In this document: one piece after another, positions 1-57,587 of the stretch | Numbering within the stretch: the first letter of the stretch is position 1 | How the letters are laid out: each line of letters opens with the position of its first letter | Source of the DNA: Candidatus Cloacimonadota bacterium | GTDB lineage: Bacteria; Cloacimonadota; Cloacimonadia; Cloacimonadales; TCS61 | Length of the DNA stretch: 57,587 nt | Direction of reading: 5' to 3' | NCBI GenBank assembly: GCA_021734245.1 | Contig: JAIPJH010000008.1 | Location: 1-57,587 of the forward strand | Position numbers and translations under genes: made by a program | The notes under the pieces: model-generated | What the model was told of the DNA's origin: nothing | The model's database searches: none | Seen by the model: the letters and a program-made list of their open reading frames with translations, nothing else

Positions 1-2
1 GA

Positions 3-3000
3 TCAGGATTTGTAAAAGATGAGGTTTTCTACAATAACGGCAGTATCTTTCCAGAGCAAATTGTCCAGCTTGGCACGCCAGCGATCTTGCGCGGCTTGCG
101 AGTAGTTAATCTCACGATCAATCCTTTCCAGTACGATCCAGTCAAACAGGAATTACGAATAATCAGCAATATCCAGGTAGCAGTGCATACAACAGGATTT
201 GGCGGCGAGAACGAAGTAACACGGAGTAATTTCCAACTCTCACGCGCATTTGAACCACTTTACAAAGCCACAGTTCTCAACTACGATGAGATCACAAGCC
301 GGGAAGATAATTTTCAGGATCCCAGCTATCTGTTTATTCATACCAACGACACCTCAGTAGAAGATGCACTTTCCTATCTGGTGGACTGGAAACATCAGAA
401 AGGCTTTGATGTATCGACGCATGGCGTGAATAGCGGCACCAGTTTCAATACGATCAAATCTTATATCCAAACCGCTTATGATACGTGGCAGAACCCTCCT
501 GAATATGTTTGTTTTGTAGGTGATGCTGAAGGATCCTACAATATTCCGACGGATTATTCCGGCGGTTATGGTGGTGGTGATCACGGCTATGCCCGTTTGG
601 ATGGAACGGATATTCTGGCTGATGTCTACCTGGGCAGACTTTCATTCAACTCGATAACAGAATTGCAGACAATAATTTATAAAATACTGTATTATGAGAA
701 AGAGCCTTACATGGCTCAGACAGACTGGTATGAGGAAGCTACGATGGTGGGTGACGTGAGTTCTTCATCAGGGACATCAACTCGAGATACCAAAATCCAC
801 TGTGAAGAAATGATGCTTCAACACAATCCTAACTATACCTTCCATGAATATTTCAGTGGCGGATATTCCAGTGGCATGACAAATACGATCAACAGCGGAA
901 TCAGCTACATGAACTATCGTGGTTATGCCGGTATGAGCGGTTTTGGTAATAGTAATATCCAGACATTGAACAACGGCTTCATGATGCCAGTAGCTACTTT
1001 TCCCACCTGCGGAACCGGAACTTTCTACAGTGGTACCAGCCGCAGCGAAGCTTTCATTCGCGTGGGAACACCGGGACAGCCACGAGGAGCTATCGCAGCT
1101 TATGGAACAGCTACACTTTCTACTCATACCTGTTTCAATAATATCGTCGATGCCGGGACTTATTACGGTCTTTTTGCTGATAGGATCTTCAATATGGGTG
1201 GTGCACTTACAAGAGGTAAACTTGCCCTTTATCTGAGTTATCCCAATCAGCCCAACTATGTGGCAAATTTTTCCCAATGGAATACTCTTATGGGCGATCC
1301 GGGTATGGAAGTATGGACAGGAGTACCGCAGGAATTAGTAGTAGCTTATGAACCCCAGCTTGGAATCGGGGCTAATACTATTTCCGTGAATGTCCAAGAT
1401 GCAAACGGCCAGGCAGTAGAAAATGCCTGGGTAACAGCACTTATGGGCAATGATGATATCTTTGCTACTGGCTATACAGACGCAGCAGGAAATATCGTAT
1501 TGGAGATCAATGCCCAGGAAGCCGGTAATGCCAATCTTACCGTAACCAAACACAATTACATTCCACATCTGGGCAGCTTCGATGTAGGTCAATTAGATAG
1601 ATTTGTAAATATCTTTGATTATCAGATCGATGATGATAACAATGGAACCTCTACGGGTAATAACGATGGCGTTATCAATCCTGGTGAAACCATTGAATTG
1701 GTAGTAGGATTAGAAAATTTCGGAACAATAACTGCAAGTGGTATAACAGCAACTATCAGTAGTAATGATGCTTATATCACGATCTCAGATGCTACAGAAG
1801 ATTATGGTGATATTGCTTCAGGAGTAACGGTATTCTCACCGGATGATTTTGATTTTTCCGTTGATGCAGACGTGACAGGGGGAATGGAAGTTCATCTTAC
1901 CTTTACGATCGAAGATAACCTGGGCAATACCTGGTACGATTATCTTTCACTTCCAGTGGAAGGAGCCAGTCTTGTTGTAACCGATTATGATCTTCCCGGC
2001 AATACCAACGGAATCTGGGAACCGGGTGAGACCACCAACCTTTCACTTACCATTGAAAACCCCGGCACAGTTGCAGCTAATGATGTTTATGGAATCTTAT
2101 CTCTGGATGATGACTGGTTCACTATCAATACCAATGATGTACAGTTTGGCACAGTAAACGCAGGTGGACAAGCCAATAATACTACTACTCCTTTTGAAGT
2201 AATGGCAGCCAGCACCGTATTACCCGGCAGCCAGTTTACGGGTGAAGTTCTGCTATATAATGCAGCAGGCTATGCCAACTCAACCAGTTTTATGATCACC
2301 GTAGGAGAAGCAACTATAACTGATCCCTTAGGTCCTGATGCTTATGGCTATTACTGCTATGACGACGGTGATGTAAATTATTACAACGTTCCCGAATACA
2401 ACTGGATCGATACAAGCACAGGAACACAACTTTCACTTAGCGATCCCGGAGAGACCGGAGATACAGACGATATTACCAATCTTCCGATCACGTTCAAGTT
2501 TTACGGAGTAGAATATAACAGTTTAACCGTATCCTCGAATGGCTGGATAGCACCTGGGCAGAGTGGATCAACTTCTTTTATGAACTGGCAGATCCCGGGT
2601 CCGCAAGGTCCGTCTCCGATGATCGCACCCTTCTGGGACGATCTGGTAACAGGAGCAGGCTCATCAGTGAAATATCTTTATGACTCAGCCCAGAACTATT
2701 TTGTAATTACCTGGGAGAATTTGAAGAATGAATATAATACTAACTCTCTTGAAACCTTCCAGGTAATCCTTTACGATGCGAATTATTATCCAACTTCAAC
2801 TGGCGATAGTGAGATCAAGTTCCAGTATCAGGAGTTCAATAACATCGATGTAGGCAGTTATCCATCCAATCATGGACAGTACTGCACAGTAGGACTGGAA
2901 GATCACACAGGCTTACGTGGTTTGGAATACACATTCAACAACCAATATCCACTCCAAGCCAAACCACTCCAGGATGAAATGGCTCTGCTCTTTACAGGAC

Positions 3001-5315
3001 CACCTATTCAGTTTAACGAACCATTTTTGACAATGGGTGGACTTGTCTTGAATGATCAAAATGGAAATGGTCAGGCAGATTATGCTGAAACCATAAACCT
3101 GGATGTAATGATCAATAATATCGGTCAGCAATCAGCGACAAATGTTTCAGCGGTAATTTCTGCTTCCGATCCAAACATTACTATCACCACAGATAATGCA
3201 AATTACAATACGATTCAAGGAAGTGCTTCTGGTACGAATATTACACCATTTGTATTTGATATTGCAGAAGATTGTCCCAATGGGCACGTTGTTCCTTTTA
3301 CAATAAATTTAACATCAGATCAAGATGAATGGGAGTTGTATTTTACAGTTGAATTGAATGCTCCTGTCATCGATTATAATTCAATATTCGTAGATGACGG
3401 AAATAATAATATTCTCGATCCGGGTGAAACTGCCGACATGTATGTTTCATTTGAAAACAGTGGTGGAGCTGATGCTTACAATCTTTTAACGATTTTGAGT
3501 GAATTTGATCCCTATATCGAATTGAATTCTGCCAATTATACTTTTACTTCTTTGAATGCCGGAACAATCGGGACAGCCGAATTCAATATAACAGCAGATG
3601 CTTCCGCTCCTGTTGGTCATATGGCAAGTGTTGACTGGGCAATGAACGGAGATTATAATTTTTCCGTTAATGGAATGTTCCAGGTAGTAATTTCTCAGGT
3701 TCCGGTATTGATGGAAGAAGATTTCAGCGGAACCTTCCCGCCGACGGACTGGTCTACAAGTGGCGGTGGAAATTGGCAGCAGGGAACTGGTAATAATGCT
3801 GGTGGAATTACACCTGAAGCGGAATTCTACTGGAGTCCGTCTGCATTGGCTACTCAGCGGCTTATCACAATGCCAATGAACACAGCCGGTAGTGCAGCGC
3901 TTGATTTGGAATTTAAACACTATCTGAATGATTTCAGTGGTGGTGGATATCAGATAAAAGTTCAAACTACCAGTGATGGAACAACCTGGAATGATGCCTG
4001 GTCGATAACTCCAACTGGTGATATTGGACCGGAAATTATTGATATAGATGTTGCAACTCCGGATGTGGGTTCCACAACTTTCCAAATGGCATTTGTTTTC
4101 GATGGAGATTCCTGGGATCTTAACTGGTGGAATGTCGACGATGTTCATTTGGAAGGCGGTCAGGGAGCGCAACTTGGATTTATTCAGGGAACTGTAACTT
4201 TGGATGGTGGAAGTGGAGACGTGGAAGATGTAATAGTTTCAGCCGGAAATTATAGTACTTCTCCCGATGAATTTGGAATTTACATTATTCCAATTCCTGC
4301 AGGAACTTACGATCTGACAGCTGAACTTGCAGGATATACAACTGGTGAAGAAAATGATGTTGTAGTAAATGCAGGACTTACAACTACAATCGATTTCATA
4401 CTTTCCTACTTGCAGGCTCCGCAAAATCTGGCAGCCGATGTGATGAGTAATGATGTGATCTTAAACTGGGAAATGCCGACTGAAAATGTAAGTAGAAATG
4501 CAAATCCAATTCATCAAAGATCGCAACAAAGTAGAAACAATCTTACAGATAAAAAATCTTCATCTGCAACTGAAAATTCCAGAGATTTAACAGGATTCAA
4601 GATTTATAGAAATAATTCCATGATAGCAGAAGTTAACAATCCAAGTACAATGGAGTATCTGGATGAATTCCTGCCAGCAGGAGATCATTCCTATTTCGTA
4701 ACCGCAGTTTACGACGACGTTACAGAATCTGAGTCTTCCAATATTGTGGATGTGACGATAGTATTAAATGTGCCAACTGATCTGCAGGCAGATGTAATTG
4801 ATGATGATGTAGAATTAAGTTGGACTGCTCCGGCGGATAATAGAAGCATTACAGGATATCGAATTTACCGAAACAACAATGAAATCGCTGTGACGACTGA
4901 AACTACTTACACAGACGAAGATTTAAGCTTGGGAAGTTATACCTATTTTGTGAAAGCAGAATATGGACCTTATCTCTCCGATCCTTCCAATGAAGTGGTG
5001 GTGGAACTTACAGATGCAATGAATATTATCATTCCAGAGCGAACTGCACTTCTGGGAAATCATCCCAACCCCTTCAATCCTGAAACAGAAATTTCTCTGG
5101 CTTTAAAAGAAAATAGTTTTGTTACTTTGGAAATCTACAACATCAAAGGTCAGAAGATCAGAACTTTACTGAATGATGAGATGCCAGCCGGAATTCATTC
5201 TTTAATTTGGAAAGGTGAAGATGATGCCGGCAAACAGGCAGCCAGCGGGGTTTATTTCTATAAGATGAAAGCAGGTAATATCTTACAGACTAAAAAAATG
5301 ATCCTCATGAAATAG
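3..5315 (+). CDS. Gingipain-like C25 family secreted protein with T9SS sorting domain (5' partial)
   Basis: Large secreted peptidase-like protein, truncated by the window edge. The frame is open back to base 3 and a TTG at 87 is only an internal codon, so the true start lies upstream. Numbering from codon 87: end of a gingipain-type propeptide (1-70), C25 catalytic-like domain (about 80-415) with the Cys motif PTCGTGTF (Cys308), four NPGET-type repeats resembling CARDB (about 520, 640, 985, 1105), a 746-970 domain of unknown type, a MAM/jelly-roll-like domain (1210-1355), a carboxypeptidase-regulatory-like fold (1364-1440), two FN3 domains (1444-1641) and a C-terminal FlgD-like T9SS sorting domain (HPNPFNPETEI, about 1658-1742). 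The position equivalent to the catalytic His of the gingipain GHG motif is Tyr280 (RGYAG), so peptidase activity is uncertain. A polar linker near 1475-1505 interrupts the first FN3. The protein is probably exported and surface-bound or released. Confidence 0.88.
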   Translation, partial: SGFVKDEVFYNNGSIFPEQIVQLGTPAILRGLRVVNLTINPFQYDPVKQELRIISNIQVAVHTTGFGGENEVTRSNFQLSRAFEPLYKATVLNYDEITSREDNFQDPSYLFIHTNDTSVEDALSYLVDWKHQKGFDVSTHGVNSGTSFNTIKSYIQTAYDTWQNPPEYVCFVGDAEGSYNIPTDYSGGYGGGDHGYARLDGTDILADVYLGRLSFNSITELQTIIYKILYYEKEPYMAQTDWYEEATMVGDVSSSSGTSTRDTKIHCEEMMLQHNPNYTFHEYFSGGYSSGMTNTINSGISYMNYRGYAGMSGFGNSNIQTLNNGFMMPVATFPTCGTGTFYSGTSRSEAFIRVGTPGQPRGAIAAYGTATLSTHTCFNNIVDAGTYYGLFADRIFNMGGALTRGKLALYLSYPNQPNYVANFSQWNTLMGDPGMEVWTGVPQELVVAYEPQLGIGANTISVNVQDANGQAVENAWVTALMGNDDIFATGYTDAAGNIVLEINAQEAGNANLTVTKHNYIPHLGSFDVGQLDRFVNIFDYQIDDDNNGTSTGNNDGVINPGETIELVVGLENFGTITASGITATISSNDAYITISDATEDYGDIASGVTVFSPDDFDFSVDADVTGGMEVHLTFTIEDNLGNTWYDYLSLPVEGASLVVTDYDLPGNTNGIWEPGETTNLSLTIENPGTVAANDVYGILSLDDDWFTINTNDVQFGTVNAGGQANNTTTPFEVMAASTVLPGSQFTGEVLLYNAAGYANSTSFMITVGEATITDPLGPDAYGYYCYDDGDVNYYNVPEYNWIDTSTGTQLSLSDPGETGDTDDITNLPITFKFYGVEYNSLTVSSNGWIAPGQSGSTSFMNWQIPGPQGPSPMIAPFWDDLVTGAGSSVKYLYDSAQNYFVITWENLKNEYNTNSLETFQVILYDANYYPTSTGDSEIKFQYQEFNNIDVGSYPSNHGQYCTVGLEDHTGLRGLEYTFNNQYPLQAKPLQDEMALLFTGPPIQFNEPFLTMGGLVLNDQNGNGQADYAETINLDVMINNIGQQSATNVSAVISASDPNITITTDNANYNTIQGSASGTNITPFVFDIAEDCPNGHVVPFTINLTSDQDEWELYFTVELNAPVIDYNSIFVDDGNNNILDPGETADMYVSFENSGGADAYNLLTILSEFDPYIELNSANYTFTSLNAGTIGTAEFNITADASAPVGHMASVDWAMNGDYNFSVNGMFQVVISQVPVLMEEDFSGTFPPTDWSTSGGGNWQQGTGNNAGGITPEAEFYWSPSALATQRLITMPMNTAGSAALDLEFKHYLNDFSGGGYQIKVQTTSDGTTWNDAWSITPTGDIGPEIIDIDVATPDVGSTTFQMAFVFDGDSWDLNWWNVDDVHLEGGQGAQLGFIQGTVTLDGGSGDVEDVIVSAGNYSTSPDEFGIYIIPIPAGTYDLTAELAGYTTGEENDVVVNAGLTTTIDFILSYLQAPQNLAADVMSNDVILNWEMPTENVSRNANPIHQRSQQSRNNLTDKKSSSATENSRDLTGFKIYRNNSMIAEVNNPSTMEYLDEFLPAGDHSYFVTAVYDDVTESESSNIVDVTIVLNVPTDLQADVIDDDVELSWTAPADNRSITGYRIYRNNNEIAVTTETTYTDEDLSLGSYTYFVKAEYGPYLSDPSNEVVVELTDAMNIIIPERTALLGNHPNPFNPETEISLALKENSFVTLEIYNIKGQKIRTLLNDEMPAGIHSLIWKGEDDAGKQAASGVYFYKMKAGNILQTKKMILMK

Positions 5316-5364
5316 TCCTTTGGGAATTTCACAGGACAGGTCTTGATGAAATAAAATTGAAAAT

Positions 5365-5407
5365 AACCTTGCGGATGGTCTTTCGACCTCCGCAATGGTT
5401 TTTTTAT
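5365..5407 (+). terminator. Hairpin terminator between convergent genes (palindrome family A, copy 1)
   Basis: AACCTTGCGGA pairs with TCCGCAA-T-GGTT across a short loop (inner GGT/ACC) and is followed by a run of seven T. It lies between the convergent C25 and M29 genes, so it can end C25 transcription and perhaps act in both directions. The core TTGCGRA..TYCGCAA recurs at 10117 and 12675. Confidence 0.7.
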
Positions 5408-5468
5408 ATTGAGAAGATTTTGAGTTTTTTCAGAAAACATAGCGGATATTTTTGGTTATGATTTATGA

Positions 5469-6569
5469 TCAAATCAAAAATTTTCCATCCTCGTAAAACA
5501 GTTCATCATCGGCAAATATCCTGCCGCCATTTCTCATATTGCACAGCATATCCCAATGGATTACCGACTGATTAATTCCTTTTGATTCGGGAATTGATCG
5601 CCCCAAAGCCATGTGAACTGTGCCGCCGATTTTTTCATCGAAAAGCATGTGCTTTACAAAGTTTTTGATACCGTAATTTGTACCGATTGCCACTTCTCCC
5701 ACAAAACGTGATCCTTCATCTGTATCCAATACTTTATTCAGAAATTCTTCACCTTTGGCTGCGGTTGCCCTGATTGCTTTGCCTTTTTCAAACCAGATTC
5801 TCACATCTTCGATCTCTCTATTTTGAAATATAGCAGGATAACTGAAGCGGATATGGCCTTCCACGCTGAATTCCAAAGGACCTGTAAAAACTTCGCCATC
5901 GGGGAAATTGACCTTTCCACAGCAATTAACCCAGTTTCTATCTGCTATTTTCATGGAAATATCGGTATCTTGTGCCACGATGCGAAGTTCAGTTTTCCGG
6001 TTCAAAAAATCACAGATTTTCTGCTGCTTTTCTTCCACGATCTTCCAGGCTGCTACTGGATCTGCTTCATCAAGTTTACAGGCAGAATAGACAAAATCTT
6101 CAAATTCGGAAAGTGACATATTTGCTTCCTGAGCATTGGCTTGAGTGGGAAACATGGTTCCACACCAACGCATTTTGCCCGAAGCCAGTCTTGCCGAATA
6201 CAACTTCTGCAATTCCTGTCGTCCTCGGCTGAACATCTGAATTCTGGAAGGATTAATATTGGAAAGTGAACGGGTGTTTTCATTTCCCATCAAAGTAAGA
6301 AAAGCATCGAAAGTTTTAACAGCTGTAATATCGAATTCATGAGTAAATTTCAGCTGATCATCATCTGCTTCTTTCAAAAGAAGTTCCGTGATATCTCCCC
6401 AACCGATGCGAAGCTTGGGATGAGCTCCAGCTTCCAAAGCATATTTATAACAAGCTTTTGCCAAAGGCAGGGAAGTGATGTCGGCATTTATCATCAAAGT
6501 TTCATTCTTCTGCATAGCTAACGAATAATTTATCAAAACTTCGGCATGTTTCAAAATACGATGATCCAT
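5469..6569 (-). CDS. M29 family aminopeptidase (AmpS/aminopeptidase T-like)
   Basis: Predicted cytoplasmic metallo-aminopeptidase releasing N-terminal amino acids from peptides. The 366-residue length and N-terminal Rossmann-like part (residues 1-110) fit the family. The C-terminal half has the expected metal-site pattern: GEVAIGTN, then DEKIGGTVHMALG, then HWDML, close to the C-terminus with a final DGKF motif. No signal peptide or membrane segment is seen. The gene is monocistronic and converges on the C25 gene. A peptide-scavenging role fits the amino-acid-fermenting profile of the window; exact specificity is not readable. Confidence 0.85.
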   Translation of the reverse strand: MDHRILKHAEVLINYSLAMQKNETLMINADITSLPLAKACYKYALEAGAHPKLRIGWGDITELLLKEADDDQLKFTHEFDITAVKTFDAFLTLMGNENTRSLSNINPSRIQMFSRGRQELQKLYSARLASGKMRWCGTMFPTQANAQEANMSLSEFEDFVYSACKLDEADPVAAWKIVEEKQQKICDFLNRKTELRIVAQDTDISMKIADRNWVNCCGKVNFPDGEVFTGPLEFSVEGHIRFSYPAIFQNREIEDVRIWFEKGKAIRATAAKGEEFLNKVLDTDEGSRFVGEVAIGTNYGIKNFVKHMLFDEKIGGTVHMALGRSIPESKGINQSVIHWDMLCNMRNGGRIFADDELFYEDGKFLI

Positions 6570-6786
6570 ATTTCCACCCCTGAGTTTTTTTTATTATGAA
6601 AAGAGATTAAAATACCTGATTCTGGCAAGAACAAAATTCCACGGTGAACAGCAAAGCTCGCTTAAAGGTAGATTGGTAACAAATATATTGACATGATTAA
6701 TTTGGATTTGTGGATAGAAACTATAAAATATTTAAAGGATTATTTGTGAATAATTGTTACAAAAGATTAGGAATATAATTTGAATA

Positions 6787-8493
6787 ATGAATAAAAAGAA
6801 ATCCAATAATAAGCAAGTCCAGTTATTTTTTACTCGCTTAAGTCATCTAATCCGAATATTATTGAATCTCATAGTGTTCTTCATCGTGGTTGTTTTTATG
6901 TTGAAAATAGTCAAATTACAACCGATATGGGAACATAATTTTACTCTAATTATCAGCTTAATGATTATAATTTATTGGATTGGTAAATATTTTTCCGCAC
7001 CCAGAGTTTTTAATATTTTAAATACTATTCCAGATATCATATTTATTTTAGTCGGGATATTCGTTATCAATTCCGAACAGATATTTCAGTTTTATCTATT
7101 GGGAAGGCAAACTTATATTTTAATTAAAAGAGAAACAGTTCCGCAAACCGGCGGAAAATTTTTGGAAAAACTTTCGGATAATCCGCCGATCTTAGTTCTC
7201 TACAGTTTTATTCTGGCTATTTTTATTGGAAGTCTTTTACTGATGCTGCCTGCCGCCACAGTAAATGGTGAAGAAACAACTTTGCTGGGAGCACTTTTCA
7301 CCTCTACATCTGCCACTTGTGTTACCGGTTTGATTGTTTATGATACAGGAACCCATTTTACTATCTTCGGGCAAATAATAATTCTCATGCTGATCCAGAT
7401 TGGTGGCTTGGGAATCATGACCATTTCAAGTGCCTTTGCCATTCTGCTGGGGCAGAATCTCACTTTGAAAAGTGAGAATATGATTCAAAACGTGGTAGGT
7501 GAATCTAACAAACTTGATATGCTCAGCTTGATCCGCAATATTGTACTGGTTACTTTTATGTTTGAATTGATCGGTGTTATGATTTTATATCTTTCATTTC
7601 AAAATGAAGTATACAGTACAGGAAAAGCAATTTATCATGCTGTCTTTCATTCAATTTCTGCTTTTTGTAATGCTGGTTTCAGTTTATATTCAGATAGCTT
7701 CATGGCTTACAAATCAAATTTGAATGTTAATTTTGTCATCACGGGATTGATCATTTTTGGTGGGATAGGCTTTCCTGTGTTAGTTGATATAAAAAAAAGT
7801 CTATTTAATAAATTTCGGGTATCAAGATTATCCCTGCATTCTAAAATAGTATTAACCAGTACTGTGATTCTTATTTTGATAGGAACAATCGCTTTCTTTA
7901 TTTCAGAATATAATAATGAAATGGAAAGGATGAATCTTAAGGATAGAATGTTAACCTCCTATTTTCAGTCTGTTACTACCAGAACAGCCGGTTTCAATAC
8001 CATAGATAATGCAAATATCAGTAAAGGCTCGGTTTTTATTTCAGCCATTTTAATGTTCATCGGTGCTTCGCCGGGCTCTACAGGCGGTGGTATCAAGACT
8101 ACAGCTTTAGTTATCATCTTGGTAGCAGTGCTTTCTTTGTTTCGAGGGCATCAGGATGTAAATGTCTTTAAACGCAAAGTCTCCATTGATATCATAAAAC
8201 GTGTTATGGCATTGATAGCACTTTCGGTAGGATTGCTGTCGATTATGATCTATTTATTACTGCTAATTGAACCATTTGGCTTCGAACAGATATTATTCGA
8301 AGCGTTTTCTGCTTATGGCACAGTGGGGTTATCGATGGGAATAACAGCTTCTCTTTCCAGTTTGGGAAAAATAATTATTATCCTTCTGATGTATTTTGGC
8401 AGGGTAGGATTGCTTACTCTAATTTTTGCTTTATCGAAGAATATTGATAAAACACACTTTAGTTATACTGAAGAAAAGATAATAATTGGCTAG
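6787..8493 (+). CDS. TrkH/KtrB family potassium uptake membrane subunit (long form)
   Basis: Integral membrane K+ (or Na+-coupled K+) transporter subunit. The four pore-loop glycine regions of the Trk/Ktr superfamily are present in order: TCVTGL, NAGFS, TAGFN and TVGLS. At 568 residues it is longer than KtrB because of about 110 extra N-terminal residues with three hydrophobic segments, ending in a basic stretch before the first pore repeat. The start has only a weak ribosome site. It is followed after 19 bp by a second family member. No TrkA/KtrA (RCK) regulatory subunit lies in the window, so the cytoplasmic partner must be elsewhere. Confidence 0.88.
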   Translation: MNKKKSNNKQVQLFFTRLSHLIRILLNLIVFFIVVVFMLKIVKLQPIWEHNFTLIISLMIIIYWIGKYFSAPRVFNILNTIPDIIFILVGIFVINSEQIFQFYLLGRQTYILIKRETVPQTGGKFLEKLSDNPPILVLYSFILAIFIGSLLLMLPAATVNGEETTLLGALFTSTSATCVTGLIVYDTGTHFTIFGQIIILMLIQIGGLGIMTISSAFAILLGQNLTLKSENMIQNVVGESNKLDMLSLIRNIVLVTFMFELIGVMILYLSFQNEVYSTGKAIYHAVFHSISAFCNAGFSLYSDSFMAYKSNLNVNFVITGLIIFGGIGFPVLVDIKKSLFNKFRVSRLSLHSKIVLTSTVILILIGTIAFFISEYNNEMERMNLKDRMLTSYFQSVTTRTAGFNTIDNANISKGSVFISAILMFIGASPGSTGGGIKTTALVIILVAVLSLFRGHQDVNVFKRKVSIDIIKRVMALIALSVGLLSIMIYLLLLIEPFGFEQILFEAFSAYGTVGLSMGITASLSSLGKIIIILLMYFGRVGLLTLIFALSKNIDKTHFSYTEEKIIIG

Positions 8494-8512
8494 AAGTTAA
8501 AGTGGAGAAACC

Positions 8513-9994
8513 ATGAAATTAGTTAAAATCCATTTGAGTAACCGAAGACCGGAAATATCATTATTTTTAGGATATCTGTCCTATGTAATTTTTGGTTATA
8601 TATTTCTGTCATTTGCATTTTGCAGAAATATTAATATTCCGGGAATAGACACATTATTTACAGTAGTTTCTGCAATCTCTACTACAGGATTGAGCACTGT
8701 GAATATAGGAGCAGATTATAACTTCTGGGGTCAACTGGGAATTCTTATTTTAATACAACTCGGTGGTATCGGATATATGACTTTCGGATCATTTATTGTA
8801 TTATCTGTTAAGAGAAGATTGTCACAAAATAGAAAGTCCATTCACGCAACAGCCTTTAGTTTACCAAAAGATTTCAGTATAAAGAAATTCATTTCCAGCA
8901 TTGTTATCTACACTTTTATCATTGAACTGATAGGAGTTTATTTTTTATATACTGCCTTCCAATATGACGATAGAGCTAATGTACTTTGGAGTTCAGTATT
9001 TCATAGCATCTCGGCTTTTTGTACTGCTGGTTTCAGTCTTTATCCAAACAGTTTTGAATCGTATGCAAATACTCCATATCTGAATATTGTAATATTTTGT
9101 TTAAGTTTTCTTGGAGCTATCGGTTATATTGTCATGGTAGATGTATGGCTGGTTTTAAAAGGAAAAAAGAGTTCTATTACCTTTACCAGTAAAATAATTT
9201 TGAGTACTTCCATCATTTTACTCATATTTGGAACTTTTTCGATATTCTTTGATTTTCTACTACACTCTAAAACTGTTTTAAATCAATCAAACACATTTCT
9301 CCAGTCTTTTTTCCAAACGATGACCTCATTAACCACGGTTGGTTTCAACACCATTCCAATAAACGAACTTCGCTCATCATCATTATTTATAATTTCTTTA
9401 TTGATGATAATCGGTGCATCTCCATCCGGTACAGGTGGAGGTATCAAATCCACAACGGTAAGTGCTTTATTTGGGATATTGGGAAGTTTATTTTCAAAAA
9501 ATAAAGAATATATCAAATACAATAATAAACGAGATTTCCTGAAAAAAGAAAAGAAAAATTCTAATGCTTTTCTTAGAATGTTTTTAACTTCCAAACAGGA
9601 AAAGATAAAAGAAGAAACCAAAAATGATAATGATAAATTTGATTCTATTTTCGGAGAAGTATTTAAAATAAAACTAATGAATCGGACAATCCCTTATGAT
9701 AGAGTTTTGCATGCTGTTGCATCGTTCATCTTTTATGTGATAATTCTCAGTATCGGATTTCTTTTATTATTGCTAACGGAAAGCTTTAGCTTTGAAGAAC
9801 TTTTCTTTGAGTCTGCTTCCGCTCTGGGAACAGTTGGCTTAAGTATGGGCATTACCGGCGGTTTAACCGGGATTGGAAAATTCATCACAATCATTTTGAT
9901 GTTTATTGGCCGTATCGGACCGATTACTTTTGGAATTGTACTATTCAATCGAGATTTCAACAAATCAAAAGAATATGAAGATATCGTAATTTAG
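8513..9994 (+). CDS. TrkH/KtrB family potassium uptake membrane subunit (second copy)
   Basis: Paralogue of the preceding gene and presumably cotranscribed with it; a GTGGAG ribosome site precedes the ATG. The pore motifs are STTGLS, TAGFS, TVGFN and TVGLS. It lacks the N-terminal extension of its neighbour. A charged, lysine-rich cytoplasmic insertion (about residues 340-390) sits between the third and fourth pore repeats. The pair may form a heteromer or two systems with different affinity; the sequence cannot decide. No RCK subunit gene is adjacent. Confidence 0.88.
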   Translation: MKLVKIHLSNRRPEISLFLGYLSYVIFGYIFLSFAFCRNINIPGIDTLFTVVSAISTTGLSTVNIGADYNFWGQLGILILIQLGGIGYMTFGSFIVLSVKRRLSQNRKSIHATAFSLPKDFSIKKFISSIVIYTFIIELIGVYFLYTAFQYDDRANVLWSSVFHSISAFCTAGFSLYPNSFESYANTPYLNIVIFCLSFLGAIGYIVMVDVWLVLKGKKSSITFTSKIILSTSIILLIFGTFSIFFDFLLHSKTVLNQSNTFLQSFFQTMTSLTTVGFNTIPINELRSSSLFIISLLMIIGASPSGTGGGIKSTTVSALFGILGSLFSKNKEYIKYNNKRDFLKKEKKNSNAFLRMFLTSKQEKIKEETKNDNDKFDSIFGEVFKIKLMNRTIPYDRVLHAVASFIFYVIILSIGFLLLLLTESFSFEELFFESASALGTVGLSMGITGGLTGIGKFITIILMFIGRIGPITFGIVLFNRDFNKSKEYEDIVI

Positions 9995-10026
9995 ATGGGA
10001 TCATTTTGAAATAAAAAAATCACCGT

Positions 10027-10055
10027 TTTACCTCAAGCCTGTGTATTGAGGTAAA
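10027..10055 (+). terminator. Hairpin downstream of the trk pair
   Basis: Perfect 10-bp stem TTTACCTCAA/TTGAGGTAAA with a 9-nt loop, 32 bp after the second trk stop codon and between convergent genes. The T tract after it is weak, so termination is inferred from the stem and its location. Confidence 0.5.
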
Positions 10056-10116
10056 TCCGATATCTTTCTGCCTGAGATTCTTCCTGAGAAAAACTGAAAG
10101 GAACTATCTGTATTAT

Positions 10117-10151
10117 AACCATTGCGAAGGTCTGTAGCCATTCGCAAGGTT
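10117..10151. repeat. Palindrome family A, copy 2
   Basis: AACC-A-TTGCGAA pairs with TTCGCAA-GGTT. The arms are the same as in the elements at 5365 and 12675, the loop differs. It lies in the spacer between the convergent trk and TPM genes. Confidence 0.6.
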
Positions 10152-10177
10152 TCTACTTGTGGTCTGTTGCGATGAAA

Positions 10178-10909
10178 TTACCAGCCGCCGGAAGCACCAC
10201 CTCCACCGAAGCCGCCTCCGCCACCTGAAAAACCGCCAAATCCACCGCCACCGCTGCGTCCGCGACCTCCACCCAGTACGCTTCCCAGGAAAAGCGCTGT
10301 GAATAATCCGCCGCGACGTCTGCGACCGAAACCACCAAAGAAGATCATGAATAGAAAAATAAGCAGTCCAAAGGGAATCTGAGCACGTCCGTTTTCTTCT
10401 TTTTCAGATTGAGCTATCTGCTGATCGGTGATCTTCAGTTCATCGGTCAAAACACCAGTAATTGCCTGAACACCGGCTGCAACGCCGTTATAAAATTCTC
10501 CTTTTTTGAAGTAAGGTGTAATGTAATTTCGAATTATATATCCGCTTTTAGCATCGGTGAGATAACCTTCCAAACCGTAGCCAACTTCGATGCGCAGCTT
10601 CTTTTCCTGGATGGCAACCAACAATATTACACCGTTATCCTCACCTGGCTGTCCGATCTTCCATTCATCAGCAACTTTAATGGAATAACTTTCCAGATTT
10701 TCACCTTCCAAAGATTTGATAGTAAGAACAGCAATCTGAATAGATGATCTATTTTCAAACTGAGTCAGATAACTTTCCAGGTTACGTTCTTCCTGACTGT
10801 TCAAGATGCCGGCATAATCATTAATTCTACCTTTCAAGGATGGAACCTTAAGAGCAGTCAACTGAGAAATAACGAGGATCAAGATTAATAAAGATATGAT
10901 TTTTTTCAT
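10178..10909 (-). CDS. TPM-domain secreted/membrane protein with glycine-rich tail (YgcG-like)
   Basis: 243-residue protein with an N-terminal signal peptide (residues 1-19), a TPM domain (about 25-150, INDYAGIL start and GYGLEGYLTDA motif), one membrane segment (about 185-200) and an arginine-rich then glycine-rich tail ending GGASGGW. TPM proteins of this type often accompany LemA; roles in membrane protein turnover or envelope stress have been proposed, but the biochemical function is not established. The start overlaps the upstream TPM gene by ATGA, indicating translational coupling. Confidence 0.88.
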   Translation of the reverse strand: MKKIISLLILILVISQLTALKVPSLKGRINDYAGILNSQEERNLESYLTQFENRSSIQIAVLTIKSLEGENLESYSIKVADEWKIGQPGEDNGVILLVAIQEKKLRIEVGYGLEGYLTDAKSGYIIRNYITPYFKKGEFYNGVAAGVQAITGVLTDELKITDQQIAQSEKEENGRAQIPFGLLIFLFMIFFGGFGRRRRGGLFTALFLGSVLGGGRGRSGGGGFGGFSGGGGGFGGGGASGGW

Positions 10910-11580
10910 GATTTCAGCTCCTCGATATCGTTGGCAAGCTCGTTCTTATCATCTGCTTTTATGGGGAAGTGTTCAGTTAATATTTGTCCGCAATCCAAGA
11001 TTGATTTCACCAGATTATCTGTGAAATTACCACTTTTTATACCATTAATAATATGATCGACAATATTTTGCCATCTGCTTTGCTCGATCTTTGCATTAAT
11101 TCCACTATCAGCCAGCAGCACAACTCTGCGTTCCAGAAGCGAGATGAAAATGAGGATGCCGGTACGATCTCGTGTGTAGGAAATTCCTGATTCCATGAAG
11201 TGCAGAAGTGCTCTTTCATAAACTTTTTTGTGTAGTTTTTTATTGGGAACAATAAGGCGATCGATGGATGAAATATTTGCCAGGAAATAGAAAATAGTTC
11301 CTGCTACAAAAGTGGAAAAACCGTAAAAAGCGACCAGATGTGCGCTGGAATAATCCCAGAACATGCTCTGCAGCCAGGCTTTGATTTGCGGCACAAAAAG
11401 CAGCATCACCACGAAATAGACAAATCCGGTGATAACAGCAAAGATCAGTTCGTAAATGGCATAATCATAGCTTTCCCTGATGAATGCTGTGGCAATTTCA
11501 CCGGAAGTTGTACTTTCTGCTTTCTTCACTGCTTCCGAAATTTTTTGTTTATCTTTTTCATTCAATTTGAATTTTGGCAT
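10906..11580 (-). CDS. TPM-domain membrane protein
   Basis: 224-residue protein with a split TPM domain: N-terminal TTSGEIATAF, two membrane segments (about 45-70 and 85-105), then the remainder with DRTGILIFISLLERRVVLLAD. It resembles the second, shorter TPM protein commonly paired with YgcG-like proteins and LemA. It couples to the downstream TPM gene through an ATGA overlap. The 197-bp gap to lemA holds palindromic repeats, so cotranscription with lemA is likely but not certain. Confidence 0.85.
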   Translation of the reverse strand: MPKFKLNEKDKQKISEAVKKAESTTSGEIATAFIRESYDYAIYELIFAVITGFVYFVVMLLFVPQIKAWLQSMFWDYSSAHLVAFYGFSTFVAGTIFYFLANISSIDRLIVPNKKLHKKVYERALLHFMESGISYTRDRTGILIFISLLERRVVLLADSGINAKIEQSRWQNIVDHIINGIKSGNFTDNLVKSILDCGQILTEHFPIKADDKNELANDIEELKS

Positions 11581-11659
11581 ATGCTCTCCATTATTTTTTT
11601 AGCAACTAACAAACACGATTAAATTTCGTCATTTCACGATTAAACTTCATAACAAGTTT

Positions 11660-11765
11660 TAGCTCCCCTTTGAAAGGTGAGACACAGAGGGGTTTTTTGA
11701 ATGAATGATAAGAAAAGATCATTAACTTAACCCTCTTTAATTCCCCCTTCTAAAGGTGGACTATT
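11660..11765. repeat. CTCCCC palindrome family, two degenerate copies
   Basis: GCTCCCCTTT pairs loosely with AGAGGGG near 11664-11692, and CCCTC..CCCCC..AAAGG follows at 11731-11759. These resemble the clearer elements at 24310, 41416, 53468 and 53928. They fill the spacer between lemA and the first TPM gene. Confidence 0.45.
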
Positions 11766-11777
11766 TTTTTGACATAT

Positions 11778-12389
11778 TTAGAACTCTACTTTGGGAGCTA
11801 CTTCGGTACCTTCTACAGCTTCGAAATATGGTTTCTGGCTGAAACCGAACATGTTTGCCAGGAAAGCACGAGGGAATTGTTTGATATAGATGTTATAAGA
11901 TTTAGCCGTTTCATTGAAGCGTTTGCGTTCCACAGCAATGCGGTTTTCGGTGCCTTCCAGTTGATCCTGCAGAGTCAGGAAATTCTGATTTGCTTTCAAT
12001 TCGGGATAGTTTTCCTGCACGACCATAAGTCTTTGTAAAGCTCCGCTGAGAGTAGCTTGAGCCTGCTGATATTTTTCGAACATGGCCGGATCATTTAAGA
12101 CTTCTTCACCAATATTTACCATTCCACCCAGTTTGGCGCGAGCTTCGGTAACAGCCTGAAATGTTTCCTTCTCGTGTGAGGCGTAACCTTTCACAGTTTC
12201 CACCAGATTCGGGATCAGGTCGTAGCGGCGTTGATACTGATTTTCCACCTGGCTCCACTTTTCTTTTACACTTTCATCCATCGTTACCATGTTGTTGTAG
12301 GAACGCACTCCCCAGCTGTAAATTGAAATGGCAATGATGATAAAAATAGCTGCGACAATCAGGCAACCCATCAAAAATTTGTTTTTCAT
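11778..12389 (-). CDS. lemA: LemA family membrane protein
   Basis: 203 residues with one N-terminal membrane segment (about 6-26) followed by the LemA helical domain: YNNMVTMDESVKEKWSQVE, then RYDLIPNLVETVKGYA, which are hallmark motifs. The rest is cytoplasmic or periplasmic helical bundle depending on topology. A good ribosome site (GGAGG) precedes the ATG. It is the first gene of a LemA-TPM-TPM set, a combination found in many bacteria and thought to act at the envelope; the molecular role is not settled. Confidence 0.93.
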   Translation of the reverse strand: MKNKFLMGCLIVAAIFIIIAISIYSWGVRSYNNMVTMDESVKEKWSQVENQYQRRYDLIPNLVETVKGYASHEKETFQAVTEARAKLGGMVNIGEEVLNDPAMFEKYQQAQATLSGALQRLMVVQENYPELKANQNFLTLQDQLEGTENRIAVERKRFNETAKSYNIYIKQFPRAFLANMFGFSQKPYFEAVEGTEVAPKVEF

Positions 12390-12674
12390 TTATCCTCCAG
12401 ATTTATATTTTTTAATGATCTGGATTGAGTTTTAAAGTATGAAATTTGGTGTCAAGTTGTATGTGGATAGATGCATGCCCCGAAAAATTTGGAAGGTATA
12501 AATCTAATCTATTGTAATAAATGAAATTGTTGCTATTTTACCCATCCAAAACCTTATCCAGCAAAGCTCACGAATTCATTCGTGGGAATCTTGATACTTA
12601 CTGGAAAATAAATATTTTTCGGAGGATGCGTGGTATGTGGATAGATTATTTTTTTGACATTAGATTTTTTTATT

Positions 12675-12722
12675 AACCTTGCGAAGGTCGAACAAGCAAG
12701 ATGTTCCAAAACCTTCGCAAGG
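12675..12722. repeat. Palindrome family A, copy 3 (12-bp perfect stem)
   Basis: CCTTGCGAAGGT (12677-12688) is the exact reverse complement of ACCTTCGCAAGG (12711-12722). The 22-nt loop itself carries a GAACA/TGTTC inner stem. It is the same core as at 5365 and 10117. Confidence 0.7.
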
Positions 12723-12739
12723 AATTTACATTTTACGCC

Positions 12740-12785
12740 GAGATTATTCCATAGAACAACGTAGTAAGAAACGTCAGAAAGACGG
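12740..12785. repeat. GTCAGAATGACG repeat family, copy 1
   Basis: About 46 bp, beginning GAGATTATTCC and ending ACGTCAGAAAGACGG, matching 42850-42894 at roughly four fifths of positions by eye. Shorter relatives lie near 24466 and 37559. Confidence 0.55.
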
Positions 12786-12810
12786 CTCAATAGATCTGTA
12801 TTTTTTTAAA

Positions 12811-12861
12811 TCTCCTTTATCCAGTTAACCAGGACTTTGGCAGCAAAGATTGCCATTAGCT
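12811..12861 (-). pseudogene. Duplicated 3' tail of the aconitase-family gene at 20231
   Basis: These 51 bp match 20236-20286 with five mismatches and no gap by my count. In the aconitase frame they read MAIFAAKVLVNWIKEI and a stop, against MAIFAAKGLVNWIKEN in the intact gene. The fragment is fused out of frame to the end of a truncated lipoprotein gene, giving that gene a foreign C-terminus. It is a recombination scar, not a functional gene. Confidence 0.8.
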
Positions 12862-13097
12862 GTCCAGGCTGACCAGTAAATCTCATCTCCCTTAGGTGAT
12901 ATAGCAATTTGGCAATGCTCTGCCCAGGTAGAATCTGAAACTATTCCGGGTGCAAATACTTCAGGAGTTAAACCGGGCGGTTTTAAACCAAAATACTGCT
13001 CTTCAACTGGAACAAAATTCTTTTCCATTTGATTGCAGCTGAATATACTTAATCCTATAAATATTGTACTTAGTATTTTTATCATACTCAACATCAT
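12825..13097 (-). pseudogene. Truncated PD40-type lipoprotein (second copy, 5' part only)
   Basis: 90-codon remnant. It has a lipoprotein signal (IFSCNQ) and then matches the N-terminal part of the intact lipoprotein at 18798-19748 (shared EVFAPGIVSDSTWAEHCQ and the following SP.GDEI.WSAWT). Homology ends after SAWT and the last residues come from the duplicated aconitase tail read in another frame. The intact copy is 316 residues, so roughly three quarters is missing. The start overlaps the permease stop as ATGA, so the ancestor was the last gene of the operon. It may still be translated but is unlikely to keep its role. Confidence 0.8.
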
Positions 13098-15448
13098 TCA
13101 CATTTTAAAGACAAAACAGGATTTCTTCTGGCTGCATTATAGGTTAGGAAACTCACAGTAACCAGAGCAATGAGAAGTGCAATTAAGCCCGACAAGGCAA
13201 AAATCCACCAACTTAGTTCTACCTTATAAGCAAAACTGTTTAACCATTTGCTCATTACATAATAGGCAATTGGGATAGCTATTACAAAGGTTCCGACTAT
13301 CAATTTTACAAAATCAAAATTTAGCAATCGAATCAGTTCTAAAATTGAAGCTCCATTAACTTTGCGGATAGCAATTTCTTTGGTTCTTCGCACCAGCATA
13401 AAGGAGGTCATTCCAAGCAAACCAAAACAAGCTAGAAGGATTGCCATAAAGGCAAACAACCCCATAAGCTGAAAGGTTTTGTTATCTTTTTGATAGCGGG
13501 ATTCTAATATTTGATCAAGGAATTCAAAGTTGATCACCTGTTCAGGATAGATGCTTTGGGTAATCTCAGTAACAGCCTTAGTAGAACCAAAGATATCCGA
13601 TGATTTAAGCTTAACAATAATATGATAAGCTTCGGAGTAATCGATTACATAAACTACCGGTTTGACTTTATTTTGTAGTGGTTCGAAGTTAATGTCATCT
13701 ATAATACCTACCACTTTTCGAGTCGAAGGTGGCCAGTTACATCGGATACTATGCCCAATAGGATTGTCTTTTAATCCAAGTAAAGAAACAGCTGCTTTAT
13801 TTAGAATAATAGCTTCATTTGTATCCGTTTTAAAATCCTCAGAAAATAAGCGACCCTGTAATGGTTTGATCCCTAAAGTTCTAAAATAATCGAAGTTTAC
13901 ATGTACATATGCAATTGCAATACCCTCTGTTTGCCCTTCGGGCAGCACTGCCCCATAATTATTCAAAGAGCCTGATGGTATGCGATTGGCAGTAGATACA
14001 TTTTCAACAAAGCTCTGCTTAATAAGAGCCTGTTTTAACGTATTATACTTTGCCTCATCACCAAAATCAAATATGGAAGTAATTACAGCTTCTTTTTCAA
14101 AACCAAGCTCCTTGTTCTGAAGAAAACTTATCTGCCTTAGCATGATTGCAGCACAGGCAATCAGAGCTATCACAATAGTAAACTGCGCACCCAATAAGAT
14201 CTTCTTCATTTTAAAGCCTGATCTTCCCTGACTCTTGGCTGATTTAATAACACTACTGGGATTATGAGAGGATAAGACAAGGGCAGGATATAAGCCGGTC
14301 AGGATTCCTAATACAATTATACTACCCAAAAAGCTTAGTATCATGCTGGGATTTAGCAAGTCAGTAAAAGATAGAATTTTACCGGAGATTTCATTAAATA
14401 TTGGCAAACTAAGCTCTACAATGATTAAGGCAATCGCGGACGAAATAAGGAACACGATCATTGACTCCACTATATATTGCTCTGCTATTTGCTTGTGGCT
14501 AGCACCAAAGCTTTTACGAATTCCCATTTCCAGAACTCGAGTTGTAGCATTGGCAATAAAGAGATTAACAAAATTAAAACATGCTATCAGCAATATCAGT
14601 AAACCAATTGCAGAAAATATCAGCACATAAGTAATACTGTTTTGTGGCTGAATATCTCCTAAAAAGTGGGAAGAATAAAGATGTATATTCTTCAGGTTTT
14701 GAAGCGTAAATTTTACAGGATCATCATCAGAATTACTAACTTCTTTCATAAGAGTTGAAATTTTAGCTTCTAAATCTGGTTTTGAAAACTGGTCATGCAT
14801 TTCAAAATAAAGCAAAAAATTCCACCAACCCCAACTATCCATCCAGTCATTACCGAACATTTTGTCCCCATCAGCAAGGGTTAAGAAAATATCAAAAGTA
14901 AAATGCGAATTTTGAGGAATGTTCTTTATAACGCCAACAACAGTATAAACGTATTCACTTTTTACTATAAACTTTTTCCCAATAGCATTTTCGTCCCCAA
15001 AATATTTTTGGGCAATTTTTTCGTTAATGACTGCTGTACCAGGTTCTTTTAATGAATTTTGAACATTACCTTCAATAGCTTCAAAGGAGAAGATATCAAA
15101 AAATTCAGCATCAGTCCAAGCTACGAGATCTTCCTTGAACTTCTGATCATTTAACTGTACAAGGATATCATCTCTGGGAAGAATTCTCGCATACTGTTTA
15201 ATTTCGGGTAGATTATCTGCCAGCAGTTTGCCTGCCCCCGGAGCTTGATAAGGATGTTCTTCCTGGCACAATCGGTAAATAGTATCTGCCTTTTCGTGAT
15301 ATCTATCATAGCTTAGTTCCTGTATTACGTATAGGAAAAGTAAAATACTTACTGCGATACCAATAGCTAAACTGGAAATACTTATCAACGAATATGCCTT
15401 GTGCTTCTTGAGGGTTTTAATGATTATTTTAAGATAATTTTTAAACAT
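13094..15448 (-). CDS. FtsX/MacB-type ABC transporter permease
   Basis: 784-residue membrane protein with two MacB-periplasmic-core plus FtsX units. The N-terminal membrane segment (about 20-45) is followed by a large periplasmic domain (50-275) and an FtsX cluster (about 280-405, with MGIRKSFGAS); a second membrane segment (about 425), periplasmic domain and FtsX cluster (about 670-775, with IAIRKVNGAS) follow. This layout is typical of macrolide/lipoprotein-type exporter permeases of the FCB group. No ABC ATPase gene is present in the window, so the partner is encoded elsewhere. It lies 44 bp downstream of the esterase-ankyrin fusion and overlaps the truncated lipoprotein, indicating one operon. 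Confidence 0.88.
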   Translation of the reverse strand: MFKNYLKIIIKTLKKHKAYSLISISSLAIGIAVSILLFLYVIQELSYDRYHEKADTIYRLCQEEHPYQAPGAGKLLADNLPEIKQYARILPRDDILVQLNDQKFKEDLVAWTDAEFFDIFSFEAIEGNVQNSLKEPGTAVINEKIAQKYFGDENAIGKKFIVKSEYVYTVVGVIKNIPQNSHFTFDIFLTLADGDKMFGNDWMDSWGWWNFLLYFEMHDQFSKPDLEAKISTLMKEVSNSDDDPVKFTLQNLKNIHLYSSHFLGDIQPQNSITYVLIFSAIGLLILLIACFNFVNLFIANATTRVLEMGIRKSFGASHKQIAEQYIVESMIVFLISSAIALIIVELSLPIFNEISGKILSFTDLLNPSMILSFLGSIIVLGILTGLYPALVLSSHNPSSVIKSAKSQGRSGFKMKKILLGAQFTIVIALIACAAIMLRQISFLQNKELGFEKEAVITSIFDFGDEAKYNTLKQALIKQSFVENVSTANRIPSGSLNNYGAVLPEGQTEGIAIAYVHVNFDYFRTLGIKPLQGRLFSEDFKTDTNEAIILNKAAVSLLGLKDNPIGHSIRCNWPPSTRKVVGIIDDINFEPLQNKVKPVVYVIDYSEAYHIIVKLKSSDIFGSTKAVTEITQSIYPEQVINFEFLDQILESRYQKDNKTFQLMGLFAFMAILLACFGLLGMTSFMLVRRTKEIAIRKVNGASILELIRLLNFDFVKLIVGTFVIAIPIAYYVMSKWLNSFAYKVELSWWIFALSGLIALLIALVTVSFLTYNAARRNPVLSLKCE

Positions 15449-15492
15449 TGTTTACTCCTTTATGTTTTGTTAACATTTTACCGCCAGAAAGA

Positions 15493-18006
15493 TCATTTAC
15501 TTTTGATAATAATGCTTTGCATTGATTCTTCCAGAATTGTAACATCCGGCAGGCTGGCTTTCAATTTCTCTATCGTCTGTAAAACCTCATCTTCTCCATC
15601 TTTGTTAAAGCTTGAGAAATGCCCCAATATAATGTGTTTTGGCTTTAGATGCTTCTTTAGTATTTCTATTCCAGGAGCATCTTCTCCCCATAAAAAACCA
15701 CGATTAATAATTGCTAGATCAATGGTTGAATTTTTTATTCCTGATAAATCATATTCCTTCTCTCCACTCACAAGAGTTCCTTCCCAGGCGCGTCCACAGG
15801 CATCGCCACCGATAAATATATTCATTCCTTCAAGATTAAACAGGTAGCCAAGATTTTCGCTTGTTCCGTTGCCATCAGCATGTCTTAATCTGAAAACTTT
15901 TACATCTATTCCGCTGGCTTTTGTGCTAATAGATTTATATAGATCAGGCATTATTTCTTTTACCCGGCTTGTATCTGCTTTGTCTGCCAAAGCTATTTTC
16001 AATCTTTCTGATGTTTTGCTGTTGCAGATAACATTTAATTTATCACTGTTTGACATATATTCGGCAACCATCTCAGGTGAGAAATGATCACCGTGATCAT
16101 GTGTAATGAGCATAATATCCGCAGAGTGAAAGGGTTCTTCCTGTTTGTTCAATTTATTAACAATTTGTTTTGAAGGTGTTAAATATGAATTAAAACCTTG
16201 TTCAAAAAGAGCATCAACTAAAACCGTTTTATCGGCAGATGAGATCATATAACCCATATTGGCTATATAGGTAACTTTGATTTCTGCTTTTCCTTCTCCG
16301 TCAAATTTGACGACTCTTTCTTTTGATAATTTGCCGCCTTTACTTTTAAGGTAGTCTAAAATATCTTTGTGTCCCCAATCTTGCGCAATGCTAGTTGCTG
16401 TTCTGCCAGTATTATCAATTGCATTGATATCAGTATCTTCATCTATCAATAATTTTGTTAACTTTTTATTATTATGCATGATAGAATAATGCAGTGCTGT
16501 TTTACTTAAACTATCAACCACATTAATATCAGCACCTTTTTCTACTAATTTTTTGGCACTTACAAAATCACCTCCAATTACTGCATTATGCAGGAAACTT
16601 CTTGCTATTTCATCTTTGTCGTCAAAATCAGTGCATTTACTTATTAATGCTTTTGAGATATTTATTTGACCATTTGCTAAAGAAATATGCAACAATTTGT
16701 TTATCTCCTGCTTATCTTCAGGAAATTCAGCTCCTTTAGCTAAAATCAAATCTGCTATTTCTTTATTATTACTTTCTATTGCAGTTACCAGAGCAGTTTT
16801 ATCATTGTCATCAACTAGGTTTAAATCAACTCCGGCATTTATTAGATACTCACTGATTTCATTTGAATTGCTTCTCACAGCTATATGTAAAGCTGTTTCC
16901 TTCCTATCATTCTGGGCATTAATATTTGCGCCGTTTTTTACCAACTTTTTGATAAGAGATAAATCTCGATGCCTGAGAGACATATTCAAAGCATCAATTT
17001 TTGTGGCAGGATTTTGATAATTAACATCAGCATTATTTTTCAGCAATAAATCAACTATATCCATATTTTTGTAATATACTGCAAATATAAGTGGAGTGTA
17101 TCCAGAATTTGTCGAATCAACTATATTAGGATTTTGTTTAACTAGATCTTTTACTTCTTCAATATTTCCATCTCTAATTAAAGTAAATATGGTCCGTGTT
17201 TGCTGTATCTCTTCTACATCTTCAAATATAAATTCAATTCCCCTGTAGACATCAGTATATGGAACATGTCCTTCGCCTTTTAATTCTTCCATTTTCCATT
17301 TAAGACCTTTTGGGGCACTGTTTTCCAAAAGTTTTCGTAGTGAAGGCATGGTAGTCATCACAGAACTAAAATCATTTTCACCATAAACAATATATACGTT
17401 TTTATTAAGAGTCTCTATTGCCTTAAATAATTCAGTGGTTTGATTTAAGACATAGTTATTTTCATAACCCAGCATAGGACTACTTAATATATATGATGAA
17501 AACAGGTCAGGATCAGTATTTAGAATGTAGGTTGCAAGCATTCCGGTATTAGAAAACCCAACTACAATTCTCTGAGAATCTGTTTTATATTCTTTCTCTA
17601 TATAAGGAATTACTTCTTTTTTTATTGATTCAATGAATTTTTTGCCCTCAGCTTTATTGCCAGGCTCTCTGGTTACTTTAAAAGGAAAAACATCGCCTCT
17701 ACTGCCATCATCACAAATTCCGACAATAATTAGTTCGGGAATTCCATTACTACCACCCAAATCTCTGGCAGCAGAATATACACGTTCAAAAGAGTATTGA
17801 GGATAAAGTACATAAAGCACAGGATATGTTTTTGACTCATCATACTCCTCGGGTAAACTGATCATTAACTCTCTTTCATTACCATAAATTTCAGAATCAA
17901 AGGATATTCTTTTTCCTATCGATATATCCTCGTTTGTTTGAGCTTGTAATTGTGCAAAGCTAAAATAGAATAATCCTACCAATACTAATAATAGTGTTTT
18001 TTTCAT
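15493..18006 (-). CDS. Exported fusion protein: esterase, ankyrin repeats and metallo-beta-lactamase fold
   Basis: 837 residues with a signal peptide (1-22). Residues 25-265 form an alpha/beta-hydrolase of the IroE/esterase-D type: oxyanion-side VLYVLYP, nucleophile Ser152 in GFSNTG (a variant of GxSxG) and a probable His in GEGHVPY. Residues about 270-575 are ankyrin repeats (recurring TPL/TAL..A and LL..GAD(V/I)N units). Residues about 585-837 are a metallo-beta-lactamase domain of the UlaG-like type with the HxHxDH metal motif (THDHGDH, about 634), a later GGDACGR (about 733) and LGHFSS (about 793). Substrates are unknown. The gene lies between a reductase and an FtsX-type permease on the same strand. 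The three-domain combination is unusual to my knowledge. Confidence 0.85.
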   Translation of the reverse strand: MKKTLLLVLVGLFYFSFAQLQAQTNEDISIGKRISFDSEIYGNERELMISLPEEYDESKTYPVLYVLYPQYSFERVYSAARDLGGSNGIPELIIVGICDDGSRGDVFPFKVTREPGNKAEGKKFIESIKKEVIPYIEKEYKTDSQRIVVGFSNTGMLATYILNTDPDLFSSYILSSPMLGYENNYVLNQTTELFKAIETLNKNVYIVYGENDFSSVMTTMPSLRKLLENSAPKGLKWKMEELKGEGHVPYTDVYRGIEFIFEDVEEIQQTRTIFTLIRDGNIEEVKDLVKQNPNIVDSTNSGYTPLIFAVYYKNMDIVDLLLKNNADVNYQNPATKIDALNMSLRHRDLSLIKKLVKNGANINAQNDRKETALHIAVRSNSNEISEYLINAGVDLNLVDDNDKTALVTAIESNNKEIADLILAKGAEFPEDKQEINKLLHISLANGQINISKALISKCTDFDDKDEIARSFLHNAVIGGDFVSAKKLVEKGADINVVDSLSKTALHYSIMHNNKKLTKLLIDEDTDINAIDNTGRTATSIAQDWGHKDILDYLKSKGGKLSKERVVKFDGEGKAEIKVTYIANMGYMISSADKTVLVDALFEQGFNSYLTPSKQIVNKLNKQEEPFHSADIMLITHDHGDHFSPEMVAEYMSNSDKLNVICNSKTSERLKIALADKADTSRVKEIMPDLYKSISTKASGIDVKVFRLRHADGNGTSENLGYLFNLEGMNIFIGGDACGRAWEGTLVSGEKEYDLSGIKNSTIDLAIINRGFLWGEDAPGIEILKKHLKPKHIILGHFSSFNKDGEDEVLQTIEKLKASLPDVTILEESMQSIIIKSK

Positions 18007-18063
18007 CTTAATACCTTTCCTTTATTTGTTTTATATTCCATAAATATTTCAGGGGCAGCCCGG

Positions 18064-18795
18064 CTAATCCTCTTTATTGTAGATCACCGGCATTTGACCT
18101 TGCCACTTCTTCCATAAATCTGGTTCCATCAGAAGTCTGGCCATGAAGTTACCCACATTTATTCTACTTGTTCTACCTGGATTGAACAGAGCGCTCCTTA
18201 TGGGTGAACGGTATATCTGATAATCTGTTATGACATCTTCATTTATTAAAGTGTCTGGTCGAATAGCAACCCATTCAATGAAATTATTTTTCTGTCCGAT
18301 TTTCAACCTTAAATAATCTGCTGCAGCTTCATTATCACTGTGGGGAGGAAGAAACAGATGAATCAAACCTAACACGATTTTTTGCACCAGGGACACAGGC
18401 TCAGCAAGATCTTTGTTCCGCACAGCAGTAGTATTCATCAAAGCAAATTTAACTGGTTTTTGGGGAGAACCGGTTTTGATAGCTTCACATAATAATCTAA
18501 CCGAGTCGGTCACCAGTTTTCTGGGATTGCCGAACATTCCCTTAAAAGTAAGATTATGTCCCAGGCAGGAAGCAACGGAGTCACAATCAACCAGCAATTT
18601 CTGCAACTTATCCCTGCTAAGCTCAGAGATAGAAGCTATTATAATAGTTATATTATCATTGTTTTGCCAATCATCAGGTATATTAGCTGAATTACGGACA
18701 ATAGCTTTAACCTTTTGTCCCATATTCAACAACTGCTCTACTAACTGTTTTCCTGTAGCACCACTGGCACCTACCACTAATGTTTTCATGCTCAC
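18064..18795 (-). CDS. NAD(P)-binding SDR-like reductase (NmrA/YwnB type)
   Basis: 243-residue Rossmann protein with the dinucleotide motif GASGATG at residues 9-15 and the atypical short-chain-dehydrogenase layout, lacking a clear YxxxK. VASCLGHN follows beta-4. Such proteins act as flavin or quinone reductases, epimerases or redox sensors; the substrate cannot be read. It starts 2 bp after the upstream lipoprotein stop, so it is cotranscribed with it. Cytoplasmic, since no signal peptide is seen. Confidence 0.8.
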   Translation of the reverse strand: MSMKTLVVGASGATGKQLVEQLLNMGQKVKAIVRNSANIPDDWQNNDNITIIIASISELSRDKLQKLLVDCDSVASCLGHNLTFKGMFGNPRKLVTDSVRLLCEAIKTGSPQKPVKFALMNTTAVRNKDLAEPVSLVQKIVLGLIHLFLPPHSDNEAAADYLRLKIGQKNNFIEWVAIRPDTLINEDVITDYQIYRSPIRSALFNPGRTSRINVGNFMARLLMEPDLWKKWQGQMPVIYNKED

Positions 18796-18797
18796 AC

Positions 18798-19748
18798 TTA
18801 TATTCCTTCAATATTTTCAAGATTTTCAGATTTTCTTAACTTTCTAATTATATCTGTTGATACCCAGAAGAAATCCTGTCCGGGAGTGTGACGCATAAAG
18901 AACAAATACTTTCCGTCGGGAGAAACTGTAGGAAATCGTTCTCTTAATTCTGTATTAATCTCTGGTCCCATATTGATTGGGTATCCCCAGTCATCTTCCT
19001 CAGTTTTAAAACTCAAATATAAATCTACATCACCAAAGCCGTTTTCATGGATTGCTGCAAAAATTACATATTTTTCTTTTGGAGACATATAGAAATTCCA
19101 CACTGGGCGAAAATCTTTATGTATGATAATGCTATCAATTAAAGTAAAACTGTTATTATAATAACGAAATTTTGAAATTTTACCGAAAAGGTTCTTATAA
19201 ACAAATCCTTTTTTCGTGAATATCGGGCTGTAATCCTGATCTTCTGAATTGTAAGGTTTTCCCGCATCTATTGGTTCATCGCTCCACTTTCCATCAGTCT
19301 TTTCTACATAGTAGGTATTCATGTCAGATGAAACCCAGGGACTCTTTACTTGATAGAAAAATAGTCTTTTTCCATCTGGAGAAAAAACCGGTCCGCCATT
19401 TAATCCATGCAGGTTATTTTTGATGAATTCGGCGATTTTGGGTTTGGTCCATGATCCATTTTCAAATTTTGAATAAAATATTTGTTCTGTGTTCTTTGAA
19501 CCATCTTCGGATTTATACTCTACTGTCCATGCCGACCAGAAGATCTCATCACCTTGTGGAGAAACGGCAAGCTGGCAATGTTCTGCCCAGGTGGAATCAG
19601 AAACAATTCCAGGTGCAAATACTTCAGGAATTTCTCCTGGGGGAGTTAGTCCAAAATATGCATCTTTTGTTTCTAAGAAATTCTCTTTAGTTTGTTTACA
19701 GCTACAAAAGAATAAGCCAATTAATACTATAAATAGTGTTCTTTTCAT
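18798..19748 (-). CDS. Lipoprotein with PD40/TolB-like beta-propeller repeats
   Basis: 316 residues. A lipoprotein signal with FCSC lipobox (Cys17) is followed by repeated propeller units of the TolB/PD40 type: ISPxGDEIxWSAW, FSPDGKRLFFYQ, MSPKEKYVIFAA and VSPDGKYLFFMR. It is probably anchored in the envelope and binds a ligand or partner protein; no enzyme motif is visible. It is the first gene of the operon continuing to the FtsX permease. A truncated homologue of its 5' part lies at the far end of the same operon (12825-13097). A clear ribosome site (GGAG) precedes the start. Confidence 0.85.
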   Translation of the reverse strand: MKRTLFIVLIGLFFCSCKQTKENFLETKDAYFGLTPPGEIPEVFAPGIVSDSTWAEHCQLAVSPQGDEIFWSAWTVEYKSEDGSKNTEQIFYSKFENGSWTKPKIAEFIKNNLHGLNGGPVFSPDGKRLFFYQVKSPWVSSDMNTYYVEKTDGKWSDEPIDAGKPYNSEDQDYSPIFTKKGFVYKNLFGKISKFRYYNNSFTLIDSIIIHKDFRPVWNFYMSPKEKYVIFAAIHENGFGDVDLYLSFKTEEDDWGYPINMGPEINTELRERFPTVSPDGKYLFFMRHTPGQDFFWVSTDIIRKLRKSENLENIEGI

Positions 19749-20230
19749 TTCTTGTTTCTCCTTAATAATTTTATTTTTCTAAATCAATTTTCGGAGAAAC
19801 AAACATGTTGGTACACTTGACTTAATTTGAAAGAAGCATTTTGTATGCCAAATGCGTTTTTGTTATATTTTTCAGCGAGTTAGGACTTTTCAAGGTGTAA
19901 CTAACAACAAATTGTTCTTCACAATCGATCAGTTCAGTGTTCGAATGTGAACACAGAAGTAGGAAATTTTAAAGTAAATTGAAAGATTATAACTTTCCCA
20001 GAATATGATATAAAACTTACTTAAAGCAGATAAAAAAAATCCCACACATTTCTGCATGGGAACATATTTGTTATAGCTCACGGATGATCGCGGATAACAC
20101 AGATCGTAATAAAAGATATTTCGATTAACACTCCTGTAACACTGCAATGAATACTATTGCGAATTTCAGAATATTCAAGTCTTTTTATTATCCGTGTTTT
20201 CAGTGTGCATCTGTGAGCTTCTTTCAGCTA
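19749..20230. other. Gene-free spacer between aconitase and lipoprotein operon
   Basis: No supportable gene in 482 bp. The right part (20075-20221) contains a long inverted repeat. The left part probably holds the lipoprotein-operon promoter, which I could not assign to a clear motif. Confidence 0.55.
20075..20221. repeat. Imperfect inverted repeat with about 38-bp arms
   Basis: The left arm (20075-20112) begins AGCTCACGGATG and includes AACAC and TAATAAAA. The right arm (20184-20221) includes TTATTATCCGTGTTTT and ends CATCTGTGAGCT. They are reverse complements with scattered mismatches, separated by about 70 bp. It resembles dispersed CGGATAACAC-type repeats known from other genomes. Confidence 0.55.
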
Positions 20231-22006
20231 TCAATTCTCCTTTATCCAGTTAACCAGACCTTTGGCAGCGAAGATCGCCATTAACTCTTTTGGTAGTGGA
20301 GCAAATTTGAACTCTTTATCGTTGATCTTCACAAAACCATTTTCCAAACTCACATCCACTTTATCGCCTTGTTTGTAGGCATCCACAACTTCCGGCAATA
20401 CAATGATGGGCAGTCCCTGATTTACAGAAGAACGATAGAAGATACGATTCACAGATTTCACAATGACTGCTTTCACGCCGGCATGAGCCAGACCAACAGC
20501 AGGATGTTCACGTGAACTTCCGCAACCGAAATTTTCACCTGCGATCACAACATCACCTGGCTGTACATTTTTGGGGAAGTTGGCATCAAAATCTACAAAG
20601 AGATGCGGCATGATTGCTTCCGGATCGGATGAAAGAACCTGGTAGGTAAGGTTTCCGGCAAACATCTGATCTGTATTCAAATTATCCACATCGGCGTAAT
20701 TCCAGGTAGCTTCTGCTCTTCTATCGTCATCCGGCTGGATATCAACAGTTGAGCTTTGAGCTTTTGGATAGGGATATTTATCTGTAAAAGTTTTACCACG
20801 AGGATCGGTGATCTCTCCGGCGATTGCACTGTATGCCACACAGGCAGGAGAAGCCAGGAAAATCTGAGCTTCTTTGTTTCCCATGCGGCCTTTAAAATTA
20901 CGATTGGCTGTGGAAATAACAGTGTAACCATCAGCCGGAATTCCCTGACCAGTTCCCAGACACGGTCCGCAGGAAACAGCCAGCACACTGGCACCTGCCT
21001 TCATGAGTTTGGTGATCAAACCTTCCTCGATCATCTGCAGATAGATTTCTTTGGAAGCAGGAATAACAAGAAGTTGGAAATCATCAGCTATTTTCTTTCC
21101 ATCCAGAATTTCAGCAGCAATGTGAATATCTTCCAACCTGCCGTTCGTACAGGTTCCAATCAATCCTTGATTGAGTTTTCTTCCCTGCACTTCGGAAACA
21201 GCTTTCACGTTATCCACATGATGTGGAGCTGCTACTAATGGGAATATTTCGTTCAGATTGATCTCAATTTCTCTCTGGTATTTTGCATCTTTATCAGACC
21301 AGATGCCGTTTGTAATTTTTTCCCCAATAAATTCTTCCAGAACTTCATCAGGTGGAAAAACTGCATTTTTGGCTCCCATTTCCGAAGCCAGGTTCGTTAG
21401 AGTCATTCTTTCAGAAATGGAAAGTGTTTTCACACCTTCACCGTGAAATTCAATGCTCATGTAATTAGCTCCGGCAGAACCGATCATGCCGATGATCCAG
21501 AGCGAAATATCTTTGGCATAAACTCCTGGCTGGAGTTTGCCATTCAAAGTGATTTTAAGCGATTCCGGAACTCGGAACCAGGTTTCACCACGTTTCCAGA
21601 TCCCGGCAGATTCCGTTCTATCGATTCCAGCAGCCAGTGCATTGAAAGCTCCTGCAGTACAGGTGTGGCTGTCACTTCCCACGATGATCATACCCGGCTT
21701 GGCATGATAACTCATCACCTGATGGCAGATGCCATCGCCAACGTCATGGAATTTCTTGATGCCCTGATCTTTTACAAAATCACGAATTGTCTGATACTGA
21801 TTAGCTAATTTGGCATTTGTTGGCGGAGCGTTATGGTCCAATACAACCAGAAGCTGATCGGGATCGGCTACTTTTTCGCCGCCCATTTTTTTGAATGTGT
21901 TCTTGATGCTGGCAGTGTTATCGTGGGTGAGAACGATGTTCGGTTTGCGAAACACGATCGCACCAGTCTCTGCGCCCAGTATTTTTTCTACAAAAGTTTT
22001 TCCCAT
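20231..22006 (-). CDS. Aconitase-family hydratase, fused large and small subunits (copy 1)
   Basis: Predicted [4Fe-4S] dehydratase/isomerase of the aconitase, homoaconitase and isopropylmalate isomerase superfamily, about 591 residues. LeuC-like part (1-about 420): VLDHNAPP, SDSHTCTAGAF, and cluster cysteines in GTCTNGR and CGPCLG. LeuD-like part (about 440-591): DNLNTDQMF and GENFGCGSSREH. I chose the second of two adjacent ATGs (22006) because the AGGAGG site is then 5 nt away. The substrate (citrate, homocitrate or other) is not determined by the sequence. It is the last gene of the metabolic operon. A 51-bp copy of its 3' end sits at 12811. Confidence 0.88.
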   Translation of the reverse strand: MGKTFVEKILGAETGAIVFRKPNIVLTHDNTASIKNTFKKMGGEKVADPDQLLVVLDHNAPPTNAKLANQYQTIRDFVKDQGIKKFHDVGDGICHQVMSYHAKPGMIIVGSDSHTCTAGAFNALAAGIDRTESAGIWKRGETWFRVPESLKITLNGKLQPGVYAKDISLWIIGMIGSAGANYMSIEFHGEGVKTLSISERMTLTNLASEMGAKNAVFPPDEVLEEFIGEKITNGIWSDKDAKYQREIEINLNEIFPLVAAPHHVDNVKAVSEVQGRKLNQGLIGTCTNGRLEDIHIAAEILDGKKIADDFQLLVIPASKEIYLQMIEEGLITKLMKAGASVLAVSCGPCLGTGQGIPADGYTVISTANRNFKGRMGNKEAQIFLASPACVAYSAIAGEITDPRGKTFTDKYPYPKAQSSTVDIQPDDDRRAEATWNYADVDNLNTDQMFAGNLTYQVLSSDPEAIMPHLFVDFDANFPKNVQPGDVVIAGENFGCGSSREHPAVGLAHAGVKAVIVKSVNRIFYRSSVNQGLPIIVLPEVVDAYKQGDKVDVSLENGFVKINDKEFKFAPLPKELMAIFAAKGLVNWIKEN

Positions 22007-22022
22007 CATTTCCTCCTTACAG

Positions 22023-22490
22023 GAATGTGAAATTTGAAATGATAAATTTGAAATTGTTCATTTTGAAGCTTCCTTGATTGTTTTGGTAATCGCTCCAATT
22101 ATTTTGCGAATCTCCATACGGTTAGTTAAAAGTTCGTCTGATTTCGATTGTGGAATTATATTTGAATTTCGAAGTAATCTTAACCAGTAATTTGTTTCAA
22201 GCGCCTCCTTGTATGCAATACAAAGTTTGGCGTAAAAGTCTTTCCTGCTTTGTCCGCCAACAGCTTCCTCTACATTTGCACCAATACTGGTTCCACATCT
22301 TAAAAGTTGCCTTAACAAATCCCGAAATTTATATTCCTCATAAAATTCTTTGTAGATACCAATTATCTTTAAAGAAAACGAATAACTTTTTTCCAGAATT
22401 ACATTAGATTTCTCCATGACATTCTTCCTTTAATTTCAAATTCTCAATTTCACATTTCAAATTTCTAACTACACATTTCAAATTATTTCA
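22023..22490. repeat. Inverted AATTTGAAATG-rich arms flanking the four-helix-bundle gene
   Basis: The left arm (22023-22056) repeats GAAATTTGAAATG-like units. The right arm (22431-22490) carries the same units in reverse complement (CATTTCAAATT, at least three times). Together they bracket the 360-bp gene at 22058-22417, giving it the look of a discrete inserted cassette. Confidence 0.55.
22058..22417 (-). CDS. Four-helix-bundle protein (23S rRNA intervening-sequence / S23 family)
   Basis: 119-residue all-helical protein with the family signature: LEKSYSFSLKII in helix 1, LLRCGTSIGANVEEA in helix 2, FYAKLCIAYKEALETNYWL in helix 3 and a final helix. The family was first found in insertions of 23S rRNA genes and is common as isolated genes in FCB and candidate-phylum genomes; its function is unknown. 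Here it interrupts the spacer between two aconitase-family genes and is flanked by inverted AT-rich repeats, suggesting insertion into a pre-existing operon in the same orientation. Confidence 0.88.
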   Translation of the reverse strand: MEKSNVILEKSYSFSLKIIGIYKEFYEEYKFRDLLRQLLRCGTSIGANVEEAVGGQSRKDFYAKLCIAYKEALETNYWLRLLRNSNIIPQSKSDELLTNRMEIRKIIGAITKTIKEASK

Positions 22491-24288
22491 AAAGCCCGTC
22501 TTTCTTATAAATTTCCATCTGAACATCGAAAAACGGATTGATCTTGATGGTTTTTCCATTTTCCAGGTTGGTTACTTGTCCGCTTTCAAAATCTACTTTG
22601 ATCTTATCACGCTGCTTCAGTTCCAGTTCGGAAATATCTTTATAAGTAAGGATCGGGAAACCTGCATTGATGGCATTTCTTTCATAAATTGCACCAAAAG
22701 ATTCGGCGATGATTGCCTGAACTCCCAGAGCTTTGAAACAATCTACTGCTTGTTGACGGGAACTTCCTGCTCCGAAGTTTTTATTCGTGATGATAATGTC
22801 ACCCGCTTCTGCTTTCTTGGCAAAATCTTCCCAGCCTTCCAGATTATCAAAAGCATATTGTCCCATTTCATTGATGTCAGTAATGGTCAGGTAGCGGTTG
22901 TGGAAGATCATGTCGGTGTCGATGTCGTCCTGCTCAACGATCCAGACTTTGCCTTCGATAACAGAAGGTTTTTCTCCTACTTTTTCCTTCTTCAGTTCAG
23001 CAGCTTCGAATCCACCTTTAACGGAAAATTCAGCAGGTTTATCAGGAATATCATCGGGAGTTGTGATGTAACCAGCCACAGCCGAAGCAGCAACCTCAGC
23101 CGGTGAACCCAGGTAAACTTTTCCTTTGCCCTGTTTGCCGGCAAAGTTACGATTTCCTGTGCTTACTGTAACTTCTCCCGGGCCATTCTGTCCTACTTGT
23201 CCGGCAGCACATCCGGCACAACCGGCATTACTTACCAAGGCTCCGGCATCTTTGAAAATCTTAATGATGCCTTCCTGCAAAAGTCTCTGCCAAATCTCAT
23301 CGGTGGCAGGAACGATTTTCAGAACTACACCGGGAGCTACTTTGCGTCCTTTCAGGATTTCGGACACCAGTTTCATGTCCTCATAACGTCCGTTCGTACA
23401 ACTTCCAATGAATGCCGAATCGATCTTGGTGCCTTTCAGTTCGCTGATGTCGATAGTATCATCGGGATGACCGGGACGAGACATCATAGGCACGAATTTT
23501 GCCAGATCAAGCTCGAATTCCTGATCGTAAACAGCATCTGCATCTGCCAGCACTTTTTCGATCTTTTTACCGGAACGTTCTTCGGCAAATTTGATAACTT
23601 CATCATTTGGCGGGAAAAGAACGATAATAGCTCCCATCTCGGTAGCCATGGAAGAAATCGTGATCCTTTCATCCAAAGTAAGTTTATCAACTTCATCACC
23701 GTAAACCTCAACGGAATAGCCCAGAAGTTTGTTTGCCCCGAATTTATTGAGTAAATTCAAAACTATATCCTTGGCGTAAATGTTCGCTGGACGTTTTCCT
23801 TTCAAGGTCAATTTAACTGATTTAGGAACTTTGAACCAGCTTTTACCGTTTGCCCAGGCAGCTGCAATATCGCGATCTCCCATTCCCTGGCCAAAAGCCC
23901 CGATCGCTCCCAGAATATTAGCGTGAGAATCAGTAGAAACAACGGTACAGCCCGGATAAGCCAGCCCTTTTTCGATGACCAGATGCGTGCCGATTCCAGC
24001 ATCGATGTCATAGACCTTGATGCCCTTTTCCCGCGCATAAAGCCGGCAATATTGCTGATTGGCAGCATATTTTTGATCGCTTCCCGTCGGATTGCAATCG
24101 AAGGTGAAAAATGTTTTGTCAACATCATCGACTTCCAGCCCATTATTCACCAGATTTTTTACTACATTTGCACCACCAAAATCTCGGGCAGCGCGCACAT
24201 CGATCTCAATATCGATTATTTCTCCAGGTTTCACAACGTCTTTATCGCTGTGATTTGCCAGGATTTTTTCTATAAGTGTGAGTCCCAT
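22483..24288 (-). CDS. Aconitase-family hydratase, fused large and small subunits (copy 2)
   Basis: 601-residue LeuCD-type fusion. Large part: TFDCNPTGSDQ, STDSHANILGAFG-like substrate loop, GSCTNGR and GCAGCAAG cluster-cysteine regions. Small part from about residue 425: DDIDTDMIF, then RYLTITD in the loop that governs substrate choice in isopropylmalate isomerase and homoaconitase, and NFGAGSSRQQ. It differs clearly from the paralogue at 20231, so the two probably act on different substrates or steps. It is cotranscribed with the dehydrogenase and citrate-lyase genes. A homoaconitase or aconitase role is inferred from neighbours, not from a decisive residue. Confidence 0.87.
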   Translation of the reverse strand: MGLTLIEKILANHSDKDVVKPGEIIDIEIDVRAARDFGGANVVKNLVNNGLEVDDVDKTFFTFDCNPTGSDQKYAANQQYCRLYAREKGIKVYDIDAGIGTHLVIEKGLAYPGCTVVSTDSHANILGAIGAFGQGMGDRDIAAAWANGKSWFKVPKSVKLTLKGKRPANIYAKDIVLNLLNKFGANKLLGYSVEVYGDEVDKLTLDERITISSMATEMGAIIVLFPPNDEVIKFAEERSGKKIEKVLADADAVYDQEFELDLAKFVPMMSRPGHPDDTIDISELKGTKIDSAFIGSCTNGRYEDMKLVSEILKGRKVAPGVVLKIVPATDEIWQRLLQEGIIKIFKDAGALVSNAGCAGCAAGQVGQNGPGEVTVSTGNRNFAGKQGKGKVYLGSPAEVAASAVAGYITTPDDIPDKPAEFSVKGGFEAAELKKEKVGEKPSVIEGKVWIVEQDDIDTDMIFHNRYLTITDINEMGQYAFDNLEGWEDFAKKAEAGDIIITNKNFGAGSSRQQAVDCFKALGVQAIIAESFGAIYERNAINAGFPILTYKDISELELKQRDKIKVDFESGQVTNLENGKTIKINPFFDVQMEIYKKDGLLK

Positions 24289-24309
24289 TTATTGCTCCTT
24301 GATTCTTTG

Positions 24310-24395
24310 TCACCCCTTGGTCGGGGGAATCAAAAGGGGGTATTTATCATTGATCTCGCCAAACCCCTCTTTGTCTCCCCTTACGAAGGGGAGTT
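24310..24395. repeat. CTCCCC palindrome family, tandem inverted copies
   Basis: CCCCTTGGTCGGGGG-type hairpin, then CCCCTCTTTG..CTCCCCTTACGAAGGGGAGTTT. The ending GGGGAGTTT is shared with elements at 41416 and 53468. It lies in the spacer between the HD gene and aconitase copy 2. Just after it (24463-24488) is a fragment of the CAGAATGACG repeat. Confidence 0.55.
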
Positions 24396-24493
24396 TGCAC
24401 ATCAATTACTTTATGATATCTTACAAAAACCAGCATGCAAGAAACATCCAGCCTTCGCTAAACCTCGGCTTGGCAGGCAGAATGACGCATAGT

Positions 24494-25039
24494 TTACATT
24501 TTCAATCTTTCTTTGAACGGCAGAAATGTCATAAAATCGGCATGATGAACCAGATATGCTTCAGTAGTTCTTTTCACCATATTTCCTTCCCCGGCATGAG
24601 TAGCAATGATGTGACAGACTTCGGGTGGACAGCCAAATTCTTCTGCCAATGAAACTCCACTGAAAGGATGGCGCAGATATTTTCCATAAGTTCCCTGAAT
24701 AGCTTTTCCATCTTCATCCAACACGTATTCCAGAAGTTTGCCCACATCTGCCAGAATTGCTCCAGCGATGAGCACGTCCATATTTACAGGAAGTTCACCA
24801 TGATAAAATTCATTGCATTTTTCGCCGGCTGCTTTGGCGATGTGCACCACACTGCGTTTGTGATCCATGAAGGTAACTTTGAGGTCGGGACCGCAAAGCA
24901 GGGTAAAGGGAATGTTCTGAAGATCAGTTGCAGTGAGCACACTTCGCTTCAAAGCAGCTTCCCAGGTTCTGGTTACTTTATCTCGAAGATCAGTATCTTT
25001 GATCCATTCGATCTCGGGCCATAATTCTAAAATATTCAT
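24494..25039 (-). CDS. HD-domain-like protein with altered HD doublet
   Basis: 181 residues resembling HD-superfamily phosphohydrolases: HKRSVVH (His60/His66), then ILADVGKLLEY where LLHDIGK is usual, RHPFSG, and IIATHAGEG, then LVHHADFM. The HD doublet is Ala97-Asp98, so one metal-binding His is missing and catalysis may be lost or altered. No membrane or signal segment. It is embedded in the operon between the iso(homo)citrate-type dehydrogenase and aconitase copy 2, suggesting a regulatory or accessory job in that pathway; none can be named. Confidence 0.7.
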   Translation of the reverse strand: MNILELWPEIEWIKDTDLRDKVTRTWEAALKRSVLTATDLQNIPFTLLCGPDLKVTFMDHKRSVVHIAKAAGEKCNEFYHGELPVNMDVLIAGAILADVGKLLEYVLDEDGKAIQGTYGKYLRHPFSGVSLAEEFGCPPEVCHIIATHAGEGNMVKRTTEAYLVHHADFMTFLPFKERLKM

Positions 25040-25060
25040 TTTATTCTCCTAAAAAATAAT

Positions 25061-25086
25061 CGTTCCCAAATCGGAGTTTGGGAACG
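25061..25086. repeat. CGTTCCCAAA hairpin element
   Basis: Perfect 10-bp palindrome CGTTCCCAAA/TTTGGGAACG with loop TCGGAG, between the dehydrogenase and HD genes. It resembles the widespread GTTCCCA..TGGGAAC repeats of other bacteria. It could attenuate transcription within the operon. Confidence 0.6.
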
Positions 25087-25097
25087 AGAAATTTGAT

Positions 25098-26285
25098 TTA
25101 TAACGCTGCGATAATCGCGTCTGTCATTTCGGTAGTGGAAGCAGCACCTTTTTCCAGCACATCAGCTCCACCAGGCAGTTTCAACATATCATAAGCTCGC
25201 ACTTTTCCTTCTTCCACAACTTTAGCAATTGCTTTGCGGATACGTGCAGCTTTTTCAATTTCTCCGATATGATCGAGCATCATACAGGCACTCATGATCA
25301 TCGCGATTGGATTAACGATAGATGGATCAAGTTCTTCATACTTTGGAGATGAACCATGAGTAGGTTCAAAGATAGCAACTTCTTTACCAATGTTGGCACT
25401 GCAGGCAAATCCAAGACCACCGATAAGTCCGGCAAAGCCGTCGGAAACGATATCACCGAACATATTTCCAGCAATGATCACGCCATATTTTTCAGGATCT
25501 TTGGTCAGCCACATCATCTGAGCATCGATATTTGTGTAATTGAACCAGATGCCTTCATATTCTTTTTCCAGTTCACGGCAGATTGCCAGCATCATACCGC
25601 TGGTTTCTCGGATCACATTTGGTTTTTCGCAAAGAGTTACTCTTTCATAGCCGAATTTTTTGGCATATTCAAAAGCAGCTTTGCAGATTCTTTCCGAATA
25701 TTTCTTGGTAAAAATTCTTGTAGAAACAGCAACTTCTTTTCGGGGAGACCAACCGAAATTCTTACTGAATTTAGGATGTGTCATCAGTGCATCATAAACC
25801 TGATCCGGCGGATTTGTCCATTCCACACCGCCATACAAACCTTCGGTGTTCTGTCGGAAGACAACCACATTTACTTCCGGTTCTTCGATCGTGTCGTTCG
25901 GTCCTTTACGGATAAAATTCAACGGATTTCCTTTGAAAGAAATGCACGGACGCTGACAGATATCCAATGTGAAATGCTGACGCAATCCCACAATAGGGCT
26001 ATAATAAACATAGCCTTTATCTGCGATGGCTGGATCAAGTTCTTTGGCAGCTTCACTTTTTGGTTTGGAAGTGATAGCTCCAAATAGTGCGATCTTGTGT
26101 TTTTCGATAATATCCAATGTTCTCTGTGGAAGGGGATTGCCTTCCTTGCACCAGAATTCCCAGCCGATATCTGCATGCACATAATCGGCTTCAAAACCAA
26201 CAGCATCCAAGACGCGGATTGCTTCGGGAAGTACAGTTTTGCCAATGCCGTCTCCCGGCATCTTAACGATTGTTCTTTTACTCAT
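25098..26285 (-). CDS. Isocitrate/homoisocitrate-type decarboxylating dehydrogenase
   Basis: 395-residue member of the beta-decarboxylating dehydrogenase family (isocitrate, isopropylmalate, homoisocitrate). Motifs: MPGDGIGK at the N-terminus, FRQNTEGLYGG (usual REN is RQN here), NIDAQMMWL, GNMFGDIVSDGFAGLIGGLG metal/NAD region and EPTHGSSPKY coenzyme loop. The reaction would be oxidative decarboxylation of a 2-hydroxy tricarboxylate, or reductive carboxylation in reverse. Its place between citrate-lyase-like and aconitase-like genes makes isocitrate or homoisocitrate the best guesses; the sequence alone does not choose. Cytoplasmic. Confidence 0.85.
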   Translation of the reverse strand: MSKRTIVKMPGDGIGKTVLPEAIRVLDAVGFEADYVHADIGWEFWCKEGNPLPQRTLDIIEKHKIALFGAITSKPKSEAAKELDPAIADKGYVYYSPIVGLRQHFTLDICQRPCISFKGNPLNFIRKGPNDTIEEPEVNVVVFRQNTEGLYGGVEWTNPPDQVYDALMTHPKFSKNFGWSPRKEVAVSTRIFTKKYSERICKAAFEYAKKFGYERVTLCEKPNVIRETSGMMLAICRELEKEYEGIWFNYTNIDAQMMWLTKDPEKYGVIIAGNMFGDIVSDGFAGLIGGLGFACSANIGKEVAIFEPTHGSSPKYEELDPSIVNPIAMIMSACMMLDHIGEIEKAARIRKAIAKVVEEGKVRAYDMLKLPGGADVLEKGAASTTEMTDAIIAAL

Positions 26286-26303
26286 CGTTTTCTCTCCTCT
26301 ATT

Positions 26304-27857
26304 TTATTTGATTTGTCTTATAACATCGATCACGGTTCCATCAACCCATTTTACTGCAGCTACAACTTTATCTGTGAAATCAGGTTTTTCCTGCTTTCCA
26401 CAAATTTGTTCAGCTTTATCTTTCAGTTCTTCTATTGTTACGATAGGAAGTGTTGAGTTTTTCATTTTTTCCAAAAGATCTTTACGTTCAGGATTTATAG
26501 CAATTCCATGATTTGTGATGATTACATCGATCAATTCTCCAGGACCTACAATAGTAGTTACTTCATCACGAACCACAGGAATGTTGCGTCGTACTAAAGG
26601 AAGTGGTAAAATTACATTCTTGGCATGAAGGCAATTTTGCCAGCCACCAATACCGTGTAATAGATAACCATCGGAATGAGTAACAACGTTAGCATTGAAA
26701 TTTACATCAACTTCAGTAGCACCAAGAATAGAAAGATCCATCATGGAATTAAGATTTCCCTTGGAATGGAAGTTGTAAGCATTGAATACTGGATAACTAT
26801 TATGGTTAGCATTTTGGGTAATACTGTGAACTGCAGTTAGATCGAAAGCCTGTCCATCCAGAAGATGTTCCATTGTTCCATCTTTGAGCATTGAGACCAT
26901 GTATTCTGTACTGCCGCCAAAACCGACCTGGATTTTCCAGCCTTTCTTTTTGAATATTTGATGAATAAATTGACCAATTGCCAGAGAAATTCCACCGGCT
27001 CCTGCCTGGATGAAACCTCTATCTTTCAAAATGCCTGATTCTAACAAAAACTGTGCGGAAAGTTCGGCAATTTCAAGACGTTCAGGAACTGTTGTTACCT
27101 TGGTCGTTCCCGAAACGATTTTTTCTGGAATTCCTATATGATCGACCTCTACTACATAATCGACATAATTTCCTTCTACCTCCATCGGCATGCAGGGAAA
27201 ATTTTCCAGATGATCTGTGACGATAATTACTTTCTCTGCAAACATAGAATCTGCTTTGGCATAACCAAGAACTCCACAGGCAGAAGGTCCACGCTGACCA
27301 TTGGCATTACCAAATTTATCGGAAGCTGGTGCTGCCATTACTGCAATATCGATTTTAACTTCTCCATTTTTGAGAGCTTGAACACGCCCGCCATGGGAAC
27401 GTAGAATTCCAACGCCTTTCATTTTTCCCTGGGAAGTGAATCGACCCAAAGGTCCATTCATACTTCCTTCAATATGATGTATTGTTCCATTTTTCAAAAA
27501 TTCGATCAAGGGTTCATGGCTGGGGAAAGAAGCCGAAGGATACCAGGTTAGATCTTTAACTCCGAGTTGGCTGGCAATCTTAAAAATTTCATTAGCAACA
27601 AGATCACCATTTCGCAAGTGATGATGCGTTGAAATAGTCATTCCGTCTTTTAATCCGGCTTTGATGAGAGCTTCTTTGAGCGAAGGAACTGTTTTATCAC
27701 CATCGAGTGGATAATCTAAACAGGTGGGAATAGATGATCCAATAATTTTGCCCTGCGGTCGATGTTTCCCTAATCCCATGAAAGGATTTACTGATTTTCC
27801 GTTAATTTCGGTTGGGATCATGCGGCCGACGCCATTTTTGATTTCTTTTACTGTCAT
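26304..27857 (-). CDS. citF: Citrate lyase alpha subunit-like (CoA/ACP transferase), copy 1
   Basis: 517 residues, the usual length of CitF, which moves the acetyl-thioester carrier of citrate lyase from acetate to citrate. Family features: THHHLRNGD near residue 75, GPLGRFTSQGKMKG, LRSHGGR, DVNFNAN..HSDGYLLHGIGGWQN and a C-terminal GIAINPERKDLL. It is a clear paralogue of the next gene upstream, roughly half identical. Tandem alpha subunits beside a single CitD-CitE fusion are unusual and suggest two substrates, for example citrate and homocitrate. It is separated from its paralogue by 60 bp. Confidence 0.88.
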   Translation of the reverse strand: MTVKEIKNGVGRMIPTEINGKSVNPFMGLGKHRPQGKIIGSSIPTCLDYPLDGDKTVPSLKEALIKAGLKDGMTISTHHHLRNGDLVANEIFKIASQLGVKDLTWYPSASFPSHEPLIEFLKNGTIHHIEGSMNGPLGRFTSQGKMKGVGILRSHGGRVQALKNGEVKIDIAVMAAPASDKFGNANGQRGPSACGVLGYAKADSMFAEKVIIVTDHLENFPCMPMEVEGNYVDYVVEVDHIGIPEKIVSGTTKVTTVPERLEIAELSAQFLLESGILKDRGFIQAGAGGISLAIGQFIHQIFKKKGWKIQVGFGGSTEYMVSMLKDGTMEHLLDGQAFDLTAVHSITQNANHNSYPVFNAYNFHSKGNLNSMMDLSILGATEVDVNFNANVVTHSDGYLLHGIGGWQNCLHAKNVILPLPLVRRNIPVVRDEVTTIVGPGELIDVIITNHGIAINPERKDLLEKMKNSTLPIVTIEELKDKAEQICGKQEKPDFTDKVVAAVKWVDGTVIDVIRQIK

Positions 27858-27917
27858 TTTATATTATCCGTCTGATCCTTTAATCTCATATCGAGACTGT
27901 TTAAAAAAAAAATCATT

Positions 27918-29480
27918 CTATTGCTCAACTTTCCAGATGGTATCCAGAATTGTTCCATCAACCCATTCCACTACGGCTACAGCTTCATTAGTAAGTTTTG
28001 GCTTGGCAGGTGTGCCACAGATTGCGTCAATTTCTGCTTTCAAATCATGAATATCACGAATTGGTAAACCGGAGTCTTTGGTTGCTTCAATCAGATCTTT
28101 TCTGAGTGGATTGATACAAATGCCACGTTCGGTAATAATAACATCAACCATTTCTCCCGGAGCAACAAGAGTCGTAACTTTATCTTTGATAACAGGAATA
28201 CGATCACGGAAAGAAGGAACTGTTAGGATAGTACATTTAGCCATCATACAGTTCTGAAAACCACCAATTCCATGCAGCATTCTTCCATCGCTGTGAGAAA
28301 CGCAATTTGCATTGAAATTAACATCAACCTCCGTACTTCCCAAGACAATTGCATCCATCATCGATGCAATGTTTCCTTTGGAATGATAATCGTAAGATTC
28401 AAATACGCCTAAAGCTATATGATTAGCATTATCGCGTATGGATTTTATTGTTTCCAGATCAAAAGCCTGTCCTTCCAGCAAATAATCTGTTAATCCTTCT
28501 TTCAGCAGTTCTACCTGATATTTTGTGTTTCCTCCCAAAATAGCTCTGGCTTTAATGCCTTTTTTCAGCATGATCTCTTTTACGAATTTAACGAAAGCCA
28601 GAGATGTTCCACCAGCTCCGGCTTGAAAGCAAAATCCATCTTTTACAATGCCGGCAGCATCGACAAATTTGGCACAATATTCTGCAATAAGAAGCCGATC
28701 TGGACTTTTGGTTATGCGGGTTGTACCAGAAACAATTTTATCGGGATCGCCAATTTTATCGACCATTACAACGTAGTCTACATCACTTCCCATAATTTCC
28801 CAGGGATAGCAGGGATAGGGGATTAGAGTGTCAGTTACGACGATAGTTTTATCGGCATTTTTAACATCAGCTTTGGTAAATCCCATCGGGCCAAACGGAT
28901 GCTTTCCCAATATGCCATTTGCATTTCCTGTCATATCGGCTGCAGAAGCACACATTACTGCGATGTCGACATGGACTTCACCATCAGATATAGCTCGGTA
29001 TCTGCCACCATGACTGCGTAAATATCCCATTCCCTTCATTTTTCCGTGGCTGCAATAATTTCCCAGCGGTCCATTTAAACTTCCTTCAATGTGATGAATA
29101 ACACCGGATTCAAGATGCTTGATAAGAGGTTCATTACAGGGAAAAGCAGCACTGGGCAGCCAACGTAAATTTTTCACTCCCAGTTCTGCTGCAATATCAA
29201 AAATAAGGTTGGAAACAAAATCACCATTGCGATAATGATGGTGAGTAGAAATAGTCATGCCGTCCTTTATACCGGCTTTGCTGAGAGCTTCTTTCAGATT
29301 TTCCACGATTTTATTTCCATCTTTTGGATAGTCGGCACTTGTGGGAACGCGTGGTGAAGCACCGGTATGAGTAGGTTTATATTTTCCTACACCTTGGAAG
29401 GCAATAACTTCTCTTCCATTTACAATAGTTGGAACCACTCTTCCAGCGGCATTTTTTACAAATTTATCTGCTTTTTTCAT
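27918..29480 (-). CDS. citF: Citrate lyase alpha subunit-like (CoA/ACP transferase), copy 2
   Basis: 520 residues with the same motif order as copy 1: THHHYRNGD, GPLGNYCSHGKMKG, LRSHGGRYRA, DVNFNANCVSHSDGRMLHGIGG and GICINPLRKDLI. Its start codon shares one base with the stop of the CitD-CitE fusion (TAATG), so translation is coupled and this copy is the most likely partner of that subunit. As a citrate-lyase complex component it would form a carrier-citryl thioester that CitE cleaves to oxaloacetate. No citC, citX or citG gene for activation lies in the window. Confidence 0.9.
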   Translation of the reverse strand: MKKADKFVKNAAGRVVPTIVNGREVIAFQGVGKYKPTHTGASPRVPTSADYPKDGNKIVENLKEALSKAGIKDGMTISTHHHYRNGDFVSNLIFDIAAELGVKNLRWLPSAAFPCNEPLIKHLESGVIHHIEGSLNGPLGNYCSHGKMKGMGYLRSHGGRYRAISDGEVHVDIAVMCASAADMTGNANGILGKHPFGPMGFTKADVKNADKTIVVTDTLIPYPCYPWEIMGSDVDYVVMVDKIGDPDKIVSGTTRITKSPDRLLIAEYCAKFVDAAGIVKDGFCFQAGAGGTSLAFVKFVKEIMLKKGIKARAILGGNTKYQVELLKEGLTDYLLEGQAFDLETIKSIRDNANHIALGVFESYDYHSKGNIASMMDAIVLGSTEVDVNFNANCVSHSDGRMLHGIGGFQNCMMAKCTILTVPSFRDRIPVIKDKVTTLVAPGEMVDVIITERGICINPLRKDLIEATKDSGLPIRDIHDLKAEIDAICGTPAKPKLTNEAVAVVEWVDGTILDTIWKVEQ

Positions 29481-30697
29481 TATTTGTTTCCTCCGGTTTT
29501 TTTACCATGAGGTTCTATATTACCTCCGATATCAGCAAGTTTAAGGGTTCGGAATGCACGCTTCACAACTGGTGCATCGATCATTTTGGAACCAAGAGAA
29601 ACCACACCTAAACCTTTTTCTTTTGCTTCATTGTAAGCAGCTACGATGTTCTGCGCTTTTTCGATTTCCTTTTCTGTTGGTGCAAAGTTTTCATGAATCA
29701 CAACGATCTGGCGCGGATGAATACAACCCATTCCGTCAAATCCCAGAGCTTTGGAATTCAATACGTTTTGCTTGAGAGCTTCCATGTCATTAACATCGGA
29801 AAATACAGAATCGATTGCCTGAATTTTGGCAGCTTTGGCAGAGTTAACCACTTGTGATCTGGCAAAGAAAGATTCTTTTCCTTCGTTAGTTCGTTGTGTT
29901 CCGATATCAGCAGTGTAATCTTCCAAACCAATTGCCAGAGCTACTACATTTTCACCTTTGGCAATTTCATAAGAATTAATGACGCCAAGTGCACTTTCTA
30001 TGATCGGCATCAACCAGATATTATAATCCAGTTTCCTGGCTTTTTTGATTTCAGCTATTTTTTCATTCACTGCTTCTATTTGATCTGCGCTTTCTGTTTT
30101 CGGAACCAGAATTAAATTTACATGCTGCGGAACAACATGATCCAGATCTTGCAGTCCAGCAGGAAGCTGGTTGATACGTACAGCTCTTTCAGCACCGTAA
30201 AAATTTACAGAACGTAGTGCATTTCTTACCATGATTGCTGCTTCAAATTTCTTATCGGGAGCCACAGAATCTTCCAGATCCAGAATAATCTCGTCCGGTT
30301 TATGAAGTCCTGCATTCAAAGCTAATTTTGGAGTATTTCCCGGCAAATACAAACGCGATCTTCTCAGCTTATCTTTTTCGGTTTGATTGAAATTTTGAGG
30401 CAGAATATCCAATAAAAATTCTTTCTCTGTCTCGATAGCTTTTTTGATGGCAGCTTCCACACGTGCAGCGATCACATAATCCAATGATCCTCGATCTTCT
30501 AAAGTCAATTTAGCGTTTTTGATACCAAAAAATTTCAGTTCAGCTTCTATCAGAGATTTGATATGATCTCCAAAATAAGCTTCCAACTTACTGATAAATT
30601 CGATCTGCAAGCTACCACTATCGGTTAATTCGATCGTAGCTTTGCAATCAGAACGAACTTTTTTTCCATAATTTCCGGCAGTTCCGATTTTTGCCAT
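29480..30697 (-). CDS. citE: Fused citrate lyase acyl-carrier (CitD) and beta (CitE) subunits
   Basis: 405 residues. Residues 1-about 95 match the citrate-lyase acyl carrier CitD (GTAGN start, EAYFGDHIKSLI, LTLEDRGSLDYVIAARVEAAI). Residues about 108-390 are CitE of the HpcH/HpaI-CitE aldolase family (LYLPGNTPKLAL, DLEDSVAPDKK, GLEDYTADIG, GFDGMGCIHPRQI). The usual ESSD/ESGD prosthetic-group motif of CitD reads VRSDC here, with Ser16 the only candidate serine. CitE cleaves the citryl thioester to oxaloacetate and acetyl carrier. The fusion and tight coupling to citF ensure equal subunits. Substrate could also be a citrate homologue. Confidence 0.87.
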   Translation of the reverse strand: MAKIGTAGNYGKKVRSDCKATIELTDSGSLQIEFISKLEAYFGDHIKSLIEAELKFFGIKNAKLTLEDRGSLDYVIAARVEAAIKKAIETEKEFLLDILPQNFNQTEKDKLRRSRLYLPGNTPKLALNAGLHKPDEIILDLEDSVAPDKKFEAAIMVRNALRSVNFYGAERAVRINQLPAGLQDLDHVVPQHVNLILVPKTESADQIEAVNEKIAEIKKARKLDYNIWLMPIIESALGVINSYEIAKGENVVALAIGLEDYTADIGTQRTNEGKESFFARSQVVNSAKAAKIQAIDSVFSDVNDMEALKQNVLNSKALGFDGMGCIHPRQIVVIHENFAPTEKEIEKAQNIVAAYNEAKEKGLGVVSLGSKMIDAPVVKRAFRTLKLADIGGNIEPHGKKTGGNK

Positions 30698-30717
30698 AAC
30701 GTCTCCTATTTTATGTT

Positions 30718-32001
30718 TTATTTTAAAAATTTATTTAAATATTGGTAATCTTTTTCAGGTTTTCCCTTATGAGTGATACATGCCTTTTTTATCTCATCTG
30801 GAAGATCAGAATCTAAGATTGGCTGGGAATAATCAAATTTGAGCATTCTTTCCAAAAATGGCATTAAAGCTTCTGAAAAAGTATCGGAAGCTTCTTTGGA
30901 AAATTCGCAGGGAAGGTTATCCACTGCCATCACTGCAACTCCTTCACCAGAATAACCCATTGTAGCTTTTCTACCATTCGGATCGTAAATAAATACCGGA
31001 TCATCTGGCCAGGTCGGTTTAATGGTAGCAGCTACAGAACCATTGATATCACAGGAGATATCTCCAATAATCAATAATTTATTGCTTTTCTTCAGATACT
31101 CATCTGGCAGGAAAATCGGAGATTCTGGACTCCAGTAAATTGCATTCAAATAAATGCTGCAGAAATCCAGGAATTCCTCCATTTGTGATTCGTATTCTGT
31201 GGGATGGAAATAATAGTGCTGGAGTTGGAAAGCACCGCCATCTTTACGTTTTACCATGTGTCTTTCTTCAAAGGTAGAAATGTAGATTTTATTATTGGAA
31301 AGTTGAGCTTGTTTTGCTGCCAGCTCTTCCGGTTTTATCTCTTCAAATGGGAGTGCAGTCAGAATTTTTCTGGCTCCGAGCGAAACGTGTCCGTATCCCA
31401 TCAGGAAAACATTTAACGGACAGATCGCTTCGGGCAATCCATTTTCTTCGATTTCTTGTCCGATCTTTTCCAACTGTTCGATTGCGGTATCCACGGAATC
31501 ATATTCATATGCTTGCTTCACTTTTAAAAATGGAGTTTCGATTCCCATTTCTTCTTTCAGCCTTTTTCCTAAACCGTGCAAGGTTTCAAGCATGCCGGCA
31601 TTTCCAGCGTATTCTCCAAAGAAAACCAAACGTCGATTTGTCTCATCGGTAATTTTTTCATAATCTAAAAGCGTGATATTATTATCTAAAATATACTGCA
31701 GCATCGGCATATTGTAATCTTGCCCTTTGATGACATGTGAAAAGAAAAGATGCGGTTTTCCAGGTTGTAGGTCTTCGATTTTTATTTCTTTAACTCCAAT
31801 AATGAAATCACATTGAGAGAGGTCATTATCGATAACGGCTCCGGTATTTTTATATTCTTCATCTTTATAAATTCTAATTTCCGAAGGTTGAACTATAACT
31901 TCAAATCCTTTTTCGATCAACTGCTTCACAGCTTGCGGATTCAGAGGAACACGTCTTTCCCATTTATTTTTTGTCTCTTTTACAATGCCTAACTTTTTCA
32001 T
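30718..32001 (-). CDS. Lysine-ketoglutarate reductase-like protein (LKR half of LKR/SDH)
   Basis: 427 residues similar to the LKR domain of the eukaryotic bifunctional aminoadipate-semialdehyde synthase and to alanine dehydrogenase/transhydrogenase N-domains: GIVKETKNKWERRVPLNP, HLFFSHVIKGQDYNMPML, LLDYEKITDETNRRLVFFG, then EYAGNAGMLETLHGLG. LKR joins lysine and 2-oxoglutarate reductively to saccharopine. It lies 17 bp downstream of the saccharopine dehydrogenase gene, the matching second step, supporting the assignment. Cytoplasmic. Cofactor preference is not visible. Confidence 0.83.
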   Translation of the reverse strand: MKKLGIVKETKNKWERRVPLNPQAVKQLIEKGFEVIVQPSEIRIYKDEEYKNTGAVIDNDLSQCDFIIGVKEIKIEDLQPGKPHLFFSHVIKGQDYNMPMLQYILDNNITLLDYEKITDETNRRLVFFGEYAGNAGMLETLHGLGKRLKEEMGIETPFLKVKQAYEYDSVDTAIEQLEKIGQEIEENGLPEAICPLNVFLMGYGHVSLGARKILTALPFEEIKPEELAAKQAQLSNNKIYISTFEERHMVKRKDGGAFQLQHYYFHPTEYESQMEEFLDFCSIYLNAIYWSPESPIFLPDEYLKKSNKLLIIGDISCDINGSVAATIKPTWPDDPVFIYDPNGRKATMGYSGEGVAVMAVDNLPCEFSKEASDTFSEALMPFLERMLKFDYSQPILDSDLPDEIKKACITHKGKPEKDYQYLNKFLK

Positions 32002-32018
32002 ATTTGATCTTTTCCTTA

Positions 32019-33338
32019 TTAATAGTATTTTTCTTCGATCTTAATGCCAAGTTTATCCAATTCCTGCAAAACAGGCTGATAAATTTCTTTGTATTTCGGC
32101 ATAATTACACCGGTTCTTTTGATTTTTCCCGCTAAGATCAAATGAACGCCAATTGCGGCAGGAAGCGAAACAGTACGAGCCATGGAAGTATCTCCGTTTG
32201 GAATTCCATGATCTATCATTGTGGAAGTGATGCGCTGTTCTTTTCCGGCAAAATCTGCAATAAATTCGTGATGTAGAACCAGGAGATCACGTTCTCCTTT
32301 TTCGTACTGCATCTTATCCAACATCAAAGCAGTAAGAACATCAATTCCAGCACCTTTTTTTAGTGGAATTGGAGTGTCATCAAAAAATCCCAGCCAGGCC
32401 ATTTTCTTCAGAATAATACTTGATTTTGAAATATTGTATTTCTCTGCAATTGCTGTTTTCAGACAAGCATCTTTGGAAAGCTTCATCATTTTGGTAAGAA
32501 TGAATTCTCGAACCGTTCCACTCAGATTCTTGTAAACTGGTTCCTGCTTGAAGAATCCCATTTTTCCAAAAATATACCAGAGATCACAATGGCTGATCTT
32601 TCTAAAAGTTCCCCGATACATGGTTTTTACATTTTTCAGATTATATGTTTTTATGTAGCTGAGAGAATCACGATTTGGATAAGCTTCGAACACGCCTGCT
32701 CCAGGAACTTCTACCAGCCAGTAATGACTGAAAAGCTCTTCACCTGGAATTTTTATAACGTTATCATCTTTTAAGTATGTTGCTCCATTTCCGGCAGCTG
32801 TAAGCACACCTTTGGGAGCCCAGGAAAATTTGTAGCCCAGCGGATTTGTATCTGCTTCCGGAGCTGGCAGACCGCCACAATAACTCATAAAACTGACGAT
32901 ATTTCCACCCTTTTCCTGCACTTCATGAAAGATCTTCATAGCGCTCATATGATCAATTCCGGGATCGACGCCAATTTCATTTAAAATGGTAATTCCTGAT
33001 GATTTGGCAGCTTCATCCAATTTTCTCATAGCTTCGCTAATATAAGAAGCTGTTACCATATGTTTTTTTAGTTTTATGCATTTTTTGGCAATTTTCGGAT
33101 GCATTGCTGCTGGCAATAAACTTACTGCCAGATCACAGTTTTGGATCAATCTTTCTACATGTTTTTCATCTTGGGAATCAAGCTGAACTGCTTGAACATT
33201 TGAGTGTGGATCGGCCAGTACTTGAGCTTTTTCCAAAACAATATCTGCAACAGTTGTTTCGTATTGGTGGTTTGCGAGGTAATCAACCATTGGTTTGGTA
33301 ACTAAGCCTGCGCCAAAAATGACAATTTTTTTAGGCAT
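32019..33338 (-). CDS. Saccharopine dehydrogenase (SDH half of LKR/SDH)
   Basis: About 439 residues. Rossmann start IVIFGAGLVTKPMVDYLA, then VSLLPAAMHPKIAKKCI, HMVTASYISEAMRKLDE, ILNEIGVDPGIDHM and YCGGLPAPEADTNPLGYKFSW, all hallmarks of the LKR/SDH-type saccharopine dehydrogenase forming glutamate and 2-aminoadipate semialdehyde. I chose the ATG at 33338 rather than the upstream in-frame TTG at 33359 because a GGAG site precedes it by 8 nt. It is the first gene of the metabolic operon. The semialdehyde dehydrogenase expected next is not in the window. Confidence 0.88.
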   Translation of the reverse strand: MPKKIVIFGAGLVTKPMVDYLANHQYETTVADIVLEKAQVLADPHSNVQAVQLDSQDEKHVERLIQNCDLAVSLLPAAMHPKIAKKCIKLKKHMVTASYISEAMRKLDEAAKSSGITILNEIGVDPGIDHMSAMKIFHEVQEKGGNIVSFMSYCGGLPAPEADTNPLGYKFSWAPKGVLTAAGNGATYLKDDNVIKIPGEELFSHYWLVEVPGAGVFEAYPNRDSLSYIKTYNLKNVKTMYRGTFRKISHCDLWYIFGKMGFFKQEPVYKNLSGTVREFILTKMMKLSKDACLKTAIAEKYNISKSSIILKKMAWLGFFDDTPIPLKKGAGIDVLTALMLDKMQYEKGERDLLVLHHEFIADFAGKEQRITSTMIDHGIPNGDTSMARTVSLPAAIGVHLILAGKIKRTGVIMPKYKEIYQPVLQELDKLGIKIEEKYY

Positions 33339-33506
33339 TCTTGAACTCCAGTTATTCAACTATTTTGGTGAACACTACTTAAAATTCGTAATTAGATGTC
33401 AACCTTTATAAGTAGATTTATTGGCTTTTCCTCATTATTTGACAGCTGAAAAGTTTAATACTTCAAGAGGAAGAAAAATTTATCGGTTCAAGAACCCTTC
33501 CACTAA

Positions 33507-34166
33507 TTACTTGTCCTGCTCCTTTTTATATATGATAAATGCCCCCAAAATTGGTACGAAAATTATCAGGATTATCGAAATTATTAAAATAATTTGTCCA
33601 ATACCAGTTATATTTTTCCACAATCCAGCAATAAATAATATCAAGCCGCCAAGTGAAAAACTCCAACCTGCCAAACGATGTGTTTTCCTCCAGACAATTT
33701 CTGAACTCAAAGTCCAGGGAAGACGCACTCCCAAATAGAAATTGGATGGAATTTTTGGCATTAAATTTCCTAAAAACACAAACATTAAGCCGATCACCAG
33801 AAGTACGAAATTCACTTTTGTAGATAATATACCTTTAGCCATCAGCAATGAATAGATATGAATAACAGCAAAGAAGAATACAAGTATATTAATAAAGGAA
33901 GGCAGAATTTTTTTGAATCTTTCAGGATCATTTCGATAGCGGGGAGATAACGTGGGAAAGAAGACAGCCAATAAAATTATTATCAGGTTAATTCCTGGAA
34001 AAAGCAGAATTGCAGTCCATTTTCCACTCCAACCATCGATTTCTCCTTTGAAGTTCCAGTGGGTAGGAACTTTCGCATCATCTGGGAGTGAAAGTCCGAT
34101 ATAAAACGATAGAAAAATTTGGATCAGAAGTATTATCACAGCGATCCTAAAATATTTTGCACTCAT
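33507..34166 (-). CDS. SdpI/DUF1648-type membrane protein
   Basis: 219 residues with about six hydrophobic segments. The N-terminal DUF1648-like motif (VPTHWNFKGEIDGW) is followed by an SdpI-like part (FLGNLMPKIPSNFYLGVRLPWTL, then WRKTHRLAGW). In Bacillus subtilis SdpI gives immunity to the SdpC toxin and captures the repressor SdpR at the membrane. Here it follows an ArsR-type repressor by 10 bp, the sdpRI arrangement, with no toxin gene nearby. A signal-sensing or immunity role is inferred. Confidence 0.85.
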   Translation of the reverse strand: MSAKYFRIAVIILLIQIFLSFYIGLSLPDDAKVPTHWNFKGEIDGWSGKWTAILLFPGINLIIILLAVFFPTLSPRYRNDPERFKKILPSFINILVFFFAVIHIYSLLMAKGILSTKVNFVLLVIGLMFVFLGNLMPKIPSNFYLGVRLPWTLSSEIVWRKTHRLAGWSFSLGGLILFIAGLWKNITGIGQIILIISIILIIFVPILGAFIIYKKEQDK

Positions 34167-34176
34167 ATATTTCCTC

Positions 34177-34440
34177 CTAATTTCTAGAAATATCCATAAA
34201 ATAACTTATTACTTCTTCGATGATGGAAGTATTTAAAAAATAACGGATAAATTGTCCATTCCTCTCCGAACCGATCAGATCAGCATGTTTCAAAATTTTC
34301 AGATGTTCACTGATGGAAGGCTTGGAAATATCAAAGTTATCCGCAATCTCTCCAGCCGTCATATCTTTCTGCTTCAAAAGTGAAATTATCTTGCGTCTGT
34401 TGCCATCCGCCAAAGCTTTAAATACTATATCATTGAACAC
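34177..34440 (-). CDS. ArsR-family repressor (SdpR-like)
   Basis: 87-residue winged-helix protein: FKALADGNRRKIISLL, then MTAGEIADNFDISKPSISEHLKIL as the recognition helix, then LIGSERNGQFIRYFLN. No cysteine pair for metal sensing is present. It starts at GTG with AAGGAG seven bases upstream. It is followed by the SdpI-like membrane protein. Like SdpR it probably represses its own operon; tandem CTAAATA sites overlap the predicted -10 element. Confidence 0.88.
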   Translation of the reverse strand: MFNDIVFKALADGNRRKIISLLKQKDMTAGEIADNFDISKPSISEHLKILKHADLIGSERNGQFIRYFLNTSIIEEVISYFMDISRN

Positions 34441-34451
34441 TTTATGCTCCT

Positions 34452-34496
34452 TATTTAGTCTTTTGCCTAAATATCTAAATAAAGATTTTCAGTCAA
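34452..34496 (-). promoter_or_regulatory. Predicted promoter and operator of the sdpR/sdpI-like operon
   Basis: On the minus strand TTGACT (34491-34496), a 17-bp spacer and TATTTA (34468-34473) resemble -35/-10 boxes. TATTTAG repeats (34475-34481, 34467-34473) overlap the -10, and an inverted copy lies at 34452-34458. The arrangement suits autorepression by the ArsR-type protein. Confidence 0.5.
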
Positions 34497-34562
34497 GAAA
34501 ATATTCTATTATTGACATAAATTCCACCAAAAAATGATGGTCATTGGGCAAGGAGGAAGGCT

Positions 34563-35363
34563 ATGGAAATTGAAAAGTTGTTAAAATCCGAATGTGTCGA
34601 GATCTGTGATTCGCAAAAAAATAAAAATTCTGTTTTGAAAAAAATTACTCTACTGGCAAAACAAAATCCACTTTTGAATCAGGTCAGTGAAACCGAGTTA
34701 TTCAATGCTCTTCAGGAAAGAGAAAAGATGGGTTCTACTGCTATTTCACCTCGAATTGCAATTCCCCACTGTCGATTAAAAGATATCAATGATTTTGTTC
34801 TGGGAATTCTCGTGGTAAAGAATGGTGTAAAATTTGATTCTATCGATAAAAAGAAAACCTTTGTCTTTGCTTTCATTATTGCACCTTCCCAAAAGCAAAA
34901 TGAACATGTGCGTTTGCTTTCCTATATTTCTCAATATCTGCGCAAACCGGAAAATATCGATAAACTTCTTACAACCAAAAATGCAGACAGCATTCGTCAA
35001 AGTATTATTCGTCATACCAATATTTCTAAAGATATGGAAACTTCCGATGCACATAAACTGGTAACGGTGATTGTTCAAAATGAAGATAAATTTTCTGATC
35101 TACTGCATGTGATGACCGAATACAAAGACACTGACCTGGCAGTTATCGAAGGATCAAATGCGGGAAGATATCTCTATCATATGCCGCTTTTCAGCAGTTT
35201 TATGCAAACGGATCGAAATGATTTCTGCCGGATAATTTCGGCAGTAGTAAGAACGGCAGATCTCAAAGATCTGGTGGAAAAATTGACCGATTTCGTAAAA
35301 GAAAAAGGTGTTTTGTATTTTATTCAAGGCATCGAGCTGATGAAAGGAAAGTTGGAAATCTGA
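34563..35363 (+). CDS. PTS EIIA-like regulator fused to an unknown C-terminal domain
   Basis: 266 residues. Residues 1-about 150 match the fructose/nitrogen-type PTS EIIA domain with the phosphorylatable His69 in AIPHCR and TFVFAFIIAP. Residues about 165-266 look like a small alpha/beta (ferredoxin-like) domain with no family I can name. It has a strong AAGGAGG ribosome site and ends 1 bp before an antiporter start. EIIA-type domains coupled to cation/proton antiporters occur in other bacteria, so it probably regulates the transporter in response to phosphorylation state. No other PTS components lie in the window. Confidence 0.83.
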   Translation: MEIEKLLKSECVEICDSQKNKNSVLKKITLLAKQNPLLNQVSETELFNALQEREKMGSTAISPRIAIPHCRLKDINDFVLGILVVKNGVKFDSIDKKKTFVFAFIIAPSQKQNEHVRLLSYISQYLRKPENIDKLLTTKNADSIRQSIIRHTNISKDMETSDAHKLVTVIVQNEDKFSDLLHVMTEYKDTDLAVIEGSNAGRYLYHMPLFSSFMQTDRNDFCRIISAVVRTADLKDLVEKLTDFVKEKGVLYFIQGIELMKGKLEI

Positions 35364-35364
35364 T

Positions 35365-36645
35365 ATGCATACTCCAACTATAGAAAGCGGATTTGTGCTT
35401 CCTGCTCTACTCTTGATCGGGATGACGATAATCCTGGGATTTTATCTGGGTAAGAACATGAAATTATTGCGCCTTCCTTCTATTATCGGTTTCATGATCT
35501 TCGGTGTAATTTTAGGACCGTCTCTGTTAAATCATTTGACCACAACAATGCAGCAGAATCTTGCTTTTATCACCGATATTGCTCTTGGTTTTGTAGCGCT
35601 AAGTATTGGAATGGAGCTCAAATTCACGGCTCTCAAAAGGTTAGGATCGGGAATAATTTTTGTTATTCTATTCGAATCATTTGCCGCTTTTGCAGTTGTA
35701 TTTACAGGATTGTATCTCTTAACCGGAAATCTTCCGCTCGCTTTGCTTTTTGCAGCGATAGCTCCAGCCAGTGCACCGGCGGGAACAGTGGCAGTGATCC
35801 AGGAATATAAAGCCAAAGGCAGCCTGACGAAAGCCCTTTACGCTGTGGTAGGTTTCGATGACGGTTTAGGAATTATCATCTTCGGTTTTTCGGCAGCTTT
35901 TGCCAAAGATCTCATATTACAGGATGCAGGAACTGTTTCTTCCGATTTTCTTACTACGATGCTGATTCCTCTGGAAGAGATCTTGTTCAGTTTCATTCTG
36001 GGAACGGCAATAGGATTTATCTTTTCCATGCTGGCTCGTAAACTCAGAAATACAGATGACATTCCCATTTTAGTTTTTGGTTTTGTTCTTACAGCTTGCG
36101 GATTTTCCGAGATTCTTCACACTTCCATCATCCTAACGGTTATGATTACGGGTGTTTTCATCATCAATACCCAATCTAATACTCTGGTTTCCAAAATTCA
36201 AAACAGCATGCGTTCCTTCATGCCGCTTTTGTTCATACTTTTCTTCACTCTTGCCGGTGCCAATCTCCACATCAAAGCACTACCTTCTCTGGGAATTATC
36301 GGAATTATCTATGTGCTGGCTCGGTCATTCGGTCTCATTTTTGGATCGCGTCTGGGAGCAACTCTGGGCAAAGTTGATAAGAAAATAAAAAACTGGATCG
36401 GACTGGGAATTCTATCTCAAGCCGGTGTAGCAATCGGACTGGCCTTAATGGTGAAAAGCGAATTTGCCGGATTGGGACGCGTAATAGAAGGAACCGGTGA
36501 AAATGCTGTCACCACCGGCGATCAGATCGGATCGATTATTTTAACGACCGTGACTGCAACCTGCATTTTCTTCGAGATAATCGGACCGATCCTGACCAAA
36601 ACTGCCCTGACCAAAGCTGGTGAGATAAATACAGAAAAGGAATAA
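35365..36645 (+). CDS. Cation/proton antiporter (CPA2/KefB-like membrane domain)
   Basis: 426 residues with about 12 hydrophobic segments. The sequence LPSIIGFMIFGVILGPSLLNHL near the start, AIAPASAPAGTVAVIQEYKAKG in the middle and FDDGLGIIIF with an acidic pair fit the Na+/H+ or K+/H+ exchanger fold. No TrkA-N or TrkA-C domain is attached. The gene follows the EIIA-like gene almost without a gap, which implies translational coupling and joint function. The transported ion is not known. Confidence 0.87.
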   Translation: MHTPTIESGFVLPALLLIGMTIILGFYLGKNMKLLRLPSIIGFMIFGVILGPSLLNHLTTTMQQNLAFITDIALGFVALSIGMELKFTALKRLGSGIIFVILFESFAAFAVVFTGLYLLTGNLPLALLFAAIAPASAPAGTVAVIQEYKAKGSLTKALYAVVGFDDGLGIIIFGFSAAFAKDLILQDAGTVSSDFLTTMLIPLEEILFSFILGTAIGFIFSMLARKLRNTDDIPILVFGFVLTACGFSEILHTSIILTVMITGVFIINTQSNTLVSKIQNSMRSFMPLLFILFFTLAGANLHIKALPSLGIIGIIYVLARSFGLIFGSRLGATLGKVDKKIKNWIGLGILSQAGVAIGLALMVKSEFAGLGRVIEGTGENAVTTGDQIGSIILTTVTATCIFFEIIGPILTKTALTKAGEINTEKE

Positions 36646-36658
36646 TTTTTTTAAATAG

Positions 36659-37555
36659 ATGGTTAAGGAATTAATTGCGCAGCATATTGTTCCTTCCGAT
36701 GTTACTGAAGTTCGTTTTATAGATTATGCCCGGCAGGTTTTCACACAGATTCCTTCCCGCAATGGCATTCGTAAAGCGATCAAAAGCGGTGAAATTACCA
36801 TCGATGGAAAACCGGCAGAATATGGACGTTGGATGCAGCCGCAAATGGTGTTGGAACTTTGGAAAGGAGATGAAAAACCAGTCAAAATATTTCCACTCAA
36901 ATTCGATGTGATCTTCGAAGATGAATTTCTGGCAGTTATATATAAACCAGCCGGATTTCCGGTTAGCGGCAATCGTTTTAAAACCATCGAAAATGCAATA
37001 TTAAACAACATTTCAGTTTCCCAAAAATCGGATGCGCTGATAAATCCTAAACCTGTTCACCGCCTGGATGCTCTTACCAGCGGTCTGCTGATTATTGCCA
37101 AAACTACCAAAACCAGGATAGAACTGGGAAAACAATTTGAAGAGAAAAATATCCGGAAACGCTATCGGGCAATTGCCATGGGAAAGTTGCCGGAAAGCGG
37201 GAAAATTACTGAGCCAATCGAAGGAAAAGAAGCGATCACAAATTTCAAGTTGATCAAGGCAGTTCCGTCTTTGAAAAGTGAATGGTTATCGCTGGTCGAT
37301 CTCTGGCCGCAAACAGGACGCACTCATCAGTTGCGAATACATCTTTCAGGAATTGGTTGTCCAATTTTGGGAGATAAACTCTACGGAGAAAAAAATCACA
37401 TTTTCAAAGGAAAGGGTTTATTTCTGTCGGCTGTAGAATTGAATTTCACACATCCTATCATAAAAGAAAAGCTGGAATTGAAAATTGAAGAACCAAACAA
37501 ATTCAAGATTCATCTGGAGCGGGAAGAGGAAAGGTGGAAAAAGTTTAACAAATAA
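36659..37555 (+). CDS. RluA-family pseudouridine synthase
   Basis: 298 residues. An S4-like RNA-binding segment (about 35-70, IRKAIKSGEITIDGKPAEYGRW) precedes the RluA catalytic domain with the active-site motif HRLDALTSGLL and later QTGRTHQLRIHL and GDKLYG. It isomerises uridine in rRNA or tRNA; the target site cannot be told. It starts 13 bp after the antiporter stop, so it may be cotranscribed, but a functional link is unlikely. Confidence 0.9.
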   Translation: MVKELIAQHIVPSDVTEVRFIDYARQVFTQIPSRNGIRKAIKSGEITIDGKPAEYGRWMQPQMVLELWKGDEKPVKIFPLKFDVIFEDEFLAVIYKPAGFPVSGNRFKTIENAILNNISVSQKSDALINPKPVHRLDALTSGLLIIAKTTKTRIELGKQFEEKNIRKRYRAIAMGKLPESGKITEPIEGKEAITNFKLIKAVPSLKSEWLSLVDLWPQTGRTHQLRIHLSGIGCPILGDKLYGEKNHIFKGKGLFLSAVELNFTHPIIKEKLELKIEEPNKFKIHLEREEERWKKFNK

Positions 37556-37558
37556 TTA

Positions 37559-37580
37559 TGTCATTCTGAGGAATCTTTTG
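37559..37580. repeat. Short copy of the GTCATTCTGA repeat family
   Basis: GTCATTCTGAGGAATCTT just after the RluA-type gene matches the two ends of the repeats at 12740 and 42850 on the opposite strand. Confidence 0.4.
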
Positions 37581-37740
37581 GTTTTGCTTCTACTGCCGCT
37601 GATGAAAGCGGATAGGCGCAGATTTTTCAGGATCACGTGATTGAGCAGTAATTTAAACAACAGATATTTTGGTGAAATTATTATTTGGTAGCAAAAGCAA
37701 ATAAAATTTCCCTCTTTTTATATCTTCTCACTACTCACCT

Positions 37741-37768
37741 CTCACATCTCATCTCTCACATCTCATCT
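37741..37768. repeat. Two 14-bp direct repeats at the feoB 3' end
   Basis: CTCACATCTCATCT occurs twice in a row and continues partly. The feoB stop codon (37756-37758) lies inside, so the repeat encodes the last residues of FeoB (RDEM). It may be a slippage product. Confidence 0.6.
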
Positions 37769-40026
37769 CTATTCCTGTACTTCATAATTCCAATGAAACT
37801 AACAACTGCTATAATACAACTCACGATCCAAATAATAGAGCTAACTGGATTCATAGCGATCGTGCTGGCTTGATAGAAAATTGTGGAAATTATCCAGGCT
37901 AAACCTGTGAGATAAGCCACGCTGAAAACAGCCCACTTTGTGCCGATCTCTTTTTGGATGATAGCAACTACAGCTACACACGGCATGTAGATAAGTACGA
38001 AAAGCAGATAAGCAAAAGCAGCATTTTTACTGCTGAATCTTTGCCGCATTTCGGTATAAGTTCCAGCTTCAAAATCAAGACTGGTTTCCGTTTCGGTTTC
38101 TGCTCCAATTCCCAGGGGATCAAAAATGGTTCTTCCCAATTCCTTGAAGCCGTCCGGAATAGCTTTGATGGCAACCATAATACCACTTTTCAGATCGAAT
38201 TCGTTATCTGTTTCTACATTTTCATCCATCTGGCTGTAAAGAGTGTTGATGCTGCCAACCACAGTTTCTTTGGCAAAAATTCCTGTGATCAGACCAACCG
38301 TTGCCGGCCAATTGTCATTGCTGATTCCCATTGGACGAAAAACGGGAGTTATCTGCTTTCCTGCAAAACTTAGAATTGAATTGCTGGAATCTTCATTTCC
38401 AAAACTGCCGTCTGTGCCAATCGAATTTAAAAAAGTAAGCAGTAGAACCACGAAAATTATTACTTTTCCAGCTCTTAATAAAAATCCCTTCAAACGATGC
38501 CAGGTATGCATCATAATTCCATTGAAAGTGGGAATATGATATGATGGAAGTTCCATTACGAAAGTAGAAGTTTCTCCTTTAAACAGCGTTTTCTTAAAAA
38601 GTAACCCCGATAAAATAGCTAAAATAATTCCTGTGAGATAAATTATGAAAATTATGAAACCGCCATTCCTGGGAAAGAAAACCGTGGCGAAAAAAGCATA
38701 AACCGGCAAGCGTGCGCCGCAACTCATCAGCGGATTTATCAAGATCGTGAGAATGCGGTCTTTGCCGTTATCCAAGGTGCGGGTTGCCATAATTGCCGGA
38801 ACGTTGCAGCCGAAACCAACGATCATGGGAATGAACGCTTTTCCGGGCAGTCCGATGAATCTCATAAACCGATCCATCACAAAAGCGGCACGGCTCATAT
38901 AGCCGGAATCTTCTAAAATGGAAAGTGAGAAGAACATGAAAAAAATCGGTGGAATGAAGGTGGAAACTGCTTGAATTCCACCACCAATTCCGGTTGCCAG
39001 TATCGTGATGAGCCAGGCGGGAAAATGCCAGGATAGCAGCAGATTTCCCAAACCATCCACAAAGATAGCTCCTACAAATTGATCGAAGAAATCCACAAAA
39101 GGTGCACCAACGTTGATCGTGAGCATAAAAACCAGGTACATCACAAAAAAGAAAATCGGTACGCTCAAATAGCGATTCAGAACAAATTTATCGATCTTGT
39201 CGGAACGGGTTTTACTGACTTCGCTTTTGCGGTGAACCACGTCTTTGGCCAGCCCATGAATAAAACCATATCTGCCATCAGCGATGATCAGATCGATCTC
39301 ATGATTGGTGTGTTTTTCTATTTTTTCTACATCATCAGCTATTTTCTGGTGAAGTTTGTTTTCAGTAATTTTCTCGGCTAATTCATCTTTTTCCAAAAGC
39401 TTAATAGTCAGCCAGCGATTATCCACGTTGTGCAGATCAGCATATTTTGCAGTTTTAGGAAGTGTGTTTTCAATTCCTTCTTCCACCACGGAATCGTAAT
39501 GCACATCGGTTTGAGGAATGTGGTGTTTTTGGGAAGCTTCGTAAATTGCATTTTTCAGATCTTCGATTCCGTCTTTTTTGGCTGCTATAATTGGAATGAT
39601 TTTACAATCGAGGTGAGTAGCCAGATGCTCGATCTCGATTTTAATTCTGCGCTGCTGGGCAATATCCATCATGTTTAGCGCAACTATCATGGGAACTTTC
39701 ATTTCCATGAGTTGTGTGGTCAGATAAAGATTTCGTTCCAGGTTTGCCGCATCTACCACATTCACTACCAGATCAGGTTTTTCCAGTAAAATGAATTCCC
39801 GGGAAACTTTTTCATCCAGAGTTCGAGCAGAGAAAGAGTAAATTCCCGGTAGATCGATAACTGTGAATTGATGATCTTGGAAAGAATATTTTCCTTCCAG
39901 CCTTTCTACAGTTACGCCCGGCCAGTTTCCTACATGTTGTTTGGAACCGGTGAGGGCATTGAAAACTGTTGTTTTTCCGCAGTTGGGATTTCCAGCCAGC
40001 GCTATTGTATAATTATTTATCCGCAT
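37756..40026 (-). CDS. feoB: Ferrous iron transporter FeoB
   Basis: 756 residues. The N-terminal G domain has G1 GNPNCGKTTVFN, GNWPGVTVE, G3 DLPGIYS and G4 NMMD; a helical GDI-like region follows. The membrane domain (from about residue 285) contains GLPGKAFIPMIVGFGCNVPAIMATRTL and the gate repeats typical of FeoB. Function: GTP-driven Fe2+ uptake at the inner membrane. No feoA is adjacent. The start overlaps the end of fur by 14 bp, so expression is tied to the regulator. Confidence 0.96.
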   Translation of the reverse strand: MRINNYTIALAGNPNCGKTTVFNALTGSKQHVGNWPGVTVERLEGKYSFQDHQFTVIDLPGIYSFSARTLDEKVSREFILLEKPDLVVNVVDAANLERNLYLTTQLMEMKVPMIVALNMMDIAQQRRIKIEIEHLATHLDCKIIPIIAAKKDGIEDLKNAIYEASQKHHIPQTDVHYDSVVEEGIENTLPKTAKYADLHNVDNRWLTIKLLEKDELAEKITENKLHQKIADDVEKIEKHTNHEIDLIIADGRYGFIHGLAKDVVHRKSEVSKTRSDKIDKFVLNRYLSVPIFFFVMYLVFMLTINVGAPFVDFFDQFVGAIFVDGLGNLLLSWHFPAWLITILATGIGGGIQAVSTFIPPIFFMFFSLSILEDSGYMSRAAFVMDRFMRFIGLPGKAFIPMIVGFGCNVPAIMATRTLDNGKDRILTILINPLMSCGARLPVYAFFATVFFPRNGGFIIFIIYLTGIILAILSGLLFKKTLFKGETSTFVMELPSYHIPTFNGIMMHTWHRLKGFLLRAGKVIIFVVLLLTFLNSIGTDGSFGNEDSSNSILSFAGKQITPVFRPMGISNDNWPATVGLITGIFAKETVVGSINTLYSQMDENVETDNEFDLKSGIMVAIKAIPDGFKELGRTIFDPLGIGAETETETSLDFEAGTYTEMRQRFSSKNAAFAYLLFVLIYMPCVAVVAIIQKEIGTKWAVFSVAYLTGLAWIISTIFYQASTIAMNPVSSIIWIVSCIIAVVSFIGIMKYRNRDEM

Positions 40027-40459
40027 TTACTTTCTGCCGGCATTTGCTGCAAAGCCCTTTGGCAGCCAGGTTGTAAACGTTCAATTCAAAATCGTTTTCT
40101 TCTGCCAGTTTTTCCACTACAACATCAACTTCTTTGCTGTCAACTTCCAGAATCTCTCCACATTTTACACACAGAAAATGCAGATGATCGTCATGACCGT
40201 GAATGTGCTCGTAATGATCTTTGGACTGGCAACGCAAAGATTGCTTGATAAGACCGGATTCCACCAGCAGCGGCATCGTTCTGTAGATAGTTGCTCGCGA
40301 AACATTTTTGTGCTCTTTGCGAATAACATCGTACAAGCCTTCCACATTGAAATGACGATGATAAGAAAATATCGTATTTAGAATTACTCGTCGCGGCTGA
40401 GTTAATTTCAAATTTTTTGTCTTCAAAAATTCTCTGAATAACTTTTCATGTTCTTTCAT
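40013..40459 (-). CDS. fur: Fur-family ferric uptake regulator
   Basis: About 148 residues. The winged helix (LKLTQPRRVILNTIF, RATIYRTMPLLVESGL) is followed by the metal-binding part HGHDDHLHF, structural CVKC and C-terminal CSKC. I chose the ATG at 40459, not the TTG at 40480, because GAGG lies 5-6 nt upstream. It is upstream of and overlaps feoB, which supports an iron rather than zinc role. A dyad operator candidate lies 56 bp upstream. Confidence 0.93.
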   Translation of the reverse strand: MKEHEKLFREFLKTKNLKLTQPRRVILNTIFSYHRHFNVEGLYDVIRKEHKNVSRATIYRTMPLLVESGLIKQSLRCQSKDHYEHIHGHDDHLHFLCVKCGEILEVDSKEVDVVVEKLAEENDFELNVYNLAAKGLCSKCRQKVNADK

Positions 40460-40514
40460 AACCACCTCACTTGAGAACAAATTTCAATTAGAGCTAAAAT
40501 AGTGTCAACGCTTT

Positions 40515-40529
40515 TGAGATTGAGTCTCA
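40515..40529. promoter_or_regulatory. Predicted Fur operator
   Basis: TGAGATTGAGTCTCA is a 7-1-7 dyad (6 of 7 pairs) of the same geometry as Fur boxes of the TGATAAT-N-ATTATCA type. It lies just upstream of a TTGACA-like element (40502-40507, minus strand) in front of fur-feoB. Autoregulation is inferred. Confidence 0.55.
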
Positions 40530-40558
40530 TAAAACAATTACGTCAGGATTGGAAATAG

Positions 40559-41413
40559 TTATTTATTCTGTCTGGAATTGTAGGCAAAAACGACAATGGA
40601 AGCAGCTATGATGATTATTCCACCAATCAGGCTGAGATAATCGGGAATTTCCTGCCAGATGAGAAAACCGATAACTCCGGCGAAAATGATGTTTGTGTAA
40701 TTGTAAATGGCAATTTCTGATGCTTGACCATAACGATAAGCGTAGGTAAGAGTGAACTGTCCAATTGCTGCAAAAATTCCAATCAATAGAAGGTAAAACC
40801 ATTGAATTGGAGTGGGAGGTTGATAATCAAAGAGAACAAATGGAGCAAGCGTGACCAGCGAAACAAAAGAAAAATAAAACACGATGGTTGCCGGTTTTTC
40901 ACGATTTCTCAAGAAACGAACAAGTGTGTAGGTTCCACCGGAAACGATTGCCGTTCCCAAGCCTGCCAAAGCAGGAAAAATTGTATAGTCAAAGCGAGGT
41001 TTGATGATGAGAAGAGCTGCCAGGAAAACGATAAAAAGTGCTGGGATCTGGATTTTAGAGAGCTTTTCCTTCAGGAAAATAGCCGCGAAAACTGTTACAA
41101 AAAACGGGAATAATTTGTGCAGCATTGCCGAATCTGCCAAATATAAATTACTGATGGCGTAAAAATACAAGACCATTCCGATAACACCCAGAAACGATCG
41201 AACCAGCAGGTATTTCTGATTTTCTTTTTTACCGAAAAGCGGCTGTTTCTGTTTGCGAATTGTGATGTAAGCGATCACAACAGCCAGGATATTTCGAAAG
41301 AAAACCTTTTCGAAAACAGGCAGATCTCCGCTCAATTTTACCGCCGCTGCCGAACAGGCAAAAGCCAGCGATGAAGCCAGCATCAAGATTACAGCTTTCT
41401 TCTTATTTTCCAC
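40559..41413 (-). CDS. EamA/DMT-superfamily transporter
   Basis: 284 residues with about ten membrane segments arranged as two EamA repeats (residues 5-140 and 150-280; FFRNILAVVIAY and the second-repeat GQFTLTYAYRYGQAS). Probable exporter of small metabolites; the substrate is unknown. The start is GTG; the only ribosome-site-like sequence, GGGGGAG 3 nt before it, comes from the palindromic repeat at 41416. A later Met at residue 11 is a less likely alternative. Confidence 0.87.
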   Translation of the reverse strand: MENKKKAVILMLASSLAFACSAAAVKLSGDLPVFEKVFFRNILAVVIAYITIRKQKQPLFGKKENQKYLLVRSFLGVIGMVLYFYAISNLYLADSAMLHKLFPFFVTVFAAIFLKEKLSKIQIPALFIVFLAALLIIKPRFDYTIFPALAGLGTAIVSGGTYTLVRFLRNREKPATIVFYFSFVSLVTLAPFVLFDYQPPTPIQWFYLLLIGIFAAIGQFTLTYAYRYGQASEIAIYNYTNIIFAGVIGFLIWQEIPDYLSLIGGIIIIAASIVVFAYNSRQNK

Positions 41414-41415
41414 AA

Positions 41416-41449
41416 ACTCCCCCGACCCCTCTTTGGCAAAGAGGGGAGT
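41416..41449. repeat. CTCCCC palindrome family, clearest copy
   Basis: ACTCCCCC-GA-CCCCTCTTTG-GC-AAAGAGGGG-AGT. The inner stem CCCCTCTTTG/CAAAGAGGGG is nearly perfect. It abuts the EamA start codon. A longer-stem relative (CTCCTCTCTTT/AAAGAGAGGAG) lies at 41532-41572. Confidence 0.7.
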
Positions 41450-41613
41450 ACAAAATGCACTTTTTAATAAACCAAAGATAGAAATTTGAGATAGGCTTAT
41501 GTTACAAGAGAAAAGTTGAATTCACCTCTGCTGTCTCCTCTCTTTTTCGCTTCGCCTAAAGAGAGGAGAACATAAGATGCCGTATTCTGAAAAAAATAAA
41601 GTCCTGTTTTTTT

Positions 41614-41662
41614 GCAATTCTCGACTTATCCCGAAAGTTTTCGGGACGGAGTTAAGTCCTGC
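41614..41662. repeat. TTCTCGAC...GTCAAGTCCTG repeat family, copy 1
   Basis: GCAATTCTCGAC, inner hairpin TCCCGAAA/TTTTCGGGA, then GTTAAGTCCTGCA. The flanks match 45607-45648 and 45703-45740. It sits next to the stop of the PLP-enzyme gene. Confidence 0.6.
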
Positions 41663-41666
41663 AATT

Positions 41667-42767
41667 TTACATATGATGTATTTCTTCACCTTCCAAAGTA
41701 ATATATTTTCCCATCAAATTTGCCGTTAAACAGGAATGTATCGGTAAGATTCCAACAACATCACCAATTTTAAAATCATTATAATTTTCTTTCGATACTT
41801 TGGCAATTCCATGTTCCTGCGAAAGCGATGAAACATAAGCTCCTTCAATTGGTTCAGACCATCCATTTTCCGTTAATTTTACGATCAAACCAAAATTCCT
41901 GGTTCCATCTTCATTCAAAATAAATTCCTTGGAAAGATGAACAGCTCCGCCGTAAATTACCACTTCTTTTCTTTGCTCATTTTTGGAAACGATAGGGCAG
42001 GCAACCGAGACTGCAATGTGCTTTGCTTTGCACGCACCAAGTTTGTATTGCATCACATCGAAGAAAACAAAATTGCCGGGTCTAATCTCATCGATGCCGC
42101 TGAAATTATCAGCTAAACTGCAGGAAGGTGTATCACCGATGGAAGTTTTCAAATCGGGAAATTGTGAGGAATATTTTTCTTTCAGTTTGATCATTTTGCT
42201 TTTTACTTCCTGGTGAATTTGAAGAATTTGAGAAGTAGATTTTGTCTGATAAGTTTGTCCGGAATGCGTGAGAAAACCCTCTAATTTCAGTTTTTTAACT
42301 TTAACAATTGCCGAAATCAGGAAATCGATTTCTTCCAGATTTTCTATAGGAATTCCGCTGCGATGATAATCGCAATCGAGCTCGATAAAAACACCGATCT
42401 TCTGGGTTAAATTCTTATTCAAAAAATCAACTGATTCTGGATGGATTAAGAGAATCTTTAAATCAATTTTTTCTGCCAGTTCATTTATTTCAGTTATTTC
42501 TAATTGATTGAATGGAAAGGCAATTGTGATATCTTTCCAACCAGAATTTGAAAAATACTTTGCCATTTCCACAGAAGAAACCGTGATCTTCTCCACGCCG
42601 AATTCTTTGAACCATTCTGCAATTTGGCGAGATTGATGAGTTTTGAAATGCGGTCGAAAAATCAGGTCGTTGCGTTTTGCTTTTTCTGTCATTTGTTTGA
42701 TGTTTTTCCGGCATTTTTGTTTATCCAAAAGCAAAGTTGGTTTGGTAATTTTCATTTTTTCTTCCAA
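41667..42767 (-). CDS. D-threonine aldolase / D-serine dehydratase-like PLP enzyme
   Basis: 366 residues of the fold-type III (alanine-racemase-like) family. The PLP lysine lies in FRPHFKTHQS near residue 42. The barrel continues to GDTPSCS and IDEIRPGNFVFFD. The C-terminal metal-binding motif is IPIHSCLT (His and Cys). These enzymes cleave D-threonine/D-3-hydroxyamino acids or dehydrate D-serine with a divalent metal; which reaction applies is unclear. Monocistronic, flanked by repeats. Confidence 0.85.
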   Translation of the reverse strand: MEEKMKITKPTLLLDKQKCRKNIKQMTEKAKRNDLIFRPHFKTHQSRQIAEWFKEFGVEKITVSSVEMAKYFSNSGWKDITIAFPFNQLEITEINELAEKIDLKILLIHPESVDFLNKNLTQKIGVFIELDCDYHRSGIPIENLEEIDFLISAIVKVKKLKLEGFLTHSGQTYQTKSTSQILQIHQEVKSKMIKLKEKYSSQFPDLKTSIGDTPSCSLADNFSGIDEIRPGNFVFFDVMQYKLGACKAKHIAVSVACPIVSKNEQRKEVVIYGGAVHLSKEFILNEDGTRNFGLIVKLTENGWSEPIEGAYVSSLSQEHGIAKVSKENYNDFKIGDVVGILPIHSCLTANLMGKYITLEGEEIHHM

Positions 42768-42849
42768 ATCTTTTTTGTTTATTCAGGAATTTGATAATTT
42801 GAAGTCAAGTTTTAATAGTAAAGGTTTCCGAAAGCCGAAATTTATCGAA

Positions 42850-42894
42850 GAGATTCTTCCCAAGAGTAACGTTCAAGAAACGTCAGAATGACGG
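42850..42894. repeat. GTCAGAATGACG repeat family, copy 2
   Basis: Begins GAGATTCTTCC, ends AACGTCAGAATGACGG when read with its arms; matches 12740-12785 with scattered changes and a one-base gap. Confidence 0.55.
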
Positions 42895-43038
42895 TTATAA
42901 TATTCGTCTTCCTGAGGTTTTTATTAGCTTTACTTTCGAAGGATCTCGTGGAAAACTTGTCGCTTTACTACTTGAATTGCAGAAAAATCTTCATTTCTAT
43001 GTTTCGACAAAGAAACGTGGATGCCGTTTACAGATAAA

Positions 43039-43062
43039 CTTCTTTTGTCCCGACAAAAGAAG
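43039..43062. repeat. Perfect 11-bp hairpin
   Basis: CTTCTTTTGTC, two bases, GACAAAAGAAG. There is no T tract to argue for termination. Confidence 0.6.
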
Positions 43063-43078
43063 TATCAAGAAAAACTCG

Positions 43079-43195
43079 TCATGTCTGCAAAGCTTGAATC
43101 CTGTTTTTCTACTGCGAAGAACCTTCATGCACTGAATCTGCGATTCGCAGTTCCGGTAATCTGTGAGATACGAAAAACAGGCGCTGCAAACATGA
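43079..43195. repeat. 117-bp nested palindromic element
   Basis: Outer arms TCATGTCTGCA/TGCAAACATGA (one mismatch), middle arms CCTGTTTTTC (43100-43109)/GAAAAACAGG (43172-43181) and a central CTGCGATTCGCAG. The three levels are concentric, giving a long imperfect hairpin like a MITE or dispersed repeat. Confidence 0.6.
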
Positions 43196-43288
43196 CCAAT
43201 TCTTTAAACGTGATTTTTTTAAAGCCGAACAAGATTAAAATGGATCGTTCTCTGTGCTCTCACTGTCTCAGCTCCTCTGTGTTGGAAA

Positions 43289-45505
43289 TTACTCTATTAC
43301 CTCATAATAAATACCATCCAGCAGAAATCTCACGTTCTGTCCCAAAGCCAAAAATTGTGCTGCTTCCGGTTTTTTGGTCATCAATTCAAAATATTCATCA
43401 GAAGCAAATTTGATCTGCTTGGTGTTTTCAGGTTTCTGGTCTTGCAGATAGGAATCTACCCAGAATTTTCCTGATTGATAGATAGCTCTTCCCTGAATAT
43501 TCTTTACCTGCTGAGTCAGGTTGGTTGTATTTCCTTCTTTAGTTTGGAAATCCAGGCGTTTTTTGCCCTGCTGAGTCTGCTGCATATTCATGGCATTTGT
43601 CAGTCCGTAAAACTCTTTACTCACTTCCACGCTGCGTCCGCTGGTTTTCATGTCCATATCTCCAAACTCAGATTGACTGCGCATTTTCAGTTCGGGAGCG
43701 TAAGAATTTCCACCACCCAAAGTTTGAAAATCAGGTTGGATTTCGTTACTGGCTGTTCGAATTTCTTCATCTTCCAAAATGAGGAAACTGGTGTAAGGCG
43801 TAACGATGCCGTGCTTGCGAGCCAGTTGCGTAACTTCATCGATCAGTTCGTCACTTTCTCCATGCAGGCGGATCAAATCCAAAAGATGCCCGATGCGGCG
43901 GGAAGCCCACAAAGGCGGAATGAAATCGTGCTTTTCGCTCTTTTTTGTAAAGGAAACCGGAAAGCTGAATTTCTTCTCTTTTCCTTTCAACATTCCCTTC
44001 AAAACAACTTCCGTTTCTCCATTTCCGGAATATCTTCCCAGGATCGTCAGGTTTGTTCCTTTGAAAAGATCAGGAATCGGCTGCGGATATTCCTGATAAA
44101 CATTTATTGGATTATTGCAGGTTAATTTTATATCTGTAAGAACTGGAGATTGAACTTTATCGTAGAAGGAAGCGATTTTCAGTTCGATATCTTCGGAAGG
44201 AGAAATGTAGCTGCGAGTGCATCTTGTTACTTCCGTGATCTTATCCAAAAGGTGTGTGTTGATCTCGTCACCAATTCCAAAAGTAAAAATACGCGTATTC
44301 TGCTTATTAGTATCCACAATTTTCTGAACAAGTTTGTCTTCATCTCGTTCACCGATGGTCGGTTTGCCATCGGTGATGAAAATCACAAAATGCGGACGAT
44401 CAGGTTTATTTTCCGATTTCAGGGCAAGATTTAGAGCTTCCTCAATATTGGTTCCACCAATTGAATGAAGTTTGTTCACGAATTCAAAAGCTTCATCTCT
44501 GGTTTCATTGGAAACGGATTCTAATCCTTCAAACAAAGCATAAGCTTCTGTGGAAAACCGAATTATGTCGAAGCGATCATCTTCATTCAAATTTTCGATG
44601 CAGTAATTCAGCGCTCTTTTCGCCTGTTTCAATTTTTTTCCTGCCATGCTTCCCGAAACATCCAGAACAAAAGTGATATCTTTCTGATTTATCTCATTTT
44701 CATTGATCTGCAGAGAAGGTGATACATTCAAAAAGAAATAACCGTCCTCTCCTTTTTCTTTGTAGGAAAGCAGCGACATTCCCAGTTTTGTTGTATTTGT
44801 ATCGAAATAAAGTTTAAAATCGGTGTCTGGTTTGGAATGCATTTCTTCATAACTGACAACTGCCAGAGATTTTCCTTTTCGCAAAATTTCAACTTCATGA
44901 GTGGGGCAGTAAATATTTTTAAGTTCAGTTTGGGATTGCAGATTTACAACCACACTGACTTCTTCCAGAGGTTTGGCAGAAAATTTTTCAGTATTGAGTG
45001 GATAGATATACTCAAAAGTATCGTTATCTTTTTGCAGGATTTGACTGTAACTCATCGTCACGCGTTTTTCGCTGTGCGGCTCGATAGGAAAAATACGTAC
45101 TTTAAAAATATTGCGTTTGCTGTATTCCAGAAGAGCCGGATCGCGCATCTGACGCACAATATCTTCGTAAATCTCACGAGCTTTTTCCGCATCCAGAAGT
45201 TCTGCCGGAGTTTCTTTACCATTGATGTACATTGTAAAATCATTCAGAACCGCTCCGGTGGGAATTGGGAAAATGTAAAAGCCTTCCAAGCGCTGGGAAG
45301 TGGGATTGATGAAAACCTGATCGATATGGGTGATGGCAGTTTGTTCATCGATTTCTACATTAACATGATGATATTTTACTTCCAGAGGAAACGGATCGGA
45401 AAAAAGATGCGGATTGTTGGGTGGCGGTGGGATCACGATCATTCCATCGGCAAACATCAGATTTGCCAGGAAGATTGCAGCGATTAAAAAAAATGTTTTT
45501 TTCAT
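43289..45505 (-). CDS. Exported VIT and von Willebrand factor A domain protein
   Basis: About 738 residues. I start at the ATG of MKKTFFLIAA (45505), which has a signal peptide and an AAGGAG site; the upstream in-frame codons lack both. A VIT domain (about 30-165, FPLEVKYHHVNVEI and FIFP-type motifs) is followed by a VWA domain with a complete MIDAS start DVSGSM (about 280) and downstream TNIEEAL and FITDGKPTIGE. The C-terminal third is a beta-rich then low-similarity region. Resembles bacterial inter-alpha-trypsin-inhibitor heavy-chain-like proteins; binding partners are unknown. A second VWA gene lies upstream on the same strand. Confidence 0.88.
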   Translation of the reverse strand: MKKTFFLIAAIFLANLMFADGMIVIPPPPNNPHLFSDPFPLEVKYHHVNVEIDEQTAITHIDQVFINPTSQRLEGFYIFPIPTGAVLNDFTMYINGKETPAELLDAEKAREIYEDIVRQMRDPALLEYSKRNIFKVRIFPIEPHSEKRVTMSYSQILQKDNDTFEYIYPLNTEKFSAKPLEEVSVVVNLQSQTELKNIYCPTHEVEILRKGKSLAVVSYEEMHSKPDTDFKLYFDTNTTKLGMSLLSYKEKGEDGYFFLNVSPSLQINENEINQKDITFVLDVSGSMAGKKLKQAKRALNYCIENLNEDDRFDIIRFSTEAYALFEGLESVSNETRDEAFEFVNKLHSIGGTNIEEALNLALKSENKPDRPHFVIFITDGKPTIGERDEDKLVQKIVDTNKQNTRIFTFGIGDEINTHLLDKITEVTRCTRSYISPSEDIELKIASFYDKVQSPVLTDIKLTCNNPINVYQEYPQPIPDLFKGTNLTILGRYSGNGETEVVLKGMLKGKEKKFSFPVSFTKKSEKHDFIPPLWASRRIGHLLDLIRLHGESDELIDEVTQLARKHGIVTPYTSFLILEDEEIRTASNEIQPDFQTLGGGNSYAPELKMRSQSEFGDMDMKTSGRSVEVSKEFYGLTNAMNMQQTQQGKKRLDFQTKEGNTTNLTQQVKNIQGRAIYQSGKFWVDSYLQDQKPENTKQIKFASDEYFELMTKKPEAAQFLALGQNVRFLLDGIYYEVIE

Positions 45506-45606
45506 GGCTTGCTCCTTAATTGTAAGACTCGAGTTGATAACGACAAATTCCTTCATTCTGAAGTCCAGCCTTCAGCTGAACTCCAGTCTGAAAATTTATT
45601 TTCTTC

Positions 45607-45740
45607 GCAATTCTCGACCCGTACTACGTTCACGAGTCAAGTCTTGCCTTCCAGAATTGCCTGAAAGTGAAATCTTCAGGTAAGAATGGAAGCCTATGTT
45701 CACAGTTCTTAACCCAAACTCTGTTTTGGGTCAAGTCCTG
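45607..45740. repeat. TTCTCGAC...GTCAAGTCCTG repeat family, copies 2 and 3
   Basis: 45607-45648 reads GCAATTCTCGAC...GAGTCAAGTCTTGCC. 45703-45740 reads CAGTTCTTAAC, hairpin CCCAAA/TTTGGG, then GTCAAGTCCTG. Both match the element at 41614. A further palindrome, TTCAGCTGAA-centred, lies at 45549-45590. Confidence 0.55.
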
Positions 45741-45747
45741 TTCACTT

Positions 45748-46848
45748 CTATTCAAACTTATAATTCTTTTTGGCTGCCTGTTCGTGGATAGCATCGATGA
45801 TGACAGAATCCAGGCTTTTTTCATTTAATTTGGCACGTTCCTGTGTGATATATTTTTCTCGTTCTGCACTGATTTGAGTTATCTTTTCCTGGATGCGTTT
45901 GCGTTCGGCAGCTTTTTCTTCCACGTAGGCTTTGCGTTCTTTCAAACTCATATTTTTCATTTCTTCGGGCAGTTGATCTTCAGGAATTTCTTGCAAATTT
46001 ACTGCACCTTCTTCTTCGGCATCTACCATATCCCATTGAGTATTTTTGTATTGAGCAGAAGATTTGGACATTGTACGAGCTGCATAAGTTCCGCCGCCCA
46101 TGCTCAGGGCATTTGAATCTTGTTCTTCCTGACGTTCCTTATACATTTCACCTTCAATTCCGTAAGCAATGTAAGTGTCATTCAACGCTTGTGAAAGCTG
46201 AAAAAGTTCTTCATCCTGTGGAGCATCGATCTGAACCAGCTGCATATTGTGGTCGATGTTCATATACTTTCCATCAGCCAGATCGGCACCGTCTTTCCAG
46301 AAGGTATCAATTCCTTCCTGAAAATCTCCACAGAAAATAGTGTTTACAATAATTCCATTTTCAATTGCTTTCTGGCAGGCATCTTTATATTTAATTTTTC
46401 CTTGAGTAAACGGTTCATTCCCAGCAATGAAAATCAATTTAAGGTCATTATTGTCTTCACTCCATTGCAAGCTGTTCACTGCAGATTGGATCACTCGACC
46501 GCAATATTCATTGCCACCGTTTGTTTTAAGAACAAAAAGTTCTTCTGAAATTTTATCCAGATCCTGCGAAAGCGGCACGATCATGCGAATATAACCTTCA
46601 CTTTCGGGAATAGAATCTTTTCCATATTCATAAAGAGCAATGTAAAGATCGATCGGCTGACCATCGCGTTTGGAAATTGCCAGTTCATTCACGATCTGCC
46701 ACAATTGACTTTTTGCCTGTTCGATGAGACCTTCCATGCTGCCGCTGGTATCTAACAGGATTGCCATTTCTACTTTGGGATTTGCTAACAAATTTACAGA
46801 AAAAACAACTAAAAGAATCAGTACAAATAATTTTGCAAACGCCTTCAT
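45748..46848 (-). CDS. Exported von Willebrand factor A domain protein with charged C-terminus
   Basis: About 366 residues starting at the ATG of MKAFAKLF (46848), which has a GGAGG site and signal peptide; earlier in-frame codons are unlikely. The VWA domain has MIDAS DTSGSMEG (about 35) and later SIPESEGY, then NGGNEYCG, LKLIFIAGNEPF and CGDFQEGIDTFW. The C-terminal 90 residues are strongly charged and helical (ERKAYVEEKAAERKRIQEKI), probably coiled coil. No transmembrane anchor is visible. It probably works with the VIT-VWA protein downstream. Confidence 0.86.
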   Translation of the reverse strand: MKAFAKLFVLILLVVFSVNLLANPKVEMAILLDTSGSMEGLIEQAKSQLWQIVNELAISKRDGQPIDLYIALYEYGKDSIPESEGYIRMIVPLSQDLDKISEELFVLKTNGGNEYCGRVIQSAVNSLQWSEDNNDLKLIFIAGNEPFTQGKIKYKDACQKAIENGIIVNTIFCGDFQEGIDTFWKDGADLADGKYMNIDHNMQLVQIDAPQDEELFQLSQALNDTYIAYGIEGEMYKERQEEQDSNALSMGGGTYAARTMSKSSAQYKNTQWDMVDAEEEGAVNLQEIPEDQLPEEMKNMSLKERKAYVEEKAAERKRIQEKITQISAEREKYITQERAKLNEKSLDSVIIDAIHEQAAKKNYKFE

Positions 46849-47032
46849 TACAACCTCCTCCTTTTGCGGATGATCTATCATCCAATTTCCCTGGTTGATG
46901 CGTTTATTCTCACTTTTTAACGAACTCACAATGTAAAATGAATTTAAATCAATTTGGTTTCACTTTTTTTTTGCTCATCACACTTTAAACTCAATTTTGT
47001 TTGCTGAAAAACAAAGTCAACCGAATATTTAT

Positions 47033-47061
47033 TTTGACAGTAATTTATCTAAATACATTTT
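47033..47061 (+). promoter_or_regulatory. Candidate FCB-type promoter
   Basis: TTTG (47033-47036), 17-bp spacer and TACATTTT (47054-47061), seven of eight matches to the Bacteroidota -7 box TAnnTTTG. It lies 37 bp upstream of the start at 47099. Confidence 0.35.
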
Positions 47062-47098
47062 CAGGAAAGTAAAATTTCCTAATATGGAGGGAAACAAG

Positions 47099-47980
47099 AT
47101 GAAAAGATTTTTTGCTTTATTTTTTGTTCTTTTGGAAATGACAATCTTTGCCGAAACCTGGAATTATGAAATGCAGAAAATTACGATCCCAACGGGAAAG
47201 CCGGAAGATGAAATTCTTGTGGAAAAAGCAGCAAAAGAAGATATGCTGGACGTTGGTCCCACCGAATTTCAAATCGATGAGGAAGAGAACATCTACATTT
47301 TAGACAGAAGGAAGATCAAGAAATTCGATGAAAATGGAAATTACCTGAATTCCACCAGTGAAACCGATCTTGTTATTTATTCATTTGTTGTTCACAATAA
47401 TATGATCTGGGCGATTTGCGGAGATCATCTTAATCAAGTTTTTCTGAGAAGATTTTCTGATGAATGCGAGCTCATCGACACGCATCAGATAGAAAACAGA
47501 AAGAGCTCTCTGGAGATAAATCAATCTGGAAATGTCGGACTCAGATTGAGTTATGACAGCTTTCTTGAATTTAGTCCTGATAATGATAAACTTGAGATGA
47601 AAGAAACAAAATTTTTGAAAGATGTAATATTTGATTTCAGTGCTTATCAAAATAAACAGGATATTATTTTTTTGAAAAACAATGAGCGTCTTGATTTAAA
47701 AGTGTTATGGCCAAATGCAGTAGGTTTCCACTTTTCTGGTTTGGATGCAGAAGGGAATTTGTATTTCGAGCTTTTTACAGCAGAACATGACAGCGAAATC
47801 GGAATAATTTCCAACGAAGCTAACGTTTATGAAACAAATATAAAACTGCCTAACTTCAATAAATTCGGTTTGGATTTTGGCAAAGGGATAGATTATTTTA
47901 TCAGCACTGATGGAGATGTTTATCAGATGATCCCGATGACCGATAAGATCGAAATACGTAAATGGAAAAGGATGGATTAA
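47099..47980 (+). CDS. Secreted protein of unknown function (6-bladed propeller-like)
   Basis: About 293 residues beginning at the ATG with a GGAGGG site; the signal peptide is MKRFFALFFVLLEMTIFAE. Several short units of the form EENIYILDRRKIKKFDENGNYL and AEGNLYFELF resemble NHL/beta-propeller repeats. No enzyme or anchor motif is visible. It may be cotranscribed with the next three genes, which follow within a few bases. Confidence 0.72.
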   Translation: MKRFFALFFVLLEMTIFAETWNYEMQKITIPTGKPEDEILVEKAAKEDMLDVGPTEFQIDEEENIYILDRRKIKKFDENGNYLNSTSETDLVIYSFVVHNNMIWAICGDHLNQVFLRRFSDECELIDTHQIENRKSSLEINQSGNVGLRLSYDSFLEFSPDNDKLEMKETKFLKDVIFDFSAYQNKQDIIFLKNNERLDLKVLWPNAVGFHFSGLDAEGNLYFELFTAEHDSEIGIISNEANVYETNIKLPNFNKFGLDFGKGIDYFISTDGDVYQMIPMTDKIEIRKWKRMD

Positions 47981-47981
47981 T

Positions 47982-48410
47982 ATGGAAATCTTCATGGTTA
48001 ATTTTTTCCTATTATTTGTAATAGTAATATTTTTTCTGGTTATAATAGTCTTTTCTGCAATGCGAAGTTCTGGCAAAATGTTAACGAAAAAGCCAAAAAA
48101 TCTGACCCAAATTTATTCTCAGCTTGAACCTGAAATAATACTGAAATCGATCATCAAATTTGCCAGGATCAGTAAATATGAAATTGATCATTTTGATGAA
48201 GAAAACAACATTATTATCTTAAGCAAAGCCATAGGATTTTTTGATTATGGTTTCTTTTTCCCAATCTATATTTCCATAGAAAATAGTAGAACATTGATCG
48301 AGATCGGTATTAAAAGCAAAGTTTTACAATTAGGACCAATTCCGGAACGGACATTGGAAAGATTTGTAACAGGAATAAAAACTTCATTATATTTGAAGGA
48401 AAGAGAATAA
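47982..48410 (+). CDS. Small membrane-anchored protein of unknown function
   Basis: 142 residues with one N-terminal membrane segment (about 6-27) and a soluble alpha/beta part (LEPEIILKSIIKFARIS, then ISIENSRTLIEIGIKS). No family recognised. It lies 1 bp after the stop of the preceding gene and 1 bp before the next start, so it is probably translated as part of the operon. Confidence 0.65.
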   Translation: MEIFMVNFFLLFVIVIFFLVIIVFSAMRSSGKMLTKKPKNLTQIYSQLEPEIILKSIIKFARISKYEIDHFDEENNIIILSKAIGFFDYGFFFPIYISIENSRTLIEIGIKSKVLQLGPIPERTLERFVTGIKTSLYLKERE

Positions 48411-48411
48411 G

Positions 48412-49359
48412 ATGAAACAGAAACTTCTTTTCTCCTTTCTCCTTTTCTCCTTTTTTCTTTTATCTGCCGATCCCATTTCCATTGCCGAAGATTATCGCGA
48501 TTTGATCTGGCTGGTACAGAATGATAACGTCATGAATAATTATACTTCCACAGGAGATCCGCAAAATGGTTATACCGATGATGAACCTTGTGACTGGATC
48601 GATCTGATCGGAGAATATTCGGTTGGCATGCCGTATCATTATGGTGGTCGCGATGATTTTAATCAGTGGAACAACGATTATATTGATGGAAATTATGGTC
48701 CTGGTGGACATTCTGTACATTATCCCGGATCGCTGAATTGGGCCGCCGGCATCGATTGTTCCGGTTTTGTGGGACGTTGCTGGGAAATCGATAATTACAC
48801 TCTGCACATGTATTTCAACACAACTTACATCGCCAATAATTACGAAGAAGTTACAGTTGCCGATCTGCAGCCGGGCGATTGTTTTGTAAAATCAGGAGTG
48901 CATTGCCGGCTATTTTATGAATGGGGAGCAAATAATAATGTGATCACGATCGAAGCAACTTCCGGCAGTTACGACAGAGTTCTGCAATACGAATACGATC
49001 TTTATCAGGACATAATCAATCAAGGTTATGTGCTGCGCAAAAATGTTTCATTGAGTGCAGAAAACCAGAATCCAGAAAATGAAATTAAATTATCCAACTA
49101 CCCAAATCCCTTCAATCCTTCCACAACGATTTCATTCGATTTAACCGCTAAGGACGCGGAGAACGCGAAGATAGAAATCTACAATCTGAAAGGTCAGAAA
49201 GTGAAAACTCTCCCATTCACCGTGTCTCAAAGTCCCAAAGTCTCTGTTATATGGAACGGAACCGACCAAACTGACAAACCAGTTTCATCAGGAATTTATC
49301 TGTACCGTCTCAAAGCTGGCGATATGGAAGTAAGTAAGAAGTGTTTGTTGTTGAAGTGA
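48412..49359 (+). CDS. Secreted NlpC/P60-like cysteine hydrolase with T9SS sorting domain
   Basis: 315 residues with a signal peptide (1-19). The region around residue 120 has GIDCSGFVGRCW (Cys nucleophile) and about 45 residues later LQPGDCFV..GVHCRLF, the pattern of NlpC/P60-like papain-fold peptidoglycan or amide hydrolases. The C-terminal 85 residues are a T9SS sorting domain (YPNPFNPSTTI, then GQKVKTLPF and SSGIYLYRL). The last 265 bp are almost identical to the end of the next secreted gene. Confidence 0.8.
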   Translation: MKQKLLFSFLLFSFFLLSADPISIAEDYRDLIWLVQNDNVMNNYTSTGDPQNGYTDDEPCDWIDLIGEYSVGMPYHYGGRDDFNQWNNDYIDGNYGPGGHSVHYPGSLNWAAGIDCSGFVGRCWEIDNYTLHMYFNTTYIANNYEEVTVADLQPGDCFVKSGVHCRLFYEWGANNNVITIEATSGSYDRVLQYEYDLYQDIINQGYVLRKNVSLSAENQNPENEIKLSNYPNPFNPSTTISFDLTAKDAENAKIEIYNLKGQKVKTLPFTVSQSPKVSVIWNGTDQTDKPVSSGIYLYRLKAGDMEVSKKCLLLK

Positions 49360-49365
49360 GGGAAA

Positions 49366-50817
49366 ATGCTTAAATATTTCTTGTTATTCTATCTACTGTT
49401 TTCATTAAATTTCTTATTTTCTGATCCTTACATAGCAAGAGGATCGGATATAGGTGAAATCTATTTTGTAGGTTATGTACAGCCGGATGGCGTTGGTATC
49501 TATAGATCAACGAATTATGGAGAAACTGCCGAACTAAAAGACGGAAGCGGTAATATTGAGTGTATTGGTGCGGATTTAACTTCCGGTAGTGTGTATTATT
49601 CACAGATATATGGAGCGATGTACTTTTCAAACAATTATGGCGCTACTGGAAGCTGGGTATATCGGGAAAATGAAATAAACACAATCTATTCAGGAAGGAT
49701 AGCTGGAGAGATTTTTGATGGTCCTGAAAGACATAGCACCGATTATGGCGTTTCATTTATTAGCCATGAAAATTATGGCTATTTTGGCAGTCCGATTGAA
49801 GCTGAGATTGATTGTCAGGAAAACGTTGGTTATATGGCTACAGTTGATGCTTGCCCTGATTCAGTTTACTTGTTTATATCTTACGATAATTATAATAACT
49901 TTGAACTACAACATGTATTTGATTTGCATTGTTATACAGATATGGATCTTACCAGAGGTGTGAATGACGGTGAATTGTATTTATATACCAAAAATATGAA
50001 TTTCGGAACAGGAAAACATTTATACTACAGCTCTGATTATGGTAATACCTGGGAACTGAAGAATACCTTTAATTCTCCCAATCTTCCTATCTGAGGGATT
50101 GAGGGAGGAAGGCAACCTGGAGAGCTGTACATGCATGTTTCATATAATCAAAGTTCATCCTCAACAGCTTACAATTATATCTATCATAGTTTGGATTATG
50201 GTGAAACGTTTATAATCTACAATCCAATAGCCTTAGGTAATGAACCCAGTTATGCCCATTTTGAAGCTTCACCAACTACAGGTACTGCACCTTTAGCCGT
50301 GCAGTTTACCAATCTTTCGGTTGGTCCGATTAATTATTGGACTTGGGATTTTGAAAATGATGGTGTAATTGATTCTGATGATCAGAATCCAGTTCATATT
50401 TATGAAGAACCAGGAATTTATTCAATTAAGTTAACGATTTATACTCCGGGAATAGGTACCGAGAGAGAAGCATTCCGGTTTGATTATATTACTGTAGGTG
50501 ACTCTGTCAGTGTGAATAATGATCAAATAAATGTGACCCAATATTACATTCACAACTACCCAAATCCCTTCAATCCTTCCACAACGATTTCATTCGATTT
50601 AACCGCTAAGGACGCGAAGAACGCGAAGATAGAAATCTACAATCTGAAAGGTCAGAAAGTGAAAACTCTGCCATTCACCGTGTCTCAAAGTCCCAAAGTC
50701 TCTGTTATATGGAACGGAACCGACCAAAACAACAAACCAGTTTCATCAGGAATTTATCTGTACCGTCTCAAAGCTGGCGATGTTGATGTGAGTAAGAAGT
50801 GTTTGTTGCTGAAGTGA
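49366..50817 (+). pseudogene. Secreted propeller-like/PKD protein with T9SS domain, split by in-frame TGA
   Basis: One reading frame interrupted at a single TGA (50092-50094). The first part (49366-50094, 242 residues) has a signal peptide and BNR/sialidase-like Asp-box motifs (STNYGETA, SSDYGNTWE). After the stop the same frame continues without another break: residues encoded right after it include GGRQPGELY, another YGETF Asp-box motif, a PKD domain (SPTTGTAPLAVQF, YWTWDFENDG) and the sorting domain. An ATG at 50131 could allow a separate second product without a signal peptide. Either a recent nonsense mutation, a sequencing error or readthrough. Confidence 0.78.
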
Positions 50818-50821
50818 AGTT

Positions 50822-50917
50822 AACTTCCGAATGTTTCCGAAAAATTTCGGAATCTTCGGAATGTTAAAGCAAAAGATTATTTTCAACATTCGGAAGAGCT
50901 GCGCGCATTCCGAAGTT
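50822..50917. repeat. Cluster of nested palindromes
   Basis: AACTTCCGAATG (50822-50833) with CATTCCGAAGTT (50906-50917), TTCCGAAA/TTTCGGAA (50835-50852) and CTTCGGAATGTT (50854) with AACATTCGGAAG (50885), all built on the same TTCCGAA word, between convergent genes. Confidence 0.6.
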
Positions 50918-50956
50918 AAAAAAAACAGCCCTCCTGCAAAAGTGCAGTAGAGCTGT
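50917..50956 (-). terminator. Rho-independent terminator of the small helical protein gene
   Basis: On the minus strand ACAGC-tcta-CTGCA-loop-TGCAG-gagg-GCTGT is followed by eight T. It begins about 28 bp after the stop codon of the gene at 50985. Confidence 0.75.
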
Positions 50957-50984
50957 AAAACTGTTTGTTAAAAAAAAAAGAAAT

Positions 50985-51383
50985 CTAATCTTCTTTTTTT
51001 TCTTCTTCGCAACAAGGTTTTTTCTTCTTGCTTTCGTCGATAACTTCTTTTGCGCCATCCACAATGCCGCTGAAAACGTCTTTTACAAAATGGGCAACTG
51101 TGGGAGCATGTTCCTTGAAATTTTCGGAAATAGTTTTGGAAGCTTTTTTGGCGAAATCTTCTACCGAAGGCTTAACTTGTGTATAACCTTCTTTAGCTCC
51201 TTCCAGAGCTTCTTTTGCCAGCTTCTGAGCTTTTTCTTTGGTGTTCATTTCTTCCGCTTTGGTAGTGGAAATGATTTCCCGGGTAATTTTACCAACAGCT
51301 TTCACCACATCTTCGCCAGCGTGATAAGCTTTGATAACACCATCTTTCACTTTTTGTGAAACTTTGCTTTCTTTATTTTCCAT
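50985..51383 (-). CDS. Small helical, lysine- and alanine-rich protein of unknown function
   Basis: 132 residues, almost entirely amphipathic helix with repeats of KEKAQKLAKEALEGAKEGY type, rich in Lys, Glu and Ala, resembling LEA/apolipoprotein-like or YtxH-like proteins. The C-terminus is KKKPCCEEEKKED with a CC pair. No signal peptide or membrane segment. It overlaps the end of the CCA-enzyme gene by 11 bp and has its own terminator. Confidence 0.75.
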   Translation of the reverse strand: MENKESKVSQKVKDGVIKAYHAGEDVVKAVGKITREIISTTKAEEMNTKEKAQKLAKEALEGAKEGYTQVKPSVEDFAKKASKTISENFKEHAPTVAHFVKDVFSGIVDGAKEVIDESKKKKPCCEEEKKED

Positions 51384-52737
51384 GTCTGACCCTCCTTTCG
51401 AGTTTCATTAAAATTTCATCCCTGCTCACATCAGGGTTTTTCAACCACATATCTGTAGCCATGTCAAGAAGTTTACCAATTTCTTTTCCAGGCTTCATTT
51501 TAAAATATAAGATAATATCTTTTCCGTCAATCGGCAAAGCATTTTTCTTCATTTCTTTTTGGAATGCATCAGCTTTCTTTTTTACAATGGGAATTTGCTG
51601 CGGAAGATTGTACTTTAGTGCGTGACTTAAATTATCAGCATGGATCAAATCCAGAAGATCAGCCCAGTTATCTCCGGCTTGCCACATCAATTTTCGCAAA
51701 GCTTTACCGGAAAGCTTTTCTGCTTCAGCACCGCAATATTTCAATCTCATGTGAAATCTGATAAGCTGTGAAACCGAACTGATAAATTCTCCGGAAAATT
51801 TTAACCTCTTTAATATTTCTTTTGCCATTTTCGCACTGGCAATATCGTGACCATAAAAATGAATTCCAGATTCATCTTCGGTTTGTTTTCTCGGTTTGGC
51901 AATATCATGCAGAAGTCCGGCAATTCTCAATTTTACGGTTTTGGGACAATTCCTGGTTACCAGCAGAGAATGTTGCCAGGCATCTAAGTTGTGTTTCGAT
52001 CCCTGTTCCAATCCGATCAGATCAAGCAGTTCCGGAATGATATGCTGTAGCAAATTGAATTTTACCAGCATTTCCAGAGCAGGTGTCGGATCATCTTCCA
52101 CGATCATCTTTTCCAGTTCATCGCGCCTGCGTTCCCAACTTATATGCTGCAGCATTTCACTGTTTCGCAAAATTCCTTTCCTGGTGTTTTCTTCAATTTG
52201 AAAATTGAATCTGGCAGCAAAACGAACCGCGCGCAGCATGCGCAGCGGATCTTCCTTAAAAATAATGTCAGGATCAGAAGTTGAGCGAATAATTCCAGTT
52301 TCGATATCTGCTTTTCCTTTGTCTGTGATATCAAGGATTTTACCCGAAACCACATCCTGTAAAAGTGAATTGACCGTAAAATCGCGACGGAAAACATCAT
52401 CTTCTAAGCTACCCAGTTCCACTTCTGGTTTACGGTTTTTATCTCTATAACTTTCTTTACGAGTCATCACCATTTCGATTTTACAGTTATCGATCTGCAC
52501 CAGAGCAGTTCCGAAATTATCGTAAATTACAGGTCGGGAAGAAACACTTTTTTGATGCAGGAATTTTGCCAGTTTATGTCCGCCATTCGGTAAACAGACC
52601 ACGATGTCGATATCATCACTTTCCTTGCCCATTACCTGATCACGCACATAGCCGCCCACCAGAAAAGTTTTCCCGGCAAATTCTGTGTCAATAATTGCGG
52701 CTCTAATTTTAGAAATAATAGATTTTGAATTCATCAA
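51373..52737 (-). CDS. cca: CCA tRNA nucleotidyltransferase / poly(A) polymerase family protein
   Basis: 454 residues. The N-terminal class II nucleotidyltransferase head has LVGGYVRDQVMG and DDIDIVV, then RRDFTVNSLL, then EDPLRMLRAVRFAARF. A C-terminal HD domain (LLHDIAKPR) follows. CCA-adding enzymes complete the 3' end of tRNAs; poly(A) polymerase and partial CC/A enzymes share the head, so the exact reaction is inferred. The start overlaps the end of rsmE by 4 bp (ATGA). Confidence 0.9.
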   Translation of the reverse strand: MMNSKSIISKIRAAIIDTEFAGKTFLVGGYVRDQVMGKESDDIDIVVCLPNGGHKLAKFLHQKSVSSRPVIYDNFGTALVQIDNCKIEMVMTRKESYRDKNRKPEVELGSLEDDVFRRDFTVNSLLQDVVSGKILDITDKGKADIETGIIRSTSDPDIIFKEDPLRMLRAVRFAARFNFQIEENTRKGILRNSEMLQHISWERRRDELEKMIVEDDPTPALEMLVKFNLLQHIIPELLDLIGLEQGSKHNLDAWQHSLLVTRNCPKTVKLRIAGLLHDIAKPRKQTEDESGIHFYGHDIASAKMAKEILKRLKFSGEFISSVSQLIRFHMRLKYCGAEAEKLSGKALRKLMWQAGDNWADLLDLIHADNLSHALKYNLPQQIPIVKKKADAFQKEMKKNALPIDGKDIILYFKMKPGKEIGKLLDMATDMWLKNPDVSRDEILMKLERRVRHGK

Positions 52738-53465
52738 TAATAATCCCGATCATTTTCCAGAAGATTTCCCACGATTTGCGCTGCAACAGCAATGGCAGCA
52801 GTTTCTGCTCGCAGAATGTGATTTCCCAAAGTGAAAGTTGGGATTTTTTTTTCCTTGAATAATTCAATTTCTTTATCGGAAAATCCGCCTTCCGGGCCGA
52901 TAATGAAACAGATAGATTTTCCCGAAAATTCAGTCAAAATGGATTTCAGCGTTTTATGTTTGCCAATCTCCAGAGCAACTATCGGCTGATAATCAGCAGG
53001 ATCATCAAGTAGCTCTGTCAGATTTTGTACTTTATGAATTTTCGGAAGATAAGCATTATCGCACTGTTTCATGGCTGCAATTGCAATTTTTTCGAATTTC
53101 TCTACAGTATTTTTGGATGCTTGTCTTACAGTCCTGTCAGTGATAATCGGGTAGAATTCTTTGATGCCGAGTTCAGTGAGTTTTTCAATGATAAAAGCAT
53201 CGTGTTTATTTTTCAGAAGTGGAAAGGCAGCAGCAATTTCGGGTGTAGATTTTTTCTTTTTGCTAATTCTAAAAATTTCTGTCGATAATTGTTTTTTCTG
53301 AATTTCTGTAATTCTGGCTTCTGCTAAAATTCCGGCTCCATTTGTCAGTAGAATTTCATCTCCGACTTTCCTGCGAAAAACATGTGAGATGTGATGAAAT
53401 TCTTCATCTGTGATTGTTAAGTTTTTTGTATTTTCGGTTAAGTTTGGCGTGTAGAAAGAAGGCAT
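52734..53465 (-). CDS. rsmE: 16S rRNA m3U1498 methyltransferase RsmE
   Basis: 243 residues of the SPOUT class. N-terminal PUA-like part (HHISHVFRRKVGDEILLTNG) and C-terminal trefoil knot IGPEGGFSDKEIELF followed by TLGNHILRAETAAIAVAAQI, the RsmE signature. It methylates uridine 1498 of 16S rRNA with S-adenosylmethionine. The ATG is preceded 3 nt upstream by GGGGAG supplied by the palindromic repeat at 53468. It is coupled to cca. Confidence 0.95.
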   Translation of the reverse strand: MPSFYTPNLTENTKNLTITDEEFHHISHVFRRKVGDEILLTNGAGILAEARITEIQKKQLSTEIFRISKKKKSTPEIAAAFPLLKNKHDAFIIEKLTELGIKEFYPIITDRTVRQASKNTVEKFEKIAIAAMKQCDNAYLPKIHKVQNLTELLDDPADYQPIVALEIGKHKTLKSILTEFSGKSICFIIGPEGGFSDKEIELFKEKKIPTFTLGNHILRAETAAIAVAAQIVGNLLENDRDYY

Positions 53466-53467
53466 GA

Positions 53468-53499
53468 ACTCCCCTAACCCCTCTTCGGCAAAGAGGGGA
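53468..53499. repeat. CTCCCC palindrome family, left flank of DUF559 gene
   Basis: ACTCCCCTAA then CCCCTCTTCG-GC-AAAGAGGGGA. It abuts the rsmE start. It is inverted relative to the copy at 53928, and the two bracket the DUF559 gene. Confidence 0.7.
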
Positions 53500-53522
53500 A
53501 TGATTCTTCAAGAATGATCAGG

Positions 53523-53891
53523 TTAACTTTGTAATAATTTGGCGGCATGATTTTTTATCGAGTTTAAAACTTCTTCAATGTTTGTAATAACTGTTTGATT
53601 CGTAAATCGAATGACTTCAATTTTAAGATCATTCAGTAATTCAGTTCTAATCTTATCATATTCTTTTTGTTCTATATCCTTATGATAAGGTCCATCGAAC
53701 TCGATTGCCAATTTAACGGATGGGCAATAGAAATCTAATATATATTTATCGACGCTGTATTGTCTGTAAAACATGAAACCTGTTTTTTTATTTCTGATTT
53801 CATTCCATAATTTGTTTTCAGCTGGTGTTTGTTTTTTTCGTAATTCTCTTCTTTTTTCTTTGTGCACGATTTTATTGTAAATTCTCATCAA
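53523..53891 (-). CDS. DUF559 endonuclease-like protein (Vsr-like PD-(D/E)XK fold)
   Basis: 122 residues: RRELRKKQTPAENKLWNEIRN, then VDKYILDFYCPSVKLAIEFDG with the Asp and Glu of a Vsr-like nuclease core, and a C-terminal RFTNQTV. DUF559 genes are common small accessory genes of unknown physiological role. Here the gene sits between two inverted copies of a palindromic repeat, as a compact cassette between rsmE and dnaJ. Confidence 0.9.
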   Translation of the reverse strand: MMRIYNKIVHKEKRRELRKKQTPAENKLWNEIRNKKTGFMFYRQYSVDKYILDFYCPSVKLAIEFDGPYHKDIEQKEYDKIRTELLNDLKIEVIRFTNQTVITNIEEVLNSIKNHAAKLLQS

Positions 53892-53927
53892 ATCACCAAA
53901 AACTGGTAAAATTATTAATCAGATCAT

Positions 53928-53967
53928 TCTCCCCTCTCTTGGTTCGAAGAGAGGGCTCGGGGGTGAG
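53928..53967. repeat. CTCCCC palindrome family, right flank of DUF559 gene
   Basis: TCTCCCCTCTCTTGG then TTCGAAGAGAGGG-CTC-GGGGGTGAG. It is the inverted counterpart of the element at 53468 and ends one base before the dnaJ stop codon. Confidence 0.68.
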
Positions 53968-53968
53968 T

Positions 53969-55126
53969 TTATATAAAAAACTCTTTCAACTTACTGAAAA
54001 AACTTTTATGCGGATGCAGCTTTTTTTCAGAATCGTACTTACTTAATTTACTGAACAATTCCTTTTCATCAGCATTCAATTTTGTAGGTGTTATCACTCG
54101 CACTTTCACAAAAAGGTCTCCACGATATGAACTGTTTACATGCGGCAAACCCTGGCTGCGAAGTCGGAAAACTTTGCCACTTTGAGTTCCGGCAGGAATT
54201 TTCATTTTAACTTTGCCGGAAAGAGTTGGACACAGAATTTCCGTTCCCAAAGCTGCCTGAGAAAAACTGATAGGAAATTCACAAACCAGATTGGCATCCT
54301 GACGTTCAAAAATATCATGTTCTTTTTCGTGGATCAGAACCAGAATGTCACCATTCTCACCACCATTTTTACCGCGATTTCCCTGACCGCGCAAGCGAAT
54401 ATACTGACCTTCGGAAACTCCGGCAGGAATATTTATACTGATCGTTTTAGTTTTGGCTGAACGACCTTCACCACCACATTTGAGGCATTTATTCTTGATC
54501 TGCTTTCCGCTTCCATGACAAGATGGGCAAGTTACAACCTGTTGAATCTGGCCAAAAAGTGAACGTGAAACCTGACGAACCTGACCGGAACCATTACATT
54601 GACTACAAGTTTGTGTGTTTCCATCTGCTGAACCTGTTCCATTACAGGCGCTGCAAGAATCCTGCACATTTATCTTTATCTTCTTATCAATACCTTTATT
54701 TACTTCTTCCAAACTAAGTGAAAGTGAAATTTGCAGGTCTTCACCGCGGTTGTTGGATTGTGATCTTCTTCTGCCACCGCCAAAACCACCACCGAAGATA
54801 TGTTCAAAAATACTACCGAAACCACTATCTCCAAAGATATCGGAGAAGTCGCTGGCATGAGTAAAATTGTCCCAGGTAAATCCGTTATTTCCAAAAGCAC
54901 CTTCCACTCCGGCATGACCGTATTGATCATACTTCTGGCGTTTATTTCGATCACTCAGAACTTCATACGCTTCGGAAGCTTCTTTAAATTTATCTTCTGC
55001 TGTTTTATCATCCTTGTTTTTATCAGGATGATATTTCATTGCCAATTTACGATAGGCTTTTTTTATCTCTGAATCACTGGCATTTTTGTCTACGCCCAGA
55101 ACTTCATAATAATCTCTTTTTGCCAT
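53969..55126 (-). CDS. dnaJ: Chaperone DnaJ
   Basis: 385 residues, class I Hsp40: J domain (1-70) with HPDKN, Gly/Phe-rich region (about 80-125), zinc finger with four CxxCxGxG units ([32 protein letters not shown]) and the C-terminal substrate-binding domain. It stimulates the ATPase of DnaK, encoded 320 bp upstream on the same strand; the spacer holds strong hairpins that could lower dnaJ expression relative to dnaK. Confidence 0.97.
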
Positions 55127-55445
55127 CTGATATTCCTTATCCTAAATTTCATAAGCCAAAAAATCCCAGGCGGGATTTTAGGCAAAACATTTTAAGAAAG
55201 AGCAGATATTAAAGTTAAAAATCACCCTCCGGACATCGAGTGCCCGGAAGGTAATCTGCTCATTCGTATTTATATTATTTCTCCGTTTCTATGAACAGAG
55301 AACAATTTGAACTACTTGTCGTCATCAAACCCACAGAACGACATTCGCCGTCCAGCTCCCTTCACAGGGAGCAAATATGGAAATAAGTTTTTAAACATTT
55401 ATACTTTCCTCTTTCTCCCCCCTGTTAAGGGGGAATAAAAGGGGG
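55127..55445. other. dnaK-dnaJ spacer with stacked hairpins
   Basis: No gene. Contains AAATCCC/GGGATTT (about 55171-55188), a nested hairpin (55200-55261), GCTCCCT/AGGGAGC (55355-55372) and CCCCCT/AGGGGG (about 55417-55433) abutting the dnaK stop. Possible attenuation or processing sites. Confidence 0.6.
55200..55261. repeat. Nested hairpin in the dnaK-dnaJ spacer
   Basis: Outer arms GAGCAGAT/ATCTGCTC (8 bp, perfect) and inner arms CCTCCGG/CCGGAAGG. No known RNA family recognised. Confidence 0.6.
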
Positions 55446-57428
55446 TTATTTATCGTCATCGACGACTTCAAAATCAGCGTCTACCGGACCATCCGAGTTT
55501 GGTTCACTTTTCTGCTGTTGCTGCTGACCGCCCATTTTGCTGGGATCAAAATCTGCATTTTGAGTTTGAGATTCACCTCCACCCTGAGCTTGCTGTTGTT
55601 TCTGCATTTCGGCATAAACAATCTCGCCGATCTTTTGAGCTTTTTTAGCCAGGTCGTCACGAACAGCTTCATATTCTGCTTTTGTAGCAGCACGCTTATT
55701 CATTTCTTCCATCTTTTCTTTTGCTTCTTTGATGGCATCTTCTACAGCTTTTCTTTCATCTGCAGAAAGCTTGGAACCGTGTTCTTCCAGACTTTTTTCG
55801 GTACTGAAGATAAGGGTATCAAGTTCATTGCGTGCTTGAATTCCTTCTTTCTTGTTTTTATCTTCATCTGCATGAGCTTCAGCATCTTTCACCATTCTTT
55901 CAATCTCAGATTCATCCAGAGTTCCGGTTCTTTCGATCTTGATAGATTGTTCTTTTCCGGTTCCCTTATCTTTGGCATGAACATGCAGAATTCCGTTGGC
56001 ATCGATATCGAAAGTAACTTCGATCTGTGGAACACCGCGTGGTGCTGCCGGAATACCGGTAAGTTCAAAGTTACCAAGTCTTCTGTTATCAGCAGCCATG
56101 GTTCTTTCACCCTGCAATACAACGATAGAAACAGCTGGTTGATTGTCGGCTGCAGTAGAGAATACCTGGCTTTTCTTGGTAGGAATTGTTGTATTTCTTT
56201 CGATGAGTGTTGTCATTACACCACCCAGAGTTTCAATTCCCAATGAAAGCGGAGTTACATCCAAAAGCAGAATATCGTTCAGATCTTCGTCTCCACTAAG
56301 AATTCCACCTTGAATAGCTGCTCCAACGGCAACAACTTCATCAGGATTTACACTCTTGTTTGGTTTTTTGCCAAAGTGTTTTTCTACAGCTTCTACAACT
56401 GCAGGAATACGTGTACTTCCACCAACCAACAGCACTTCATCAATATCGCTAATATTTAATTTAGCATCTTTAAGAGCTTGTTTACATGGTTCGATAGAGC
56501 GTGCGACCAGATCACTGGTCATTCGGTTGAATTGAGATAAACTCAAATCCAGACTCAAGTGTTTTGGACCGCTGGCATCTGCAGTAATAAAGGGCAGATT
56601 TATGTTTGTGCTTTGAGTTCCGGAAAGTTCGATCTTGGCTTTTTCGGCAGCTTCTCTTATGCGCTGCATTGCCATGGCATCTTTAGAGATATCCACGCCT
56701 TCCTGTTTCTTGAATTCTGACAGGATCCAATCCATGATCTTCTTATCAAAATCGTCTCCACCCAAATGAGTGTCACCATTTGTGGAAAGAACTTCTACCA
56801 CGCCTTCTGCAACTTCCAGAATAGAAATATCAAAAGTTCCGCCGCCCAAATCGTATACGGCTACTTTTTCTTCTTTTTTGCTTTCCAAACCATAAGCAAG
56901 AGCTGCTGCGGTCGGTTCGTTGATGATTCTTTTTACTTCCAAACCGGCAATTCTTCCGGCATCTTTGGTTGCTTGTCTTTGAGCATCATTGAAATAAGCT
57001 GGAACTGTGATAACAGCTTCCGTAACTTTTTGTCCCAGGTGCGATTCGGCAGTTTCCTTCATTTTTGTAAGGACCATTGCACTGATTTCCTGGGGTGTGA
57101 AATCTTTGTTTTCCACATCTACATGCACGGTAACTTCACCGAATTTTCCACCTTTTACCTGGTATGTTACATTTTGAATTTCGGAGCCAACTTCGTTCAG
57201 TTGACGTCCCATAAAACGTTTGATAGATGTAATCGTATTTTTGGGATTTGTAACTGCCTGACGTTTAGCGATCTGGCCTACAAGTCTGTCTTTATCTTTG
57301 GTGAAAGCCACTACAGATGGTGTAGTTCTTGCGCCTTCTGCGTTTTGAATTACAACAGGTTTTCCACCTTCCATCACGCTAACGCAGGAATTTGTTGTTC
57401 CTAAATCAATTCCGATGATTTTTCCCAT
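55446..57428 (-). CDS. dnaK: Chaperone DnaK (Hsp70)
   Basis: 660 residues, full length. ATPase domain with [11 protein letters not shown], then [24 protein letters not shown] and GGSTRIP; linker [10 protein letters not shown]; substrate-binding domain; helical lid and a Gln-rich tail ending [14 protein letters not shown]-dependent folding chaperone working with DnaJ. No grpE lies in the window. A strong AGGAGG site precedes the ATG. The upstream region carries an FCB-type promoter and no CIRCE element that I can see. Confidence 0.98.
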
Positions 57429-57503
57429 ATTTCCTCCTTGTCATTTTCGTGGTTCTGTAACACAAAACCTTCTTTTTTTTACGTTAACTAATTATTTTCT
57501 ATA

Positions 57504-57536
57504 CAAATATACCATAGTGGGAAAATCTCCCCCAAA
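57504..57536 (-). promoter_or_regulatory. FCB-type promoter of dnaK
   Basis: On the minus strand TTTG (57533-57536), 21-bp spacer and TATATTTG (57504-57511), an exact match to the TTTG/TAnnTTTG consensus of Bacteroidota housekeeping sigma. It lies about 75 bp upstream of the dnaK start. Confidence 0.55.
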
Positions 57537-57587
57537 AAATTAGAGTCCAGGCCAATTCCTGAGAGAGATAATCCCATGAAAATTATT

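What the first reader, a model, noticed from the sequence alone, without database searches (positions are those of the whole stretch)
15493..18006. Esterase, ankyrin and metallo-beta-lactamase domains in one exported protein
Two hydrolase folds, each with recognisable catalytic residues (Ser152 and a THDHGDH metal site), are joined by about 300 residues of ankyrin repeats behind a signal peptide. The operon adds a propeller lipoprotein, a reductase and an FtsX-type permease. Two enzymes tethered by a protein-binding scaffold suggests sequential breakdown of one substrate or a toxin/defence role.
Basis: partly seen in the sequence, partly recalled or inferred. Interest (0 to 1): 0.6.

Follow-up and report, generated by a model that had tools for sequence, protein, structure and literature searches.

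The report
Exported esterase–ankyrin–metallohydrolase fusion protein
This is one continuous bacterial gene for an exported protein carrying two enzyme domains on either side of nine ankyrin repeats; it is real and rare, but it is built from known families, and what it acts on is unknown.

Summary
Window 15493-18006 (-) is one open frame of 837 aa: signal peptide, alpha/beta-hydrolase esterase (PF00756, IroE-like), nine ankyrin repeats, and an intact metallo-beta-lactamase-fold domain. It is not a frameshift artefact: a full-length relative (80% identity) lies in a Candidatus Delongbacteria MAG (GH31), and all three domains are under purifying selection (dN/dS 0.17-0.26). Among 125 genomes of its own phylum only the window's genome has the triple fusion; 395 sampled Bacteroidota show none. 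The parts exist separately: exported standalone MBL (Bacteroidota; G031), ANK-MBL (G029 and a second, cut copy in GH31), and esterase-TPR (G105). The likeliest history is that an exported MBL gained ankyrins and then an N-terminal esterase; the ankyrins go with the MBL and are not a linker invented for two enzymes. Relatives sit in a recurring set of exported propellers (PD40, kelch), an NmrA-like NAD(P)-binding protein and, in some, FtsX permeases. In the same phylum ankyrins are also fused to the PD40 module (G012, G112). Best reading: an accessory cell-envelope double hydrolase whose ankyrins dock a partner. No evidence for a toxin or defence role was found; the substrate is unknown. New domain arrangement of known families.

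The parts
17941..18006 (-). Signal peptide, residues 1-22
   Evidence: Sequence: K-K, hydrophobic core, LQA cleavage motif; no lipobox cysteine. Judged by inspection, no signal-peptide program was run.
17218..17925 (-). Esterase domain, residues 28-263, alpha/beta-hydrolase, IroE-like; Ser152 (17551-17553), His247 (17266-17268), candidate acid Asp212
   Evidence: PF00756; phmmer 3gff E 5.7e-17; structural match Z 19.9 to 3gff, 22.1 to 4w9r
16327..17214 (-). Nine ankyrin repeats, residues 265-560
   Evidence: Pfam Ank families; nine helix pairs in model
15505..16287 (-). Metallo-beta-lactamase-fold hydrolase domain, residues 574-834; ligands H636 H638 D640 H641 H709 D735 H796
   Evidence: PF12706/PF13483; ligand columns invariant or nearly so in 17 relatives; AF2 pLDDT 87.5; Foldseek UlaG/UPF0173/NAPE-PLD
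16084..16104 (-). THDHGDH first metal motif, residues 635-641
18798..19748 (-). PD40 beta-propeller, probable lipoprotein, first gene of the run
   Evidence: PF07676; 73-76% identical relatives in G029 and G105
18064..18795 (-). NAD(P)H-binding (NmrA-like) protein, second gene
   Evidence: PF13460/PF05368; close relatives (44-47% identity) only in G105, G006, G031 of 125 genomes
13094..15448 (-). MacB_PCD/FtsX duplicated permease, fourth gene; no ATPase gene beside it
   Evidence: PF12704 + PF02687, ADOP-like below the NCBIfam cut-off
12858..13076 (-). Truncated second PD40 gene directly after the permease
   Evidence: 64% identity to the first PD40 over 73 aa; 73% DNA identity to 19523-19743
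20040..20061 (-). Terminator-like hairpin with T run upstream of the run of genes (pattern match only)

Best explanation
An exported (periplasmic or surface) double hydrolase made by stepwise gene fusion. Shown: one frame, three domains, conserved catalytic residues, purifying selection, existence of the parts as separate proteins. Inferred: an exported MBL hydrolase gained an N-terminal ankyrin solenoid, and an IroE-like esterase with its signal peptide was later joined in front. Inferred mechanism: the ankyrin solenoid docks the protein to a partner of the same gene set (best candidates the PD40 propeller lipoprotein or the permease's large periplasmic domains), holding a serine esterase and a metal-dependent hydrolase at one site in the envelope, where they cleave ester/lactone or phosphodiester bonds of a small molecule or envelope component. 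Whether both enzymes act on one substrate is unknown.
For: Full-length relative at 80% identity with all catalytic residues kept; dN/dS 0.17 esterase, 0.26 ankyrin, 0.21 MBL. Separate parts: MBL alone next to PD40, kelch and NmrA-like genes (G031), ANK-MBL (G029; GH31), esterase-TPR between FtsX permeases (G105). Structures: esterase Z about 20 to IroE-like enzymes, MBL closest to UlaG/UPF0173/NAPE-PLD. Ankyrins also fused to the PD40 module in G012 and to PD40 plus another alpha/beta hydrolase in G112. N-terminal signal sequences on the window protein and its separate relatives (by inspection).
Against: The serine elbow is GFSNTG rather than GxSxG, so esterase activity is not certain. No substrate, partner or localisation is shown. 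The gene neighbourhood differs between relatives, which weakens any fixed-partner model. The GH31 relative sits on a 7.2 kb contig of a MAG and could be mis-binned, so the number of independent genomes is small.
Confidence: 0.55

Rival explanations
1. Sequential breakdown of one substrate: the esterase and the MBL catalyse two consecutive steps (for example ester cleavage, then lactone or phosphodiester cleavage), and fusion channels the intermediate.
For: Both active sites conserved under purifying selection; both folds hydrolyse ester/lactone-type bonds in characterised relatives (IroE-like family, UlaG; reactions from general knowledge).
Against: ANK-MBL occurs without an esterase in G029, and the closest esterase comes with TPRs and no MBL; nine ankyrins separate the sites; no shared substrate is known.
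Confidence: 0.25
2. Toxin or inter-microbial/defence effector: ankyrins bind a target protein of another cell and the hydrolases damage it.
For: Ankyrins are common in secreted effectors; G031's gene set is followed by the start of a SIR2-like gene; the gene set is patchy, not found in two same-genus genomes.
Against: No immunity gene or toxin delivery domain seen, no defence-family match beyond the ankyrins; dN/dS of the ankyrins is low (0.26), not the fast change expected of an arms race.
Confidence: 0.08
3. The fusion is functionally neutral: domains joined by chance in a shuffling gene set, with only one enzyme still useful.
For: The region shows rearrangement scars (truncated PD40 joined to a copy of the aconitase tail) and apparently chimeric FG-GAP/PD40 genes in GH31.
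Against: Purifying selection is similar across all three domains between two genomes and all catalytic residues are kept.
Confidence: 0.12

Closest known systems
IroE-like serine hydrolases (PF00756; Shewanella 3gff, Bacillus cereus BES 2qm0, Capnocytophaga 4w9r)
   Same: Fold, Ser and His positions, length of the domain
   Different: Elbow GFSNTG instead of GHSFGG; followed by ankyrins and an MBL instead of TPRs or nothing
UlaG / UPF0173 / NAPE-PLD branch of the MBL fold (PF12706, PF13483)
   Same: HxHxDH, second His, Asp, third His; fold
   Different: About 20% identity; exported; fused to ankyrins; NCBIfam UPF0173 model (PRK00685) far under cut-off (18.5 vs 144 bits)
Exported standalone MBL hydrolases of Bacteroidota (L039-L049)
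   Same: Same subfamily (E down to 1.9e-58), signal peptide; one (G448) sits next to an NAD(P)-binding gene and a class C-type serine hydrolase
   Different: No ankyrins, no esterase
Other exported ANK-MBL proteins of about 695 aa in this phylum (L010, L016)
   Same: Ankyrins followed by an MBL-type domain (read from the translations)
   Different: No esterase; the MBL is a different branch that the MBL-only query did not reach

Membership tests
PF00756 esterase / IroE-like | Profile match above the curated cut-off | tested here: met
   60.5 bits vs 22
PF00756 esterase / IroE-like | Alpha/beta-hydrolase fold like solved members | tested here: met
   Z 19.9 and rmsd 3.5 over 237 residues to 3gff
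PF00756 esterase / IroE-like | Strict GxSxG elbow | tested here: not met
   GFSNTG here, GFSNSG in GH31, GQSNTG in G105; so it is filed under the fold and profile only, activity left open
PF00756 esterase / IroE-like | Ser-acid-His triad | tested here: inconclusive
   Ser152 aligned in all five; His247 aligned with GH31 and G105, not cleanly with the others; acid Asp212 only a candidate
Metallo-beta-lactamase fold | HxHxDH, His, Asp, His ligands | tested here: met
   H636 H638 D640 H641 H709 D735 H796; first motif, Asp and last His invariant, H709 nearly invariant in 17 relatives
UPF0173 (NCBIfam PRK00685) | Curated score cut-off | tested here: not met
   18.5 bits vs 144
UlaG lactonase | L-ascorbate-6-phosphate lactonase activity | not testable with these tools
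   Fold similarity only
Class B beta-lactamase | PF00753-type match and beta-lactam hydrolysis | tested here: inconclusive
   The window domain has no PF00753 match at E 0.001; activity not testable
Dot/Icm ankyrin effectors (AnkX, AnkY and others) | Equivalog cut-off | tested here: not met
   96 bits vs 600 for the best; only ankyrins match
Anti-phage defence systems (PADLOC) | Match outside generic ankyrins | tested here: not met
   Only PDC-M72A and Ankyrin models, both on the repeats

The most novel reading that the evidence does not exclude
A so far undescribed envelope system of interchangeable exported modules (PD40 and kelch propellers, MBL, esterase, class C serine hydrolase) in which ankyrin solenoids are repeatedly fused to the N-terminal side of a module, and in which FtsX/MacB-type permeases relay force or docking to the exported enzymes, as FtsEX does for cell-wall hydrolases.
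Probability: 0.1. Interest if true: 0.65.

Novelty: new variant of a known kind. Interest (0 to 1): 0.35.

Why it matters
If both enzymes are active, this would be a natural example of two unrelated hydrolases mounted on one ankyrin solenoid outside the cytoplasm, in an uncultured bacterial lineage, with the evolutionary steps (MBL, ANK-MBL, Est-ANK-MBL) still visible in living relatives. It would also point to a gene set worth naming: propellers, hydrolases and permeases that travel and fuse together.

Tried and rejected
Frameshift or mis-assembly joining separate genes: rejected, full-length relative at 80% identity. Common, already characterised architecture: rejected within what could be searched (125 genomes of the phylum; 395 Bacteroidota for the MBL and for the esterase; plasmids, no place covering 80% of the query; viral contigs with a two-sequence query, none). 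The two long esterase frames looked at in Bacteroidota (L107, L111) are esterase-TPR proteins, not ankyrin fusions. Toxin/defence assignment: no support. Literature search for the triple architecture: no paper. The full-length AF2 model was poor over the MBL (few sequences), so the MBL was folded alone; relative placement of the two active sites could not be read (pTM 0.49). Rfam: nothing in the window. The PD40-FtsX association is only suggestive: about 4% of G000 lies within 4 kb of the MacB_PCD/FtsX matches, and all three of its PD40 matches do, but two of them are in the same cluster.

Full report
What is there. The minus-strand frame 15493-18006 encodes 837 aa. Pfam places an esterase (PF00756) at 38-179, ankyrin repeats from about 272 to 555 and an MBL domain (PF12706/PF13483) at 577-736, all above the curated cut-offs. 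The N-terminus reads as an ordinary signal peptide.

Is it real? A search of one genome per species found a full-length relative, L021, in Candidatus Delongbacteria isolate GH31, 80% identical over 836 residues. S152, D212, H247 and all MBL ligands are identical. Nei-Gojobori dN/dS is 0.17 (esterase), 0.26 (ankyrins) and 0.21 (MBL), so each domain is kept by selection. A frameshift or assembly join is excluded. Caution: GH31 is a MAG and the gene lies on a 7.2 kb contig. For one core gene, isocitrate dehydrogenase, the window is 90% identical to a same-genus genome (G002), 84% to G029 and only 70% to GH31, so the fusion is closer than that core gene would suggest. Horizontal movement or mis-binning are both possible. 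In the same-genus genomes G001 (74% complete) and G002 (93%) neither the MBL nor the PD40 gene was found.

How common? In 125 genomes of the phylum the MBL domain has relatives only in G029 and G031, and the esterase in 11 other genomes, none of them among those with an MBL match. In 395 Bacteroidota, 11 have strong MBL relatives (E below 1e-20), with frames of about 220 to 385 aa, so too short for the fusion; the esterase family is widespread (226 of 395), and the longest listed frame is 665 aa, an esterase-TPR protein. Plasmids and viral contigs gave no full-length relative. The architecture is therefore rare in what could be searched; metagenome contigs could not be scanned.

Where the parts come from. 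G031 has an operon MBL (278 aa), PD40, kelch, NmrA-like protein with gaps of tens of bases. G029 has ANK-MBL (593 aa) with a class C serine hydrolase, two PD40, kelch and FG-GAP genes downstream; GH31 has the same ANK-MBL, cut by a contig end, at 84% identity. G105 has an esterase-TPR with the same unusual SNTG elbow between FtsX permeases, and on the other strand NmrA-like, kelch and two PD40 genes. The window's gene run PD40, NmrA-like, Est-ANK-MBL, FtsX permease is a mixture of these. The simplest order is MBL, then ANK-MBL, then Est-ANK-MBL; this is an inference from distribution and identity (ANK-MBL of G029 aligns to the window protein from residue 264 on), not from a tree.

A wider pattern. 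Ankyrins are fused N-terminally to the PD40 module in G012, between two FtsX permeases, and to PD40 plus a further alpha/beta hydrolase (GGMSAGG) in G112. So ankyrins have joined this set of exported modules in three different architectures. In G000 all three PD40 matches lie within 4 kb of an FtsX-type permease, where about 4% of the genome does; two share a cluster, so this is suggestive only.

Structure. The full model is fair for esterase and ankyrins and poor for the MBL. The esterase part matches 4w9r, 3gff and 2qm0 at Z 20-22. The MBL alone folds well (pLDDT 87.5) and matches UlaG, UPF0173 (including a cAMP-bound one), NAPE-PLD and others at similar scores, so the reaction cannot be told from the fold.

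Mechanism. Shown: export signal by inspection, conserved metal site, conserved Ser and His. Inferred: the ankyrins dock a partner of the gene set and hold two hydrolases at one envelope site. FtsX-family proteins are known to relay force to periplasmic hydrolases (FtsEX with EnvC or PcsB: PMC7668044, PMC6355983; MacB: PMC5985334; abstracts seen); that the permease here does so is speculation, since no ATPase gene is beside it.

Verdict. A real, rare domain arrangement of known families; ordinary parts, unusual assembly; function open.

Noticed in passing
window 12808-13076: A truncated PD40 gene (73% DNA identity to 19523-19743) joined at about 12861 to a copy of the aconitase gene's end (54 bp, 89% identity to 20233-20286): a duplication/rearrangement scar.
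   Followed up: partly
L095 3-2651: Open-ended frame of 882 aa with ankyrins, PD40 propeller and an alpha/beta hydrolase in one protein (G112), a second kind of three-module fusion.
   Followed up: partly
L096 1246-3234: ANK-PD40 fusion of 662 aa between two FtsX permeases (G012).
   Followed up: partly
L021 1655-3991 and 6709-7212: FG-GAP repeat genes carrying short stretches that read like the start of the PD40 protein (FVSDSTWAE, ETEPGDMPVLF): apparently chimeric genes on both sides of the triple fusion in GH31.
   Followed up: no
L079 4169-4417: Start of a SIR2-like gene (LVGSGFSKNA, read by eye) after the MBL-PD40-kelch-NmrA operon of G031.
   Followed up: no
window 12740-12785 and 42850-42894: Short 46 bp repeat at 80% identity between two distant places.
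   Followed up: no
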